A stretch of 64,000 bases of DNA from Methylocystis sp. ATCC 49242 (GTDB taxonomy: Bacteria > Pseudomonadota > Alphaproteobacteria > Rhizobiales > Beijerinckiaceae), in assembly GCF_000188155.2 (NCBI RefSeq), contig NZ_KE124774.1:2238356-2302355 (forward strand), given 5' to 3'. The notes beneath the pieces were generated by a model, which did no database searches, was not told the DNA's origin, and worked only from the letters and a program-made list of their open reading frames with translations. This document shows, one piece after another, positions 1 to 64,000 of the stretch. The stretch's first letter is position 1; every line of letters begins with the position of its first letter. The translations under genes and the position numbers were made by a program.

Positions 1-719
<719 letters not shown>

Positions 720-731
720 CTAGCGTAGGTT

Positions 732-1601
732 TCAGCGGGCCTGCTCGCCAGAGGCGAGCCGCACCGGCGTTTGCGCGGCGGCGAACTTCTTCTTCGACTC
801 CGCGAGCCACTCATCATATTTCTCTCGGCTGACCACACGGATCGCCGACGGCATGAAGGCATGGTCCTTGCCGCAGATCTTGGAGCACTGACCGTAGTAG
901 ACGCCCTCCTTCTCGGCCTTGAACCAGGTCTCGTTGAGACGGCCCGGAACCGCGTCGATACGGATGCTGAAGGCGGGAATCACGTAGGAATGAATCACGT
1001 CCGAGGCGGTGACTTGCAGCTTCACCACTTCATTGATCGGCACGACCGCCTCATTGTCCACCGCGAGGAGGCGCGGCTCGCCGGGCTGCAATTCCGATTC
1101 CGGCTTCATCAGCTGGTCGAAGCCGAACCCGCCGCCCTGATCTTCCGGATATTTGTAGGACCAGTACCACTGGTTGCCGGTGACCTTGATCGTGATTTTC
1201 GATTCCGGAATTTCGACCTGATGCGCGAGCAGGCGGAAGGACGGGATGGAGATAAAGACGAGAATGAGAATCGGGACGAGCGTCCAGATGATCTCCAGTC
1301 CCGTGTGATGCGTAAGCTTCGACGGCACAGGGTTGGCCTGCTCGTTGAAACGCCATGAGACGTAGAGCAGAAGCCCGAGCACCGCCAGGGCGATGAAAGT
1401 GATGATTGGCAACAGGATGCCGTTATAAAAGAACTGCGTCTCGTGACCGACCTCTGTGACGGTCGCCGGCAGTCCCATGCCGCCCGGAGTCGGCTGTCCT
1501 TCGACCTGCGCGTAGGCGAAGCCGGCGAAAAGAACGACAGGGAGCGCAACTGCGGCCGCAAGCGCTCCGCTCGTAAGGATATGTCGATTGCCCGTGGACA
1601 T
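732..1601 (-). CDS. ctaC: Cytochrome c oxidase subunit II
   Basis: Electron-entry subunit of the aa3 oxidase, taking electrons from cytochrome c through the binuclear CuA centre on the periplasmic side. With the start at ATG 1601 (289 residues) a signal peptide ends near FAYA, two membrane helices follow (about residues 60-85 and 103-125), then the cupredoxin domain. CuA ligands are visible: H204 in DVIHSY, then C239, C243, H247 and M250 in GQCSKICGKDHAFMP. An in-frame GTG at 1619 is a possible longer start, but AAGG upstream of 1601 favours the ATG. It is the first gene of the visible subunit II-subunit I pair. Confidence 0.96.
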   Translation of the reverse strand: MSTGNRHILTSGALAAAVALPVVLFAGFAYAQVEGQPTPGGMGLPATVTEVGHETQFFYNGILLPIITFIALAVLGLLLYVSWRFNEQANPVPSKLTHHTGLEIIWTLVPILILVFISIPSFRLLAHQVEIPESKITIKVTGNQWYWSYKYPEDQGGGFGFDQLMKPESELQPGEPRLLAVDNEAVVPINEVVKLQVTASDVIHSYVIPAFSIRIDAVPGRLNETWFKAEKEGVYYGQCSKICGKDHAFMPSAIRVVSREKYDEWLAESKKKFAAAQTPVRLASGEQAR

Positions 1602-1920
1602 GCAGGTCGCCTTTCGCACCTTTTAGTCAGTCTGTTTCAATTCTGATGCAAATTTCGCGCGCGCGCGCTCGCCGCAGATCGCGTCGCCCGACTTAAGCCG
1701 GTTCAAGCACAAACGCACGGCCCGCGCAATTGCTGCAGTGCGCGACTCTCATAGACAAATCGTCGCGGCGAAAAGGGTTCGGGAGCCCTGGACGGCCTCA
1801 GCCGCCCAGCTTGACAGTTCAAAGCCATTTGCTAGGCAACGGTGGCCCGCGCGACGCCGCGAACTGGCCGGTTTCTCGTCGCAGGATCGACGAATGAAGC
1901 AACCTGCTGCTGGAGCGATC
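1602..1920. other. Intergenic region between divergent ctaC and ialB-like gene
   Basis: About 320 bases with no convincing gene. It must hold the ctaC promoter (minus) and the IalB-family promoter (plus). An alternating GC tract lies near 1657-1668. A TTGACA at 1811-1816 followed 16 bases later by TAGGCA at 1833-1838 is a possible plus-strand promoter for the IalB-family gene. In-frame upstream codons extend the IalB frame to 1738 but look non-coding. Confidence 0.4.
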
Positions 1921-2451
1921 ATGAAGCTTTTGCGCGTAGTGAAGAAATGCGCCCCCTTGCGACAAACCGTCGCGGTCCTTTTCGCCGCAACCCTCGCGGC
2001 CTCCGGCGGCGAAAGCCTCGCGCAAGGCATCGTCAAATCCAAGTTCGGCGACTGGGAGATCCGCTGCGAGACACCGGCGGGCGCTTCCGCCGAGCAATGC
2101 GCGCTGATTCAGAGCGTCGTCGCCGAGGACAAGACCAATGTCAATCTCGTCGTCATCGTGCTGAAGACCAGCGATGGCAAGAGTCGCCTGCTGCGCGTGA
2201 TCGCGCCGCTCGGCGTGTTGCTTCCCAACGGCCTTGGTCTGAAAATCGACGAAACGGACATTGGCCGCGCCGGCTTCGTGAAATGTCTGCCCACGGGTTG
2301 CGTCGCCGAAGTGGTGATGGACGACAAGCTCATCGACCAGATGAAGGGCGGCAAGACGGCGACCTTCATCATTCATCAGGTTCCCGAGGAGGGAATCGGC
2401 CTGCCGCTGACCCTTCAGGGCTTCAAGGAAGGTTTCGCCAAACTGCCGTAA
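1921..2451 (+). CDS. Invasion-associated locus B (IalB) family secreted protein
   Basis: A 176-residue exported protein. A basic start and hydrophobic core (residues 1-34) form a signal peptide ending near ESLAQ. The mature part has the IalB-family layout: KFGDWEIRCE near its start, cysteine C60 in AEQCALIQ, and a later cysteine pair in FVKCLPTGCVAEV. IalB was named in Bartonella, where it aids erythrocyte invasion, but the family is common in free-living alphaproteobacteria with no known reaction. Start chosen at 1921 because GGAG lies 5 bases upstream; an in-frame ATG at 1894 is the alternative. The next secreted protein follows 19 bases downstream. Confidence 0.85.
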   Translation: MKLLRVVKKCAPLRQTVAVLFAATLAASGGESLAQGIVKSKFGDWEIRCETPAGASAEQCALIQSVVAEDKTNVNLVVIVLKTSDGKSRLLRVIAPLGVLLPNGLGLKIDETDIGRAGFVKCLPTGCVAEVVMDDKLIDQMKGGKTATFIIHQVPEEGIGLPLTLQGFKEGFAKLP

Positions 2452-2470
2452 TGGAGCGGTTTCCAAAGAC

Positions 2471-3079
2471 ATGACGACTGCTTGCGCAAGATTTGCCGCC
2501 CTTGTGGTAGCGACGACATTGTCGGGCGCCGCCGCCGCGTTCGAATTGCCGAAGATCGGCGTTCCCCAGATATTGGGCGGCGGCTCGAAGGACGCGCCGC
2601 CCGCGCCCGGCGTGACGCCGGATTGTCCGGGCGTATTCATCGAGAATGACGCGGCGATGCTGCGATCTCCGGCGGACGCCGACAGCGCGAATGTGCGCTA
2701 TCAGCTCTCGATAATTTCGACGGCGCGCGAATGCGTTGTCGAGGGCGACCGCCTGACGATCAAGATCGGCGTCGAAGGCGGCGCAGTCCTCGGTCCGCAG
2801 GGCGCGCCGGGTTCATACGGCGCGAATTTGCAGGTGATCGTGCGGAACGTTAAGGACGAGTCGGTCGCCTTCTCGAAAAACTACCGGGTGACAGCGACAA
2901 TTCCGGGCGGCGCCTCGCGAGCCGATTTCCGTCTGCTTGCGGATCCGGTCAACGTGCCGGTGGTGAGCGCGCGCGCCCAGGACGATTACGAGATTCTCGT
3001 CGGCTTCACACAGGGCGCCGCAGAAAATATCGAAAAGCCTGCGCGCAAAAAGAAAAAGGGCCGGCGCCGCGGCGCCTGA
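2471..3079 (+). CDS. Secreted protein of unknown function with basic C-terminus
   Basis: A 202-residue protein with a signal peptide (residues 1-23, ending GAAAA before FELPKIG). The mature domain has a cysteine pair (DCPGV and ARECVV) and a beta-rich pattern, and ends with a run of lysines and arginines (KPARKKKKGRRRGA). I do not recognise a characterised family, though such secreted proteins next to IalB-type genes occur in Rhizobiales. A lone GGAG 14 bases upstream is a poor ribosome binding site; translation may depend on the upstream gene 19 bases away. The basic tail could bind a polyanion such as LPS or nucleic acid, which is speculation. Confidence 0.8.
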   Translation: MTTACARFAALVVATTLSGAAAAFELPKIGVPQILGGGSKDAPPAPGVTPDCPGVFIENDAAMLRSPADADSANVRYQLSIISTARECVVEGDRLTIKIGVEGGAVLGPQGAPGSYGANLQVIVRNVKDESVAFSKNYRVTATIPGGASRADFRLLADPVNVPVVSARAQDDYEILVGFTQGAAENIEKPARKKKKGRRRGA

Positions 3080-3114
3080 CCCTTCGTTCTTCAGACCGGT
3101 CGATGTCGCGCGCT

Positions 3115-3591
3115 TCAGTGAGCGAGCGATTTGACCTCGTTGATGCCGGCGGCCACGAAATCCTTGCCGGCGACGCCCTTTCTCAGCACGCCCTCGGCGA
3201 TCCTGACCGCGGCGTCCGCGGCGGCGGCGCGCACTTCTGCGGCCGCCTGCGCCTCCGCCTGCGAGATCTTCTGCTCCACCTGCTTGACGCTGCGCGCCAT
3301 GAACTCGTCGAGCCGGCGACGGCCCTCGGCGGCGATCAACTCCGCCTCCTCCTTCGCCTGCGCGACGATGGCCTTGGCTTCAGCCTCGGCGTCGGCGCGC
3401 TTCTTCTCGAAGGAGGCGAGCAGCGTCTCGGCCTCGGAGCGCAGACGCTCGGCCTCGGCGAGTTCGCTCTTGATGCGATTGATGCGCGCGTCGATCAGCG
3501 CTGCAAATTTGGAGTGGGCGCCGACCCACAGCAGCACGAGCACGAAGATCGTGAAGCCGACGGCGACGTAAAATTCTGCATCGAAGTGCAT
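3115..3591 (-). CDS. atpF: F0F1 ATP synthase subunit b
   Basis: Peripheral-stalk subunit of ATP synthase. The 158 residues have one N-terminal membrane helix (about 7-25, VAVGFTIFVLVLLWVGA) and then a charged amphipathic helix rich in Ala, Glu and Arg, the standard b-subunit plan. It is the last gene of the F0 cluster, 13 bases after the b' gene; as in photosynthetic and rhizobial bacteria, b and b' should form a heterodimer. The F1 genes (atpH-A-G-D-C) are not adjacent on this strand downstream, consistent with the split F0/F1 operons known in alphaproteobacteria. Confidence 0.95.
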   Translation of the reverse strand: MHFDAEFYVAVGFTIFVLVLLWVGAHSKFAALIDARINRIKSELAEAERLRSEAETLLASFEKKRADAEAEAKAIVAQAKEEAELIAAEGRRRLDEFMARSVKQVEQKISQAEAQAAAEVRAAAADAAVRIAEGVLRKGVAGKDFVAAGINEVKSLAH

Positions 3592-3604
3592 GGACGACGT
3601 CTCC

Positions 3605-4204
3605 TCAGTTCGACTTCACGGCGGAGCGGTATTCGGCGACGAGCTTGTTGACGTCGACCTTGGCGCCGGCGAGCTTCTCGATGATCGAGGCGGCGGCGTC
3701 GACGGCGATCTGTTCGACATTGCCGAGAGCCTGCGCCTTGGCGCTCGCGATGCGCTCCTCGGCGGCCCGGATCTTCTCGGCCGCCTGCGTCTCCGCGAGC
3801 GTCCGCTGGGCGGCGGCCTCATTCGCGATCTTCTGCTGGGCCTCGCGGCCGATCGCTTGCGCCTCTTCGCGACGCAGACGAAGATTTTCGTCATTGGCGG
3901 CGGCGGCGGCCTGGGCCTTCGCCTGCATATCGCGCGACGCGTCGAGATCGGCGGCGATCTTGTTCGCGCGGTTCTCGATGATGCCGCCGACGCGCGGCAG
4001 CGCGAGGCGCGACATGAGAATGTAGAGAACGCCGAAAATCAGGACGAGCCATACCAGCTGCGGCGCGAAATTCTCGGTCTGGAAGGGCGGAAAGAGGCCT
4101 TCGTGATGGGCTTCGCCACCCGGCGCGCCCACGGACTCGTGAGTCCCCTGGGTTTCCTGCTCGGCCTCGGCGGCGTGGGCGGAAGAGATGATCGCCATGG
4201 ACAT
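3605..4204 (-). CDS. atpG: F0F1 ATP synthase subunit b'
   Basis: Second peripheral-stalk subunit. About 199 residues: a variable N-terminus containing a possible cleavable leader (MSMAIISSAHAAEAEQ), a hydrophilic stretch, one membrane helix (QLVWLVLIFGVLYILMSRLA) and a long charged helix. The block GLFPPFQTENFAPQLVW is typical of rhizobial b'. The start is uncertain: 4204 and 4198 are both in frame, neither with a strong ribosome binding site, and the frame stays open to 4273. It lies between atpE and atpF in the F0 operon. Confidence 0.93.
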   Translation of the reverse strand: MSMAIISSAHAAEAEQETQGTHESVGAPGGEAHHEGLFPPFQTENFAPQLVWLVLIFGVLYILMSRLALPRVGGIIENRANKIAADLDASRDMQAKAQAAAAANDENLRLRREEAQAIGREAQQKIANEAAAQRTLAETQAAEKIRAAEERIASAKAQALGNVEQIAVDAAASIIEKLAGAKVDVNKLVAEYRSAVKSN

Positions 4205-4315
4205 GATCCAAAGTCTTCGACGCGGCGCGCGGCTATAACGCGAGGCGCCTCTGCGAGGGGCGTACGGACGCAAGGCGCGCCGTGACGCGCGCCTCGCGAA
4301 GATTGCAAGAAAGCC

Positions 4316-4540
4316 TCAGGCCTTCAGATACAGCAGCAGCGCGATGACGAAGGCGAAGATGCCCAGGCCTTCGGCGAGCGCCGCGCCGATGATCGCGTTG
4401 GTGAACTGGCCGGCGGCCGCCGACGGATTGCGCAGGGCGCCGTTGACGAAGTTGCCGAAGATGAGGCCGACGCCGATCGCCGCAGCGCCGGTGCCGATGG
4501 CGGCGAGACCCGCGCCAACCAGTTGCATTTCAGAAGCCAT
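4316..4540 (-). CDS. atpE: F0F1 ATP synthase subunit c
   Basis: Proteolipid of the rotor ring, 74 residues. Two membrane helices flank a polar loop with the conserved RNP (residues 37-39), and helix 2 holds the proton-carrying glutamate E57 in [11 protein letters not shown]. Gly/Ala-rich packing in helix 1 is normal. A strong ribosome binding site (AGGAG 6-7 bases upstream) fits the high expression needed for a multicopy subunit. It lies between atpB and the b' gene. Confidence 0.97.
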
Positions 4541-4589
4541 GTTACTCTCCTGCTTTCTTTGAGGGGCGACTTTTATTGTTGGATGTTTA

Positions 4590-5360
4590 TCAGTGGCCCG
4601 GATGAATCGCGTCGTTCAGATAGACGCAAGTGAGAACGCTGAACACGAAAGCCTGCAGACAGGCGACGAGCAACTCCAGCGCATAGAGCGCGACAATCGC
4701 GAGCAGCGGCACCGGCGCGAGCGCCGAATAGACGCCGCCAGCGGCCAGGAGCAGCACGACGAATCCGCCGAACACCGCGAGCGTCACGTGGCCCGCAAGG
4801 ATGTTGGCGAAAAGACGAATTGAGAGCGAAACCGGGCGCGACAGGAAGGAGATGATCTCGATAGGAACGAGGATCACCAGCACCGGCAGCGGCACGCCAT
4901 GCGGCACGAAGAGGTTAATGAAGCCGAGGCCGTTACGGTAGAAGCCGTAGGCGGTCACCAGCGTTATGACCAGCAGGGCGAAGGCGCCGGTCACGACGAT
5001 CTGGCTCGTCACCGAATAGGTGTACGGGATGAGGCCGATCAGATTGGAGATGAGGATGAAAGAGAAGAGCGAGAAGACGAAGGGGAAGAACTTCATCCCT
5101 TCCTTGCCGGCGGTCGAGCGCACCGTATTGGCGACGAACTCGTAGAGCATCTCGGCGAGCGCCTGGAAGCGGCCCGGGACGATCGACTTGCGCGAGGTCG
5201 CAATGACCATCAGCAACACGACGCCCAGCGCGGCGAGCAACATATAGAGCGACGCATTGGTGAAGGAGGTCTCGACGCCCGCGATCTGGTGCGGGAAGTA
5301 GCGATGCAGTTCGAACTGCTCAATCGGATTGGGCTTCGAGGCAACTTCTTCCGCGCTCAT
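4590..5360 (-). CDS. atpB: F0F1 ATP synthase subunit a
   Basis: Stator half-channel subunit. About 256 residues with five or six membrane helices; the essential arginine is in [18 protein letters not shown], and the last helices carry polar residues of the proton path ([21 protein letters not shown]). ATG at 5360 has a GGGG 7 bases upstream and is preferred over the ATG at 5366. It follows atpI by 58 bases and precedes atpE by 49 bases. Confidence 0.97.
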
Positions 5361-5418
5361 CGTCATGCCCCGGACGTCTCCGCCCGGCCCTTGTATCGAC
5401 GCTTCAGGGCGTCATGTT

Positions 5419-5757
5419 TCAACTGTCCTCGCCGGCCCCGCCTTTCGGCTTCGCCAAGCGATAAATGTTCCAAAACCCCGCCGCCACGCCGACGCCAAGC
5501 AGCAGGAGCAGCAGCCATGGACCCGTCCCGAGCCATTCATCGGCCTTCCAGCCGAGGAAGCCGCCGACGACGACCGCCGCGACAAACTCGGAAAAGGCGT
5601 TGAGCCCGACGCTCAGCGCCCGTGAGAGTCCGCGCCGCTCGACCGGGGCCTCCTGCGCGCTCTGCTCCTGTTCGCGCTTGCGCAACTCCGCAGCGAGCCG
5701 CTCGAGCCGAGCATTGAGCGCCGCCTGCTCCGCATTCTCCTTTTCCTCGTCGCTCAT
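5419..5757 (-). CDS. atpI: ATP synthase protein I (AtpI-like assembly factor)
   Basis: Small membrane protein thought to help c-ring assembly or magnesium supply for ATP synthase. About 112 residues: a charged N-terminal helix (residues 1-40, Glu/Arg-rich), then two membrane helices (FSEFVAAVVVGGFLGWKADE and GPWLLLLLLGVGVAAGFWN) separated by a short loop, ending with a hydrophilic tail. GGAG lies 7 bases before the ATG at 5757; the frame is open further upstream to 5910 but that part looks non-coding. First gene of the F0 operon. Confidence 0.9.
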   Translation of the reverse strand: MSDEEKENAEQAALNARLERLAAELRKREQEQSAQEAPVERRGLSRALSVGLNAFSEFVAAVVVGGFLGWKADEWLGTGPWLLLLLLGVGVAAGFWNIYRLAKPKGGAGEDS

Positions 5758-5892
5758 CGGCGTTCTCCGCCGCGCAAATTCGCGCGAAAAATCAACGAGG
5801 GCCGCGAGGGTGCGGGAGGTGAAAGTCCAGTCGTTCCGGGGACGGCGACGAAAAAACCCGGCCTTGCGGCCAAACCCTTTCGAGCCGCGCGC

Positions 5893-5921
5893 AACATATG
5901 GGCGGGGCAAGTTTTAGTCAA
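5893..5921 (-). promoter_or_regulatory. Candidate sigma-70-type promoter of the F0 ATP synthase operon
   Basis: On the minus strand TTGACT (5916-5921) is followed after exactly 17 bases by TATGTT (5893-5898). It would start transcription near 5886, leaving a leader of about 130 bases before atpI. Match and spacing are good, position is right; no experimental support. Confidence 0.5.
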
Positions 5922-6126
5922 GGCGCGGCCTGAAAGCGTATGTCACTGAAATAAAAACAGATTTTGGCATGCGACATTTTTATGCTCGGTGACTTTTGTG
6001 CGGTTGCGAGCAAGCGCCGCGACGACGTCGCTGGGAGTAAGGGCCTCACCCCGCGGGCCGGCGTTCGCCCCGATGCGAAATTCTCCGCGGCCTGAGCGTC
6101 CCGGCGCTCCCGGATGAAGGAACCGC
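5922..6126. other. Intergenic region between atpI promoter and CPBP gene
   Basis: Part of a 405-base gap (5758-6162). The segment 5935-6000 is markedly AT-rich compared with its surroundings and includes GTCAC and GTGAC arms about 45 bases apart. A 75-codon minus-strand frame (5918-6145) looks non-coding. No RNA gene recognised. Confidence 0.3.
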
Positions 6127-6154
6127 TTGGCGTGGCCCGGATCACGAATATGTT
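6127..6154 (+). promoter_or_regulatory. Candidate promoter placing transcription start at the CPBP gene ATG
   Basis: TTGGCG (6127-6132), 16-base spacer, TATGTT (6149-6154). Transcription would start about 6160-6163, at the ATG itself, suggesting a leaderless mRNA. No Shine-Dalgarno sequence precedes that ATG. Confidence 0.3.
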
Positions 6155-6162
6155 ACAGCGTT

Positions 6163-6768
6163 ATGACGCTTTTTCGCGATGTGCGGGCGATGTCGCCGCT
6201 GTTGGGTTTTTCGCTCCTTCTGCTTGCGCCGGCCATCGCGGTCCGTTCCGGCGCCCTGTCGTTCGACCTTCGTTTTGAAGCTTTGCTGATCGTTTCAGCC
6301 CTTTGCATTGGCGCTTACGTGCTCGCGGGCTTCTCCTCCTCGGAGCTCGGGCTGAGCACGCCATGGATCGCCCGTCACTGGGTCGGGGGAACCGCGCTTA
6401 CCCTCGTCCTTGCCCTCGCGATCCTGCTGGAAGCGAATCTCGTCGCCGACCACAAGCCGCAGCCCGACTGGGCGGCCTTCGCCCCTTTTTATGTGCTCGT
6501 GTCGAGTCCCTGTCAGGAAGTCGTCTGCCGCGCCATTCCAAAACTGATCGCGGATCGCGCGCAAATGAGCGGGCGAAACTATGTTCTTTTTTCAGCGGCG
6601 GTTTTTTCGCTGATGCACTTCGCCTACGGCGATTCGCTGTTGCTGCTGAACACGTTCTTCGCCGGATTGGCCTGGGCGGCGGCCTATCTTGTCACGCGGA
6701 ACATCTGGCCGCTCGTGGCCTCGCACGCCGCCATCGGCACGCTCGCCTTCTGGCTCGGCGTCGCATGA
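6163..6768 (+). CDS. CPBP (CAAX protease/bacteriocin-processing) family membrane protein with variant motif
   Basis: About 201 residues with six or more membrane helices. The CPBP family (Rce1/ABI type intramembrane metalloproteases) has an EExxxR motif and two later histidines. Here the first motif reads QEVVCR (residues 118-123), so the first glutamate is glutamine; H152 in SLMHFAYGD and H188 in ASHAAIG occupy the other motif positions. Activity may therefore be altered or absent. A TTG at 6127 with an AAGGA upstream would give a 12-residue longer product; ATG 6163 is preferred for its match to the family start. Substrate unknown. Confidence 0.75.
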   Translation: MTLFRDVRAMSPLLGFSLLLLAPAIAVRSGALSFDLRFEALLIVSALCIGAYVLAGFSSSELGLSTPWIARHWVGGTALTLVLALAILLEANLVADHKPQPDWAAFAPFYVLVSSPCQEVVCRAIPKLIADRAQMSGRNYVLFSAAVFSLMHFAYGDSLLLLNTFFAGLAWAAAYLVTRNIWPLVASHAAIGTLAFWLGVA

Positions 6769-6777
6769 GCCGGCGCG

Positions 6778-7470
6778 TCACGCGGCGGCGCGCGGTCCGG
6801 CGAGAATGGCCGTGCGAAGCAGAAGCCAGAGGACGACGGCGTTCAGAACATGCCAGACGAAATGGACGCCGGGCGGAAAGGCGGCGCAAATGTCGCGATC
6901 GATCGTCCGGAAGACGAGAGAAACAAGGAACACGAAAGCCGCCCCCGTGAGACTCGCCGCCGCCCGGTGGCGACGCATGATTTCAGCCCGATCGCTCCCG
7001 CCCGCCCTCCAGAGCAGAGCCGCGAAAACCGCCAGCGCCGCTAGCGCCGGCAGATAACCGGCAGAGCCGTTCAATCCCTTTATTGACGCGTCGACCCAAT
7101 AGGAGCCCAGGGCGAAGAGGAGCGTGATCCCGACCGCCACAGTCGTTTCGAGGCCGAACATCCGGCGCAGGGTCAGCAGAAAATAACCATAGATGAATAG
7201 CGAGATCGGGATGACGTCGAGCAGCATGGCCCCGCGCGTCGCAACCGTATGGAAAATGAAGCTTCCGACGCCCACGACGGCCGTGGCCAGTATCAGCGCG
7301 AGCGCGGGGTAATCGGCCTGCTCCTGCCGGCGCCAGAGGGTCAAGGCCGCCGTCGCCGCCAAAAGGAATGCGGCATTCGACAGCGCATTGAGCTGCTCCG
7401 CCCAGAAAGCGCCGCTCTGGCGCTCGCAATAGTCGATGACAGGTTCGCGCCAGTCCATGAGCGCCAGCAT
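6778..7470 (-). CDS. Ceramidase-like (CREST superfamily) integral membrane hydrolase
   Basis: A 230-residue protein with about seven membrane helices. Motifs match the alkaline ceramidase family: DYCE near the start (13-16), ALSNAAFLL, GSFIFHT with H74, MLLDVIPI with D85, and HFVWHVLN with H203 and H207; these would bind zinc. Eukaryotic members cleave ceramide; in bacteria substrates are mostly unknown and could be other amide-linked lipids. It converges with the CPBP gene (9 bases apart), so the two are not co-transcribed. An internal ATG (M5) is an alternative start. Confidence 0.8.
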   Translation of the reverse strand: MLALMDWREPVIDYCERQSGAFWAEQLNALSNAAFLLAATAALTLWRRQEQADYPALALILATAVVGVGSFIFHTVATRGAMLLDVIPISLFIYGYFLLTLRRMFGLETTVAVGITLLFALGSYWVDASIKGLNGSAGYLPALAALAVFAALLWRAGGSDRAEIMRRHRAAASLTGAAFVFLVSLVFRTIDRDICAAFPPGVHFVWHVLNAVVLWLLLRTAILAGPRAAA

Positions 7471-7551
7471 GCGGCCGGATTGCTACGATCGCGCGACGCC
7501 GCGTTGAAGAAAAAACGGCGGAGTCGAATGGCGCCGGGACAAGGCGCGGGA

Positions 7552-10500
7552 TCAGCTCGCCAGCGCGAATTTCTCCGCCTGCTCCAGATCGACCGAGACG
7601 AGTTGCGAAATCCCGCGCTCGGCCTGCGTCACGCCGAACAGCCGATCCATTCGCGCCATGGTGATCGGATTATGGGTGATGGTCACGAAGCGCGTGTCGG
7701 TCTTCTTGCGCATCTCTTCGAGAAGGTCGCAGAAGCGTTCGACGTTCGAATCGTCGAGCGGCGCGTCCACCTCGTCCAGCACGCAGATCGGCGACGGGTT
7801 GGTGAGGAACACCGCGAAGATCAGCGACATGGCCGTCAGCGCCTGCTCTCCGCCCGAAAGCAGCGTCATCGTCTGCGGCTTCTTGCCCGGCGGGCGGGCG
7901 AGAATGTCGAGGCCGGCCTCCAGCGGATCGTCGCTTTCCACGAGCTGCAATTCCGCTGAGCCGCCGTCGAAGAGCAGCGTGAACAGCTCCTTGAAATGCG
8001 CATTGACCTTGTCGAAGGCGGCGAGGAGCCGTTCGCGGCCTTCCTTGTTGAGGCTCGCGATCGCGGAGCGCAGTTTCTTGATCGCCTCGTTGAGGTCGTC
8101 GCGCTCGGACATCATCTTCTCGCGCTGCGCCTCGATCTCGGTGAGTTCGTCCTCGGCGCGCAGATTCACGGCGCCGAGCCGCTCGCGATCGCCGCGCAAT
8201 TCTTCGAGACGCTTCTCGATTTCAGCGATCTCGGGGAGTTCGTCCCCCTCCCTGATCCCTGCGAGTTCAGCCAGCGCGGCCGGCGTCGATTCGAGGTCGT
8301 GGGCGATGGCGCGCTCGACATCGGCGGCGCGCTGTCTGGCGGCTTCCAGCTGCGCCTCGCTTCGCGCCTTTTCCTCGCGGGCGGCGCTCATCGCGTCGAG
8401 CGCGGCGCGGGCGGCGCGATCGGATTCGGCAAGCCGCGTCTCGGCGGCGGCGCGGGCGTCCGAGGCGGAGCGGCGAGCGGCCTCGGCCTCCTCCAGCGCA
8501 TTCATCAGCGCGCGGCGCTGTTGCACGAAGGCGTCGGGCGACTCGGCGAGGCGCTCCTGCTCCTCGCGCGCCGATTCGAGGCGCTCCTCCAGTTCGCCGA
8601 TCCGGTCCTGCGCGCGGTCGCGGCGCTCGGCCCACGAGGCGATCTCGCGGGTGATGGCGGCGACGCGCGAGGCGCGGGCGTTGACCTCGTGGCGCAGGGC
8701 CGCGAGAGCCGCGCGGGCTTCCCCGGCCTGCGCGCGTTCGACCATGGCCCGGCTGCGCAGGCTCTCCAGCGCGCCGGCGAGAGAAGCCGGCTCTTCGAGC
8801 GCGTCCAGCGAGGCGGCGAGACTGTCGCGCTTCTGCACGGCCTCGTCACGATTGGCGAGAGTCTGCGCCTTGGCCTCCTCCAGAGCGGAGAGGCGCTGGC
8901 CGATCTGCGCCTGACGGCGCTCGGCGGCGCTGTGGCGCTCGCGCGCCTCCTCGAGCCGGACGCGGGCGCGGCGCTGCGCGTCACGCGCCTGGGCGTCGGC
9001 CATCGCGGCGAGGCGCGTGGCCTCGCGGGCGGCCTCGAGCTCCTCGGAGAGCGCATCCGCCTGCGCGCGGGCAAGCTCCGCTTCGGCGCGCAAATCTTCG
9101 AGGCGATTCTTTTCGACGAGGCGGCGGGCCGCGGCGGTCGGCGCCTCGGCGGCCTGAGTGAATCCGTCCCAGCGCCACAGATCGCCTTCCCTGGAGACGA
9201 GCCGCTGGCCGGGCTTCAGCAGTTTGCGCAGACTTTCGCCCTCGCCCCGCAGCACGACCCCGATCTGGGCGAGACGGCGGCGCAGCGCGGCCGGGGCCTG
9301 AACCATCTCCCCGAGCGGGCGCACGCCGCTGGGCAGGGCCGGATCGCCGGCGTCCGAGGTGAGCGCCCAATGGGCCGGCGCGGAAGTCTCCGCCGAGGCG
9401 TCAAGATCGTCGCCGAGCGCGGCGCCGAGCGCGGTCTCGTAACCTTTCTCGACCGTCACGCTCTCGACGACGGGAGCCCAAAGGCCGCCCGAACCCGACT
9501 GCAGGAGATTTTCGAGCGTGCGGACCTCCGTTTCGAGCCGCTGCGCCCGCAACGTCGCCTGCTCCATGGGCTGGCGCGCGGCGGACTCGGCCTCGCGCGC
9601 GTCGCGCTGGGCCTCCTCCGCCATCTGCGCGGTCTCGTCCGCGGCCCGCGCCTCCTCGACCGCCATCTCGAAAGCTTCGGCGAGGCGGGCCGCTTCTTCG
9701 GCGCCGCCGCCCTGCCCCGCGATGAGCGCGAATTCCGTATCGAGCCGGGTCAGTTCGGCCTCGAAGCGGGCGACGCGCTGATTCTCGTCACGCAGCGCAG
9801 TTTCGATCGCCGCGCGTCTGGCGTTGACGCCGGCGAGCTGTTCCTGGGCGTCGCCGAGCGCGGCCTCCGTTTCGGCGAGCGCCGACTCGATTTCGGCGAG
9901 GCGCTCGCGAGCTTCCTGCTCGCGGCCCCCATCCTGCGAATCGGCGCCGATGAGCTCCTCGCGCTCATCCTCGAGCCGCTGCGCGACCTGCGCCGCGTCC
10001 TCGATCAGCGCACGCTCGCGCTCGAGATCGCGCGCGAACTGCTCGATATGGCGGGTGAGTTCGGTGACGCGGTCTCTGGCGCGCTGCTCGTCCGCCTCCA
10101 GCGCCTGGCGCGCGGCGACGAGACGATGCACGGCGGCGCCGGCCTCGGCCTCCCTCTCGCGCAAGGCCGGCAGTTCATGGGCGGCGATCGCCTGGAATTT
10201 CGCGGCCTCAGCCTGCTCGAGCGTGCGGGCCTGAACATTGCGCAGATCGGCCTCGAGCTTCTGGGCCGCGTCGCGCAGCTGGTCGGTCGCGATCTGATAG
10301 GAGACGAGAGCGGCGAGCGCCTCGTTCTGACGGATTTTCGCTGCGAGGTCGCGGTAGCGCGAGGCCTGCCGCGCCTGGCGCTTCAGACTGTCGGACTGAC
10401 TTTCGACCTGTTTCAGCACGTCTTCCAGACGCGTGAGATTTTCCGAGGCGGCGTTGAGGCGCAGCTCCGCCTCGTGCCGGCGGGAATGGAGGCCCGCGAC

Positions 10501-11007
10501 GCCGGCGGCGTCCTCGAGAATACGGCGGCGCGCCTGAGGCTTGGCCGAGATGATCTCGCCGATCTGACCCTGCCGCACGAGAGAGGGCGAGCGCGCGCCG
10601 GTCGCCGCGTCGGCGAAGAGCAGTTGCACGTCGCGCGCGCGCACTTCCTTGCCGTTGATGCGATAGTTCGAGCCTTGCTCGCGCTCGATGCGGCGCGTGA
10701 CCTCGATCGAATCGGAGTCGTTGAAGGCCGCCGGCGCCAAGCGCTGCGAATTGTCGAGGACGAGGCCGACTTCCGCGAAATTGCGCGCCGGACGCGAGCC
10801 GCCGCCCGAGAAAATTACGTCATCCATGCCGGACGCGCGCATGTTCTTGTAAGAGTTCTCGCCCATCACCCAGCGCAGCGCCTCGACGAGATTCGACTTG
10901 CCGCAGCCGTTCGGCCCGACAACGCCGGTCAGGCCCGGCTCGATCAGGAAATCGGTCGGTTCGCAGAAGCTCTTGAAACCCAGAAGGCGAAGGCGCTCGA
11001 ATTTCAT
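7552..11007 (-). CDS. smc: Chromosome segregation protein SMC
   Basis: Chromosome condensation ATPase of 1151 residues, the usual SMC length. Walker A GPNGCGKSN at residues 31-39, two long coiled coils rich in Glu/Arg/Ala broken by a hinge in the middle (near GGLWAPVVESVTVEKGYETAL), then the ABC signature LLSGGEQAL near 1050 and Walker B CVLDEVDAPLDD near 1078. The start at 11007 (MKFERLRLLGFKSF) is fixed by the conserved SMC beginning; the frame runs on upstream to 11217 without coding character. ScpA and ScpB are not in the window. A long plus-strand frame opposite this gene is a GC-driven shadow. Confidence 0.97.
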   Translation of the reverse strand: MKFERLRLLGFKSFCEPTDFLIEPGLTGVVGPNGCGKSNLVEALRWVMGENSYKNMRASGMDDVIFSGGGSRPARNFAEVGLVLDNSQRLAPAAFNDSDSIEVTRRIEREQGSNYRINGKEVRARDVQLLFADAATGARSPSLVRQGQIGEIISAKPQARRRILEDAAGVAGLHSRRHEAELRLNAASENLTRLEDVLKQVESQSDSLKRQARQASRYRDLAAKIRQNEALAALVSYQIATDQLRDAAQKLEADLRNVQARTLEQAEAAKFQAIAAHELPALREREAEAGAAVHRLVAARQALEADEQRARDRVTELTRHIEQFARDLERERALIEDAAQVAQRLEDEREELIGADSQDGGREQEARERLAEIESALAETEAALGDAQEQLAGVNARRAAIETALRDENQRVARFEAELTRLDTEFALIAGQGGGAEEAARLAEAFEMAVEEARAADETAQMAEEAQRDAREAESAARQPMEQATLRAQRLETEVRTLENLLQSGSGGLWAPVVESVTVEKGYETALGAALGDDLDASAETSAPAHWALTSDAGDPALPSGVRPLGEMVQAPAALRRRLAQIGVVLRGEGESLRKLLKPGQRLVSREGDLWRWDGFTQAAEAPTAAARRLVEKNRLEDLRAEAELARAQADALSEELEAAREATRLAAMADAQARDAQRRARVRLEEARERHSAAERRQAQIGQRLSALEEAKAQTLANRDEAVQKRDSLAASLDALEEPASLAGALESLRSRAMVERAQAGEARAALAALRHEVNARASRVAAITREIASWAERRDRAQDRIGELEERLESAREEQERLAESPDAFVQQRRALMNALEEAEAARRSASDARAAAETRLAESDRAARAALDAMSAAREEKARSEAQLEAARQRAADVERAIAHDLESTPAALAELAGIREGDELPEIAEIEKRLEELRGDRERLGAVNLRAEDELTEIEAQREKMMSERDDLNEAIKKLRSAIASLNKEGRERLLAAFDKVNAHFKELFTLLFDGGSAELQLVESDDPLEAGLDILARPPGKKPQTMTLLSGGEQALTAMSLIFAVFLTNPSPICVLDEVDAPLDDSNVERFCDLLEEMRKKTDTRFVTITHNPITMARMDRLFGVTQAERGISQLVSVDLEQAEKFALAS

Positions 11008-11220
11008 GGGATCAGAGCGCCACAAAAGAATGGTGAAAGCAAGAAATCGGCCGCAATATGTTGTGGGTACGCCGCCCCCGATCGTCGATCCATGGGCGGT
11101 TGCGACGCTTCTCCACAGGTTTTTGTTGCGCCGCGCAACAAGGCCCGAAAAAATAGGCGCGGGACGAGAGGGCGAATCACCTCCCTCTTTGTCATGTTTG
11201 CGCGGACGACACGGCAAGGC

Positions 11221-11793
11221 ATGGGCTCACTGGACCTGACCGGCGACGACGACCTCTGGGTTTTTGGCTATGGTTCGCTGATGTGGCGGCCCGGCTTCGA
11301 CTTCATCGAGAGCGCGCTGGCCTGGGTCCACGGCTATCACCGATCCCTCTGCATTTTCTCCCATGTCCACCGCGGCACGCCCGAGCGGCCGGGTCTCGTG
11401 CTCGGCCTCGACCGCGGCGGCTCGTGCCAGGGCGTGGCGTTCCGCGTCGCGGGCCGTGATCGCGAAAAGACCGTCGCCTATCTTCGCGAGCGGGAGCTCG
11501 TCACCTCGGTTTATCTTGAAAAGACAGTGGGCGTGCGTTTCGCGGAAGGCGGCTGCGCCAACGCGCTGGCCTATGTCGTCGACCGCAGCCATTGCCAATA
11601 CGCCGGCCGCCTGCCCTATGAGGAGATGACCCGGCTGATCGCCGAGGGAGTCGGAGTCAACGGCGACAACCCCGCCTATGTCCGCAACACATATGAGCAT
11701 CTGCTGCAGCTCGACATCCATGACGCGGAGCTGGCGGAAATCGTGAAGCGGCTCGACGGCGCGTCCTGCAGGATGGCGCCGGCGCCGCTCTGA
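11221..11793 (+). CDS. ChaC-like gamma-glutamylcyclotransferase
   Basis: About 190 residues of the ChaC family, which cleaves glutathione to 5-oxoproline and Cys-Gly in the cytosol. FGYGSLMWRPGF (about 15-26) is the family substrate loop; GHYR-type GYHRSLCIFS and the C-terminal NPAYVRNTYEHLLQLD block also match. Divergent from smc. ATG 11221 gives the usual N-terminus close to the YGSLMW motif; an in-frame ATG at 11194 would add nine residues. Confidence 0.9.
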   Translation: MGSLDLTGDDDLWVFGYGSLMWRPGFDFIESALAWVHGYHRSLCIFSHVHRGTPERPGLVLGLDRGGSCQGVAFRVAGRDREKTVAYLRERELVTSVYLEKTVGVRFAEGGCANALAYVVDRSHCQYAGRLPYEEMTRLIAEGVGVNGDNPAYVRNTYEHLLQLDIHDAELAEIVKRLDGASCRMAPAPL

Positions 11794-11800
11794 CCGGCGC

Positions 11801-11827
11801 AAAAAAGGCCGGGGACGAGCCCCGGCC
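11801..11827 (-). terminator. Intrinsic terminator, minus strand
   Basis: GGCCGGGG (11807-11814), 5-base loop, CCCCGGCC (11820-11827); read on the minus strand it is followed by six T. It lies 60 bases beyond the stop of the gene at 11887-12276. Confidence 0.7.
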
Positions 11828-11886
11828 AATGAGACGCCGTTACAACGCTCACGCAACGACGCAAGGCACCGGACGCACGCAACGAC

Positions 11887-12276
11887 TCAACTCAACAGAG
11901 ACCCCGCGAGATCGCGCAGCGCCTCGGGATCGGTGGTGAAATGCACATGCCATTCGGAGATCCGCAGCTGCCGCGCCATCTCCCGCAGCGACCCTCGCGC
12001 GCGCCCCTCTCTCGCCTGGAACACGCAGACCGGCCGCGCCGTGACGCCCTCCCGCGCCACGCCGATGACGATCCCGCTCGTCACATCCGCGATGAAGCCT
12101 TCCTCTCCGCTCTGGAACACCGAGCAGACGTAACGCTGGCCGGAGAGACCGCGCCACGAGAAGAAGCGATTGCGCAGGACGTCTGATTCGACGAGAGAAT
12201 CAAGCTCCTGGCCACGCGCGGACGGAGACTTGCGGCCAATGCGCAACGACGAAATCGGAGTGGCGAACCGTTGCAT
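11887..12276 (-). CDS. Conserved small protein of unknown function
   Basis: 129 residues, no signal peptide or membrane helix. It has a central FFSWRGLSGQRYVCSVFQ block, followed by GFIADVTSGIVIGVARE and VCVFQAREG, a pattern seen in small uncharacterised rhizobial proteins, and an N-terminal RFATPISSLRIGRKSP. ATG 12276 is preferred because a GGGG-containing ribosome binding site lies about 6 bases upstream; the open frame extends to 12339. A terminator follows. Function unknown. Confidence 0.65.
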   Translation of the reverse strand: MQRFATPISSLRIGRKSPSARGQELDSLVESDVLRNRFFSWRGLSGQRYVCSVFQSGEEGFIADVTSGIVIGVAREGVTARPVCVFQAREGRARGSLREMARQLRISEWHVHFTTDPEALRDLAGSLLS

Positions 12277-12613
12277 GACGACCCCAGCGATCGGGAGCAA
12301 ACACAGAACATGAATGGAACAAACGCGATACAAAGTCAAGACGCGCGCCCGTCCGGTCGCCCGGGTTCCTGAAAGGCCCCGAACGAGCGCGCTCCGCGTC
12401 GCTTTTTGCTCAGCGCCGCGAGACGGTTAACCCGTCTCGCCCGCCGTTATGCCGCGGAACGCCGGGACGCGATGTGCGCCAGCGCTCATGACGAGCTGTC
12501 TACTTGCGAATTGGCGAGCGAGCCCGCCTTACGCAAGCTTGACTGCACACAAAACGCGCGGCTGCGACAATTGTTCGCGGCGGTAAATAAATTTTTTAGC
12601 TTTTTTGGGCGGG
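12277..12613. other. Intergenic region without recognised gene
   Basis: About 340 bases between the small minus-strand gene and glyQ. It contains an 8-bp perfect hairpin at 12419-12439 and AT-rich bases 12582-12606 just after glyQ, which give T-rich and A-rich runs but no clear terminator stem. Short frames here look like shadows. Confidence 0.3.
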
Positions 12614-13549
12614 TCAGCCGTTCGCGCCGCCGCCCGCTGTGCGCAGCCAGGCGGCGCCGCAGGCCTTGGCGAGTTCGCGCACGCGCAGAATATAGCTCTG
12701 CCGCTCGGTGACGGAGATCACGCCGCGCGCGTCGAGCAGGTTGAAGGCGTGGCTGGCCTTGATGCACTGGTCATAGGCCGGCAGCGCCATGAGGTGCTTC
12801 TCGTCGCCGGAGCCCGCGCCGAATTCGAGCAGCCGCGCGCATTCCGCCTCGGCGTCCCTGAAATCCTCGAAGAGCTTCGACGTGTCGGCGGCCTCGAAAT
12901 TGTGGCGCGAATATTCCTGCTCGGCCTGCAGGAAGACGTCGCCGTAAGTGACCTTCTCCGCCCCTTCGCGGCCGTTGAAATTCAGATCCATGATGCTGTC
13001 GACGCCCTGCAGATAACAGGCGAGGCGCTCCAGCCCATAGGTGAGTTCGCCCGCGACCGGCGCGCATTCGAAGCCCGCGACCTGCTGGAAATAGGTGAAC
13101 TGCGAGACCTCCATGCCGTCGCACCAGCACTCCCAGCCAAGCCCCCAGGCGCCGAGCGTCGGGCTCTCCCAGTCGTCCTCTACGAAGCGGATGTCGTGGA
13201 GGCGCGAATCGAGGCCGATGGCGGCGAGCGAGGCGAGATAGAGCTCCTGCAGGTCCGGCGGCGAGGGCTTCAGGATCACCTGAAACTGATAATAGTGCTG
13301 CACGCGATTGGGGTTCTCGCCATAGCGCCCGTCCTTGGGCCGGCGGCAGGGCTGCGCATAGGCCGCGCGCCACGGCTTGGGCCCCAGCGCCCGCAGCGTG
13401 GTGGCCGGATGAAAGGTCGCCGCGCCCATCTCCATGTCATAGGGCTGCACGATGACGCAGCCCTGCGCCGCCCAGAAATTCTGCAGGGTGAGAATCAGGC
13501 CCTGGAAGGAGCGCGTGGGGGAGAGATAGGGGGAGTCGGCGGCGGGCAT
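12614..13549 (-). CDS. glyQ: Glycyl-tRNA synthetase alpha subunit
   Basis: Catalytic chain of the bacterial heterotetrameric GlyRS. 311 residues; typical blocks are [56 protein letters not shown] and [19 protein letters not shown]. The ATG at 13549 has AGGA about 7 bases upstream. The beta subunit gene glyS, usually next to it, does not follow: the gene is last on its strand before an intergenic region, so glyS must lie elsewhere. Confidence 0.97.
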
Positions 13550-13767
13550 GAAGTGTTCCTGATCGAGAATTGGCGCGCAAGTTATTGCCGTCGAAGGACG
13601 CCGGTCAACAGCCGTCCCTTCATGGAGCCGAAACCATGGCGTGCGCCGAACTTTCATCCGCGTGATCGGAGTCCAGTGAAACGTCCGCGACAATTTGCAG
13701 CAAATCATCGGGTCGAGCAAAAGCCTTTGGAAACTATTCCTCAATTCATGCGCGCTATCCGTAGCGT

Positions 13768-14856
13768 ATGCGTAACGAAGTCTTGTATCCTCGCGTTTCT
13801 GCCCGTCGCAGACTTCCCCGGGTCATCCCCGCTCTCGGCGCCCTCGCCCTCAGCCTCTCGGCGGGCGTCCTGCTTCTCCCGCGCGCGACGGCCGACGCCG
13901 CGCCGGACGCCAAGCCCGCGCAGGCGAGTGCTCCCCTCCTTCGCGGCTCGCTGCTGGCCGATCTCGGCCCGCATAAGCCGACAGCCTTTGCGCCGCGCGG
14001 CGCGGGCGTGAAGCCGCAGACCGCTTTCGTCGCGCCGACACCCCCCGTGCGGCCCGCGCAATTGCAGAATGTGACGACCGCCGCCGTCGTCGAGACGGCG
14101 CCCGAAGCCGCGGCGGACACGCCCCTGCCGCCGCGCCGGCCAGCCGAATACAGCGTCGCGAGCCGCGCGCCGGAGCAGAGCGTTGTCGCGCGCCGCCCGG
14201 AGCCGCAGCAGGAGCCAACGCCCGTCGCCCCGACCCGTCTGGCGCTTCCCGCGCAGCCGCCGCGCCAGATCGCCCGCACCACCGTCGTTCCCGCCTCGCC
14301 CTCGGACGGGCGGAGCTTTTTCGAGCGTCTGTTCGGCGGCGCGCCGCAGGCGGCGGCGCCCCAGTCGGTCAGCCGCCGCGCGCCTCAGGCGCTCGCCTAC
14401 GCCGCGCCGGATGCGGGCGGGCTGTTCGGCGGCCTGCACAGCGCCGTCGCGCCGGTCAATCCGGCCGCGCGTTACGACCGCCTGACCGCCGTCTACGACA
14501 TTTCGGCGCGCACGGTTTACCTCCCCAACGGCCAGCGGCTCGAGGCGCATTCGGGCCTCGGCGCCATGCTGGACGACCCGCGCTACGTCCATGTGCGGAT
14601 GCGCGGCGCGACGCCGCCGCATGTCTATGAGCTGACGCCGCGCGAGGCGCTGTTCCATGGCGTCGAGGCCCTGCGCCTCAATCCCGTCGGCGGCGCCGGA
14701 GCGATCCACGGCCGCGCCGGGCTGCTGGCGCACACCTTCATGCTCGGCCCCAACGGCGATTCGAACGGCTGCGTCTCCTTCCGCGACTACAACGCCTTCC
14801 TGCGCGCCTACAAGAATGGCGAGGTCAGGCGGCTAGCGGTCGTGGCGCATCTGTGA
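13768..14856 (+). CDS. DUF2778 (Tlde1-like) L,D-transpeptidase-type protein with proline-rich N-terminus
   Basis: 362 residues. Residues 1-45 contain a basic start and hydrophobic segment, so it is exported or anchored. Residues 45-235 are Pro/Ala/Arg-rich and probably unstructured. The C-terminal domain (about 240-362) has the DUF2778 pattern: [33 protein letters not shown] with H322, and [10 protein letters not shown] with candidate nucleophile C335. In Salmonella Tlde1 this domain is a type VI effector acting on peptidoglycan; in Rhizobiales it occurs without a type VI cluster, so a housekeeping cell-wall role is plausible. Its stop overlaps the next start as TGATG. Confidence 0.85.
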
Positions 14857-15923
14857 TGGTGTCGAGAGAGGCTTCGCGCGCGAAGGCGGCGCGCTGCGCA
14901 GTCGTTTCCCTGTGTCTCCTCGTCGGCGCCGCCCGCGCGCAGGAAAATGTCTGGTCCATCGGTCCGCGCAGCCTGCCGCCGCCCGCAAATGCCAGCGAGG
15001 CGCTGCGCAAGACGCTCGCCGCTATGCCGACGCCCGACCTCTCCGCCGCGAGGAAAGCGCCGGCCACGACCGAGGAATGGAAGGCGCAGATCGCGGCCGC
15101 TGACGCCGAGGGGGCGAAGCTCTCGCAGGATATGGCGAAGATCACCGGTGTCGCGGTCGCGGAAGACACGATCGCGGGCGTGAAGGTCTACCGCCTCACC
15201 CCGCCGAAGATCGCGCCGGAGCACAGGAACCAGCTTTTCCTGCATATTCACGGCGGCGCATGGGCGTTCAACGGCGGCATGGCCGCCGTGGGCGAAGGCG
15301 TCGAGATCGCGGCGAAGCTCGGCATTCCCGTGATCTCGATCGACTACCGGCGCCCGCCCGACTTCCCGGCCCCGGCCGCGATGGACGACATCGTCGCGGT
15401 TTACGCCGACATCGTGAAGACCCGCCGTCCCGCGCGGATCGCGATGGGCGGCACGTCGGCTGGCGGCAATCTTGCGCTGGTCGCGACGTTGCGGCTGAAG
15501 GACCTTGGCCTGCCGCTTCCCGCCGCCATTTTCGCGGGAACGCCGGTGGTCGACATGAACAAGACGGGCGACAGCCGCTTTCTCAACGACGGCGTGGACC
15601 CCGGCCTGACATGGGACGGCCTCATCGCCGGCGCCGCGAAGATCTATGCGGGCGAAAGGAGCTATGACGATCCCTATCTCTCGCCGATCCGCGCCGATGT
15701 GAGCGGCTTTCCGCCGACCTATCTCGTCACCGGCACGCGCGACCTGTTGCTGAGCGACACCGTGCTGATTCATGCGAAGCTGCGCGAGGCGGGCGTCGAC
15801 GCCGATCTGCATGTCTATGAAGGCATCGCGCATGCAGACTATGCGAAACTGTTCAATACGCCGGAATCCGCCCGGCATTATGCCGAGCTGAAAGCATTCG
15901 TCCTGCGCCATCTCTCGAAATAG
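14856..15923 (+). CDS. Exported alpha/beta hydrolase (HSL-type esterase)
   Basis: 355 residues with a signal peptide ending near GAARAQ. Alpha/beta-hydrolase features of the hormone-sensitive-lipase type: oxyanion motif HGGAW, nucleophile elbow GGTSAGG, acidic residue in TGTRDLLLSD, and histidine in YEGIAHADY. Probably a periplasmic esterase; substrate unknown. ATG 14856 overlaps the upstream stop (TGATG), implying translational coupling to the DUF2778 protein; a GTG directly before it is the alternative start. The coupling suggests work on the same envelope material. Confidence 0.88.
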   Translation: MVSREASRAKAARCAVVSLCLLVGAARAQENVWSIGPRSLPPPANASEALRKTLAAMPTPDLSAARKAPATTEEWKAQIAAADAEGAKLSQDMAKITGVAVAEDTIAGVKVYRLTPPKIAPEHRNQLFLHIHGGAWAFNGGMAAVGEGVEIAAKLGIPVISIDYRRPPDFPAPAAMDDIVAVYADIVKTRRPARIAMGGTSAGGNLALVATLRLKDLGLPLPAAIFAGTPVVDMNKTGDSRFLNDGVDPGLTWDGLIAGAAKIYAGERSYDDPYLSPIRADVSGFPPTYLVTGTRDLLLSDTVLIHAKLREAGVDADLHVYEGIAHADYAKLFNTPESARHYAELKAFVLRHLSK

Positions 15924-15965
15924 GCGCGGCGCCGCCCGAGCGACGCCGGGCGCGGGCGCGGCGGC

Positions 15966-16367
15966 TCAGGCGGCGGCCCCGCAGTGGACGCCGTATTTCA
16001 CGTCGATACCCTTGATGTGGGCGACGAGCCAGCGCTTCAGGAAGCCGAAGAAATCGTCGTTCGCGACGCCGCCTGCCGCCCTGATCCTTCCGGCGTGGGT
16101 CGAGAAATCCCGCAGCAATTGTTCGTGAATGAGCTTGTGGCTCTTCAACCCCGGAAATCCCGTCCGCGCCATGAAGCCTTCTTCATCAGCGAAGTGACGC
16201 GTGGTGACATCGCCGAGATGCGCGACGAGCCTGTTGATGATCTCGCCCGTCTGGCCAGCCGCGTGAGCGTCGAAAATCCGGTTCATCGCATCGAGAATAT
16301 CGCGATGCTCCCTGTTCATCGCCTCGACCCCGACGTCCAGCGTATCGTCCCAATTCATGATCGGCAT
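15966..16367 (-). CDS. Bacteriohemerythrin
   Basis: 133-residue four-helix di-iron oxygen-binding protein. All seven ligands are present: H21, H58, E62, H77, H81, H117 and D122, in the spacing HxxxE, HxxxH and HxxxxD. Known bacterial hemerythrins act as oxygen carriers or sensors; one in Methylococcus is reported to supply oxygen to methane monooxygenase. Here it is transcribed away from a chemoreceptor operon, so an oxygen-sensing link is possible but unproven. Confidence 0.95.
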   Translation of the reverse strand: MPIMNWDDTLDVGVEAMNREHRDILDAMNRIFDAHAAGQTGEIINRLVAHLGDVTTRHFADEEGFMARTGFPGLKSHKLIHEQLLRDFSTHAGRIRAAGGVANDDFFGFLKRWLVAHIKGIDVKYGVHCGAAA

Positions 16368-16726
16368 TTGCGCATCCCCTTTATTTTCAACGTTGATGCG
16401 AATAGCAAAGCTGAAGTTAAGCGGCTTTGAACCAGTTCGTTACACTTCGAAGGAAACCCTGCGACATATTGTCGATTCACCATCCACGCTGCGGCGCCGC
16501 GCGAGTCACAATTCCTGTTAAGCAATTATCCAGCAGTCGCCGACTAGGATGCCGCCAATCGGTCGGCGTTCGCCCTTTCGCGAACCCCGAAGGCATGACG
16601 CCGCCCCGACCGCTCCGGCTCAACCGGAATGTCCCTCCTTTCCATCCTGGTCGCTTTCGGCGCTTCTGCGTTCCCGCAGCCGCGCCGGCGGCGCGGACGC
16701 AACCCCTTTGCCGAATAGCGGATTCG
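16368..16726. other. Divergent promoter region between hemerythrin and chemoreceptor operon
   Basis: About 360 bases. No convincing gene: the plus frame from 16427 continues upstream of the 108-residue gene but has no good start or coding character. It should hold promoters for both directions; I could not single out a strong match. Confidence 0.3.
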
Positions 16727-17053
16727 ATGACGGGCAGAGACATCGCGGCAACCGTTGTGAGCGTCGGGGCCGCCATTCTGGCGACTTTGGCCCTGGCGGC
16801 GGGACTCGGTTCCTCCCGCGCCGAATTCACGGTCGCCCTGTTCCCGCCCTGGCTGGAGCCGGATCGCCCGATCCTCTCGGCGGCGAGCGTCGGCGAAGTG
16901 GCGTGGATCGGACGACTGCATTCGATCGTGGTCCTGCGCGGCGACGCGGGGAGCATGTCGGAACGGTTGCGGGCGGCGGGCGCGCTCCTCGTTTTCAACG
17001 CGCCCTTCGCGGGAGCCTGCGGCGGGCGTCAAAATTCCAAGGGAAAAACATGA
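16727..17053 (+). CDS. Small membrane-anchored protein coupled to chemoreceptor
   Basis: 108 residues: an N-terminal hydrophobic segment (about 5-28, signal or anchor) followed by a short domain with ALFPPWLEPDRPILSAAS, WIGRLHSIVVLRGD and SERLRAAGALLVFNAPFAGAC. No characterised family recognised. The start codon of the chemoreceptor overlaps its stop as ATGA, which strongly supports this frame and implies coupled translation. It may be a periplasmic partner or sensor piece for the receptor, which itself has little periplasmic domain. The upstream frame is open to 16427, so the start is not certain. Confidence 0.65.
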   Translation: MTGRDIAATVVSVGAAILATLALAAGLGSSRAEFTVALFPPWLEPDRPILSAASVGEVAWIGRLHSIVVLRGDAGSMSERLRAAGALLVFNAPFAGACGGRQNSKGKT

Positions 17054-18768
17054 AGATTTTTTTCGACACGATGGAGGCGCAACGGCGCGCCGCCGGTCCG
17101 TTCATCGCCGTTGTCGTCTGGTTGATGGCGCCGATCGTCGTCGCCGAGAGCTTTTTCACGGGAGGCTCGCTTGTCGGCGCGGCGCTCGGCGCCTGCGCTT
17201 GCGCGGCGCTGGCGACGATCGCAGGGGCGCTCCTGGGCGGAACGACGCTCGGGCGCGCGCTTTCAGGCGTGGCGTTGATGGGTCAGGTGTCCTTGCTGGT
17301 CGCGAATGGCGGATCGTGGCAAATCGATCTCCACATGGCCTATTTCGCGGCGCTGGCGCTGCTCATCGCCTATGCCGACTGGGTCGCGATCCTCGCGGCG
17401 GCGGCGACCGTCGCGGTTCATCATCTTGCGCTGAACTATCTCTTTCCCTTGGCCGTTTTTCCGGATTCGGCGGATCTGGGCCGCGTCCTGCTGCATGCTG
17501 TCATCCTCGTCGCGGAGGCTGGCGCGCTGATCTGGGTCTGCATCAATCTGGACAATATTTTCACCGCGTCCAGCCAGTTGCTCGCACGCTCGGAAAAGTC
17601 CGCGGCGGAAGCGCGCGCGTCGAACGCCCGCGCGGAAGAGGCGTTTCGCGCCCAGGCGGCGGCGGAACAGGAACGCCGCCAGGCGGAGGAACAGGCGATA
17701 GGGCGCGAACGCGCGCTGGTCTCGCAATCGATCGGCGCGGGACTGGCCAAACTCTCGACGAAAGACCTGTCCTTCCGCATGACGGGCGACGCGCCCGAGG
17801 CCTATCGTCAGCTTCAGGAGGATTTCAACACGGCGCTCGCGCAACTTGAATCGGCCATGCTGAAAGTCGTCGATGGCGCAAGGACGATCGACGCGACGGT
17901 CGGCCAGATTTCCGTCGCGACGGACGATCTCTCGGGACGCACGGAGGAGCAGGCAGCCGGCCTCGAGGAAACGACCGCGGCGCTCGCGGAAATCACCTCG
18001 ACCGTAAAACGCGCCGCCGAGAACGCCCATGAAGCGAGCGTCATCGTCAGTACGACGAAGTCCGACGCCAGGAGCAGCGGAGAAGTCGTCCATAGAGCTG
18101 TCGAGGCGATCGAGCGCATCGAAAAATCGTCGCAAAGCATCGGACAGATCATCGGCGTCATCGACGAGATCGCCTTCCAGACCAATCTCCTCGCGCTCAA
18201 CGCGGGCGTGGAGGCCGCGCGCGCGGGCGACGCCGGCAAGGGCTTCGCCGTCGTCGCGTCCGAAGTGCGGGCGCTCGCGCAACGCTCGGCGGAGGCGGCC
18301 AAGCAGATCAAGGAACTGGTCGCGACATCCTCCTCGGAAGTCTCGCAGGGCGTTCAGCTCGTCGGCGAAACGACGAGCGCGCTCGAAAAAATCGTCACGC
18401 AGATCGTAGAGATCGACAGGGTCGTCGCGGAGATCGCGCAAGGCGCGAAGGAACAGGCGACGACCCTCTCCCACATCAACTCCGCCCTCAACCGGATGGA
18501 GGAGAACACGCAGAAGAACGCGTCGATGATCGAGGAGACGAACGCCGCGACCGCGCAATTGAGATCAGAAACGGCGTCGCTCGTGCAGGCGGTCGACAGT
18601 TTCGCCGTCACGGGACGTGAGTCGACCAGCGCGAAAGTCCGGGCCGCGCCTGCGTCGGTGAGCGGCGCGCGGGCAACGCCGGCCCTCAAGACCATGGCGC
18701 GGGAGAACGGAGGCGGCGCCGTCCGCAAGTTCAGCGAGGCGCCTGAGGAGGACTGGGCGGAATTCTAG
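17050..18768 (+). CDS. Methyl-accepting chemotaxis protein, multi-helix membrane type
   Basis: 572 residues. The N-terminus holds about six membrane helices (roughly residues 15-175) with no large periplasmic domain. A coiled coil rich in Ala/Glu follows (about 190-225), then the cytoplasmic signalling domain, with the hairpin tip IDEIAFQTNLLALNAGVEAA that binds CheA and CheW. The extreme C-terminus is DWAEF, fitting the aromatic pentapeptide (NWETF type) that tethers CheR and CheB. Translation is coupled to the preceding 108-residue protein by an ATGA overlap. Ligand unknown; a membrane-embedded or redox signal is possible. Confidence 0.93.
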   Translation: MKIFFDTMEAQRRAAGPFIAVVVWLMAPIVVAESFFTGGSLVGAALGACACAALATIAGALLGGTTLGRALSGVALMGQVSLLVANGGSWQIDLHMAYFAALALLIAYADWVAILAAAATVAVHHLALNYLFPLAVFPDSADLGRVLLHAVILVAEAGALIWVCINLDNIFTASSQLLARSEKSAAEARASNARAEEAFRAQAAAEQERRQAEEQAIGRERALVSQSIGAGLAKLSTKDLSFRMTGDAPEAYRQLQEDFNTALAQLESAMLKVVDGARTIDATVGQISVATDDLSGRTEEQAAGLEETTAALAEITSTVKRAAENAHEASVIVSTTKSDARSSGEVVHRAVEAIERIEKSSQSIGQIIGVIDEIAFQTNLLALNAGVEAARAGDAGKGFAVVASEVRALAQRSAEAAKQIKELVATSSSEVSQGVQLVGETTSALEKIVTQIVEIDRVVAEIAQGAKEQATTLSHINSALNRMEENTQKNASMIEETNAATAQLRSETASLVQAVDSFAVTGRESTSAKVRAAPASVSGARATPALKTMARENGGGAVRKFSEAPEEDWAEF

Positions 18769-18800
18769 AAGGTCCGCGCACGGGCGGGCCGGGGCGTCCA

Positions 18801-19538
18801 TCAGACGCCCGTCTCGCCGCGATTCATGCGCTCCGCCTCCTCCGTGAAGCGACCGTCCGCGCCATGGAGGACGAGAGGCGCGAGGAGCGAGAGCGGCGCC
18901 CTGGAGCCCTTGACGCCGCAAAGCAGGATACGGCTTGCCGGCGCGCCGGCGCGAGGGAGAATGGGGAGGATGGAAACGGCCCCCAGCCTTGCCTCCACCG
19001 CCGCAAGACAGTCGGCCAACGCCTCGGCGCGATGGATCATGGCGAATGTTCCGCCCGGCGCAAGAAGGGCGAGACAGGCGCGCGTCCAGCCGGCGAGCGG
19101 GACGGCCGCGACATGGGCCAGCGCCTTGGCCGCGTCGGGCGTCACGCGCACCCGGCCCACCTCGTAAAAGGGCGGATTGGTGAGAACCAGCGCCGCTTTT
19201 TCGTCGGACAATCCGGCGGCGCGGCGGGCGCCGGGCGCGGTCACGTCGGCCTCGAAGACCGAAACGCGGTCAGCGAGCCCGTTGGCGGCGACATTCTCGC
19301 GGGCGAGCGCGGCCGCGCCCGGATCGATCTCGACGAGGCCGATCGCCGCGCCCGGCGCGCGGACCGCCGCCATCAGACCGACGGCCCCTGCTCCGGCGCC
19401 GACATCGAGGATCAGGCCCGTCTCGCCGGGGGGCGTAACGGCGGAGAGCAGCACGGCGTCGGTGCCGGCGCGATGGCCGCGCCCCTGCCGCAAACGCAGG
19501 CGCCCGTCGAGAAATCCGTCTGTCGAGTCCGCGCTCAT
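18801..19538 (-). CDS. TrmN6-like tRNA1(Val) (adenine37-N6)-methyltransferase
   Basis: 245 residues, class I SAM-dependent methyltransferase. HRAGTDAVLLSA near the start, the SAM loop LDVGAGAGAVGL, acidic VEIDP, and the N6-adenine motif NPPF at about 119-122 match the YfiC/TrmN6 group. Such enzymes methylate A37 of tRNA1(Val) in E. coli; the exact target here is inferred. Divergent from the polyprenyl synthase gene, a pairing seen in other alphaproteobacteria. Confidence 0.85.
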   Translation of the reverse strand: MSADSTDGFLDGRLRLRQGRGHRAGTDAVLLSAVTPPGETGLILDVGAGAGAVGLMAAVRAPGAAIGLVEIDPGAAALARENVAANGLADRVSVFEADVTAPGARRAAGLSDEKAALVLTNPPFYEVGRVRVTPDAAKALAHVAAVPLAGWTRACLALLAPGGTFAMIHRAEALADCLAAVEARLGAVSILPILPRAGAPASRILLCGVKGSRAPLSLLAPLVLHGADGRFTEEAERMNRGETGV

Positions 19539-19767
19539 TTCGGCGCGACAGTCTCACGCAGGCGCGCGCCGAACAACCGGCGACGCGCCATTTCCCGCGC
19601 CGGAATGCTGAAAAGCGATGTCAAGTCCGAGCTGAAATTTCGGTCAAGCTGCGGAGATACCGGGCTTTTTTCAATTTCGGGCGCGTTGTCATTCCGTCGC
19701 CGACTTGCCGCATTGGGCGCAAGGACGTAAGTTCGCGCCAATTGTAAGGAAGGCCGTAGGGGGGTCC

Positions 19768-20778
19768 GTGGGTATCGTTGTTCCGCTCGAAGAAAAGAAA
19801 GACGCCGGCCTCGACAGTCTTCTAACGCTCATCGGCCCCGATCTTGAGCGCACCAATCAGCTGATCATTCAGCGCACCGGCTCGGACGTCACGACGATCC
19901 CCGAGGTCGCGAACCATCTGATTTCGGCTGGCGGCAAGCGCCTGCGGCCGATGCTCGTCCTCGCGACCGCCGGCATGTGCGGCTATAAGGGCGACGGCCA
20001 TCTCAAATTCGCCGCCGGCATCGAATTCATGCATACGGCGACCTTGCTGCATGACGACGTGGTGGACGAGTCCAACATGCGCCGCGGCAAGATCGCCGCG
20101 CGCATGCTGTGGGGCAACCAGACCTGCGTGCTGGTCGGCGACTTCCTTCTCGGCCACGCCTTCAAGATGATGGTCGAGCCCGGGATGGTGCCGCCGCTCA
20201 CGGTCGTCTCGCAGGCGGCGGCCGTCATCGCCGAAGGCGAGATTCTCCAGCTCAACGCCGCCAAGGACACGACAACGACGGAAGACGCCTATATGGCCGT
20301 CATCCGCCGCAAGACCGCCGAACTCTTCGCGGCGGCGGCGGAAGTCGGCGTCATGCTCGCCAACAAGCCGAAGGCGGACGAAGCCGCCGCCCGCAGCTAC
20401 GGCATGAATCTCGGCATCGCCTTTCAGCTCATCGACGACGCGCTGGATTACGGCGGCTCCTCCGCCAAGCTGGGCAAGAATGTCGGCGACGACTTCCGCG
20501 AGGGCAAGATCACGCTGCCCGTGGTGCTGGCCTTCCGCCGCGGCAACGAGAAAGAGCGCGAGTTCTGGCGCCGCACGCTCGAGAAGGGCGAGATCAACGA
20601 CGGCGACGTCGAGACCGCCTGCGGCCTGATGAAAAAGCACAAGGCCCTCGACGACACGATCGAGCGCGCCGCCCATTACGGCGCCATCGCCCGCGACGCG
20701 ATGGAGATCTTCCCGGCCTCGCCGTGGAAGAGCGCGCTGCTCGAGGTGGTGGATTTCTGTATCGAGCGCGTCTACTGA
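19768..20778 (+). CDS. ispB: Polyprenyl (octa/decaprenyl) diphosphate synthase
   Basis: 336 residues. Trans-prenyltransferase making the side chain of ubiquinone. First aspartate-rich motif LLHDDVVDESNMRRG, GDFLLGHAF, and second motif IDDALDYGG are intact; AGGKRLRPML is the diphosphate-binding N-terminal block. GTG 19768 is chosen, with a G-rich run just upstream; the frame is open to 19705. Chain length (C45, C50) cannot be told from sequence by eye, though long-chain type is clear. Confidence 0.93.
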   Translation: MGIVVPLEEKKDAGLDSLLTLIGPDLERTNQLIIQRTGSDVTTIPEVANHLISAGGKRLRPMLVLATAGMCGYKGDGHLKFAAGIEFMHTATLLHDDVVDESNMRRGKIAARMLWGNQTCVLVGDFLLGHAFKMMVEPGMVPPLTVVSQAAAVIAEGEILQLNAAKDTTTTEDAYMAVIRRKTAELFAAAAEVGVMLANKPKADEAAARSYGMNLGIAFQLIDDALDYGGSSAKLGKNVGDDFREGKITLPVVLAFRRGNEKEREFWRRTLEKGEINDGDVETACGLMKKHKALDDTIERAAHYGAIARDAMEIFPASPWKSALLEVVDFCIERVY

Positions 20779-20782
20779 CGCG

Positions 20783-20813
20783 AAAAATCGCCGGCCGCCG
20801 AAAAGCGGCCGGC
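20783..20813 (-). terminator. Intrinsic terminator, minus strand
   Basis: GCCGGCCGC (20790-20798) pairs with GCGGCCGGC (20805-20813) around a six-base loop; the minus strand continues into GATTTTT. It ends the PsiF-like gene and may also block ispB transcripts. Confidence 0.7.
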
Positions 20814-20821
20814 GGCCTGAC

Positions 20822-21109
20822 TTACTTCATGCACTCGGCCTTGAACTGCTTCTTGGCCTTGCCCTTGAGGCCCTTGGCGGCGGCCTGTTCGGCGCAGCTC
20901 TTTTCCTTTTCCGCCTTGGTCATCGGCGCGGCCTCGGCGTTGGCGGCCGGAGCGGCCGTCGTCGAAGCGCCGGCGGCGGGAGCGCCCTCCGCCGCCTTGG
21001 GGGCGATCTCGGCGGGAGGGGCCCAGGTCTGCTGAGCGAGGGCGCTGGCGCCGAACAACAGGCCGATGCAGGCGCCGGCTGCGGCGAAATACTTGATGCT
21101 CTTGTACAT
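20822..21109 (-). CDS. PsiF-repeat-like small secreted protein
   Basis: 95 residues. Signal peptide (1-25, ending ALAQ), an Ala/Pro-rich linker, and a C-terminal segment CAEQAAAKGLKGKAKKQFKA followed by ECMK. The C-x-x-x-A-x-x-K-G-L-K-G pattern with a closing C-x-K is the PsiF repeat, first noted in a phosphate-starvation-inducible E. coli protein of unknown function. One repeat copy only. It converges with ispB across a shared hairpin. Confidence 0.8.
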   Translation of the reverse strand: MYKSIKYFAAAGACIGLLFGASALAQQTWAPPAEIAPKAAEGAPAAGASTTAAPAANAEAAPMTKAEKEKSCAEQAAAKGLKGKAKKQFKAECMK

Positions 21110-21272
21110 GTTTGCTCTTTTTTGTTGAAAGAAGCCGGCCGCGCGGCTTCGCGACTCTCCCTCGGCCGCTCGCAGGAACCGGGCGACCGGCGCGAAGAAT
21201 ATGGCATTTGTGACAATTTGTCTTGCCGCCGCAATCGGCGCGGACGGCGCCCTTCAACGCGCCGCGACAGCC

Positions 21273-21446
21273 CTACCGTCGCCGCCAGACATAGAGCGCC
21301 ACGACCCCGACAAGCGCCGACACGAGCAGCCTGTAGAAAATTCGCCTGGGCATAAACGCAATTGATACAAAGACTTGAGAGACGAGATGCGCATCGCCGG
21401 AGCAACGCCGAGGAACGACCTTCAGATCCGCGTCAAGATGGCTCAT
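21273..21446 (-). CDS. 57-residue predicted single-pass membrane protein
   Basis: A small frame with an unusually good ribosome binding site: AAGGAG about 7 bases before the ATG at 21446. The product starts with a hydrophilic part (residues 1-20), then a moderately hydrophobic stretch (21-32), then PRRIFYRLLVSALVGVVALY and ends WRRR. The last helix flanked by arginines (positive-inside) looks like a small membrane protein. A shorter product from M32 (21353) is possible. No family recognised; evidence is the Shine-Dalgarno and composition only. Confidence 0.5.
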   Translation of the reverse strand: MSHLDADLKVVPRRCSGDAHLVSQVFVSIAFMPRRIFYRLLVSALVGVVALYVWRRR

Positions 21447-21617
21447 GGGGCCGCTCCTTCAAGAACGACACTGGGTTTGACGGTAAGGCTAATACGCAAA
21501 AAATTTATAAATCCTTTAAGATTTCCGCGAGCGCGAGGGATGGTTTACTTGACGTCTACGCGACTTTCGCCCCTCGATGCTGCAAACGCGTCGATCCCCA
21601 CAGTTGAAGGATAATGA
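21447..21617. other. AT-rich leader upstream of oligopeptidase gene
   Basis: About 170 bases; 21496-21527 is strongly AT-rich (AAAAAATTTATAAATC), unlike the surroundings, and probably holds promoters for the 57-residue ORF (minus) and the oligopeptidase (plus). A 79-codon plus-strand frame ending at 21614 is not convincing. Confidence 0.3.
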
Positions 21618-23750
21618 ATGATCCCGGGCAGCGAGACGAAGACGGACGCCGACGCTCATTTCGACGCCAGCGCCGCGCCGCCAGTCGCGCCGCGCCGCCC
21701 GAATCGCGCCCTTGTGCATGGGCGGCTGCGCGACGACCCCTATGCTTGGCTCGCGGCGGACAACTGGCGCGACGTTCTGCGCGACCCGGCGACGCTGCCG
21801 AAAGACATCGCAAATCTCGTGAAGGCGGAGAACGCCTATTGCGACCGCGTCATGGCGCCGCTGAAAGCTCTGCGTGAAACCCTCGTCGCCGAGATGCGCG
21901 CCCGCATCAAGGAAGACGACAGCGACGTTCCCGACAAGGACGGGCACTACGCCTATTACGGTCGCTTCCGCGAGGGCGGCGAACAACCGCTCTATTGCCG
22001 CACGCCGCGCGAGGGCGGCGCCGAAGAACTGCTGCTCGACGGCGAGGCGCTGGCTGAAAATCACGATTTCTTCGACATTGGCGAGATGACCCATTCGCCC
22101 GATCACGCCCAGCTCGCCTGGAGCGTCGACGACATGGGCTCCGAGCTCTACGCGATTCGCACGCGCCCACTGACGGACGGCGTCGACCGGCCCGACGTCG
22201 TGATCGACACGGACGGTTCGCTTGTCTGGAGCGCGGACTCGAAAGCTTTTTATTATGTGCGCGTCGATGAAAACCATCGCACCGCGCAGGTCTACCGTCA
22301 TGAGATCGGCGCCGATCCCGCGCAGGACAGGCTCGTCGTCGAGGAGCGGGACGGCGCGTGGTTCGTGTCGTTGCGGGAAAGCTGCTGCCGCCGCTTCGCG
22401 ATCGTCTCCATCCGCGGCCACGACGCAGCCGAATGCTGGCTGATCGACCTGCGGGACGCGCAAGCAAGACCGCAACTGGTCGCGCCGCGCGAGCCGCATC
22501 TGCGCTACGACGTCGAGCCGCACGGGGATCTTATCTATATCCACAACAACGCCGGCGGGGCCGACGATTTCCGCATCTCCGTCGCGCCGCTCGCCGCGCC
22601 CGCGCGCGAGAACTGGCGCGAAATCGTTCCCCACAGGCAGGGTGCAATGATCGTCGCACACCTCGTGTTTGCGCGCTTTCTCGTCTGGCTCGTGAGCGAG
22701 AACTCACTGCCGCGACTGATGGTGCGCGATCTCGCGAGCGGCGAGGAGCATGCGATCGCCTTCGAGGAGGAAGCCTATTCGCTGTATATCGACGCCGGGC
22801 TCGAATTCGACACGACGACGCTGCGCTTCACCTATTCGTCCATGACGACGCCAGAGGAAATCTACGATTACGACATGGCGACGCGCACGCGCGTCTTGCG
22901 CAAGCGTCAGGAAATTCCATCGGGCCATGATCCGAAAAAATATGTGACGCGCCGTCTCTTCGCGCCGGCGCCGGACGGCGAGAGCGTGCCGATCACGCTG
23001 CTGCACCGCGCGGACTTCGCGCCGGGGGCGGGCGCGCCCTTGCTGCTCTATGGCTACGGCGCCTATGGCGACGCGCTCTCCGCAAGCTTCGACGAGGACG
23101 CGCTGTCGCTCGTCGACCGCGGCTTCGTCCACGCCTATGCGCATGTGCGCGGCGGCGCCGACAAGGGCTGGGACTGGTACGAGAAGGGGAAGCTCGAACA
23201 CAAGCCCAACAGCTTTTCCGATTTCCTCGCGGTCGCCCGTCACCTCATCGCGACAGGTTACACCCGCGAGGGCTGGATCGTCGCGCAGGGCGCGTCGGCG
23301 GGCGGCATGCTGATGGGCGTGATCGCCAATGAAGCGCCGCAGCTTTTCGCCGGCATTATAGCCACCGTGCCTTTCGTGGACGTGCTCAACACCATGCTTC
23401 GCGACGACCTGCCCCTGACGCCGCCGGAATGGCTCGAATGGGGCAACCCCATCGCCGACCCCGCCGTCTACGACCGGCTCGCGTCCTATTCGCCCTACGA
23501 CAATGTTCGCGCGCAAGACTATCCGCCGATCCTCGCCATCGCGGGCCTCAACGATCCGCGCGTTACTTATTGGGAGCCGCTGAAATGGGTCGCGAAACTG
23601 CGCGCGACGATGAGCGGCGGCGGACCCGTCCTGCTTCATACACAGATGGGGGCGGGCCACTCGGGCGCCTCGGGGCGTTTCGAGTCGCTCGAAGACACGG
23701 CGCTGGAATACGCCTTCGCGATCGCCTGCGCGGCGAAATTGCAGAATTGA
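21618..23750 (+). CDS. ptrB: Oligopeptidase B (protease II), S9 family
   Basis: 710-residue cytosolic serine peptidase that cleaves short peptides after basic residues. N-terminal beta-propeller with DPYAWLAADNWRDVL and the family YYGRFREGGEQ; catalytic domain with GYGAYGDALSASF, nucleophile in QGASAGGML, aspartate in AGLNDPRVTYWEP and histidine in GAGHSGASGRFE. The residues after GHSG and the LYGYG block place it with oligopeptidase B rather than prolyl oligopeptidase. AAGG about 8 bases before ATG 21618 supports the start. Confidence 0.95.
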   Translation: MIPGSETKTDADAHFDASAAPPVAPRRPNRALVHGRLRDDPYAWLAADNWRDVLRDPATLPKDIANLVKAENAYCDRVMAPLKALRETLVAEMRARIKEDDSDVPDKDGHYAYYGRFREGGEQPLYCRTPREGGAEELLLDGEALAENHDFFDIGEMTHSPDHAQLAWSVDDMGSELYAIRTRPLTDGVDRPDVVIDTDGSLVWSADSKAFYYVRVDENHRTAQVYRHEIGADPAQDRLVVEERDGAWFVSLRESCCRRFAIVSIRGHDAAECWLIDLRDAQARPQLVAPREPHLRYDVEPHGDLIYIHNNAGGADDFRISVAPLAAPARENWREIVPHRQGAMIVAHLVFARFLVWLVSENSLPRLMVRDLASGEEHAIAFEEEAYSLYIDAGLEFDTTTLRFTYSSMTTPEEIYDYDMATRTRVLRKRQEIPSGHDPKKYVTRRLFAPAPDGESVPITLLHRADFAPGAGAPLLLYGYGAYGDALSASFDEDALSLVDRGFVHAYAHVRGGADKGWDWYEKGKLEHKPNSFSDFLAVARHLIATGYTREGWIVAQGASAGGMLMGVIANEAPQLFAGIIATVPFVDVLNTMLRDDLPLTPPEWLEWGNPIADPAVYDRLASYSPYDNVRAQDYPPILAIAGLNDPRVTYWEPLKWVAKLRATMSGGGPVLLHTQMGAGHSGASGRFESLEDTALEYAFAIACAAKLQN

Positions 23751-23792
23751 CGGGAGGGGGCTGCGACGCCGCGATCGCGACGCCGCGCGGGG

Positions 23793-24071
23793 TTAATTAT
23801 GCCGGGTCTTGGGCGGCGGCGTACGCACTTCGCCGCTCTGAGTGCCGCGTTTCCCTTCCACGCCCGGCACGCCGGCCGACATGCCGCTCGGCCCCGCAAT
23901 TGTTGTATTGTTGTTGCCGACATGGGTGTTTCTCTTCTGCACCGCCGTCGATGGATTGACCGGGGTTCCAACCGCCGGCCCCGATGTGTCGCCCTTGTCC
24001 GCGGCGAAGGCGGGCGCGCCGATGAGGACGCTTGCGGCGATCGCTGCAGAGATGATGAGAAGCTTTTTCAT
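23793..24071 (-). CDS. Small secreted protein of unknown function
   Basis: 92 residues. Clear signal peptide (MKKLLIISAAIAASVLIGAP, ending AFA before ADKGD) and a GGGAGA ribosome binding site. The mature 68 residues are polar, rich in Gly, Thr, Asn and Pro, with HVGNNNTTIAGPSG and a proline/lysine end PPPKTRHN; no cysteines. Probably a flexible periplasmic or secreted peptide. Function unknown; divergent from metY. Confidence 0.7.
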   Translation of the reverse strand: MKKLLIISAAIAASVLIGAPAFAADKGDTSGPAVGTPVNPSTAVQKRNTHVGNNNTTIAGPSGMSAGVPGVEGKRGTQSGEVRTPPPKTRHN

Positions 24072-24236
24072 TCTGGCGTCTCCCTGTCGCCGCGTTCGGC
24101 TTGCGCGGCGACGATGATGCGCCCCATCAGATAGATGGAGGAGGAGCGCCCGTTGGCAAGGAAGGACCCTGTCCACGATATGGCGTCGACCCGTCTTTTC
24201 GTTTAGTCAGCGAGACTGCAAGGGAGGGAACCGGAA

Positions 24237-25535
24237 ATGGCCATCGACTCGAAACATCCGGAAACGATCGCGCTTCACGCCGGCTGGCGCGCCGACGCCG
24301 CAACCGGCGCCGTCGCGGTGCCGATCTATCAATCGACATCCTTTCAGTTTCGCGACACCGCACACGCGGCCGATCTCTTCGCGCTGAAGGAGCTGGGCCC
24401 GATCTATACGCGCATCGGCAATCCCACGACGGATGTGCTGGAGAAGCGTCTCGCGGCCCTTGAAGGAGGCGCTGCGGCGCTGGCGCTCTCCTCCGGACAG
24501 GCGGCTTCGGCCTTCGCGATTCAGAACATTGCGCGCGTCGGCGACAATATCGTCTCCTCCACCGATCTTTACGGCGGCACCTGGAATCTCTTCGCCAATA
24601 CGCTGAAGGATCAGGGGATCGAAGTGCGCTTCGTCGATCCCGCCGACCCAGAGAATTTCCGCCGCGCGACCGACGACCGCACGCGCGCCTATTATGCGGA
24701 GACGCTTCCCAATCCCAAACTGTCGGTATTTCCAATTGCGGAAGTCGCGACGATCGGACGCGAATATGGAATCCCGCTCATCGTGGACAACACGGCGGCG
24801 CCGATCATCGCGCGCCCGCTCGACCATGGCGCGGCAGTCGTCGTCTATTCCACGACGAAATATCTCGGCGGTCACGGCACGTCGATCGGCGGCGCCATCA
24901 TCGACGGCGGCAATTTCGACTGGGAGAAATTCCCCGCGCGCCAGCCGGCGCTGAATACGCCGGACCCGAGCTATCACGGCGCGATATGGGTCGAGGCGGT
25001 GAAGCCGCTCGGCCCCGTCGCCTACATCATCAAGGCGCGCACGACGCTGCTGCGTGACCTCGGCTCCTCGCCGTCGCCCTTCAACGCCTTTCTGACGCTG
25101 CAGGGAATCGAGACCGTGACGCTGCGTATGGAGCGCCACATGCAGAACGCGCAGGCGGCGGCGGACTTCCTCGCCAGCCGAAACGAGGTGACGCGCGTGA
25201 TCTATCCATCCCATCAGACGGGCGAAGCGCGCAAACGCGCCGACAAATATCTCAAGGGCGGATATGGCGCCTTGCTCGGCTTCGAGCTGAAAGGCGGCGC
25301 CGACGCCGGCCGCCGATTCATCGACGCGCTGGAGATGTTCTACCATGTCGCCAATATCGGCGACGCGCGCAGCCTCGCGATCCATCCCGCGACGACGACG
25401 CATTCGCAGCTCTCGGAAGAAGCGCAACTCGCCGCAGGCGTCACGCCCGGCTATGTGCGCCTGTGCATCGGTCTCGAACACATCGACGACATCATCGCCG
25501 ATCTGGAGAAGGGACTGACGGCCGCGGGGGCGTGA
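24237..25535 (+). CDS. metY: O-acetylhomoserine sulfhydrylase (aminocarboxypropyltransferase)
   Basis: 432-residue PLP enzyme making homocysteine from O-acetylhomoserine and sulfide. PLP lysine in VVYSTTKYLGGHGTS; SSGQAASAFAIQN and YGGTWNLFANT are typical of MetY rather than the shorter MetB/MetC/MetZ enzymes, as is the length with an insertion before ALNTPDPSYHG. Ribosome binding site GGAGGG upstream of ATG 24237. No SAM riboswitch is recognisable in the 165-base leader. It links to the sulfate-reduction operon at the right end, which produces sulfide. Confidence 0.95.
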   Translation: MAIDSKHPETIALHAGWRADAATGAVAVPIYQSTSFQFRDTAHAADLFALKELGPIYTRIGNPTTDVLEKRLAALEGGAAALALSSGQAASAFAIQNIARVGDNIVSSTDLYGGTWNLFANTLKDQGIEVRFVDPADPENFRRATDDRTRAYYAETLPNPKLSVFPIAEVATIGREYGIPLIVDNTAAPIIARPLDHGAAVVVYSTTKYLGGHGTSIGGAIIDGGNFDWEKFPARQPALNTPDPSYHGAIWVEAVKPLGPVAYIIKARTTLLRDLGSSPSPFNAFLTLQGIETVTLRMERHMQNAQAAADFLASRNEVTRVIYPSHQTGEARKRADKYLKGGYGALLGFELKGGADAGRRFIDALEMFYHVANIGDARSLAIHPATTTHSQLSEEAQLAAGVTPGYVRLCIGLEHIDDIIADLEKGLTAAGA

Positions 25536-25541
25536 GATGTT

Positions 25542-25572
25542 GTCCCTTCTCCCGTGAAACGGGGGGAGGGAC
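25542..25572. terminator. Bidirectional hairpin between metY and cobU
   Basis: GTCCCTTCTCCC (25542-25553) pairs over 12 positions with GGGGGGAGGGAC (25561-25572), loop GTGAAAC, then TTTCC. It separates two convergent genes and belongs to a dispersed CCCTCCCC-type palindrome family seen at four other places. Confidence 0.6.
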
Positions 25573-25577
25573 TTTCC

Positions 25578-26093
25578 TCACTTCACCTTCACCGGATAGC
25601 CCGCCACGACCAGCGCAACATGCGCGGCGATTTTCGCCACGTCCTGATGCAACAGCCCCGCCGCGTCGCGGAAGGCGCGGGCGAGCGCGTTTTCGGGGAC
25701 GATCGACAGCCCCACTTCCGGCGACACGACGACCGTCGGCGCCTGCCGCTTCGACAAGGCCGCGATCAACGACGCGCGGTCGGCGACAAGATCGGCGTCG
25801 GCGAACATTCTGTTCGAGAGCCAGATCGCCAGACAGTCGATCATCAGGGGCGCGTCCGCCGGCGCGTCGCTTATCGCGCGCGTCAAATCCTGCGGCGCCT
25901 CGATCGTGCGCCACTCGCCGCCGCGCCGCGCCTGATGCACATCGATTCTCTCGCGCATTTCATCATCGAAGGCTTCAGCCGTCGCGATGTAAATCCAGGG
26001 CGGAGGATAGGCCATGACGAGCCGCTCCGCATAGGCGCTTTTTCCCGAACGCGCGCCGCCGAGAATGAAGGTGAGATGCGGATTTTCAGTCAT
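25578..26093 (-). CDS. cobU: Adenosylcobinamide kinase / guanylyltransferase
   Basis: 171 residues. Phosphorylates adenosylcobinamide and transfers GMP to it late in cobalamin synthesis (CobU/CobP). Walker A GGARSGKSAYAE lies near the start; YIATAEAFDDEMRERIDVHQ and the VVVSPEVGLSIVPENALARA block are family hallmarks, as is the DCLAIWLSN segment. ATG 26093 overlaps the stop of cbiD as ATGA. Confidence 0.95.
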   Translation of the reverse strand: MTENPHLTFILGGARSGKSAYAERLVMAYPPPWIYIATAEAFDDEMRERIDVHQARRGGEWRTIEAPQDLTRAISDAPADAPLMIDCLAIWLSNRMFADADLVADRASLIAALSKRQAPTVVVSPEVGLSIVPENALARAFRDAAGLLHQDVAKIAAHVALVVAGYPVKVK

Positions 26094-27199
26094 GACGCCG
26101 CGCTCGCAAATGGCGCGCGCGCCAGCAACGCGCCCTCGCGGTCGAACACGAGAACCTCCAGCTCGATTTGCGCGCAATCGAGCGCGCGCGCGGCGGTTTT
26201 CCAGGCCGCGAGCGCAATGGGCGCCGCGAGTTCGACATTTTCCGCGCGCGCGATGAGAAGCGCGTCCAGCGCGCTGTTCGCATGCGCGATGCGAAAGGCG
26301 AGATCCTCCTTCGCGCCGGCGTCGCGCGCCGTCTGCGACAATTGCGCGAGATCGACGCTCGAACGTCCCGAATGAAGATCGAGCCGCCCCTGCGCAAGTT
26401 TCGTCATCTTGGCGAAGCCGCCGCCGATGGTGACGCGCGCAACCGGATGCGTGCGCAGATATTTGAGAACGCCGCCGACGAAATCGCCCATCTCGATCAA
26501 GGCGGCGTCGGGCAGATCATAAAGTTGCTGCACGGCGGCCTCCGACGTCGAACCCGTCGTTCCGGCGATATGCGTCAGACCGCTCGCGCGCGCGACGTCG
26601 ACGCCGCGATGGATGCTGTCGATCCATGCGGCGCAGGAGAAGGGCGTGACGATTCCCGTCGTGCCGAGAATGGAAAGGCCGCCGACGATCCCGAGCCGGC
26701 CGTTGAGCGTATGTTTCGCCATCTCCACGCCGCCGGGAATCGAAATCTCGATTTGCGCATCGGGACCGACGCCAAGTTTCGCCGCCGCTTCGGATATGGC
26801 TTCACGCATCATCGCACGCGGAACCGGATTGATGGCGGGTTCCCCCGGCGGAAGCGGCAGGCCGGGGCGCGTGACGGTCCCCACGCCCTCGCCCGCCGCG
26901 AAAAGCACGCCGGCCCCCGCAGGCGCGGGGCGCACGGTCGCGCGCACGAGCGCGCCATGGGTGACGTCGGGATCGTCGCCAGCGTCCTTCACGACGCCGG
27001 CGCGCGCGAAATCCGCGCCGCGCTCGAACATGCCGAGCGCAAAGGAAACGCGCCTGCCCGAGGGCAGCGCGATCTCCACCGGGTCCGGCGGCGGGGCGCC
27101 GGTCGTCAGCGCCTCGAAGGCCGCGCGGGCGGCGGCGGTGGCGCAGGCGCCGGTGGTCCAGCCCCGTCGCAGCGGACGATCTTTCGGCGCGTCTGTCAT
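26090..27199 (-). CDS. cbiD: Cobalt-precorrin-5B C1-methyltransferase
   Basis: 369 residues. CbiD methylates C1 of cobalt-precorrin-5B in the corrin pathway. LRRGWTTGACATAAARAA at the start is the classic CbiD beginning; IEISIPGGVEMAKHTLN, GTTGIVTPFSCAAW and TIGGGFAKMTKLAQG follow. CbiD is typical of the early-cobalt (anaerobic-type) route, though alphaproteobacteria with hybrid sets also use it. Stop overlaps cobU start; the remaining cob genes except cbiB are outside the window. Confidence 0.95.
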   Translation of the reverse strand: MTDAPKDRPLRRGWTTGACATAAARAAFEALTTGAPPPDPVEIALPSGRRVSFALGMFERGADFARAGVVKDAGDDPDVTHGALVRATVRPAPAGAGVLFAAGEGVGTVTRPGLPLPPGEPAINPVPRAMMREAISEAAAKLGVGPDAQIEISIPGGVEMAKHTLNGRLGIVGGLSILGTTGIVTPFSCAAWIDSIHRGVDVARASGLTHIAGTTGSTSEAAVQQLYDLPDAALIEMGDFVGGVLKYLRTHPVARVTIGGGFAKMTKLAQGRLDLHSGRSSVDLAQLSQTARDAGAKEDLAFRIAHANSALDALLIARAENVELAAPIALAAWKTAARALDCAQIELEVLVFDREGALLARAPFASAAS

Positions 27200-27250
27200 G
27201 GTTCTCGTCAGCGCGCCGACGCGGCGCGCGAGATCGATCGATCAAGGGCG

Positions 27251-27279
27251 GGGCGTCCGGGCGCATGGCCCGGACGCCC
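27251..27279 (-). terminator. Hairpin after the SmbP-like gene
   Basis: GGGCGTCCGGG (27251-27261) pairs with CCCGGACGCCC (27269-27279). On the minus strand it is followed by few T, so it is either a weak terminator or an mRNA-end stabiliser between the SmbP-like gene and cbiD. Confidence 0.4.
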
Positions 27280-27296
27280 GTCTCGATTCTGTTCGC

Positions 27297-27647
27297 CTAT
27301 TTCACGGATTCGAACTGCGCGAGCGCTGATTCGGCCAGCGCCGTCGCCTTGTCCAGGCGGCCCTCCTGGCTCGTGCCTCTCGCGATCTTGTAAGCCTTTC
27401 GCAACGTCTTGATGCCCTTGCGGATCGGGTCGACCGGGTTGACCCAGACGGCGCTACGCGCGCGGTCGATCGCCTGCGCCACATGTTCGGCGAAGGATCC
27501 CGGCTCACCCTGCTTGCCGGCCGCGATCGCCTCTCTGGTCTCGGAGATGGCGTCCTCCAGATACTGTTCGGCGTGAGCGATCTGGGGCGCGAATGCGGTC
27601 AGGCCGAAGCCCAGGGCGGCGATCATCAGACGGCGCGAGATCTTCAT
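27297..27647 (-). CDS. Secreted helical protein, SmbP-like
   Basis: 116 residues with a signal peptide (1-26, ending IAHA before EQYLED). The mature part is all-helical: HAEQYLEDAISETREAIAAG, FAEHVAQAIDRARSA, and LDKATALAESALAQFESVK. This resembles small metal-binding protein SmbP of Nitrosomonas, but has only a few histidines, so strong metal binding is doubtful. It lies about 100 bases upstream of cbiD, same strand, separated by a hairpin. Confidence 0.6.
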   Translation of the reverse strand: MKISRRLMIAALGFGLTAFAPQIAHAEQYLEDAISETREAIAAGKQGEPGSFAEHVAQAIDRARSAVWVNPVDPIRKGIKTLRKAYKIARGTSQEGRLDKATALAESALAQFESVK

Positions 27648-27874
27648 GTTTCCTCCTACGCGAATCCATTTGCGGCTATGGTTGTTCCAAAGCGCGAACG
27701 CGGCCCCCCAGAGGGCCCTTGAAAGGGCGGCGCCAAAAAGGCTCCGGCATGATGATTAGCCGCCTTCCCGCCCTGCCGCCAGCCAATAGTTTCGCGAGAC
27801 GCCGGACGCGCGCGACAGGGTCGCGACGATCCGCTACAACGATCCGCCATTTCAAAAAATGAGGAGTCCGGCGA

Positions 27875-28432
27875 ATGAAGCGCAGCGTCTCATCCTTCCT
27901 CGCCTTCATGGCGCTCGCCGCCGCCGACGCGAGCGGCGCGCAGGCTTTCGAACTCAAGAGCCCGGATATTGCCGAGGGCAAGAAGATCGACATGAAGCAT
28001 GTCTACGATTCTTTCGGCTGCACGGGCGGCAATGTTTCTCCCGAACTGGTGTGGACGGACCCGCCGGCGGGGACCAAAAGCTTCGCCGTTCTGATGCACG
28101 ACCCGGACGCGCCGACGGGCGGGGCGGGTTTCTGGCACTGGCTCGTCGTCGACATTCCCGCTTCCGAACGCGGGCTGAAGCGGGGCGCGGGCGACGCCTC
28201 GGGCAAGAATCTCCCCGCCGGGGCGCATATGCTGGAGACGGACTTCGGCGAAAAGGCCTATGGCGGCCCCTGCCCGCCGCCGGGCGCGCCGCATCGCTAC
28301 GTGATCACGGTCTATGCGCTCAAGGTCGAGAGGCTCGGCGACGACGCCAAGGGCCGCACGGCGATCGCGGGCTTCACGATCAACCAGCACGCGCTGGCCA
28401 AGGCGACCCTGACCGGCATATTCGGACGTTGA
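27875..28432 (+). CDS. YbhB/YbcL-type PEBP (phosphatidylethanolamine-binding) secreted protein
   Basis: 185 residues with a signal peptide ending near GAQA. PEBP-family ligand-site motifs are intact: DPDAPTGGAGFWHWLVVDIP and YGGPCPPPGAPHRYVITVYAL. Role in bacteria is not settled. GAGGAG precedes ATG 27875. Its stop overlaps the start of cbiB as TTGA, so the two are co-translated even though no functional link is known. Confidence 0.92.
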   Translation: MKRSVSSFLAFMALAAADASGAQAFELKSPDIAEGKKIDMKHVYDSFGCTGGNVSPELVWTDPPAGTKSFAVLMHDPDAPTGGAGFWHWLVVDIPASERGLKRGAGDASGKNLPAGAHMLETDFGEKAYGGPCPPPGAPHRYVITVYALKVERLGDDAKGRTAIAGFTINQHALAKATLTGIFGR

Positions 28433-29385
28433 GTTTCGGCCTCGCCCTGCTGGCGCTCGCGATCGAGGCGGGCGCCGGCTATCCCGACGCGCTCTTTGCG
28501 CGCGTCGGTCATCCGGTTACGTGGTTCGGCGCGCTGATCGGCGCGATGGACCGGCGCCTCAACTGCGCGGGCGAGAGCTTCGCGATGCGACGCGCGAAGG
28601 GCGCCGCCGCCCTGCTCGCGCTCGTCCTCGCGGCGCTCATATCGGGTGTTGCGATCCAGCGCGTCCTGCTGGCGCTTCCCGGAGGCTCGATCGCCCTCGC
28701 CGCGCTTGCGTCGAGTCTCCTCGCGCAGCGAAGCCTCCACGTCCATGTGTCGGCGGTCGCGCGGGGCCTCTCCGTCTCGCTGGACGAAGGACGACGGGCG
28801 GTCTCGATGATCGTCGGCCGCGACGTCTCCCGGCTCGACGCCGGCGGCGTCGCCCGCGCGGCGATCGAGAGTCTGGCCGAGAATTTCTCGGACGGGGTCG
28901 TTGCGCCCGCGCTGTTTCTGGCTGTCTTCGGCCTGCCGGGCGCGCTCGTCTACAAGGCGGTCAACACCGCCGACAGCATGATCGGCCACAAGTCCGAACG
29001 CTATCTCGCGTTCGGCTGGGCGGCGGCGCGCCTCGACGACCTGCTCAATCTGATCCCCGCCCGTCTCGCCGCCGGCCTCATCGCGGCCGCGGCCTGCGCC
29101 CTGCCCGGAGCGGCGCCCGCACCGGCCGTCACGGCGGCGCGGCGCGACGCGCCCCGACACGCCTCCCCCAACGCCGGCTGGCCCGAGGCCGCCATGGCCG
29201 GGGCGCTGGGCCTCGCGCTGGGCGGCCCGCGCGCCTATGGCGATACGATGGTCGATGGCGCAATTCTCGGCGACGGACGGCGCGAGGCGACGGGCGCCGA
29301 CATCATCCGCGCCCTCGCCCTTTATCGCCGCGCGACGCTCGCGCTCTGGGCTATCTTCGCGATCGGCGCCTTCGCAGCCGGATAA
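28429..29385 (+). CDS. cbiB: Adenosylcobinamide-phosphate synthase
   Basis: 318-residue membrane enzyme (CbiB/CobD) that attaches aminopropanol phosphate to adenosylcobyric acid. HPVTWFGALIGAMDRRLN, the AAIESLAENFSDGVVAPALF block, YKAVNTADSMIGHKSERY and FGWAAARLDDLLNLIPARL are diagnostic; four or five membrane helices. The only suitable start is TTG 28429, which overlaps the PEBP stop (TTGA), implying coupling. Family members usually begin with an Asp in LLLD; here it reads ALAIEAG. On the opposite strand from cobU-cbiD, 1.2 kb away. Confidence 0.92.
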   Translation: MSFGLALLALAIEAGAGYPDALFARVGHPVTWFGALIGAMDRRLNCAGESFAMRRAKGAAALLALVLAALISGVAIQRVLLALPGGSIALAALASSLLAQRSLHVHVSAVARGLSVSLDEGRRAVSMIVGRDVSRLDAGGVARAAIESLAENFSDGVVAPALFLAVFGLPGALVYKAVNTADSMIGHKSERYLAFGWAAARLDDLLNLIPARLAAGLIAAAACALPGAAPAPAVTAARRDAPRHASPNAGWPEAAMAGALGLALGGPRAYGDTMVDGAILGDGRREATGADIIRALALYRRATLALWAIFAIGAFAAG

Positions 29386-29485
29386 AAAAAGCCCAACCCG
29401 CAGGACGTTAAGCAACGCCGCAGGGCAAATGGGCGCAGTTGACGGGTTGTGCTTCCATTTTTCCAGATTTTGAATATTTTAAGAA

Positions 29486-29503
29486 TTGCATTGTGCATCG
29501 CAA
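29486..29503. promoter_or_regulatory. Candidate dyad operator upstream of PHA depolymerase
   Basis: TTGCATTGTGCATCGCAA, an imperfect inverted repeat with TTGC and GCAA ends, 55-72 bases before the PhaZ start, within an AT-rich stretch. Regulators of PHA genes (PhaR type) bind GC/TGC dyads in other bacteria, so this is a candidate only. Confidence 0.25.
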
Positions 29504-29557
29504 CATCGACTATGGCGCAACGGCTGAGGTAGATTGGTGGGCGGAGAGGCGTAAAAA

Positions 29558-30820
29558 ATGGACCGTATGTCGTATCAGATTTACGAAATGCTGCATCTGG
29601 CCTTTGCGCCGGCGCGCGCGATGACCGACGCCCTGCTCCACACCATCAAGAATCCGCTCAATCCGCTCCATCACACCACGCTCGGCCGCAACATCGCCGC
29701 CTCGGCGGAACTCTTCGAGCGCATGACGCGCCGCTACGGCAAGCCCATGTTCGGGCTCGACACGACCCGGGTCGACGGCGAGGAAGTCGAAATCGTCGAG
29801 GAGATCGTCTGGCAGCGCCCCTTCTGCGGCCTGCTGCATTTCAATCGACAGTTTGCCGGCGCGCCGCCGAAACAGTCGAAGCTCTTGATCGTCGCGCCCA
29901 TGTCGGGCCATTACGCCACGCTGCTTCGCGGCACCGTCGAGGCCTTCCTGCCCACCCATGACGTCTACATCACGGACTGGGCCGACGCGCGCACCGTGCC
30001 GCTCGTCGAAGGCGGATTCGATCTCGACGACTACGTCGATTATCTCGCCGACATGATGCGCCATCTTTCCCGGCAGAAGGACGGCGTCCCGCTTCATACG
30101 CTCGGCGTCTGCCAGGCCTCGGTGCCCCTCATCTGCGCCATCGCCGCGATGGAGGCGGCGAACGATCCCGACTATCCGGAGTCGACAGTGCTGATGGGCG
30201 GCCCGATCGACACGCGCGTCGCGCCGACCGCCGTGAACCGGCTCGCAGAGCAGCGCGGCATCGAATGGTTCCGCCGCCACTGCATCCACACGGTGCCGTT
30301 CCCGCACGCCGCCATGGGCCGGCAGGTCTATCCGGGGTTCCTGCAGCTCTCGGGCTTCATGTCGATGAATTTCGAACGCCATGTCTCGGCGCATCTCGAA
30401 ATGTTCAACCATCTCGTCGAGGGCGACGGCGACTCGGCCGAGAAACACCGCGACTTCTACGACGAATATCTCGCCGTCATGGATCTGACGGCGGAATTCT
30501 ACCTGCAGACCGTGGAGCGCGTCTTCATTCGCCACGAGGTGCCGCTCGGGCTCATGCGCCATCGCGACAAGCTGATCGACCTCAAGGCGATTCGCCGGAC
30601 GGCGCTGTTTACGGTCGAGGGCGAGAAGGACGACATTTCCGGCGTCGGCCAGACGGAGGCGGCGCTCGACCTCTGCGCCGGCGTCCCGGCCGCCCGCAAG
30701 GCGCATTATCTGCAATTGGGCGTCGGACATTACGGCGTCTTCAACGGCTCGCGCTTCCGCTCGCATATCGCGCCGCGCATCTGCGACTTCACGCGGCAGA
30801 TGGAGAGCGTGGAGGCCTGA
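29558..30820 (+). CDS. phaZ: Intracellular polyhydroxyalkanoate depolymerase
   Basis: 420 residues. Mobilises stored poly-3-hydroxybutyrate granules. The pattern matches the PhaZ1 (Ralstonia a1) type with a cysteine nucleophile: GVCQAS near residue 184 in place of a serine lipase box, preceded by PMSGHYATLLRGTVEAFLP and DVYITDWADAR, and ending QLGVGHYGVFNGSRFR with the catalytic histidine. MLHLAFAPARAM at the start is also typical. GAGG 8 bases before ATG 29558; an in-frame ATG at 29567 is possible. The cell therefore very likely makes PHB. Confidence 0.95.
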   Translation: MDRMSYQIYEMLHLAFAPARAMTDALLHTIKNPLNPLHHTTLGRNIAASAELFERMTRRYGKPMFGLDTTRVDGEEVEIVEEIVWQRPFCGLLHFNRQFAGAPPKQSKLLIVAPMSGHYATLLRGTVEAFLPTHDVYITDWADARTVPLVEGGFDLDDYVDYLADMMRHLSRQKDGVPLHTLGVCQASVPLICAIAAMEAANDPDYPESTVLMGGPIDTRVAPTAVNRLAEQRGIEWFRRHCIHTVPFPHAAMGRQVYPGFLQLSGFMSMNFERHVSAHLEMFNHLVEGDGDSAEKHRDFYDEYLAVMDLTAEFYLQTVERVFIRHEVPLGLMRHRDKLIDLKAIRRTALFTVEGEKDDISGVGQTEAALDLCAGVPAARKAHYLQLGVGHYGVFNGSRFRSHIAPRICDFTRQMESVEA

Positions 30821-30956
30821 CCGGCCGCGCCTTGCGCCGGCTGGTGAATAAAGGCAAAATCCCGAAGGCGGTGGCGCATGACGCCGCCGGCGCCGCTTGG
30901 CGCACTCACCACCGTCCGCGCGCGCGCGGCGAAACAATTCGTCAGGGAAACAGTCT

Positions 30957-31796
30957 ATGGACGTGCAGGACGCGGCCGCTCGTGAGGCGCTGCAAAAGGA
31001 AATTGACGCGATCCATTGGTATCACGAATATGATTTCGGCAATGGACTGCGCGCCCGCAGCGTGTCGCAGGCGGAAGACCACCGCCGCATCTGGCGCTTC
31101 ATCGAAAGCGAACTCGACAAGATCGACTTTGCCGGCAAGTCCGTGCTGGAGATCGGCTGCTGGGACGGCTACTGGAGCTTCTACGCCGAGCGGCGCGGCG
31201 CGAAGAGCGTGCTCGCCACCGACGACGTCTCGCAGAACTGGGCGAGCGGCGCAGGATTGCGGCTTGCAAAGAAGCTGCTGAACTCGAATGTCGAGATCAA
31301 CCAGAGCGTCTCGATCTACGAGGCGTCGAAGCTGAATCAGACCTTCGACATCATCATCTGTCTCGGCGTCTATTACCATCTCGTCGATCCCTTCGCGGGC
31401 TTCGCCGAAGTGCGCCATCTGATGCACGAAAATTCGATCGCCATCTTCGAGGGCGACGCGACGCTGGAGCTGCGGCCGGACACCTATTACTGGGACATGT
31501 CCGACTCCTCGAAATCCTGTTTCGTGCCCACGCAATGGGGCCTCAACCACATGTTGAAGACGGCCTATATGGACGTCGTCTCGCAGAGCTGGATGAGCCC
31601 GCGGCCGGGCTTCAGGGTGAACATCGACCCGGCGCATCTTCTGGGCAATCTCGGCGACAAGGATCCTTCCGGCTTCGCGCCGCTGAAGCATCGTGACCGC
31701 ATCCTCACAGTCGTGAAGCCTTTCGCAGGCGAAAACCCGCTTCACCCCTACAAGCCGCCATTCAATCTCGCGCGCTTCGACACGCGCTTCAAATAA
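30957..31796 (+). CDS. SAM-dependent methyltransferase, CmoB-like (DUF1698 type)
   Basis: 279 residues. IHWYHEYDFGNGLRARSV and EIGCWDGYWSFYAERRGA (SAM loop), DIIICLGVYYHLVDPF and YWDMSDSSKSCFVPTQWGLN resemble the CmoB/DUF1698 group, which transfers methyl or carboxymethyl groups to tRNA wobble uridine in enterics. Members in glycan clusters act on other substrates. Position next to WcbI and GSCFA genes suggests a surface polysaccharide or lipid substrate here. AGGGA lies about 9 bases upstream of ATG 30957; the frame is open to 30897. Confidence 0.8.
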   Translation: MDVQDAAAREALQKEIDAIHWYHEYDFGNGLRARSVSQAEDHRRIWRFIESELDKIDFAGKSVLEIGCWDGYWSFYAERRGAKSVLATDDVSQNWASGAGLRLAKKLLNSNVEINQSVSIYEASKLNQTFDIIICLGVYYHLVDPFAGFAEVRHLMHENSIAIFEGDATLELRPDTYYWDMSDSSKSCFVPTQWGLNHMLKTAYMDVVSQSWMSPRPGFRVNIDPAHLLGNLGDKDPSGFAPLKHRDRILTVVKPFAGENPLHPYKPPFNLARFDTRFK

Positions 31797-31834
31797 CAAG
31801 AAGCCCGACCGGCGATAACCGGTCGGGCTTCTTG
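31797..31834. terminator. Perfect 16-bp hairpin, convergent terminator
   Basis: CAAGAAGCCCGACCGG (31797-31812) is followed by loop CGATAA and its exact complement (31819-31834). It starts one base after the methyltransferase stop and lies between convergent genes. T-content after the stem is low on both strands. Confidence 0.65.
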
Positions 31835-31850
31835 CTGATTTCGGGGGAGC

Positions 31851-31878
31851 AAAACGCCGACGCGTCAAAGCGTCGGCG
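31851..31878 (-). terminator. Terminator overlapping the stop codon of the WcbI gene
   Basis: CGCCGACGC (31855-31863) and GCGTCGGCG (31870-31878) form a 9-bp stem whose loop contains the stop codon; the minus strand then reads TTTTG. The last codons of the gene are thus part of its own terminator. Confidence 0.65.
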
Positions 31879-32986
31879 TGAGACCGGCCTTCAGATTTTC
31901 GCGCGCAAGCCTGACGAGGAGATCGCTGGTCTTTTCATCCGCTAGCCAGGCGTCGACCCGCGCATTGCCGAGCCGCGAGGCTTCATGCGCGGCATAGATC
32001 TTGTAGCAGGCGGCAAGATATTGCGGCAGGGTCAGAAAATCGCCGACCGTCTGAGCGAGATGGTGATTGCCCAGCTTGAACAGATAGCCGCCCTGCACGC
32101 CGAGCATCTTCGCAATCGGCGGATAGACGGGGAAAATCTCCGCGCGTGAAAGATCGCGAATGTCGTAGTAATCGAAATCGACCGCGCGCGGCGTGAGGCC
32201 GACCTTCTCCCATATCCTTTTGGCGAGATCGAACAGCACGAAGCTCATCGGATGCACCGTGCTGTACATGAAGACGCCGCGCCGCGACCACTTCATCAGG
32301 TCGGCGGAAAGATCGAAATCGAATTTTTTCCCCAGATCGAGCAGCTCCTTTGCCGCCCCGTTCCAGACCTCGAAATAGCCGAGCGCCTCGAAGACATTTT
32401 CGTTGAAGAGCGCATTCGCCTCTTCGAGCGACAGGCCCTTCCGATAGGCGAAAAGCCCGACCGCCGAATGATAGGGGCCGATCGGCCCGAAGACGAAGCC
32501 GTGCAACTGCTGCAGGTCGTGGATGTAGATCAGATCGGGATGGAAGGCGGCGAATCCGATGCCCGGAAACATCAAGGCCTGCGGCAGGCGCCGGCATAAT
32601 TCGTCGGAATTTCCCCCCCGCACATGGCCGTCGAGAAATTCATGCGTGAAGACGTGATCGTAGGTCGCGAGCGTCCTGGCGAAAAGGTCCATATTGGCGC
32701 GCGAATGCCCAATCACCGAATAATGGTCGACGGTCGCGCTCGGGTCCAGCACCTTCATCGCATAGGCGACCCCGAAGCTCTGGCAATTGCCGACGACGGC
32801 GATTCGCGGTCCCGTGTTGCGCAACACCCGGCCGGTGCATTTCGCGATGCGCGGCTCGATCAGATATTGGCGCCAGCATTTGAGTATCTGTCTGTCGATC
32901 TGCGAAAACATGCGGCCATTCACCGGATTTGCCAAGGAATCGACGGGGTTTCGCCAAGCTTCGCCGCGTCTTGCGGGACGCCTCAT
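31865..32986 (-). CDS. WcbI-family putative polysaccharide acetyltransferase
   Basis: About 373 residues. RIAVVGNCQSFGVAYAMKVL (residues 61-80) is the WcbI signature, named from Burkholderia capsule loci; the family is thought to O-acetylate polysaccharide, and WcbI binds CoA. FPGIGFAAFHPDLIYI and GPYHSAVGLFAYRKGLSLEEA continue the family. No membrane helix. Start is uncertain: 32986 and 32911 are both in frame without strong ribosome binding sites; 33082 is unlikely as it would lie 18 bases from a divergent start. It is divergent from the GSCFA gene. Confidence 0.8.
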   Translation of the reverse strand: MRRPARRGEAWRNPVDSLANPVNGRMFSQIDRQILKCWRQYLIEPRIAKCTGRVLRNTGPRIAVVGNCQSFGVAYAMKVLDPSATVDHYSVIGHSRANMDLFARTLATYDHVFTHEFLDGHVRGGNSDELCRRLPQALMFPGIGFAAFHPDLIYIHDLQQLHGFVFGPIGPYHSAVGLFAYRKGLSLEEANALFNENVFEALGYFEVWNGAAKELLDLGKKFDFDLSADLMKWSRRGVFMYSTVHPMSFVLFDLAKRIWEKVGLTPRAVDFDYYDIRDLSRAEIFPVYPPIAKMLGVQGGYLFKLGNHHLAQTVGDFLTLPQYLAACYKIYAAHEASRLGNARVDAWLADEKTSDLLVRLARENLKAGLTPTL

Positions 32987-33100
32987 GGTGACAAGCGGCG
33001 ACGCCCCGTCTATGTTCCGATCATGAGCGTCGGCGCGCCAGAGATGCGGCGAGGGGCCGTGCTGCAACAGATCGATCAGCATCGATGAGGAGTTTGCCGG

Positions 33101-34165
33101 ATGGCGGACAACCCCTATAGCTCCCTACCCGACCATCGCTTCTGGCGCAAGGCGGTGGCGTCCCTGCCGCCCTTCGCCATCGATCCGCTCGTGAAGACGC
33201 CCTTCAAGATCAGGCCGCAGGACAAGGTGGCGACGGCCGGGAGCTGTTTCGCGCAGGAGATCGCCCATCGGCTGCAGACCAGCGGCTATACTTATTACCT
33301 TGCGGAACAGCCGCCGCAGGGCATGTCGAAGGACGAGGCGCTGCGCCGCAATTATTCGATGTATTCCTGCCGTTACGGCAATCTCTACACCACCGCGCAA
33401 CTGCTGCAGCTGATCGACCGCGCCTATGGGCGCTTCTTTCCGCAGCTCGATTACTGGAACCGTCCGGAAGACGGCCGTTTCGTCGACCCTTTCCGCCCGC
33501 GCATCGAACCCGACGGCTATGCGACGCTCGATGAGATGCGCGCCGATCGCGAGCGCCATCTCGCCGCCGTCCGCAAGATGATCGAGACGATGGACGTGTT
33601 CGTCTTCACCTTCGGCCACACCGAGACATGGCGGCACAAACCGGACGGCGCGATCCTGCAGCTTGCGCCCGGCGTCGCGGGCGGCGAATGGGATCCCGAC
33701 GTCTACGAATTCTACAACATGACGGTCAGCGAGGTCGTGCGCGACTTCCTCGCGTCGGTGGACCGCATTCGCGAGGTCAATCCGACGGTGCGCATCGTGC
33801 TGAGCGTCTCACCGGTCGGCATCATCGCGACCTATGAGGACCGCCATGTCGTCGAGTCGAATTGCGCGATCAAGTCGATCCTGCGCGCGGCGGCGGACGA
33901 AGTGTCGCGGGTTCGGCCCAACATCGGCTATTTCCCCTCCTATGACCTCGTCACCGTCGCCCCCAACGCCGGCCGCTTCTATCGGGACGACACAAGGCGT
34001 ATAAATCCGCATGGGATCGACCGCACGATGAAGATGTTCTTCGATCACTTCACCGAGCGCGCGCGGGACGAGGAAACGATCAGGGCGCTCAAATTCGACA
34101 TTGCGGCGGAGGCTGAGACCAACGCCCGCATCGTCTGCGACGAGGAAGCGATCGAGTCCGCGTGA
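33101..34165 (+). CDS. GSCFA-family (SGNH-like) protein
   Basis: 354 residues. VATAGSCFAQEIAHRLQ (GSCFA at 47-51) names the family; FVFTFGHTETWRHKPDG and VRIVLSVSPVGIIATYEDRHVVESN follow, and RRINPHGIDRTM near 300 may supply the histidine. It is an SGNH/GDSL-like fold of unknown substrate, often found in polysaccharide loci, so acyl transfer to or from a glycan is likely. GAGGAG about 9 bases before ATG 33101. Divergent partner is the WcbI-type gene, about 115 bases away. Confidence 0.85.
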   Translation: MADNPYSSLPDHRFWRKAVASLPPFAIDPLVKTPFKIRPQDKVATAGSCFAQEIAHRLQTSGYTYYLAEQPPQGMSKDEALRRNYSMYSCRYGNLYTTAQLLQLIDRAYGRFFPQLDYWNRPEDGRFVDPFRPRIEPDGYATLDEMRADRERHLAAVRKMIETMDVFVFTFGHTETWRHKPDGAILQLAPGVAGGEWDPDVYEFYNMTVSEVVRDFLASVDRIREVNPTVRIVLSVSPVGIIATYEDRHVVESNCAIKSILRAAADEVSRVRPNIGYFPSYDLVTVAPNAGRFYRDDTRRINPHGIDRTMKMFFDHFTERARDEETIRALKFDIAAEAETNARIVCDEEAIESA

Positions 34166-34213
34166 GGCGGCGCCCGTCGCGTCACACAAGAAAATAATTC
34201 GAGGATGGTTGGA

Positions 34214-34642
34214 ATGATCATTGGTTCGCTTGCGCTCGCAGCCGCGGGCGCCTTCACCGGCGCTTCTCTTTACGTCAATTACGTCGAGCAGCCGGCGCGG
34301 CTGGCGCTGAGCGACGACGCCCTTATCAAGGAATGGGAGCCCTCCGACCATCGCGGATTCATCCTGCTCGCCGGACTGGCGGCGGTCGCCGCGCTTTTCG
34401 GCTTCATTGCCTATCGCGAACTCAACGACGTCCGCTGGGCGCTCGGCGCGCTCGTCATGCTGGCGACATGGCCCTACACCTATCTCGCCATCGTGCCGCT
34501 CAACAATCGCATCCTCGCCCTCATCGGCGCGGACGCCGCCCATGAGGCGCGCAAGGTGATCGACCTTTGGGGCCGGCTCGAGATCGGGCTGACGGGAATC
34601 GGCCTCGTCGCCATCGCGATCTTCGTCTGGGCGGCGGGCTGA
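34214..34642 (+). CDS. DUF1772 membrane protein
   Basis: 142 residues with four membrane helices. GAFTGASLYVNYVEQPARLAL at the start is the DUF1772 hallmark (first helix then VEQPAR); LGALVMLATWPYTYLAIVPLNNRIL and HEARKVIDLWGRLE follow. Function unknown. ATG 34214 has GAGG 9 bases upstream; ATG 34205 is directly next to that GAGG. It lies between the GSCFA gene and lpdA, all on plus. Confidence 0.85.
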   Translation: MIIGSLALAAAGAFTGASLYVNYVEQPARLALSDDALIKEWEPSDHRGFILLAGLAAVAALFGFIAYRELNDVRWALGALVMLATWPYTYLAIVPLNNRILALIGADAAHEARKVIDLWGRLEIGLTGIGLVAIAIFVWAAG

Positions 34643-34675
34643 CCCTTTCGGCGCCATTCTTGAAGAGCGCATGAC

Positions 34676-36088
34676 ATGAGTTACGATCTTGTGGTGATCG
34701 GCACGGGTCCGGGCGGCTATGTCTGCGCGATCCGCGCCGCGCAACTGGGCCTGAAGACCGCCGTCGTCGAAAAGGACGCGACCTATGGCGGGACATGCCT
34801 CAATGTCGGCTGCATTCCGTCGAAGGCGCTCCTGCACGCGTCCCACATGTTCGCGGAAGCCTCGCACGGGCTCGCGCCGCTGGGCGTGATCGTCGATCCG
34901 CCGCGGCTCGACCTGCCGGCGATGATGAAGCACAAGGCCGACACTGTCGGCGCGAATGTCAATGGCGTCGCTTTTCTGTTCAAGAAGAACAAGATCGACG
35001 CCTTTCGCGGCGTCGGGCGGCTCGCCGGTCCCGGCAAGGTCGATGTGACCGGCCCGGATGGCGCAACGCAGACGATCGAGACGAAAAACATCGTCATCGC
35101 CACCGGCTCCGCCGTTGCGCCCTTGCGCGACGCCTCCGGCGCGGAAATCGCCATCGATGAAAAACTGGTTGTTTCCTCGACGGGCGCGCTGGCGTTGGAG
35201 AAGGTTCCGCAAAAGCTCGTCATCGTCGGCGCGGGCGTGATCGGGCTGGAGCTGGGCTCGGTGTGGCGGCGCCTGGGCGCGCAGGTCACGGTCATCGAAT
35301 ATCTCGACCGCATTTTGCCCGGCTTCGATCTCGAAGTCGCCTCGCGTTTCCAGAAGGTCCTTGAAAAGCAAGGATTTGCTTTCAGGCTCGCCTCGAAAGT
35401 TACAGGCGTTGCGCAAGCAGGCGCCGGCGCCGTCGTGTCCTGTTCTTCGGTCGACGGCGCGACCTCGGACAAGATCGAGGCCGATACGGTGCTGATCGCG
35501 ACCGGCCGCATCCCCTATACGCAGGGCCTCGGGCTGGAAGAGGCGGGCGTGGAGATGGAGCGCGGGCGCATCGTCATCGACGACCATTTCGCCACCAATG
35601 TCGCGGGCGTCTACGCCATCGGCGACGTCGTTCGCGGGCCGATGCTCGCGCACAAGGCGGAGGACGAGGGCATAGCGATAGCCGAAATCCTCGCCGGCCA
35701 GGCCGGGCATGTGAATTACAACGTCATTCCCGGCGTCGTTTACACCATGCCCGAAGTCGCCTCGGTCGGGATCACCGAGGAAGAAGCCAAGGCGAAAGGC
35801 GTCGCCGTCGCCATCGGCAAATTCCCCTTCTCTGCGAACGGGCGCGCGCGCGCGATGCGCGAAACGGACGGTTTCGTGAAGATCATCGCCGACGCGGCGA
35901 CGGATCGCGTGCTCGGCGTCCATATTCTGGGCGCCGGCGCCGGCGAACTGATCGCGGAAGCGGCCGTGCTGATGGAGTTCTCCGGCTCTGCGGAGGATCT
36001 CGCGCGCACCTGCCACGCCCATCCGACCATGTCGGAGACGATGAAGGAGGCCGCGCTGGCCGTCGCGAAGCGGCCCATCCACATCTGA
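34676..36088 (+). CDS. lpdA: Dihydrolipoyl dehydrogenase
   Basis: 470-residue FAD enzyme that reoxidises lipoyl groups of 2-oxoacid dehydrogenases or the glycine cleavage system. FAD motif VVIGTGPGGYVCAIRAAQLG, redox-active disulfide GGTCLNVGCIPSK, NAD motif VIVGAGVIGLELGSVW, and active-site HAHPTMSE at the C-terminus are all intact. No dehydrogenase subunits are adjacent, so it may be shared among complexes. It starts 33 bases after the DUF1772 gene. Confidence 0.97.
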   Translation: MSYDLVVIGTGPGGYVCAIRAAQLGLKTAVVEKDATYGGTCLNVGCIPSKALLHASHMFAEASHGLAPLGVIVDPPRLDLPAMMKHKADTVGANVNGVAFLFKKNKIDAFRGVGRLAGPGKVDVTGPDGATQTIETKNIVIATGSAVAPLRDASGAEIAIDEKLVVSSTGALALEKVPQKLVIVGAGVIGLELGSVWRRLGAQVTVIEYLDRILPGFDLEVASRFQKVLEKQGFAFRLASKVTGVAQAGAGAVVSCSSVDGATSDKIEADTVLIATGRIPYTQGLGLEEAGVEMERGRIVIDDHFATNVAGVYAIGDVVRGPMLAHKAEDEGIAIAEILAGQAGHVNYNVIPGVVYTMPEVASVGITEEEAKAKGVAVAIGKFPFSANGRARAMRETDGFVKIIADAATDRVLGVHILGAGAGELIAEAAVLMEFSGSAEDLARTCHAHPTMSETMKEAALAVAKRPIHI

Positions 36089-36172
36089 GGCCTCGCGGGA
36101 TTTCTCGACTATCCGGCGAGAGCGGCCCGGTCTTCGAATGGATGGGGCTTGGCGTTTGTCGACGCGGCGCCC

Positions 36173-36203
36173 ACATCTCCTGTGCCTGCCTTTTGGGAGA
36201 TGT
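36173..36203 (+). promoter_or_regulatory. Hairpin that could mask the ribosome binding site of the HslJ-like gene
   Basis: ACATCTCC (36173-36180) is exactly complementary to GGAGATGT (36196-36203), with a 15-base loop; the GGAG (36196-36199) is the Shine-Dalgarno of the ATG at 36209. Folding would hide it. Resembles an RNA thermometer or other translational switch, inferred only from complementarity. Confidence 0.4.
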
Positions 36204-36208
36204 CGATA

Positions 36209-36619
36209 ATGAGATTATTCGCGACCGGCGCCGCCTACGCCCTGCTGGCGCTTTTTTCCGTCACGACCGCCCGAGCCGCGGACGACTCGATCGTCGGGGA
36301 ATGGCGCGTCGAACGACTCGACGGGGCGCCGCTCGTGCCGGGCTCGACCGCCACCATGCAGTTCGCCGCCGACGGCCGCGTGGGCGGAAAAGGCTCCTGC
36401 AACCGCTACGGTTCCGGCTACACGATCGATGGGGACAGCATCAGCTTTACCGGAGCGATGGCCACGCGGATGGCCTGCGCGCCCGCCCTGATGCGACAGG
36501 AGGCGCGCTTTCTGTCCGTCTTCAGCGGCGAGGCGCGCTGGACCATCGATCACGACACGCTGACGCTGAAAGGCGAGACTGGCGTCATCGTACACGCCAA
36601 ACGCTCAACGCGCGGGTAA
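36209..36619 (+). CDS. META-domain (HslJ-like) secreted protein
   Basis: 136 residues with a signal peptide ending RAADD. The META domain is recognisable: GEWRVERLDGAPLVPGSTAT, GRVGGKGSCNRYGSGYTIDG and FTGAMATRMACAPALMRQEA. HslJ in E. coli is a heat-shock-inducible envelope protein; molecular role unknown. Start at 36209 because GGAG is 9 bases upstream; ATG 36200 is too close to it. A hairpin may cover this site. Confidence 0.85.
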   Translation: MRLFATGAAYALLALFSVTTARAADDSIVGEWRVERLDGAPLVPGSTATMQFAADGRVGGKGSCNRYGSGYTIDGDSISFTGAMATRMACAPALMRQEARFLSVFSGEARWTIDHDTLTLKGETGVIVHAKRSTRG

Positions 36620-36660
36620 AATCCCGATTCGCGGCGCCCGCGGATGTCGAGGAAAATGTA

Positions 36661-37227
36661 ATGGAGCAGATCAAACGCCGGCTGAAGCGCGCTTTCTGGA
36701 TCGCCGTCGCGCTCATCTTCCTGCTCGAAAGCTGGCTTTGGGACCATGTGAGGGAATGGCTGCGCGCGCTGGAACGCGCGCTCGGCATGGAGCGTATGGA
36801 ACCCTGGCTGCGCGACCTCGTCGCGCGAATGTCGCCGCCCGCAACGCTCGCGCTGTTCGCAATTCCGGCGCTGGCGGTCTTTCCCCTTAAATTACTGGCG
36901 GTGGCGGTTGTCGCCAGCGGCCATGTCGTGAGCGGGGTGATCGCGATATTTATCGCCAAGACTCTGGCGCTCGGCGTTACATCCTTTCTTTTCGACATCT
37001 GCCGCGACAAGCTGCTCGAAATGCAGTGGTTCGGACGCTTCTATTCGCTGGTGCTCGATGCGCGCGCCTGGGCGAGCGCGCTGGTTGCGCCGCTGAGGGC
37101 GCAGATCCACGAGTTGACGAGGGAGGTCCGGACGCAGTTCGCCACGATCATCGGCCCCGAAAGCGGCAATTTGCGACGACGGCTCGCGCGGCTGCGCGAA
37201 CTCGCGCGCCCAAAACGCTCGGCCTGA
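36661..37227 (+). CDS. Membrane protein of unknown function
   Basis: 188 residues. One N-terminal helix (RAFWIAVALIFLLESWLWDH), a charged segment, then two helices (TLALFAIPALAVFPLKLLAV and GHVVSGVIAIFIAKTLALGV), then a charged helical tail ending in arginines. Related uncharacterised proteins occur in Rhizobiales. AGGA 7 bases before ATG 36661. The stop lies 6 bases from the convergent micropeptide gene. Confidence 0.75.
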   Translation: MEQIKRRLKRAFWIAVALIFLLESWLWDHVREWLRALERALGMERMEPWLRDLVARMSPPATLALFAIPALAVFPLKLLAVAVVASGHVVSGVIAIFIAKTLALGVTSFLFDICRDKLLEMQWFGRFYSLVLDARAWASALVAPLRAQIHELTREVRTQFATIIGPESGNLRRRLARLRELARPKRSA

Positions 37228-37233
37228 CGCCGG

Positions 37234-37362
37234 TCACTCGCAGATCGCATATCCGAAACAGAAATCATCCGCGGCCGACGGCGACGTATTGAAAATCGTC
37301 GCCGCGCTCGCGACGCCTGCGGCGAATAAGACGATAAATAAAGATATGGCCGCCTTACGCAT
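37234..37362 (-). CDS. Micropeptide A: 42-residue precursor with DFCxGYAIC tail
   Basis: A 42-residue frame: signal peptide MRKAAISLFIVLFAAGVASA (1-20) and a 22-residue mature part ending DDFCFGYAICE. A run of six G with 6 bases to the ATG may serve as ribosome binding site. The last residues match those of the next frame upstream (37537-37689), with synonymous changes in six codons, which argues that both are translated. The two cysteines, five residues apart, could form a disulfide or be modified. No known family; copper-chelating methanobactin precursors have a different core. Confidence 0.6.
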   Translation of the reverse strand: MRKAAISLFIVLFAAGVASAATIFNTSPSAADDFCFGYAICE

Positions 37363-37536
37363 GTGAGCCCCCCAAAAAATCTTGCGCGGCGAATGCATCG
37401 CTCGCCGATTGAAATGAACGGTGAAGGGCGGAGGAGCCGGGTTGCTTTTCTTGGAGCAAGATCTCAGTCTTCGAGCCTTCTTCCTATTAACGCTAACCGG
37501 CCGCCCGCGTTCCGTTAAATTTTGTGGATGACGCAA

Positions 37537-37689
37537 CTAGCGGCATATTGCGTAACCGGCGCAAAAATCACTCTTTTCCATGTGGACGGCCGCGAGGCGA
37601 TAGCCTCCGGCGGCCGCGCCGACGAGAAGAAATGCGCAAATAGCCAGCATTGCGATCCGTGCTGTGTGGCGTATCGCCGAAATCTCCAT
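37537..37689 (-). CDS. Micropeptide B: 50-residue precursor with DFCxGYAIC tail
   Basis: A 50-residue frame with a very good ribosome binding site (GGGAGG, 5 bases before the ATG at 37689). Residues 8-30 (HTARIAMLAICAFLLVGAAA) are a membrane anchor or uncleaved signal; the exported tail is GGYRLAAVHMEKSDFCAGYA followed by ICR. It shares D-F-C-x-G-Y-A-I-C with micropeptide A 174 bases downstream. Outside the hydrophobic segment and this tail the two differ in sequence, so they look like old paralogues. Function unknown. Confidence 0.65.
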   Translation of the reverse strand: MEISAIRHTARIAMLAICAFLLVGAAAGGYRLAAVHMEKSDFCAGYAICR

Positions 37690-37836
37690 CTCCGCCTCCC
37701 CTCCAACGAGAAACAAGATGAAATTAACCATCCGCGCAGCCGGACGGCGTGCGCCAGCGCTCATTTCGGAAGAGGGGCGGAGGGGAAAACGGTCCGCGAG
37801 ACGCCGCGGGAAAATCAATAAAAATCGGACCGATTG

Positions 37837-37872
37837 AAAAAGCGGCCCTCTCTCCGCAACCGGGGAGAGGGC
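37837..37872 (-). terminator. Intrinsic terminator after the YkuD lipoprotein gene
   Basis: GCCCTCTCTCC (37845-37855) pairs over 11 positions with GGGGAGAGGGC (37862-37872); the minus strand then runs CGCTTTTT. A member of the CCCTCCCC-type palindrome group. Confidence 0.7.
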
Positions 37873-37882
37873 GCGAGAAGCG

Positions 37883-38488
37883 TCAGATCACCACGACCTT
37901 GGTGCCGACCTTGACGCGATTGTAGAGGTCGATGGCGTCGATGTCGCGCATACGGATGCAGCCCGAGGAAACGCCCTGGCCGATCTTCTCCGGCTCATTG
38001 GTGCCGTGGATGCGGTACAGCGTGTCCTTGCCGTCCTGATAGAGATAAAGCGCGCGCGAGCCGAGCGGATTGTCCGGCCCGCCCGGGAGGCCGCCGGCGT
38101 CCGCCGTCGGCTGAAGATGAGGCCAGCGCTCCAGCATGTCCTTGGGCGGAATCCAGCGCGGCCACTCCTGCATCGCGCCGACATAGGCGCGGCCGGTCCA
38201 GCCCATGGCGTCCTGGCCCGTCGCGACGCCGTAGCGCACGGCCTTTCCGCCCGGCATGACGTAATAGAGGAAGTGGTGACGCGAATCGACGACGATGGAG
38301 CCGACGGGTTCGCTCGTCTTGTAATCGACCAGATAACGCTCGAACTCCGAACCGATCTGAGCCTGGGGCGCAAGCGCCATGAATTCGGCGTCGCGGCCGG
38401 AGAGCTTGGGATCCGGCAACCGCGTGCCGTTACAAGCCGAAAGCGCGACTGCAGAGAGAGTCGCAGCAAGCAATAGCCTCAAATTCAT
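37883..38488 (-). CDS. L,D-transpeptidase (YkuD domain) lipoprotein
   Basis: 201 residues. Lipobox ALSAC with lipidated C19, then the YkuD domain: GSIVVDSRHHFLYYVMPGGK, WPRWIPPKDMLERWPHL, GTNEPEKIGQGVSSGCIRMR with H161 and C177. Makes 3-3 crosslinks or attaches proteins to peptidoglycan in the periplasm. GGGGGA upstream of ATG 38488. The second L,D-transpeptidase-type fold in the window, unrelated in arrangement to the DUF2778 protein. Confidence 0.95.
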   Translation of the reverse strand: MNLRLLLAATLSAVALSACNGTRLPDPKLSGRDAEFMALAPQAQIGSEFERYLVDYKTSEPVGSIVVDSRHHFLYYVMPGGKAVRYGVATGQDAMGWTGRAYVGAMQEWPRWIPPKDMLERWPHLQPTADAGGLPGGPDNPLGSRALYLYQDGKDTLYRIHGTNEPEKIGQGVSSGCIRMRDIDAIDLYNRVKVGTKVVVI

Positions 38489-38748
38489 AATGGTCCCCCT
38501 TTCCGCCGCGGAACAGACGTTAGCAAAGCCTTACCACGAACTTGCCCGCAACCTATCGGTGCAACACGCTCGCCGAAGCAATATTCTCGCTGTGTTGCGC
38601 AGGCGCCACGGCCAATTTTTCGCCACAAAGCGGCTCGCCGGAAATGCAAAGCTTGGCGTCTTCCAATTTTCATGGACATAAGCGAATGAACGGCGGAAAC
38701 TGATAAAAAAGAGCGGTCACAAAGGCCGACTCGCACGGCGGCGTTGCG

Positions 38749-39678
38749 GTGAGAACCCTGATTTTCACACATTCGAGTGGTCTTGCGCATGAGATGGGCC
38801 CCGGTCATCCGGAGCAGCCCGAGCGGCTGCGCGCCATAGAACGTGGACTGGAGGCGGAGCGCTTCCAGTCGCTTGGGCGCGTCGAAAGCCCCGCCGCGTC
38901 CCTCGACGCAATATTGCGCGTTCATCCGCAAGCCTATGTCTCGGCGCTGGAGGAAGCCGCGCCCAGGGAGGGCTACGCCGCGCTCGACAGCGACACGCTG
39001 ATGTGCCCGAAGACGATGGAGGCGATCTGGCGCGCCGCAGGTGGAGCCGTCGCCGCGGTCGACGAGGTGATGAGCGGCGCCGCCGACACGGCTTTCGTCG
39101 CGGCGCGGCCGCCCGGCCACCATGCAAGCGCGCGCAATCCGATGGGCTTCTGCTTTGTCAACAATGTCGCGGTAGCCGCGCGCCACGCGCAGACCGCCTA
39201 CGGCGCCGAGCGCGTCGCCATCGTCGATTTCGACGTGCATCACGGCAATGGCACGCAGGATATCTTCTGGTCCGACAACAGCGTGCTGTTCTGCTCGACT
39301 CATCAGGCGCCCTTCTATCCCGGCACCGGCGGGCGCAACGAGACGGGCGAACATGGCACGATCGTCAATGCGCCGCTTTTCGCCGGTTCAACCGGCGACG
39401 CCTTTCACGAAGCGCTGGCCGACCGGATTCTGCCGCGGCTGCGGGACTTCGCGCCGGACCTCATCCTGATTTCCGCGGGGTTCGACGCCCACGAACGCGA
39501 CCCGCTCGGCGGGCTGCGGCTGAAGGAGCGGGACTTCGGCGAAGCGACGAAGCGGCTGCTGGACGTCGCGGACAAAAGCTGCGGCGGCCGGCTCGTCTCA
39601 CTCCTCGAAGGCGGATACGATCTGGAGGCGCTGAGCGGCAGCGTCTCGGCCCATGTGCTCGCGCTCATGGGGGCGTGA
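38749..39678 (+). CDS. Histone deacetylase family (acetylpolyamine amidohydrolase-like) protein
   Basis: 309 residues, zinc amidohydrolase. Active-site motifs are intact: AARPPGHHA, VDFDVHHGNGTQ, SAGFDAHERDPLGG and LLEGGYDLEAL. Bacterial members deacetylate polyamines, acetoin-related or other N-acetyl substrates; specificity cannot be told. GTG 38749 is the start that gives the normal RTLIFTHSSGLAHEMGPGHP N-terminus. Its 3' end overlaps the convergent coiled-coil gene by 14 bases. Confidence 0.93.
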   Translation: MRTLIFTHSSGLAHEMGPGHPEQPERLRAIERGLEAERFQSLGRVESPAASLDAILRVHPQAYVSALEEAAPREGYAALDSDTLMCPKTMEAIWRAAGGAVAAVDEVMSGAADTAFVAARPPGHHASARNPMGFCFVNNVAVAARHAQTAYGAERVAIVDFDVHHGNGTQDIFWSDNSVLFCSTHQAPFYPGTGGRNETGEHGTIVNAPLFAGSTGDAFHEALADRILPRLRDFAPDLILISAGFDAHERDPLGGLRLKERDFGEATKRLLDVADKSCGGRLVSLLEGGYDLEALSGSVSAHVLALMGA

Positions 39679-41185
39679 TACGGCGCAACCCATTTGCGAA
39701 AACAGCCTCCGCCTCGGCGGCGTTGTGCGCCTCTTCGGCGCGCGCCAATATGTCGGCGAGCTTCACTTCCTCGTCACGCGGCGGCTGGAACCGCTGCTGT
39801 CGCGCGGCCTCCAGCGCGCCCGCCGTCACCCGCTTGGAGAGCCGCTCCTTTTCGAGTTGCTCGGTGAGGTCGTGCACCGTCTTTTCGAGTTGCGCGCGGC
39901 GCTCGTCGAACCGCTTCGTTTCGGCCGCGAGACGCTCGCCGGCGAGCTCCGCCTTGCGCTTTGATTGCTCGACCTCCGTCGAAAGATCGCGCATGGCGCG
40001 GATCAGGCTCTTGGCGCGCTGGCTCAGCCGCGCATTTGCGCCTTCCTGATCGGTGAGCCTCTGTTTCAGCTGCGCGGCCTCGTGCGCGACTTTTCCCGCA
40101 TATTCCGACAGGCCGGCAATTTTCTTTTCGAGCTCCTGCGCGCGGCGTTCTGTCGCCCGGCTCTCGGCGATCTTCGCCTGCAGTTCTGCCCGCACTTCGG
40201 AAAGCAGCTTGTCGCGCGCCTGCGCATGGGCGGACAGCATGTCGATCTTCGCCTCGAGTTCGGCGATGTGGCGGCTGTCCGCCTCCTTCTCCTCGCGCCA
40301 CGCCGCATGCGCCTTCTGGTGCTCGGCCTGATTGGCGGTGAAGAGTTCGTCGAGCCTGGTCAGCTGACGCCCGTCGGATTCGAGCGCGATCTCCAGTTCA
40401 CGAACCTTGTCGGCTAGCCCTTTCGCCTGAAGCTGGCTCTCGCTGTAGGCGTTCTGCAGCTTCGCGTGGTTCTGCTGGCTTTCGTTGAGATTCGCCTGAA
40501 GCTTCTCGACATGCTGTCGGGCGAAGACCAGCTGATCGCGAAGCGCGGCGAGGTCGCCCTGGAGCTGCGAGACCTGCGCGTCGTTTCTTTCGTTGGTCGC
40601 CTGCGCCGCCTCTAGCGCGTTCTTGAGATGAAACGACTGGCCGCGCTCGGCCTCCAGCGTCTGGCGCAATTGCGCTGCGTCATCGATGGCCTCGCGCAAA
40701 TCCGCCTCGACCGCCTCTATCCGCGCCTCACGGCTGCGCGTCGAGGCCTTCAGACGATCATTCTCGGCGCGAAGCAGGCTGTTTTCCGCAAGGATCTCTT
40801 CCCTGCTGTCATGGAGCGCGCGGGACTCGGCTTTCAGATCGGCGAGCGCGCCCTCGGAGAGCGCGAGCATCATCGCGCGCTCGACGAGCGCCGCATTGGT
40901 CTGCTCACGCACCGCCAGGATTTGCCCGATCCAGCCGGAGATTTCGATGAAATTTTCCCTCAGCGCGGCAAGCTCGTCGATCTTGCGGACGAAATCCACG
41001 CAGCGATTCTTGATCTCTTCGTTCTCGGCGCCGATCTGGTCGAGCGTTTCCTGCGAGAGCGCCGCGTCCTTTGGCTCCTGTTCGGCAGGACGGCGGCCCT
41101 GGCCGACCCAGCTCGACAGTTTCGTCAGAAGATTTTCCCGATCCTGCGGGGAGGGCGACGCGGGCGCAATCATGATACTCGACAT
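39665..41185 (-). CDS. Long coiled-coil protein, crescentin-like
   Basis: 506 residues, nearly all predicted coiled coil from about residue 45 to 470 (heptads rich in Ala, Glu, Leu, Gln, Arg), no membrane helix, no nucleotide-binding motif. Segments ENEEIKNRCVDFVRKIDELA, FIEISGWIGQILAVREQTNA and SEYAGKVAHEAAQLKQRL are non-repetitive. Size and layout resemble the intermediate-filament-like crescentin of Caulobacter and its rhizobial relatives, so a cell-shape or scaffold role is possible. The start at 41185 has a weak GGGA upstream; 41173 is an alternative. It is not an SMC. Confidence 0.7.
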   Translation of the reverse strand: MSSIMIAPASPSPQDRENLLTKLSSWVGQGRRPAEQEPKDAALSQETLDQIGAENEEIKNRCVDFVRKIDELAALRENFIEISGWIGQILAVREQTNAALVERAMMLALSEGALADLKAESRALHDSREEILAENSLLRAENDRLKASTRSREARIEAVEADLREAIDDAAQLRQTLEAERGQSFHLKNALEAAQATNERNDAQVSQLQGDLAALRDQLVFARQHVEKLQANLNESQQNHAKLQNAYSESQLQAKGLADKVRELEIALESDGRQLTRLDELFTANQAEHQKAHAAWREEKEADSRHIAELEAKIDMLSAHAQARDKLLSEVRAELQAKIAESRATERRAQELEKKIAGLSEYAGKVAHEAAQLKQRLTDQEGANARLSQRAKSLIRAMRDLSTEVEQSKRKAELAGERLAAETKRFDERRAQLEKTVHDLTEQLEKERLSKRVTAGALEAARQQRFQPPRDEEVKLADILARAEEAHNAAEAEAVFANGLRRITPP

Positions 41186-41352
41186 TTCAATGTTCCCATC
41201 ACGCAAAAACGCGCCCGCCGCCGGGAGGAGCGGCGGCAGAGTAACAGCCCCTCCCATAAAGATGCGGCAGATTTTCTGAAAACACAATTAAAGTCACAAG
41301 CTTAAGAACAAGGCTAAGCTTGAAGCGGTTAACCCGATGCTTTCATTGCAAG

Positions 41353-41377
41353 AAAAAACCGCCGCTGTTGCGGCGGT
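41353..41377 (-). terminator. Intrinsic terminator downstream of rpmJ (second of two)
   Basis: ACCGCCGC / GCGGCGGT 8-bp stem with a 4-base loop (41358-41377), followed on the minus strand by TTTTTT. Lies 14 bases beyond another terminator. Confidence 0.75.
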
Positions 41378-41390
41378 CGGCCAGCAAATG

Positions 41391-41423
41391 AAAAAGCCGC
41401 GAAGCCCGACCGGGCTCGCGGCT
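41391..41423 (-). terminator. Intrinsic terminator downstream of rpmJ (first of two)
   Basis: AGCCGCG-A-AGCCCG (41395-41408) pairs with CGGGCTCGCGGCT (41411-41423), one bulged base; minus strand continues in TTTTT. A second terminator follows at 41353-41377. Confidence 0.8.
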
Positions 41424-41450
41424 GTTTTCGAAAGGCGTGCAGCGCCCGTA

Positions 41451-41576
41451 TCAGCCCTGGCGGGCCTTGTAGCGCTTCTGCACCTTGTTGATCACATAAA
41501 CGCGGCCCTTGCGGCGCACGATCTGGTTGGCGCGGTGGCGCGAACGCAGTGATTTCAGAGAGTTGCGGACTTTCAT
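41451..41576 (-). CDS. rpmJ: 50S ribosomal protein L36
   Basis: 41 residues: [20 protein letters not shown], then [20 protein letters not shown]. This is the zinc-independent L36 form (no cysteines), the only form in many alphaproteobacteria. GAGG 8 bases before ATG 41576. Stand-alone gene followed by two tandem terminators. Confidence 0.96.
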
Positions 41577-41692
41577 CGATCTATCCTCGGCAACAACACA
41601 TTGGCCGGGATGAACGCCCAGCGCATCGTTCGGAGGTGGCTATGCCAAATTTTGCGCCGCCGATCAAGTCGAAAGCGCTACGGCGTCCCGCC

Positions 41693-43942
41693 TCAGAACA
41701 CGATATTCGCAAAAAACCGCACATTCGTCCCCGGCATCAACACCTCGTTCTTGCGGAAGGAGACGCTGTTGCGGATGTCGTCGTTGAGCAGATTGTTCCC
41801 CACGACGCCGACCATCATCTCGCGGCCCTTCGGATCGTTGGGATCCAGCCTCAACCGATAGCTGACCTCGGCCTTGAGCAGATTGTAGCCGCTGGTCGGC
41901 GTCTCATAGGGCGCGATATTGTTCTGGGCGAAGGCGTGCAGCAAATTCACCCGCGCCAGCCAGTTGGAGTCGCGCCAGAAAAGGCCGCCGCCGAGCCGCA
42001 GGGGCGGGATGCGGGGCACATTGCCGCCGTAAGTGAAACTCGCGCGCACCACGTCGAACTGGTTTTCGACACCCACGGTTCCCCCCGCAAGCGGCGCGAC
42101 GTCCCACTGGCTCTGGAACTCGCCGCCGCGAAACACCGCGTCGCGCTGGGCGTAGACCGCCTGAGCGAGTTCGCCTCCCTCGCCGCCCGGCGTGCAACTC
42201 GCGAAATCCTCGCCGCAGCTCTGGCCGGTGAAATTTCGATAAATGAATCCGTCGAAGCGCGTGTAATAGACGGACGCCTCGAAACGAAATGGCCCGACGG
42301 CGCGGCGCAGGCCCAGCTCGACCGTCTTCGCCGCCTCGATCGACAGATCAGGATTTCCAATGTCGAATGTGCCCGTCGATTCATGCGGACCGCGCGACAG
42401 AAGCTCCGGCGCGCGAGGGGCGCGTTCGACATATTGGGCGGTCAGGCTCGCGACCATGTCGCCCGGCAAGTCCTGCAGGAACCCGATCGCGCCGCTCATG
42501 GGCGTGAAATTCCGGTAGCGCGTCAGGTTGATGTCCGGGGCGACGAAAAGATTCGGCGAAGAGCCCGCGACATTGGCGTTTTCGACGCGCCCCGCAATCT
42601 CCATGCGCAGCGCGTCGGTGAATCTGAATTCATTGAACAGGAAGGCGGCGACGCTCCTCGTCGTGTTCGGATTGAACAGGCCGCCCTCGACGCCCGGCGA
42701 CGTCAGGATCTGGTTTGCGCCCTGCACGCCGAAGAAGCTTTTCAGCGTCGCGAAGGGGAGGCGAAGGGGAAGAAACTGCGCCTCGACGCGCGTCTCCAGC
42801 TCCTTGCTCGTAAAAGTCTGAAGCACGCCATAGGCGCCGTCCAGATTCGCGATTTCATGATGTTTGTAATCCGAGAGCCCCGCCCAGAAGCGGATGGCCT
42901 CGACATAAGAGGATTGCGGCCGGAACTCGCCTTTGCCGCTGACCTTGGTCTGGCGCATGTTGATGCGCGTCGAGGTCTCCGCCGGCTCGACGCCGGGAAT
43001 GCCGTATTGGGTATTGAACTGCGTCACCGCGAAACCGACGTGGCCGCTGTCGAAAAGATAGGTCGCGCCGAGCGAGGCCCCGCCGGAGCGCATGGCGGAA
43101 TTGGGCTGGCGCCCGTAGACGACGGGCGGCGGCTCAGGCGGGTAGAGATAGGGATAGCCGGGAATGGCGTAGTCGTTCGCGCGCCGTCCCTGCACGTCGG
43201 CGTGCACCAGAACATTGCCCTGCCCCGCGTCGAGCAGCGCCGCGCCCTCCTGCGCGAGATCGACGGTGGCGAAAGCGGCGCGCGTCTCGAAACGCGCGCA
43301 GCCCTTGTCGCGGAAAACGACTGAATCGCTGCAGGGCGGCGCGTCGGGAATGCGGTTGTTGGAGACGTTGACGACGCCGCCAATCGCCTGCGAGCCCCAG
43401 CGGAGCGTCGCGGGCCCGCGCACCACCTCCACCTGGCTGGCGCCGAGCGGATCGAGCGGGACGGCGTGGTCCTCGCCCAGTTCGGAAACGCCGCTCGACG
43501 CGACGCCGTTCTCCTGAATGCGGACGCGGTAATTGTCGAGACCGCGCACGATCGGGCGGCTCGCGGCGCCGGGCGCGAAGCTGGAGCCGGTGACGCCCGG
43601 CTTCGCGAACAGAAGATCGCCGAGCGTCGTTCCGGTCGAGCGGCGCAGCTCGCCATTGGTGACGACCGTCACCGTTCCGAACTGATCCGTGACGATGGGA
43701 AGCGTCCCTCGCGGCGGCGCCTCGGGCGCCGCCGCCGAGGTTCCGGACGGCGTCGCGGCGGGACGGCGAGGCGCGGGCGCGGCGATCTGCGCGGCCTGAA
43801 CCCGCGCCGGAGCGCGCCGTTTGACCGGGCTCGCCGCGCCAATGTCGATCGACGGCAGCGCCTGCTGCGCAAAACCCGGATGGGCCGCCATGACGGCGCA
43901 GCCGAGGGTCGGCGCAGCGAGCCAGCGTACGAAAGGCTTCAT
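41693..43942 (-). CDS. TonB-dependent outer-membrane receptor, probably for zinc (ZnuD-like)
   Basis: 749 residues. Signal peptide ends near GFAQ; an Ala/Pro-rich linker (about 35-80) replaces a long signalling domain, so no sigma-factor coupling. Plug domain with LRRSTGTTLGDLLFAKPGVT, ASRPIVRGLDNYRVRIQENG and VEVVRGPATLRWGSQAIGGV; then a 22-strand-type barrel ending in a terminal aromatic (RFFANIVF). The block GPHESTGTFDIGNPDLSIEA and a loop cysteine pair (QSCGEDFASC) resemble ZnuD-type receptors. Two Zur-like operator sites lie directly upstream. Zinc is therefore the best guess for the substrate; other metals are not excluded. Confidence 0.88.
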   Translation of the reverse strand: MKPFVRWLAAPTLGCAVMAAHPGFAQQALPSIDIGAASPVKRRAPARVQAAQIAAPAPRRPAATPSGTSAAAPEAPPRGTLPIVTDQFGTVTVVTNGELRRSTGTTLGDLLFAKPGVTGSSFAPGAASRPIVRGLDNYRVRIQENGVASSGVSELGEDHAVPLDPLGASQVEVVRGPATLRWGSQAIGGVVNVSNNRIPDAPPCSDSVVFRDKGCARFETRAAFATVDLAQEGAALLDAGQGNVLVHADVQGRRANDYAIPGYPYLYPPEPPPVVYGRQPNSAMRSGGASLGATYLFDSGHVGFAVTQFNTQYGIPGVEPAETSTRINMRQTKVSGKGEFRPQSSYVEAIRFWAGLSDYKHHEIANLDGAYGVLQTFTSKELETRVEAQFLPLRLPFATLKSFFGVQGANQILTSPGVEGGLFNPNTTRSVAAFLFNEFRFTDALRMEIAGRVENANVAGSSPNLFVAPDINLTRYRNFTPMSGAIGFLQDLPGDMVASLTAQYVERAPRAPELLSRGPHESTGTFDIGNPDLSIEAAKTVELGLRRAVGPFRFEASVYYTRFDGFIYRNFTGQSCGEDFASCTPGGEGGELAQAVYAQRDAVFRGGEFQSQWDVAPLAGGTVGVENQFDVVRASFTYGGNVPRIPPLRLGGGLFWRDSNWLARVNLLHAFAQNNIAPYETPTSGYNLLKAEVSYRLRLDPNDPKGREMMVGVVGNNLLNDDIRNSVSFRKNEVLMPGTNVRFFANIVF

Positions 43943-43957
43943 CGATGTCCGCCCGGG

Positions 43958-43996
43958 TAATAACGTTATAATGTTACATTGACGTTATAACATTAC
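43958..43996 (-). promoter_or_regulatory. Double Zur-like operator upstream of TonB receptor
   Basis: Two sites share the core GTTATAA: one at about 43960-43977 (ending GTTATAATGTTAC) and one at 43979-43996 (ending GTTATAACATTAC). GTTATAAC and AATGTTACATT are palindromes. The ATGTTATAACAT-type core matches zinc uptake regulator boxes. It sits 16-54 bases before the receptor ATG, on the likely promoter. Confidence 0.7.
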
Positions 43997-44031
43997 GTTC
44001 AAGGCGGGCGTCAAGTCCCGCGGGGGCGACT

Positions 44032-44754
44032 TCAGTCCGGCGGGATGAACCTCTCCCACCCCGCCGCGCGCAACTGGCAGGCGGGACATTCGCCGCAGCC
44101 ATAACCCCAGTCGAAGGGCCGGCCGCGCTCCCCAAGGTAACAGGTGTGGCTCTCCTCGACGATGAGCTGCACCAGCGCGTCGCCGCCGAGCTCCTGCGCC
44201 AGTCGCCATGTCGCCGCCTTGTCGATCCACATGAGCGGCGTGTGGATGACGAACGCCCGGTCCATGCCGAGGCTGAGCGCCTGCGCCATGGCGCGGATCG
44301 TCCCGTCGCGACAGTCGGGATAACCGGAATAATCGGTCTCGCACATGCCGCCGACGAGATCGAGAATCGAGCGCCGGTAGGCGAGCGCCGCCGCGAATGT
44401 GAGAAAGAGAAGATTGCGGCCCGGCACGAAAGTGTTGGGCAGGCCGTCGACGTTCATCGCGATCTCGGCCTCGCGGGTGAGCGCCGTGTCGGAAATGGCG
44501 CCGAGCGCCTCGATCGAGATGGTGTGATCCTCGCCCAGCCGTTCGCGCCAGGCGGGTGAAATGCGCGCGATCCCTTCGCGCAGGGCGGCGCGGCGCTCGA
44601 GTTCGACGCGATGGCGCTGACCGTAGTCGAAGCCCAGCGTCTCGACGCGAGAAAAGCGCGTCAGCGCCCAGGCGAGACAGGTCGTCGAATCCTGGCCGCC
44701 GGAAAACAGCACCAGCGCGGAGTCGGAGAGGGGGGGCTTGTCGTCGGCTGTCAT
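44032..44754 (-). CDS. queC: 7-cyano-7-deazaguanine (preQ0) synthase
   Basis: 240 residues. Converts 7-carboxy-7-deazaguanine to preQ0 for queuosine. ATP motif [48 protein letters not shown] and C-terminal zinc cysteines in CYLGERG...[11 protein letters not shown]. QueF, the next enzyme, is encoded 5 kb away at 49844-50305 on the same strand. No preQ1 riboswitch noticed upstream. Confidence 0.96.
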
Positions 44755-44802
44755 GTTGGTCGGCCAAAACTAGCGCCGACCAACGTCCTGCGCCAGCCTT
44801 GC

Positions 44803-46338
44803 TCAGGCCGCCGGGCGTCGCGTGTGCTGGTCCGCCGGCGTGTCGAACTTCGGCAAGGCGTTCATCACGCGCTGGGCGGGGAAGACGACGATCGCGTCGG
44901 TGCCTTCGCGCACCTTCGACTTCAGCACGAACTGGCCGCCGTGCAATTCGACAAGTCCCTTGACGATCGGCAGGCCGAGGCCCGTCCCCTCGTCGGCGTT
45001 TTTCTGCGCGAGCATCCCGCGCCCGAAGGAGGACATCACCACCGCGATCTCGTCTTCCGGAATGCCGGGGCCGTTGTCCTTGATCGCGATATATTGGCCG
45101 CCGGCGCTGGTCCAGCCGACCTTGATCGTCACCTGCCCGCCCTGCGGCGTGAATTTGATGGCGTTGGTGAGCAGATTGAGAATCACCTGCCGCACCGCGC
45201 GCTCATCCGCCCAGATTCGCGGAAGGCTCGGCTCCACCACCTCTATCATTCTGATATCGCGCTTTTGCGCCCTGATCGTCAGCAGATGGCGACATTCCTG
45301 AGCCACGCCGACGAGCGAGACGCTTTCTTCCTTCAGCTCGTAACGCCCGGCCTCGACGCGCGAGAGGTCGAGGATTTCATTGATCAGCATGAGCAGATGC
45401 TGGCCGCTGGAATGAATGTCGTTGGAATAGTCGCGATAGGCCGGATTGGCGTGGGGGCCGAACAATTCGCCCTTGAGCACTTCGGAAAAGCCGAGGATGG
45501 CGTTGAGCGGAGTGCGCAATTCATGGCTCATCGTGGCCAGGAAGCGCGACTTGGCGAGATTGGCCTCCTCCGCGCGGCGGCGCGCCTCGTCGGAATTGGC
45601 CTTCGCCTGCTCCAGTTCGGTGATCAGCTCGTTCTTTTCGGCGCGGAAGAACTGGCTCTCCGACGCGAGCTGATGGAAGCGCTTGGCGAGGACGAAGAAG
45701 AACACCTGCGTCACCGCCACCATCGCCAGCAGCGCCACCGAGGTGTCGCCGAAACCGGTGAAACCGATGAAGAAGACGATCGTCAGCGACGTCGGCACGA
45801 TCGCGGCGTACACCGCGACGGGAATGGTCGCCGTCACCATGGTGTTGAAGGCCGCCGACAGCAGCATCATGGCGATCACGAAGATGCGCGCATTGGGATC
45901 CTTGCAACTGAGCAGGATCCCCGCCACGCCCGCCCAGACGACGCCATGAACAAGTTCGGTGACGACGAATTTCGTGCGCCACCGTTTCACGGTGATTTTC
46001 GAATCGTCGTAATATGCGAGCCGCTTCGCCATGCCGTAGCACAGGATGAGGCTGGAGAAGGCCAGAACGGACCAGATGAAGATGGCGTTGGTCTTCACCC
46101 AATAGAGCGAGAGCATCGTCATCATCAGGATCAGCGCGACCGCCGAGATGGCGGACTCGACCCTCGTTTCGGCGTAGGCGCGGAGCAGTTCCAGATCACA
46201 GGCGCGGTGGCCGGTGTCGGATGTCGTCAGCCGCTCGCGCGCCTCGCGCACCTTTGCGCCGAGCCGACGCTTCTGCGTCGCTGTCTGCGGATCGAGGCCG
46301 CGGCCGCGCTCGATCATTTCTGCGGTAACTTCACTCAT
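44803..46338 (-). CDS. Membrane sensor histidine kinase, PleC/DivJ-like
   Basis: 511 residues. Hydrophilic N-terminus (1-60), five or six membrane helices (about 62-215) and a coiled linker; then HisKA with phospho-acceptor H272 in SHELRTPLNAILGFSEVL and YSNDIHSSGQHLLMLINEIL, and HATPase with NLLTNAIKFTPQGG, DNGPGIPEDE and GTGLGLPIVKGLVE. H-box and its flanks resemble the PleC/DivJ/PdhS kinases that control DivK in alphaproteobacteria. No response regulator is adjacent. The start at 46338 has a weak ribosome binding site; 46317 is possible. Confidence 0.88.
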   Translation of the reverse strand: MSEVTAEMIERGRGLDPQTATQKRRLGAKVREARERLTTSDTGHRACDLELLRAYAETRVESAISAVALILMMTMLSLYWVKTNAIFIWSVLAFSSLILCYGMAKRLAYYDDSKITVKRWRTKFVVTELVHGVVWAGVAGILLSCKDPNARIFVIAMMLLSAAFNTMVTATIPVAVYAAIVPTSLTIVFFIGFTGFGDTSVALLAMVAVTQVFFFVLAKRFHQLASESQFFRAEKNELITELEQAKANSDEARRRAEEANLAKSRFLATMSHELRTPLNAILGFSEVLKGELFGPHANPAYRDYSNDIHSSGQHLLMLINEILDLSRVEAGRYELKEESVSLVGVAQECRHLLTIRAQKRDIRMIEVVEPSLPRIWADERAVRQVILNLLTNAIKFTPQGGQVTIKVGWTSAGGQYIAIKDNGPGIPEDEIAVVMSSFGRGMLAQKNADEGTGLGLPIVKGLVELHGGQFVLKSKVREGTDAIVVFPAQRVMNALPKFDTPADQHTRRPAA

Positions 46339-46471
46339 GCTGGACGATACGCAGTACGAAGCTTGAGGTAGGCTGTATGGATAATCGTCGAGAAATATTA
46401 ACAGCCTCCTGCCCGATCGTCGTAAACTCGGGCATATTTTGGGGCAGAGCCTCCCTAAAACGCAGGACGCA

Positions 46472-47083
46472 ATGCTTCTCCACACGACGCCCGTTGCCCC
46501 GAATCCCCGAAGAGTCCGCTTTTTTCTCGCCGAGAAGGGCCTCTCCATCCCCATGCACGACGTGAATCTGATGGCGCTCGAACACAAGACGGACGCCTAT
46601 GCGAAAATTAACCCCTTGCTTACCGTGCCGGCGCTCGAGCTCGACGACGGCGCCGTGCTGACGGAGTCGGTCGCAATCTGCCGCTATATCGAATCTCTCT
46701 ATCCCGAGCCGGCGCTTTTCGGACGCGGCGGCCGCGAGCAGGCCTTTGTCGAAATGTGGCAGAGACGCATGGAATTCGGCCTGTTTGCGCCCGTCGCGAT
46801 GGCTTTCCGCCACAGCCATCCGCGCATGGCGGCGCTGGAGCAGCCGCAGTTCCCGGAGTTCGCCGAGGCGCAGCGCCCGCGCGCGATTCGCATGATGCGT
46901 TTTGTTAACGATGAACTCGCCCAGCGTCGCTTCATCGCCAATGAAAATTTCACCATCGCCGACATTACCGCTTTCATCGCCATGGAATTGACGAAACTCG
47001 CGCGGGTCGAAATCCCCGACGATCTCCCGCACCTCGCCCGCTGGCGCGCGGAAGTCGCGGCGCGACCGGGAGCCTCCGCGTAA
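46472..47083 (+). CDS. Glutathione S-transferase family protein
   Basis: 203 residues. N-terminal thioredoxin-like domain (TPVAPNPRRVRFFLAEKGLS; VPALELDDGAVLTESVAICR as the glutathione loop) and a helical C-terminal domain with NENFTIADITAFIAME, the GST N-capping motif. Likely detoxification or thiol chemistry; substrate unknown. Its stop is directly followed by the ATG of the UDG-family gene. Confidence 0.92.
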   Translation: MLLHTTPVAPNPRRVRFFLAEKGLSIPMHDVNLMALEHKTDAYAKINPLLTVPALELDDGAVLTESVAICRYIESLYPEPALFGRGGREQAFVEMWQRRMEFGLFAPVAMAFRHSHPRMAALEQPQFPEFAEAQRPRAIRMMRFVNDELAQRRFIANENFTIADITAFIAMELTKLARVEIPDDLPHLARWRAEVAARPGASA

Positions 47084-47725
47084 ATGGCGCGTGGCGAGGC
47101 AAGGAAACTCGACGAAGTCGTCGCGCGCATCCGCGCCTGCCGTTTCTGCGTCGAGACGCCCGAGGGCGCGCCGCTGCCGCATGAGCCCCGCCCGGTGTTG
47201 CGCGTTTCATCCAGCGCGCGGTTGCTGATCGCGAGCCAGGCGCCGGGCAATCTCGTCAATCAGACCGGCCTCCCTTTCAACGACCCTTCCGGCAACCGGC
47301 TGCGCGAATGGATGGGCGTGGACCGCGAGACTTTCTACAATGTCTCGCGCATCGCCATCGCGCCCATGGGCTTCTGCTTTCCCGGCAATGACGCGGCGGG
47401 CGGCGACCTACCGCCGCGGCGCGAATGTCGCGCCCGATGGCACGACGAACTCTTCGCCGCCCTGCCGCAGATCGAAACCGTGCTCGCCATCGGACGCTAT
47501 GCGCAGGACTATCACTTCGCCCGGCTCGGTCATGCGCTGCCCAGGGGACAGGGTGTCTCGCAGATCGTCGCGCGCTGGCGCGATTTTCAAAACGCGCGGC
47601 CCCTCATCTTTCCGCTGCCGCATCCGTCCTGGCGCAACACGGGCTGGCTCAAGCGCAATCCCTGGTTCGAGGCCGAGGTTCTGCCTGTGCTGCGCAAGGA
47701 GGTCGCGCGGCTCGTCAAAACATGA
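47084..47725 (+). CDS. Uracil-DNA glycosylase family protein
   Basis: 213 residues. CRFC near the start, ASQAPGNLVNQTGLPFNDPS (water-activating loop region), IAPMGFCFPG and the DNA-intercalation-type PLPHPSWRNTGW motif fit the UDG superfamily, near families 4 and 5. Whether iron-sulfur cysteines are complete is unclear: C19, C22 and later ECR. It may be an uncharacterised member; glycosylase activity is inferred. No gap to the GST gene upstream. Confidence 0.85.
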   Translation: MARGEARKLDEVVARIRACRFCVETPEGAPLPHEPRPVLRVSSSARLLIASQAPGNLVNQTGLPFNDPSGNRLREWMGVDRETFYNVSRIAIAPMGFCFPGNDAAGGDLPPRRECRARWHDELFAALPQIETVLAIGRYAQDYHFARLGHALPRGQGVSQIVARWRDFQNARPLIFPLPHPSWRNTGWLKRNPWFEAEVLPVLRKEVARLVKT

Positions 47726-47737
47726 GAGAAAGCGCGC

Positions 47738-48574
47738 GTGACGACAGTTCCTATCGGAGAAGGCGCGCGCCGCGTCGAGATCGGCGCCGACCGGCCGCTG
47801 ACGCTGATCGCCGGCCCCTGCGCTCTGGAGAGCCGGGAGATGGCGCTTCAGGTCGCGCGTGAACTCGCGCGGCTGTCGGATCGCCTAGGAATCGGCGTCG
47901 TTTTCAAGGCTTCCTTCGACAAGGCCAACCGCACCAGCGGCGACGCGCCGCGCGGCGTGGGGCTGAGCGCAGCGCTGCCGATCTTCGCCGAGATCAAGGC
48001 CGCGACGGGACTGCCGGTGACGACCGACGTGCATGAGAGCGGACAATGCGCCCCCGTCGCGGAAGTCGTGGACCTCCTGCAAATCCCCGCCTTTCTTTGC
48101 CGTCAGACCGACCTGATCGTCGCCGCCGCGCGGACTGGACGGCCGGTGAACATCAAGAAGGGCCAGTTCCTCGCGCCATGGGACATGATCCATGCGGTCG
48201 AGAAAGCGCGCGCGGCGGGCGGGGGCGGCGTTCTCGTCACCGAGCGCGGCGCGAGCTTCGGCTACAACACCCTCGTCGCCGACATGCGCGCGCTGCCGAT
48301 CCTGCGGGAGACCGGCGCGCCGGTGATCTTCGACGCCACACATTCCGTGCAGCAGCCGGGCGGACGCGGCGCGTCCTCGGGCGGCGAGCGGCGCTTTGTC
48401 GCGACGCTCGCGCGGGCCGCCGTGGCGGTGGGGGTGGCCGGGCTTTTCGTCGAGACGCACCCCGATCCCGACGCCGCCACCTCCGACCCCGCGACGCAGG
48501 TTCCGCTCGGCGAGCTGGGCGCGATGATGGAGCAATTGATGGGCTTCGATCGGCTGGCGAAGGCGATTTCATAG
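47738..48574 (+). CDS. kdsA: 3-deoxy-8-phosphooctulonate (KDO-8-P) synthase
   Basis: 278 residues. Condenses arabinose-5-phosphate with PEP for lipid A-core synthesis. LIAGPCALESREMAL, FKASFDKANRTSGDAPRGVG, LCRQTDLIVAAARTGRPVNI, KKGQFLAPWDM and FDATHSVQQPGG are classic. GTG 47738 start with GAGAG upstream. In many Rhizobiales kdsA lies near eno; here a 3.5-kb block separates them. Confidence 0.96.
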   Translation: MTTVPIGEGARRVEIGADRPLTLIAGPCALESREMALQVARELARLSDRLGIGVVFKASFDKANRTSGDAPRGVGLSAALPIFAEIKAATGLPVTTDVHESGQCAPVAEVVDLLQIPAFLCRQTDLIVAAARTGRPVNIKKGQFLAPWDMIHAVEKARAAGGGGVLVTERGASFGYNTLVADMRALPILRETGAPVIFDATHSVQQPGGRGASSGGERRFVATLARAAVAVGVAGLFVETHPDPDAATSDPATQVPLGELGAMMEQLMGFDRLAKAIS

Positions 48575-48619
48575 CGCCCTCACGCAGCGAATAAGTAACC
48601 TCGAGCCCTCCATTGCCGC

Positions 48620-48994
48620 TCAGGGGTTTTGAACGAGCCCGGGCTCCGGGGCGTCGGCATAATCCGTCAGCCAGCCGACGGCGACGATGACAAGCCCCAT
48701 GGCCGCGAAGAAAAGAAAGGCGGGGCCGACGCTGTAAAAGCCCGGAAGGAAAGCGACGACAAGCAGCGTGGGGCCGACGATCCGCTCGATCCAGCCATGA
48801 ACCGAGAATGGCAGGCGGCGGAAAAGGCCGAGGGGGAAATTCGTCGCCAGCGTCATGGCGAGATGCACGGCGGCGAGCGTCCACGCCAGTCGAGCCGGCA
48901 GGCCGTCGAAGCCGAGCAGGCTCGGTGCGGCGAGAAAAACAACGACGGTGAGATAATCGAGATAGCCGTGCGCGCGCGGCGTGATGAGCTTCAT
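48620..48994 (-). CDS. Four-helix membrane protein, SPW-repeat-like
   Basis: 124 residues with four membrane helices. HGYLDYLTVVVFLAAPSLLG and NFPLGLFRRLPFSVHGWIER place it in small membrane proteins related to SPW-repeat proteins; function unknown. GGAG 7 bases before ATG 48994; the frame is open to 49033. Neighbours on minus: Crp/Fnr regulator upstream. Confidence 0.7.
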   Translation of the reverse strand: MKLITPRAHGYLDYLTVVVFLAAPSLLGFDGLPARLAWTLAAVHLAMTLATNFPLGLFRRLPFSVHGWIERIVGPTLLVVAFLPGFYSVGPAFLFFAAMGLVIVAVGWLTDYADAPEPGLVQNP

Positions 48995-49090
48995 GATCGC
49001 GCTCCTTTTCTCTTGCGGCGCGCCGATTTTCACACGCGCCCGCCATGAGAAAGCGTTAAGGCGCGGCGGCGTCGATGTCTGTCATCCGGG

Positions 49091-49747
49091 TTACAATTCG
49101 AAAGATTTCGATCCGGCGAAGGACCGAAGCGCGGCGTGGTTCACGCAGATCATTTCACGCTGGTAATCGAGCGCGCCGCGGCGTCGAAGCGCGTTCATGA
49201 TCTTCGTCACGACGGGACGGCTCGCGCAGACGAGATCGGCAATGTCCTGTTGCGTGAGCGGTATCTCGAGCGAATAGCCATGCGAACACGGCGCGCCGAA
49301 AGTGAGCGCGAGTTCGCAGAGCGTTTCGATGAGACGCGCCTCGACGGTCTTTGTCTGGCAGTCGACGAGCTTGCGCTCCGCCCGCTCCCGCGAGGCTTCG
49401 AGACCCTGGTTGAGAAACGCGGCGAAGACCGGATTCTTTCCGACGAGACGGGCGATATCCGCATGCGCGATCCTGACGATGCGGGCCTCGCCAATCGCCG
49501 TCGCCGCGTGTTCCGCGGGCCTGATGGCCGCCGCCGTCCCGAAAACTCCGCCCGAACTCAGGACGGCGATCGTCAGTTGACGGCCATCCTTTGCGACATG
49601 CGAGAGCTTGACGACGCCCTTCAGCACGCAGTGGAGAAAGGCGACATGGTCGCCCTGGCTGTAGATCACGGCTCTGTCTGCAACATCCGCGACGACAAGC
49701 GATGGCGCGACGCGCCGCCAGTCCGCGATGTCGTCTTCCGTCAACAT
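49091..49747 (-). CDS. Crp/Fnr-family transcription regulator
   Basis: 218 residues: N-terminal cyclic-nucleotide-binding-type domain (about 15-120; QGDHVAFLHCVLKGVVKLSH, GGVFGTAAAIRPAEH) and C-terminal winged helix (IPLTQQDIADLVCASRPVVT, then KIMNALRRRGALDYQRE). The four-cysteine N-terminal cluster of oxygen-sensing FNR is absent, so it is not a direct iron-sulfur oxygen sensor. Target sites unknown; an FNR/FixK-like box lies 2 kb away at 51920. Confidence 0.92.
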   Translation of the reverse strand: MLTEDDIADWRRVAPSLVVADVADRAVIYSQGDHVAFLHCVLKGVVKLSHVAKDGRQLTIAVLSSGGVFGTAAAIRPAEHAATAIGEARIVRIAHADIARLVGKNPVFAAFLNQGLEASRERAERKLVDCQTKTVEARLIETLCELALTFGAPCSHGYSLEIPLTQQDIADLVCASRPVVTKIMNALRRRGALDYQREMICVNHAALRSFAGSKSFEL

Positions 49748-49843
49748 GAGCCACGCTCTGGGCCGGCCGCTCGCAGCGATGGACGATCAAGCTAGCAGAT
49801 GCAGCGTCGCAACGAAACGCGGATCATCCGACAGCGCCGCCGC

Positions 49844-50305
49844 TCACCCCCGCCCGCGATAGGGCGGCACGCCCTGATCCGGCAGCCACAGACCTTCCGG
49901 CGGCGCGCCGGTTTGCCAGAAAACGTCGATCGGGATGCCGCCGCGCGGATACCAGTAGCCGCCGATGCGCAGCCAAGCGGGCTTCATCGCCGCGACCAGG
50001 TCGCGCGCGATCCGCAGCGTGCAGTCCTCGTGAAAGGCGCCGTGATTTCGGAAGCTTCCGAGGTAGAGCTTCAGCGATTTCGACTCGACGAGCCATTCGG
50101 CCGGAACGTAATCGATGACGATATGCGCGAAATCCGGCTGGCCCGTCACGGGGCAGAGCGAGGTGAACTCCGGCGCCGTGAAGCGCACGAGATAGCTTGC
50201 GTCCTTGTGCGGATTGGGCACGAGATCGAGTTCGGCGTCGTCCGGCGAAGCGGGCAAAACCGTCTGTTGGCCGAGCATCGCGGCGCCTTCGTGGATTCTG
50301 GTCAT
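49844..50305 (-). CDS. queF: NADPH-dependent preQ0 reductase
   Basis: 153 residues, unimodular QueF. Reduces preQ0 to preQ1. Nucleophile C51 in [11 protein letters not shown] with D58, and [20 protein letters not shown] with substrate-binding histidine and glutamate. Pairs functionally with queC at 44032-44754. The reading frame ends in YRGRG near 49844. Confidence 0.96.
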
Positions 50306-50481
50306 GGCCGTAAAGATAACGACGCGCAGCGCCCGTCAAGCCGGGGAGAGCACGGCCCTCGCGTTGACAAAGGCGGGCGCCGCGACATTTACGCCGTAGC
50401 GCCGCATGGGCGGCTTCTTCACACATCGACACCCTGATGGCGCCGAGCCGTGCATGCGAATCCCATTCGCAGGAGGACGCG

Positions 50482-51015
50482 ATGGCAAGGAAAGACACAT
50501 CGAAGAAAACCACGACGAACGCGCTGGAAAAGCTCTTCCTTCATGCGCTCGGCGACATCTACTCGGCGGAAAACGCCGCCTCCAGGGCGCTGAAGGATCT
50601 CGCGGGCGCAGCGACCCTGCCCGGTCTGCAAGCGGCGCTGACGGCGCATCGCGACGAGACGGAGGCGCAGAGGAAACGGCTCGAAGCGATTTTCGAGATG
50701 TTCCACGCCAGGCCGAAATCGATCACCTGTCAGGCGATCAAGGGCATCGTCGACGAGGGGGAAACGATGCTGGGAGAATTCGGCGACACGGACGCCGCCG
50801 ACGCCGCGGTGATTTTCGTCGCGCAGGCGATCGAGCATTACGAGATCAACCGCTTCGGCACGCTGCGCGAATGGGCGCATGAACTCGGAAAACCCGAGGC
50901 CGAGCGGCTGCTGTCCGAAATGCTCGACGCGGAATACGCCGCCGACCAGATGCTGACCAAGATCGCCGAGGATCAGGCCAATCGGGCGGCGGAAGGCGCG
51001 CGCGCCGGGATGTAG
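50482..51015 (+). CDS. Ferritin-like DUF892 (YciE/YciF) protein
   Basis: 177 residues, four-helix ferritin-like protein. NALEKLFLHALGDIYSAENA is the DUF892 opening; metal-ligand-type residues in LTAHRDETEAQRKRLE, AIEHYEINRFGTLREWA and LLSEMLDAEYAADQML. Linked to stress responses in other bacteria, chemistry unknown. GGAGG ribosome binding site upstream of ATG 50482; frame open to 50437. The only plus-strand gene in this block. Confidence 0.9.
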   Translation: MARKDTSKKTTTNALEKLFLHALGDIYSAENAASRALKDLAGAATLPGLQAALTAHRDETEAQRKRLEAIFEMFHARPKSITCQAIKGIVDEGETMLGEFGDTDAADAAVIFVAQAIEHYEINRFGTLREWAHELGKPEAERLLSEMLDAEYAADQMLTKIAEDQANRAAEGARAGM

Positions 51016-51039
51016 GTCGCGAGGCGAAGGACCGCGCCC

Positions 51040-51807
51040 TTACGGGTCGCGGTCGTCCGCGCATTCGCCGGTGCGCAGCGTGATCGGATGCGCGGTCATC
51101 CAGCCTGAGAGGAAGCGGTTGACGGGTGTGGTCAGGGCGGTCTGCATCTCGGCCCTGATCACCTCGAGCCATTTCTGGCGGCGATCGGGCGTGTTCATCT
51201 CGGCCGGCACGCCGAGGTCAATGGCTTTCACGGCGAACTGGAACGGCATGGTGTGCCAGTAGGCGACGGCCCCGCCGCCCGGCATCGCCTCGACGGCGGC
51301 CTCGGGCGTCCTGGCGAGCTTTTCCTGCTCCTCCGCCGGCACGGCGCCCGGCTTGCCGCTCATCGGAGCGCCGATGGCGACGCCGTTGCGGAAAAACATG
51401 TTCTGCAACACGCCTTTGCGCGCGGCGATGACATTGCCGCCAATGGCGAATGTCGCGTTGGATTTCTCGACAGCGCAGCGGAGCATGCGGTCGAAGCAGG
51501 CGGCGACGCCGCTCATATGGGCCTCGCAGCCGGTCTCGATCCATTTGGCCATGACTTCCGGCTTCACGTCGAGCACATAGGCGACGCCGGTCATGTCGCC
51601 GTTCTTGTATTCGCAGCGCTGCACGAGCGCGGCCGGCCAGCCCTGAAAGTCCTCGGCGACCGGGGCGCACTGGCCGGCGCGCACGGGCGACTTCTCCAGA
51701 ACGCCCTGCACGGCGGCGACATGCTCCGCCGTCTGCGCCGCAGCGCCCTGAGCGCCGAAAACAATCGCCGCTGCGGCGAGCGTAAACCGTCGGTTGCCAA
51801 ACGCCAT
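51040..51807 (-). CDS. Secreted protein of unknown function
   Basis: 255 residues. Signal peptide (1-24, ending GAAA before QTAEHV) and an excellent GGAGG ribosome binding site. Six cysteines occur in the mature part (AGQCAP, QRCEYK, TGCEAH, AACFDRMLRCAV, GECADD), suggesting disulfides in the periplasm. No known family recognised. An FNR/FixK-like box lies 113 bases before the start. Confidence 0.75.
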   Translation of the reverse strand: MAFGNRRFTLAAAAIVFGAQGAAAQTAEHVAAVQGVLEKSPVRAGQCAPVAEDFQGWPAALVQRCEYKNGDMTGVAYVLDVKPEVMAKWIETGCEAHMSGVAACFDRMLRCAVEKSNATFAIGGNVIAARKGVLQNMFFRNGVAIGAPMSGKPGAVPAEEQEKLARTPEAAVEAMPGGGAVAYWHTMPFQFAVKAIDLGVPAEMNTPDRRQKWLEVIRAEMQTALTTPVNRFLSGWMTAHPITLRTGECADDRDP

Positions 51808-53399
<1,592 letters not shown>

Positions 53400-53425
53400 T
53401 CGCGAGCCGCAATCTCGGGGCTCCC

Positions 53426-53454
53426 ATCCCTCCCCGTAAAGGGGAGGGATTTTT
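53426..53454 (+). terminator. Intrinsic terminator of eno
   Basis: ATCCCTCCCC (53426-53435), loop GTAAA, GGGGAGGGAT (53441-53450), then TTTT. Perfect 10-bp stem; member of the CCCTCCCC palindrome family. Confidence 0.85.
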
Positions 53455-53477
53455 GTAACGAACGCCCGGCTTACCCG

Positions 53478-56195
53478 ATGACCATGGAAAAAACCTTCGA
53501 CCCCCGCTCCATCGAGAGCCGCATCCGCACCACCTGGGAAGACGCGCAGGCGTTCCGCGCTGGCCGTCCCGAGCGCGCGGGCGCCGCCCCCTATTCCATC
53601 GTCATCCCGCCGCCGAACGTCACCGGCAGCCTGCACATGGGCCATGCGCTCAACAATACGCTGCAGGACATTCTCGTGCGCTATCACCGCATGAAGGGCG
53701 AGGATGTGCTGTGGCAGCCGGGCACGGACCATGCGGGCATCGCGACGCAGATGGTCGTCGAGCGCCAGCTCATGGAGCGCCAGGAGCCGGGCCGCCGCGA
53801 GATGGGCCGCGAGAAGTTTCTCGAGCGCGTGTGGGAATGGAAAGCGGAATCCGGCGGCAAGATCGTCGAACAGTTGAAGCGCCTCGGCGCCTCTTGCGAC
53901 TGGTCTCGCGAGCGCTTCACGCTCGATGAGGGCCTGTCGCGCGCTGTTGCGAAAGTCTTCGTGCAGCTCTATCGCGACGGGCTGCTCTACAAGGACAAGC
54001 GTCTCGTCAACTGGGACCCCGTTCTGCACACGGCGATCTCCGATCTCGAAGTGCTGCAACAGGAAGTGAAGGGCCATCTTTGGCGCTTCAAATATCCGGT
54101 CGTGGATGACGCGGGCGAAGAGACCGGCGAGTTCATCGTCGTCGCGACGACGCGTCCGGAGACCATGCTCGGCGACACCGCCGTGGCCGTGCATCCGGAA
54201 GATGAGCGCTACAAGGCGCTCGTCGGCAAGCGCCTGCGCCTGCCGCTCGTCGGGCGTCTGATCCCCATCGTCGCCGACGAATATTCGGATCCCGAGAAGG
54301 GCACGGGCGCGGTGAAGATCACCCCCGCGCACGACTTCAACGACTTCGAGGTCGGCAAGCGCCACGGCCTTCGGCTCATCAATGTGCTCGACGCGCAGGC
54401 GCGCATGCAGCTCGGCGCCAACGCCGACTTCCACGAGGGCGTGGAGCCGTCGGAAGAACTCGCCGCGACCGTCGCCGCGCTCGACGGACATGACCGTTCC
54501 GCCGCGCGCAAGCTCGTCGTCGAGATGATGGAGGCGAGGGGCCTTCTCGACGGAATCGACGACCATAAGCACATGGTCCCGCACGGCGACCGCTCGCAGG
54601 CGGTGCTGGAGCCGCGCCTGACCGACCAATGGTATGTGGACGCCAAGACGCTCGCCCAGCCGGCGCTCGCCGCCGTGCGCGAGGGCCGAACAAGCTTCGT
54701 GCCGAAGAACTGGGAAAAAACCTATTTCGAATGGCTCGAGAACATCCAGCCCTGGTGCGTTTCGCGTCAGCTCTGGTGGGGCCATCGCATTCCCGCCTGG
54801 TATGACGAAGACGGCAATGTCTATGTCGAGGAGACGGAGGAAGCCGCCCATGTCGCCGCGCGCTCGCGCACCGGCGCCGACGTAATGCTCACGCGCGACG
54901 AGGACGTGCTCGACACCTGGTTCTCCTCCGCGCTGTGGCCCTTCTCGACGCTCGGCTGGCCGGACGAGACGCCGGAGCTTTCGCGATTCTATCCGACGAA
55001 TGTTCTCGTCACGGGCTTCGACATCATCTTCTTCTGGGTCGCCCGCATGATGATGATGGGCCTGCACTTCAAAAAGGAAATCCCCTTCAAGGACGTCTAC
55101 ATCCACGCTCTCGTCCGCGACGAGAAAGGCGCAAAGATGTCGAAGTCGAAGGGCAATGTCATCGACCCGCTGCATCTCATCGACGAGTATGGCGCGGACG
55201 CGTTGCGTTTCACGCTCGCGGCGATGGCGGCGCAGGGACGCGACATCAAGCTCTCGACGCAGCGCGTCGAAGGCTACCGCAATTTCGCGACCAAGCTCTG
55301 GAACGCCTCGCGTTTCGCCGAGATGAACGGCTGCGCGCGCGTCGATAGTTACGATCCGCGCGCCAACAAGGTGACGCTCAACCGCTGGATCGTCGGCGAA
55401 GCGGCGCGCACCGTGCGCGAGGTGAGCGCGGCGATCGACGCCTATCGTTTCAACGAGGCGGCGGGCGCCGCCTATCGCTTCGTCTGGAACGTCTTCTGCG
55501 ACTGGTATGTGGAGCTGACGAAGCCGCTCCTCACCGGCCCCGACGGCGCCGAAAAGGATGAGACGCGCGCGACGACCGCCTTCGTTCTCGACCAGATCTA
55601 CGCGCTGCTGCATCCCTTCATGCCCTTCATCACGGAGGAGCTCTGGGCGATCAAGGGGGCCGAGGGGCCGAAGCGCGAGAGCCTGCTGGTTCTGGCCCGA
55701 TGGCCTTCGCTCGAAGGGCTCGAAGATGCGGCGGCCGAGAGCGAGATCGGCTGGGTTGTGGACCTCATCTCGGAAATCCGTTCGCTTCGCGCCGAGATGA
55801 ACCTCAACACCGAGACCGAGCTTCTCTTGATTGGCGCTGATGCGACGCTTCAGTCGCGCGCGACGCGCTGGGAGGAGACGATCCGCAAGCTCGCCCGACA
55901 GTCGAAGGTCGGCTTCGCAGACTCCGCGCCCAAGTCCTCGGCGCAGATCATCGTGCGCGGAAGCGTCGTCGCCATCCCGCTCGAGGGCGTGATCGACCTC
56001 GGCGCGGAAAAGGCGCGTCTCGCCAGGGAAATCGCCAAGCTCGAGGGCGAGGTAAAGAAGGTCGATGCGAAGCTCGGCAACCCCGGCTTCCTCGCCAAGG
56101 CCGACGAGGAAGTGATCGAGGAACACAAGGAGCGCCGCGAAGAAGCTCTCGCGCGCATCGAAAAGCTCAACGCGGCGCTGGGGCGGTTGGGCTAA
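53478..56195 (+). CDS. valS: Valyl-tRNA synthetase
   Basis: 905 residues, class I aminoacyl-tRNA synthetase. HMGH at 53-56 (HIGH motif) in [11 protein letters not shown]; editing domain with [28 protein letters not shown] near 551-558; C-terminal arm is a coiled coil ([20 protein letters not shown]). ATG 53478 lacks a clear ribosome binding site; in-frame ATG 53484 is possible. Confidence 0.98.
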
Positions 56196-56211
56196 GGCCC
56201 CCTCCCCCCAG

Positions 56212-56237
56212 CCCTCCCCCGCTTACGCGGGAGAGGG
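56212..56237 (+). repeat. CCCTCCCC-type palindrome downstream of valS
   Basis: CCCTCCCCCGC (56212-56222), loop TTAC, GCGGGAGAGGG (56227-56237), one mismatch. Little T afterwards; may still end valS transcripts. Confidence 0.55.
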
Positions 56238-56282
56238 AGCAGACTGTCGTCCTCATCAACATCGCTGCTCGCGAGCCACGTC

Positions 56283-56304
56283 TCCCTCCCCCTTGCGGGG
56301 AGGG
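56283..56304. repeat. CCCTCCCC-type palindrome upstream of polA
   Basis: TCCCTCCCC (56283-56291) pairs with GGGGAGGGA in 56296-56304. Second copy within 70 bases, immediately upstream of the polA promoter candidate. Confidence 0.55.
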
Positions 56305-56330
56305 ACAGGGCAGGAGCGACCCGCTACAAT
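56302..56330 (+). promoter_or_regulatory. Candidate promoter giving a leaderless polA mRNA
   Basis: GGGACA (56302-56307), 17-base spacer, TACAAT (56325-56330). The expected start is about 56337, the polA ATG. The nearest GGAG is about 21 bases from the ATG, too far for normal initiation. Confidence 0.35.
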
Positions 56331-56336
56331 GCCCTC

Positions 56337-59327
56337 ATGAGCTCCAAGCACAACCCCGTTGGCCGCGGCAGCCATGTCTTTCTCGTCGACGGCTCGTCCT
56401 TCGTCTTTCGCGCCTATTTCCAGTCGATCCGGCAGGACGCGAAATATAACTACCGCTCCGACCGGCTGCCGACCGGCGCCGTGCGGCTCTTCTGCGCCAA
56501 GATCCTGCAATTCGTGCGCGAGGGCGCGGCGGGCGTGAAGCCGACCCATCTCGCCATCATCTTCGACAAGAGCGAGAAATCCTTTCGCAAGGAAATCTAC
56601 CCGGAATACAAGGCGCATCGGCCCGATCCGCCGGAAGACCTCGTCCCGCAATTTCCGCTCATGCGCGCCGCCGTGCGCGCCTTCGGCCTCACGCCGATCG
56701 AGCAGGATCTCTACGAGGCCGACGACCTCATCGCGACCTATGCGGAACAGGCGCGCAAGAAAGGCGCCGACGTGCTCATCGTGTCCGCCGACAAGGATCT
56801 CATGCAGCTCGTCGGCCCCGGCGTGACGATGTACGATCCGGCGTCCGGCGCGCGCGAGGAGCGGCTGATTACGGAAGCGGAGGTCGTCGACTATTTCGGC
56901 GTGCCGCCAGAGAAGGTCGTGGACGTTCAGGCGCTCGCCGGCGATTCGACCGACAATGTGCCAGGCGCGAAGGGCATCGGCGTCAAGACCGCCGCGCAGC
57001 TCATCAATGAATATGGCGATCTCGACACGCTTCTCGAAAAGGCCCCCGGCATCAAGCAGCCCAAGCGCCGCGAGGCGCTGACAGAGCCTGAGGCGGTCAA
57101 GCTCATCCGTCTTTCAAAAAAGCTCGTCGAGCTCGTGCGCGACGCGCCAGTGGAGACGAAGCTCGACGAGCTTGGTCTCGAAGAGCCCGACGCGAAAAAG
57201 CTCGTCTCCTTCCTGCAGGCGATGGAGTTCACGACGATCACCCGCCGCGTCGCGGAGCTTTACGGCGTCGACGCGCATGACATCGAGCCCGATGCCGATT
57301 TCGTCGGCCCCGCCGGCTGGCGCGCGCGCAATGGGGAGGTGCGGGAAGACGCGCCCGCAGCGGCGCCGAAAGGGGAGAAGACGGCCGGAAAATCGAAGCA
57401 CGGCGGCAAGGCGGAGGGCATGACGCCCGCGAGTCTCGCCGCTGTGCGCCGCGCCGAGGCGCAGGCGACGAAGATCGACCGTTCCGCCTATGAGACCGTA
57501 ACCTCGCTCGCGAGCCTCGAAAAATGGGTCGCAGAGGCGACAGATGCGGGCGTTGTCGCAGTCGATACGGAAACAACCTCGCTCGATCCGATGAGCTGCG
57601 AGCTCGTCGGCGTGTCGCTCGCAATAACGCCGGGGCGCGCCTGTTACATTCCGTTGCAGCATCGCGAGCCGGGCGACGGCGATCTCTTTGGCGGCGCCGC
57701 GCTGCTCCAGGGACAGATCCCCCTCGACAAGGCGATTGCGACACTCAAGCCGCTTCTCGAGGACGACGCCGTTCTCAAGATCGCGCACAACATGAAATAC
57801 GATCTGCTCGTGCTGGCGCGCTACGGCGTAGACGTCGCGCCGATCGAAGACACGATGCTGATTTCATATACGCTCGACACCGGCCGCAACAATCACGGGC
57901 TCGACGAGCTGACGCTGAAGCATCTCGGCCATGAGAATATTCCCTTCTCCGCCGTCGCGGGGTCGGGACGCAATTTCATCGGCTTTGCGCGGGTCGCGCT
58001 CGATCGTGCGACAGAATACGCCACCGAGGACGCCGATGTGACGCTGCGCCTATGGCGCGCGCTCAAGCCGCGTCTCGCCGCCGAGCATATGACGAATGTC
58101 TATGAGACGCTGGAGCGGCCGATGGTCGCAACGCTCGCGGGCATGGAGCGGCGCGGCATAACCATCGACCGCGCCATGCTCTCGCGCCTCTCGGGCGAAT
58201 TCGCTCAGGACATGGCGCGGCTGGAGGCCGATATTTTCGATCTCGCGGGCGAGACCTTCAATCTCGGCTCGCCCAAGCAATTGGGCGACATTCTCTTCGG
58301 AAAGATGGGCCTGCCCGGCGCGAAGAAAACCGCGACCGGGGCCTGGTCGACATCCGCGAGCGTGCTCGAAGACCTCGCAAACGAGGGCAATGATTTCGCG
58401 CGTCGCATTCTCGACTGGCGGCAGCTCTCGAAATTGAAGAGCACTTACACCGACGCCCTGCCCGGCTTCGTCAACAAGGAAACGGGGCGCGTCCATACGT
58501 CCTATGCGCTCGCCGCGACAACCACGGGGCGGCTCTCATCGTCGGACCCGAATCTGCAGAACATTCCGGTGCGCAACGAGGCGGGACGCAAGATTCGCAA
58601 GGCTTTCGTCGCATCGCCCGGCCATGTGCTGATAAGCGCCGACTATTCGCAGATCGAATTGCGGCTTCTCGCGCATATCGCCGATATTCCGCAACTCAAG
58701 AAAGCCTTTGCGGACGGAATCGACATTCACGCCATGACGGCGAGCGAGATGTTCGGCGTGCCCGTGAAAGACATGCCGCCCGAGGTGCGCCGCCGCGCCA
58801 AGGCGATCAATTTCGGCATCATCTACGGCATTTCCGCCTTCGGCCTCGCCAATCAGCTCTCCATTCCGCGCGAGGAGGCGGGCGCCTATATCAAGCGTTA
58901 TTTCGAGCGCTTCCCCGGCATACGCGACTATATGGAGGCGACCAAAAAACTCGTTCGCGAGAAGGGCGCGGTAACGACGATCTTCGGCCGCGTCTGCCAT
59001 TTCCCGCGAATCGGCTCGGCCAACGCCTCCGACCGCGCCTTCTATGAGCGGGCGGCGATCAACGCGCCGATCCAGGGCGCCGCCGCCGACATCATCCGCC
59101 GCGCCATGGTCCGCATGGACGATGCGCTGGCGAGCGAAGGACTAAAGGCGCAAATGCTGTTGCAGGTGCATGACGAACTGGTGTTCGAGGCGCCGAAGAA
59201 AGAAGCGGAGGCGACGATCGAGATCGCACGCCGCGTGATGGAAGAGGCGCCGGCGCCGGCCGTTCAACTCGCCGTGCCGCTGAAAGTGGACGCGCGCGCC
59301 GCGGCCAACTGGGACGAGGCGCATTAA
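56337..59327 (+). CDS. polA: DNA polymerase I
   Basis: 996 residues with all three activities. 5'-3' exonuclease (about 10-310; VDGSSFVFRAYF, YEADDLIATYAEQA, QALAGDSTDNVPGAKGIGVK), a charged linker (about 330-385, Ala/Lys/Gly-rich), 3'-5' exonuclease with DTE at 410-412 and YATEDADVTL, and polymerase with motif A ISADYSQIELRLLAH (D769), O-helix RRRAKAINFGIIYG and motif C QVHDELVFE (D946). The intact proofreading residues distinguish it from Taq-like enzymes. Start may be leaderless. Confidence 0.98.
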   Translation: MSSKHNPVGRGSHVFLVDGSSFVFRAYFQSIRQDAKYNYRSDRLPTGAVRLFCAKILQFVREGAAGVKPTHLAIIFDKSEKSFRKEIYPEYKAHRPDPPEDLVPQFPLMRAAVRAFGLTPIEQDLYEADDLIATYAEQARKKGADVLIVSADKDLMQLVGPGVTMYDPASGAREERLITEAEVVDYFGVPPEKVVDVQALAGDSTDNVPGAKGIGVKTAAQLINEYGDLDTLLEKAPGIKQPKRREALTEPEAVKLIRLSKKLVELVRDAPVETKLDELGLEEPDAKKLVSFLQAMEFTTITRRVAELYGVDAHDIEPDADFVGPAGWRARNGEVREDAPAAAPKGEKTAGKSKHGGKAEGMTPASLAAVRRAEAQATKIDRSAYETVTSLASLEKWVAEATDAGVVAVDTETTSLDPMSCELVGVSLAITPGRACYIPLQHREPGDGDLFGGAALLQGQIPLDKAIATLKPLLEDDAVLKIAHNMKYDLLVLARYGVDVAPIEDTMLISYTLDTGRNNHGLDELTLKHLGHENIPFSAVAGSGRNFIGFARVALDRATEYATEDADVTLRLWRALKPRLAAEHMTNVYETLERPMVATLAGMERRGITIDRAMLSRLSGEFAQDMARLEADIFDLAGETFNLGSPKQLGDILFGKMGLPGAKKTATGAWSTSASVLEDLANEGNDFARRILDWRQLSKLKSTYTDALPGFVNKETGRVHTSYALAATTTGRLSSSDPNLQNIPVRNEAGRKIRKAFVASPGHVLISADYSQIELRLLAHIADIPQLKKAFADGIDIHAMTASEMFGVPVKDMPPEVRRRAKAINFGIIYGISAFGLANQLSIPREEAGAYIKRYFERFPGIRDYMEATKKLVREKGAVTTIFGRVCHFPRIGSANASDRAFYERAAINAPIQGAAADIIRRAMVRMDDALASEGLKAQMLLQVHDELVFEAPKKEAEATIEIARRVMEEAPAPAVQLAVPLKVDARAAANWDEAH

Positions 59328-59362
59328 AAAAGTCCCGGAAAACCCCAAGAGCTTTCCGGGAC
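59328..59362 (-). terminator. Intrinsic terminator of the cys operon
   Basis: GTCCCGGAAA (59333-59342) pairs with TTTCCGGGAC (59353-59362); the minus strand then reads six T. It lies between convergent polA and cysN. Confidence 0.8.
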
Positions 59363-59393
59363 ATATTTCAGCGCATCGATACGAAGTCGCGGC

Positions 59394-61010
59394 CTAAAGG
59401 CCCGCCTCGTCGAGCGACGAGGCCCCTTCAGATCCGCGCAACCGCGACCAGGCGCGCTCGTGCAGATAATGGATCGCCGCCAGCGCGAAGGTTTCCGCCA
59501 TCGCGATCTGTCCCGCCAGCGACGCATCTTTCACGAACGCGAAAGCGATTGCGAAAGTCGCAACGCCCGCAACGAGCGCAAAGCTCAGCGACCGGGCGAT
59601 ACGTCCCGAGACCGTCGTCGCCTCGCGCACGGGCGCCACGCCTTCCATCGAGGCGTAGCTCAGCTCCGCCAGCGCCGGCGCGACGCGGCCGCTGGACGAG
59701 GCGACCGTCTTCACCATGCCGACGGCCACCGTCTCATTGGTGATGCGGTCGATCAGGATGAAGCCGCCCGTCTCGCGATTCTCGACATAGGGATCGCAGG
59801 CGACGACGGTTTCAAGTGAGAGCTTCGCCTCGCCAATTTCGTTGAAGGCGAGCGTCTCGCCCTGGGCGACCGGCGCGGCGAGTCCGGTCTCGATCTCGAT
59901 GCGCGAGTCGACGGCGGAGACGCTTGCGGGCGTGAGCTTCGTTCCGATCTTGAGCAGATAACTTGCGCCGACTTTCAGCGGCTCGCGCACGAGCCACAGC
60001 AGTTTCGCCTCCAGCCGGTCCCCCACCTTGGCGGGCGAAACCGGCGACGACAGCATGTCGCCGCGCGAGCAGTCGATTTCCTCGGCAAGCGTGACGGTGA
60101 CCGACTGGCCGGAGACCGCGCTGTCGAGATCGCCATCGTAAGTGACGACGCGCGAAATCCGCGTGTCGCGGCCGGCGGGCAGGATGCGCACGATGTCGCC
60201 GGGACGGATGTTGCCGCCGCTGATGAAGCCGGAGAAGCCGCGGAAATCGAGGTTCGGCCGGTTCACCCATTGCACCGGCATGCGGAAGGGCGCGATGCGC
60301 GTCGTGTCCTCGACCGCGACGCTTTCGAGATAGGACAGGAGCGGCGGGCCGTCGTGCCAGGGCATGTTCGTCGCGCCGCCGTGAACGAGATTGTCGCCGT
60401 CCTTGGCGACGAGCGGCAGAACATAGATCGAGGCGAAGCGCAGATTCCCGGCAAAGGCGCGGAAGTCCGACTCGATCTTGCGGAACACGTCCTCGCTATA
60501 GCCGACGAGGTCCATCTTGTTGACGGCGACGACGACATGGCGCACGCCGAACATCGACGTGATGACGCTGTGGCGGCGCGTCTGCGGGAGAATGCCCTTG
60601 CGCGCGTCGACGAGCAGGATCGCGAGGTCGGCAGTGGAGGCGCCGACCGCCATGTTGCGGGTGTATTGCTCGTGGCCGGGCGTGTCGGCGACGATGAACT
60701 TGCGCTTGTCGGTCGCGAAATAGCGATAGGCGACGTCGATGGTGATGCCCTGCTCGCGCTCGGCCGCAAGACCGTCGACGAGCAATGCGAAGTCGAGATC
60801 GTCGCCCTGCGTGCCGTGCTTCCGGGAGTCGGTTTCGAGCGCGGCGATGAGATCGTCCGGCGCGAGGTCCGCGTCGTAGAGCAGGCGGCCGATCAGCGTC
60901 GACTTGCCGTCGTCGACCGAACCGCAGGTGATGAAGCGCAGCAGCGGCTTTTCGCTGGCCTGACTGGTCGAGACGCGTGCGGGCTCTGCAGTGACGACGG
61001 CGCCGTGCAT
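59394..61010 (-). CDS. cysN: Sulfate adenylyltransferase subunit 1 (GTPase) with C-terminal DUF2061-like membrane domain
   Basis: 538 residues. GTPase subunit of ATP sulfurylase. G-domain: GSVDDGKST (30-38), VADTPGHEQYTRNMA, VAVNKMDLVGY; then EF-Tu-like beta domains to about 430. Instead of an APS-kinase (CysC) domain, residues about 470-525 form two hydrophobic helices (RSLSFALVAGVATFAIAFAF and MAETFALAAIHYLHERAWSR) with the HERxW signature of DUF2061. So the enzyme may be membrane-attached. One base separates its start from the cysD stop; last gene of the operon. Confidence 0.93.
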   Translation of the reverse strand: MHGAVVTAEPARVSTSQASEKPLLRFITCGSVDDGKSTLIGRLLYDADLAPDDLIAALETDSRKHGTQGDDLDFALLVDGLAAEREQGITIDVAYRYFATDKRKFIVADTPGHEQYTRNMAVGASTADLAILLVDARKGILPQTRRHSVITSMFGVRHVVVAVNKMDLVGYSEDVFRKIESDFRAFAGNLRFASIYVLPLVAKDGDNLVHGGATNMPWHDGPPLLSYLESVAVEDTTRIAPFRMPVQWVNRPNLDFRGFSGFISGGNIRPGDIVRILPAGRDTRISRVVTYDGDLDSAVSGQSVTVTLAEEIDCSRGDMLSSPVSPAKVGDRLEAKLLWLVREPLKVGASYLLKIGTKLTPASVSAVDSRIEIETGLAAPVAQGETLAFNEIGEAKLSLETVVACDPYVENRETGGFILIDRITNETVAVGMVKTVASSSGRVAPALAELSYASMEGVAPVREATTVSGRIARSLSFALVAGVATFAIAFAFVKDASLAGQIAMAETFALAAIHYLHERAWSRLRGSEGASSLDEAGL

Positions 61011-61011
61011 G

Positions 61012-61929
61012 TCAGAAATAACCTTCCTGCTTCTTCTGCTCCATGGAGCTGGAGCCGTCGTGATCGATCAGGCGGCCTTGCCGCTCGGAGGAGCGGCTTT
61101 CCCGCATTTCCGTAATGATCTCTTCGAGAGTGGCGGCGTTGCTTTCGATGCCGCCGGTCAGCGGATAACAGCCGAGCGTCCGGAAGCGCACCATCTTGCG
61201 CTCGATGACTTCACCCGGCTCGAGCTTCATGCGCTCGTCGTCGACCATGATCAGCGTGCCGCTGCGGCGCACGACCGGGCGCTCCTTGGCGAAATAGAGC
61301 GGCACGACCGGAATGTTCTCGCGCGCGATGTAGTCCCAGATGTCCGCTTCCGTCCAGTTGGACATGGGGAAGATGCGCAGGCTTTCGCCCGGCGCCTTGC
61401 GCGTATTGTAGAGCCGCCAGAATTCGGGCCGTTGATTCTTCGGGTCCCACCGATGCTGCGCGGTGCGAAACGACAGCACGCGCTCCTTGGCGCGGGACTT
61501 CTCCTCGTCGCGCCGCGCGCCGCCGAAAGCCGCGTCGAATTTATATTTGTCGAGCGCCTGTTTCAGCGCTTCGGTCTTCATGATCTCGGTATGGAGCTTC
61601 GAGCCGTGCGTGAAGGGGCCGACGCCCATCTCGATGCCCTTGGGATTGATGTATTCGATGAGCTCGAGTCCCCACTGTTTCGCGATATTGTCGCGAAACT
61701 CGATCATCTCCCGAAACTTCCACGTCGTGTTGATGTGCATCAACGGGAAGGGCGGCTTCGATGGGTAGAAGGCCTTCATGGCGACATGCAGCATCGCCAT
61801 GGAGTCCTTGCCGATCGAAAAGAGCATCACCGGCCGCTCGCATTCGGCGACGGCCTCGCGCATGATGTGAATGCTCTCGGCCTCCAGCCTGTCGAGATGG
61901 CCGAGAGAGCGGGTGGCGATGGCTGTCAT
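61012..61929 (-). CDS. cysD: Sulfate adenylyltransferase subunit 2
   Basis: 305 residues. Catalytic ATP sulfurylase subunit making APS from sulfate and ATP. PP-loop [56 protein letters not shown] and [11 protein letters not shown] are typical. ATG 61929 overlaps the cysH stop as TGATG. Confidence 0.97.
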
Positions 61930-62687
61930 CAAAACGTCTCCTCGGCCTTTTGCGGCGCCGGGCCGCGGCGCAGAACGCCATCCTCGCCGACATGCAGGCC
62001 GCATTCTTTCTTGTCGTCCGCCTCCCACCACCAGCGGCCGGCGCGCTCGCTCTCGCCGGGCTGCACAGGGCGCGTGCAGGGCGCGCAGCCGATGGAGAGA
62101 AATCCCCTGGCGTGAAGTTCGTTGATCGGGACGGAGAATTCCTCCACTGCGGCGACGACGTCCTCGCGCCGGTAGTCGGCGAGCGGATTGATCTTCAAAA
62201 CCTTGTGGCCGGCGTCGAAAGCGACGAGCGGCGCATCGGCGCGCGCGTCGGACTGGTCGGCGCGCAGGCCCGTCACCCAGGCGGAGACGCCGGCGAGAAG
62301 GCGCGACAGCGGCTCCACCTTGCGCACATGGCAGCAGGCCTTGCGCGCTTCGACGGATTTGTAGAAGCCGTTGATCCCCTGCTCCTCGATCAGCGCTTCG
62401 AGCGGTTCGGCCTTGGGATAAACGGCGCGAATGCGGCGGGCGTAACGCGCTTCGGTCTGTTCCCAGAGCTCGTAGGTCTCGGGAAAAAGCCGGCCCGTGT
62501 CGATCGTCACGACGTCGATGTCGAGCCCCTGCGTGAAGATCGAATGGGTGATGAACTGATCCTCAATGCCGAAGCTCGTCGTAAAGACGATGCGCCCGGG
62601 AATGAACTCCCGCGCCAGCAGCAGACGGTGATGAAGATCGAGCGGCGCGAGACGCGGCTCGAGAATTTCAGCGATGGAAGCAGTCAT
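61929..62687 (-). CDS. cysH: Adenylylsulfate (APS) reductase, iron-sulfur type
   Basis: 252 residues. Reduces activated sulfate to sulfite with thioredoxin. [20 protein letters not shown] and [20 protein letters not shown]; four cluster cysteines C118, C119 ([10 protein letters not shown]) and C201, C204 (GCAPCTRP), and catalytic cysteine in KKECGLH. The CC...CxxC pair marks the 4Fe-4S APS reductases, so PAPS is not required. Overlaps the DUF934 stop (ATGA) and cysD start. Confidence 0.96.
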
Positions 62688-63190
62688 TTCGCCGCCGCCT
62701 TCCGACGAGCTTCGAGAATGGAGCCCGGCGCGACATAGCCGCGCTGATAGCTGCGCGCATGGGCGGCGCGGGCCGCGGCCCACTGCGATTCATCCTGACG
62801 CTCGGCGAGATCGTCGGGGATTTCGACCGTGTCGAAACCGCAGCCGAGCGCATGGGCGTATTGGTCCGCGAGCAGACGCCCGCTCGCGCGCAATTCGCCC
62901 TTGAAGCCGGCGCGGCGGATGAGACGCGCAAGCGAGAAGCCGCGACCGTCCGCAAAGGCGGGAAAAACGATGGAGACGAGGCCGAGGCGCGGCAAGGCGC
63001 TCGCCAGCGCGGAAGGCTCCGTCGTGTTCGGCACGATGACGCCGAGGCTCGCGCCGGGCGCGAGCGCTTCGAGCGAATGTTCGAGGCGCGGCAGCGAAAC
63101 GATGATCCTGCCGTCCTTCGGCAAGGCCTCTTCGTCGGCGAGCCGGCGCCAGCCGTCCTCGATGAAGCGGCCGTCAGATATCAGCGCCAT
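62684..63190 (-). CDS. DUF934 protein of the sulfite-reduction operon
   Basis: 168 residues. Standard partner of cysI and cysH in alphaproteobacteria; proposed to help sulfite reduction but not biochemically defined. ISLPRLEHSLEAL-type segment, LGLVSIVFPAFADGRGFSLA, LRRAGFKGELRA-type block and ADQYAHALGCGFDTVEIPDD match DUF934. GGAGG about 7 bases before ATG 63190; start overlaps the cysI 3' end by 17 bases and its stop overlaps cysH by ATGA. Confidence 0.92.
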   Translation of the reverse strand: MALISDGRFIEDGWRRLADEEALPKDGRIIVSLPRLEHSLEALAPGASLGVIVPNTTEPSALASALPRLGLVSIVFPAFADGRGFSLARLIRRAGFKGELRASGRLLADQYAHALGCGFDTVEIPDDLAERQDESQWAAARAAHARSYQRGYVAPGSILEARRKAAAK

Positions 63191-64000
63191 CTTCGCCCTC
63201 CCGCCGCACGGCGCTCTTGAATCGCGCATGGCCGACGCGCCGCCATGTTTCGATGAATGTCTCGCTTTCGCGTCGCTCGGCGAGATAGAAGTCGACGATA
63301 TGCTCGATCACGTCGGGAACCTGGTCCGCCGTCACGCCCGGGCCGAGAATTTCCCCGATCGACGCCGAGAGCGTCGGATCGCCGCCGAGCGTGATCTGAT
63401 AGGATTCCTGCCCCTTCTTTTCGAGGCCGAGAATGCCGATCGCGCCGACATGGTGATGGCCGCAGGCGTTGATGCAGCCCGAAATCTTGACGCCCAGCTT
63501 GCCGATGCGGCGCTGACGCGACAGGTCGGAGAAGCGCTTCGAGATCGCCTGCGCGACAGGGATCGATCGCGCAGTCGCCAGCGAACAGTAATCGAGACCC
63601 GGGCAGGAGATGATGTCGGAGACGAGGCCGGCGTTCGCCGTCGCCAGTCCCGCCTCGTCCAGCATGCGCCAGAGCGCGAACAGATCGTCCTGCTTCACAT
63701 GCGGCAGGATGATGTTTTGCTCGTGGGAGACGCGCAATTCGCCGAAGCCGAAGCGCTCGCTCGCCTCCGCCAGCACGCGCATCTGCTGCGAGGTCGCGTC
63801 GCCCGGAATGCCGCCGATGGGCTTCAGCGACACGGTGACGATGGCGTAGCCCGGAACCTTGTGGGGCGCGACATTCACATCGACGAAATTGCCGAAGGCC
63901 GGCGTCTCGATCCGCGCAGCGCGCAGCGCCTGCGACTCGGCGGGCAGCGCTTCATAGGGCGGCGGCGCGAAATAGGCCGCGATCCGCGCGAACTCGGCGG
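63174..64000 (-). CDS. cysI: Sulfite (or nitrite) reductase haemoprotein, C-terminal part (cut by window edge)
   Basis: About 274 C-terminal residues; the N-terminus is beyond the right edge. Ferredoxin-type sulfite reductase: siroheme/4Fe-4S cysteines in ISCPGLDYCSLATARS and SGCINACGHHHVGAIGILG. VSHEQNIILPHVKQDDLFAL belongs to the second half-domain. Sequence before the ATG at 63878 (FARIAAYFAPPPYEAL) continues the frame, so that ATG is not the start. Operon context with DUF934 and cysH makes sulfite the substrate. Confidence 0.95.
   Translation of the reverse strand, partial: AEFARIAAYFAPPPYEALPAESQALRAARIETPAFGNFVDVNVAPHKVPGYAIVTVSLKPIGGIPGDATSQQMRVLAEASERFGFGELRVSHEQNIILPHVKQDDLFALWRMLDEAGLATANAGLVSDIISCPGLDYCSLATARSIPVAQAISKRFSDLSRQRRIGKLGVKISGCINACGHHHVGAIGILGLEKKGQESYQITLGGDPTLSASIGEILGPGVTADQVPDVIEHIVDFYLAERRESETFIETWRRVGHARFKSAVRREGEDGADI

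Follow-up and report, generated by a model that had tools for sequence, protein, structure and literature searches.

The window analysed here, the whole 64,000-nucleotide stretch of Methylocystis sp. ATCC 49242 DNA on contig C6 of genome G000, carries two short neighboring genes on its minus strand that encode peptides with a common C-terminal tail. Frame A (37234..37362) encodes an A-type peptide of 42 residues, in which a Sec-type signal segment running to ASA is followed by 22 residues that end in DDFCFGYAICE, and frame B (37537..37689) encodes a B-type peptide of 50 residues with a hydrophobic export or anchor segment and the tail SDFCAGYAICR. Both frames lie where the preliminary description of this DNA had placed them, and the GGGAGG ribosome binding site that it reported 5 nt 5' of the ATG of B is present. 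Read from the window, the tail codons are GAT TTC TGT TTC GGA TAT GCG ATC TGC in A and GAT TTT TGC GCC GGT TAC GCA ATA TGC in B, such that, as described earlier, six of the eight shared residues (F, the first C, G, Y, A, and I) are encoded by different synonymous codons and only the D and the second C are encoded identically. A gene for a 188-aa membrane protein (36661..37227, plus strand), a neighbor common to the sister genus as well, converges on A. Upstream of B lies a gene for a YkuD L,D-transpeptidase with a lipobox (37883..38488, minus strand; PF03734, E 1.7e-23), which is the conserved upstream neighbor in Methylocystis, and a terminator-like hairpin 3' of this gene, read from the sequence as the inverted repeat CCCTCTCC/GGAGAGAGGG followed by TTTTT (37837..37871, minus strand), stands between YkuD and B.

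Comparison across the genus shows that the shared tail exceeds chance. Searches with full-length A returned 38 matches at E <= 1e-3 in 39 Methylocystis genomes, all 38 of which carry the tail, and at least one tail peptide of any type is present in 33 of the 39. With the A and B of the window as queries, none was found in G001, G004, G014, G016, G021, and G034; the completeness of G021 is 73% and that of G034 81%, and among these six genomes only G004 was seen in the family profile search. Outside the genus, strong matches (E <= 1.3e-6) in a family sample of 199 genomes were confined to eight genomes of g42, the remaining matches having E >= 0.006; the peptides of g42, probably the genus Methylosinus, closely resemble P0118 of Methylosinus sp. 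H3A. Sets of 397 order-level and 385 class-level genomes, both including G000, yielded no convincing match except G000 itself, with at most 18 candidates scored per genome. When 47 loci from the weak family-, order-, and class-level matches were scanned for the tail, one string appeared, in a 22-residue open frame of G301 (L118); among four further weak places, G308 has NDFCMGYALC in a 16-residue open frame and the rest have nothing like the full tail. The strings in G301 and G308 come without the N-terminal part and are taken as chance. When 84,980 named genomes were searched for the pattern D[FPA]C[FYL]GYA[IV]C of the tail, 27 stretches came up, of which 23 were confirmed, in genomes titled Methylocystis or, less precisely, as metagenome-assembled genomes of Methylocystaceae, Hyphomicrobiales, or Alphaproteobacteria. 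Homologues, which the preliminary description proposed to seek in Hyphomicrobiales, exist in Methylocystis and one sister genus and were not found in Hyphomicrobiales at large.

In the protein database, 190 relatives were found at E <= 0.01, and the 120 listed and examined all have the tail; names given to the listed relatives are hypothetical or uncharacterized protein, with the exception of P0114, named "Na+/pantothenate symporter". A plasmid collection held no match to P0049 or P0006. Pfam, NCBIfam, and PHROGs gave nothing convincing, most weak hits with residues shown sitting on the hydrophobic segment, and PDB sequence searches gave chance matches only. A description of the family was likewise not found in the literature searched, a scope that mostly excludes subscription papers. 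These results agree with the earlier statement that no described family has this tail, and the protein family looks new by its sequence. A and B belong to a genuine family of methanotroph peptides, probably exported, that has had no name so far.

The family tail is D-x-C-x-G-Y-A-[ILVM]-C followed, as a rule, by one residue. All of the best 120 of the 190 database relatives end in D-x-C-x-G-Y-A-[ILM]-C plus exactly one residue, which among these 120 is E in 67, Q in 29, R in 16, K in five, and N in three; the position after the first cysteine is F in 86, Y in 19, L in 13, and Q and H in one each. Alanine at this position occurs in the B of the window and in none of the 120 listed relatives. Valine before the last cysteine is also found (G017, G018, and G037), and six residues instead of one follow the tail in G013, G023, G036, and G037.

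Selection was assessed on one locus per genome from 32 of the 39 genus genomes; the gene in G015 and the additional ones in G011 and G038 were left out, and some frames entered the set up to 24 nt short owing to the rule by which starts were chosen. In this set and in the upstream set drawn in the same way, A-type was assigned by a final E or a longer extension, and the rule that A ends in E is therefore partly circular. For the 31 distinct A genes, pooled pN/pS is 0.029 over the nine tail codons and 0.546 over the N-terminal part, and for the 22 B genes it is 0.143 and 0.476; the tail values are biased downward because the gene-extraction regular expression fixed six tail residues, so that independent support comes from the whole-length search, in which no tail-less relative occurs among the 38. 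The tail codons are under strong purifying selection, which, together with homologues in 33 of 39 genomes, upholds the proposal that A and B are paralogues under selection at the protein level. Tail-less relatives and broken frames, which the preliminary description had set against its own reading, were not seen apart from one decayed B gene, and the observation is correct and stronger than first put. That decayed gene, in G022 (L072, minus strand near 8030-8390), has the tail SFGYALRR, in which both cysteines are lost, and an unrecognisable N-terminal part, next to an intact A.

A feature absent from the preliminary description is that A and B are preceded by two different conserved elements. 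A promoter-like element, GGAAC-N16-CGTT, lies before A at 37489..37513 on the minus strand, and in 27 of 32 genomes GGAAC-N16/17-CGTT stands upstream of A at a distance of 105-151 bp from the start; 200 dinucleotide-preserving shuffles produced it 0.17 times on average and never more than 2 times. The 16-17 nt spacer between the boxes varies by species, giving 25 distinct elements with their flanks. The A genes without the element are those of G013, G023, G036, G037, and G028, and none of the 22 B genes has it; the 32 A and 22 B genes, being drawn from related genomes, are not independent of one another. For EcfG, the sigma factor of the general stress response in Alphaproteobacteria, the accessible part of one study gives the consensus GGAAC-N17-20-GTT (PMC6599016). 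The element before A fits this consensus and looks like a general stress (EcfG) promoter, A having the conserved upstream GGAAC-N16/17-CGTT type of promoter by which a member of the EcfG regulon is recognised. Four of the genomes without the element, G013, G023, G036, and G037, form a divergent clade with a single gene, whose tail runs on into a short extension (CDQAPSR or the like); their assemblies, two of the four being incomplete, show no PmoA or MNIO match.

The element before B is a palindrome. In the window it reads GAGCG-CTGG-CGCAC (37749..37762, minus strand), with one mismatch to GTGCG-N4-CGCAC, and this consensus is found exactly before 20 of 22 B genes and within one mismatch before all 22, at 79-89 bp from the homologous start, the point from which B distances were measured and which in the B of the window is not an ATG. 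Exact palindromes numbered 0.02 on average and at most 1 in 200 shuffles, and none precedes A (0/32). A CCTWA box follows 26-27 nt past the palindrome centre in 20 of the 22 B genes, and the B of the window is without it. In the sister genus the palindrome stands 88-90 bp upstream, exact at two of seven loci, with one mismatch at four, and not found at one. Activators of CRP/FNR-like geometry bind a site near -41 of the transcription start. The spacing from palindrome to CCTWA would place the palindrome near -41 (about 40 bp) of the predicted transcription start, and the palindrome may accordingly be read, by its geometry, as a candidate site for an activator of this kind. Within the window alone neither the EcfG-type element nor the palindrome exceeds chance, so the support for both is comparative; each has 14 occurrences in the 610,016 bases of 19 loci, counted on both strands with the peptide-gene copies included. 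Neither element was found upstream of the C-type paralogues described below (L067, L068, and L077), of the G015 gene, or of either G140 copy.

The surroundings of the genes were compared at 31 loci, 19 of which are A/B loci from different Methylocystis genomes, with neighbors mostly identified only by similarity to window genes. The synteny with YkuD and the 188-aa protein, proposed earlier as a check, held in large part. YkuD lies upstream of the peptides at 16 of the 19 A/B loci (the exceptions being G013, G023, and G036), and the 188-aa gene is tail to tail with A at 18 of 19, 15 by the main comparison and G013, G023, and G036 by a further one, the remaining locus, G031, being at a contig edge. 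In the sister genus the 188-aa neighbor is present at all five of the loci L164-L168 and not in G140, and no YkuD relative was found beside the peptide gene at the sister-genus loci. On its other side, L164 has an integrase gene, with ORFs of similar length in L166-L168. In the peptide-negative genomes G004 and G014, other genes occupy the place beside the 188-aa gene. A plausible history is that a palindrome-driven gene beside the 188-aa gene was ancestral and that a tandem duplicate in Methylocystis gained a stress promoter.

Two further settings stand apart. In G140 (L170:3817-5460) the gene for a variant tail, DWCYGYAICR, stands between an OmpA-like barrel gene and an NADH dehydrogenase II-like gene, upstream of the latter. 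In G015 (L069:3033-8150) the tail peptide gene is upstream of a glutamate synthase-like gene and genes for a YgaP-like membrane protein, a DUF2282 protein, and an MNIO enzyme.

Substrates of signal peptidase I have a positively charged N-terminus, a hydrophobic core, and small residues at -3 and -1. The A of the window begins MRK, and the A-type proteins have ASA or AGA in 60 of the 64 sequences of alignment A5 and ASG in the other four, the rest of the segment drifting. Read as sequences, they match these features of a Sec-exported peptide processed by signal peptidase I, and predicted cleavage after ASA, AGA, or ASG leaves 20-23 residues, mostly 21 or 22. In other species, B-type peptides show AHA, AKA, or the like ahead of the tail as a possible cleavage site; the B of the window is without an AxA site and may stay membrane-anchored. 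AlphaFold predicts an N-terminal helix and a low-confidence tail (mean pLDDT 73.0 and 67.3).

The reading preferred here, to which we give about an even chance (0.5), is that type II methanotrophs have a lineage-specific family of small exported envelope peptides with a disulphide-loop tail and that A and B are paralogous genes within it, A serving as an effector of the stress regulon and B standing under another regulator. The N-terminal hydrophobic segment would take the peptide through Sec; in the A-type it would probably be removed after ASA, leaving mostly 21-22 residues, and in the B-type it may remain as an anchor. The tail, D-x-C-x-G-Y-A-[ILVM]-C-x, would then lie outside the cytoplasm, where a disulphide loop is the simplest expectation for two cysteines with five residues between them, and this loop would present G-Y-A to a putative partner. 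An EcfG-type general stress sigma factor would turn on A, and a different regulator acting at GTGCG-N4-CGCAC would turn on B. For A, a likeness exists to small secreted or envelope proteins of Alphaproteobacteria under EcfG control, as entry 1442 of Sphingomonas melonis, "Predicted small secreted protein", is listed with a putative EcfG site (GGAAC...CATT) in the accessible part of PMC6599016; by that description the two are alike in being small, apparently secreted, and preceded by a putative EcfG site, whereas the DxCxGYAxC tail and the companion gene B were found only in these methanotrophs. Small ORF-encoded polypeptides reported to modulate efflux pump specificity in Methylomonas sp. DH-1 (PMC10355033) are likewise small methanotroph proteins, of another genus and compared by description only.

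Four other explanations were weighed. A role for the peptides as secreted signals, or as small regulatory subunits in signaling proteins, with C-type paralogues working with an adjacent class III cyclase, is an unlikely proposal, suggested by the short peptide with its fixed C-terminus and by the position of the C-type paralogues of M. silviterrae (L067 and L068) and G038 (L077), which adjoin membrane cyclase ORFs. A C-type gene stands just upstream of such an ORF in M. silviterrae L067 (30 bp gap; region 6465-8168), as it does before the corresponding ORF of G038 (L077:6465-8100), and a second, looser case is found in L068 (7959-10066). These are, however, three loci in two genomes only, the L067 cyclase, the one cyclase ORF scanned, has a modest Pfam match (Guanylate_cyc, E 2.7e-5), the L068 cyclase is split in two ORFs, and no cyclase was seen beside A or B in the compared loci, where neighbors are mostly known by similarity to window genes. 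The contigs of L067, L077, and L068 also carry MNIO genes about 22-31 kb away.

Modification by an MNIO enzyme, the tail being a ribosomal peptide core with its cysteines altered to give a bufferin-like metal-binding peptide, is also unlikely. The Sec-type leader and short length would suit such a precursor, MNIO genes occur in 33 of the 39 genus genomes, and [DE]xC[FY]G in the tail resembles the EKC[FY]G of DUF2282 proteins of the same genus; bufferins, the DUF2282/MNIO-modified Sec-exported peptides described in the accessible part of PMC12452194, share with the tail peptides a cysteine that follows an acidic residue and precedes an aromatic residue and glycine. The tail peptides differ from them in that their two cysteines lie at the extreme C-terminus, MNIO does not consistently accompany them, and there is no profile similarity: hhalign against two DUF2282 sequences gave a probability of 6.6, and Pfam scans of P0001, P0002, and the members of alignments A5 and A6 returned no DUF2282. 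The close linkage to a DUF2282-MNIO cluster in G015 is the only such case seen, whereas G036 and G037 (98-99% complete) have the peptide with no MNIO match, and G001, G004, G014, and G016 have MNIO with no peptide found. DUF2282 was not found in G000, and the sole MNIO match there is about 240 kb from A and B, behind a small Cys/His-rich ORF of its own. Dependence on MNIO is not supported, since the peptides match no DUF2282 or precursor profile and an MNIO gene is not always found even in the same genome. The MNIO gene of G000 (L178:2397-3092, contig C6), the only one found, follows a small, exported-looking Cys/His/Lys-rich ORF that is possibly its own precursor.

A small hydrophobic toxin of a type I toxin-antitoxin pair, or a membrane-active stress peptide, would have the size, hydrophobic segment, stress-type promoter element, and tandem copies seen here, but it is the C-terminal tail and not the hydrophobic segment that is most conserved, and no family match was found, which leaves this explanation improbable. 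Least probable is an accessory transmembrane helix of pMMO, such as the unidentified helix of the Methylocystis Rockwell structure named for PDB 4PHZ in the accessible part of PMC8098663, since, although all peptide-bearing genomes fall in two pMMO-containing genera and that helix too is a single one of no assigned identity from the same genus, PmoA occurs with no peptide found in G001, G004, G014, G016, and G034 (81% complete) and with no peptide match in the g40 genomes G160, G203, G215, and G227, the peptide occurs with no PmoA match in G013, G015, G020, G023, G027, G036, and G037 (all drafts of 60-210 contigs), the element before A is of the stress type, and the PDB library, which holds no chains of unknown residues, gave no sequence match. 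An obligatory pMMO subunit is not supported, the peptide not being present wherever the lineage has pMMO (G001, G004, G014, G016, and G034).

Returning to exported envelope peptides as the preferred reading, a wider and speculative version, which we consider unlikely, would make DxCxGYAxC an exported peptide module of type II methanotrophs whose two-cysteine loop serves several envelope signaling proteins as their ligand or small regulatory subunit, with the general stress response controlling one copy, a separate regulator with CRP/FNR-like site geometry controlling another, and further copies placed beside a membrane cyclase or an NADH dehydrogenase of their own. Methanotrophs form an important biological sink for methane, and few of their small proteins have been charted. 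With its strict tail, its two separately wired copies, and its range across two sister genera, the family offers a tangible way into the stress physiology of methanotrophs, and from the promoter elements it can be predicted under which conditions each copy would be expressed.
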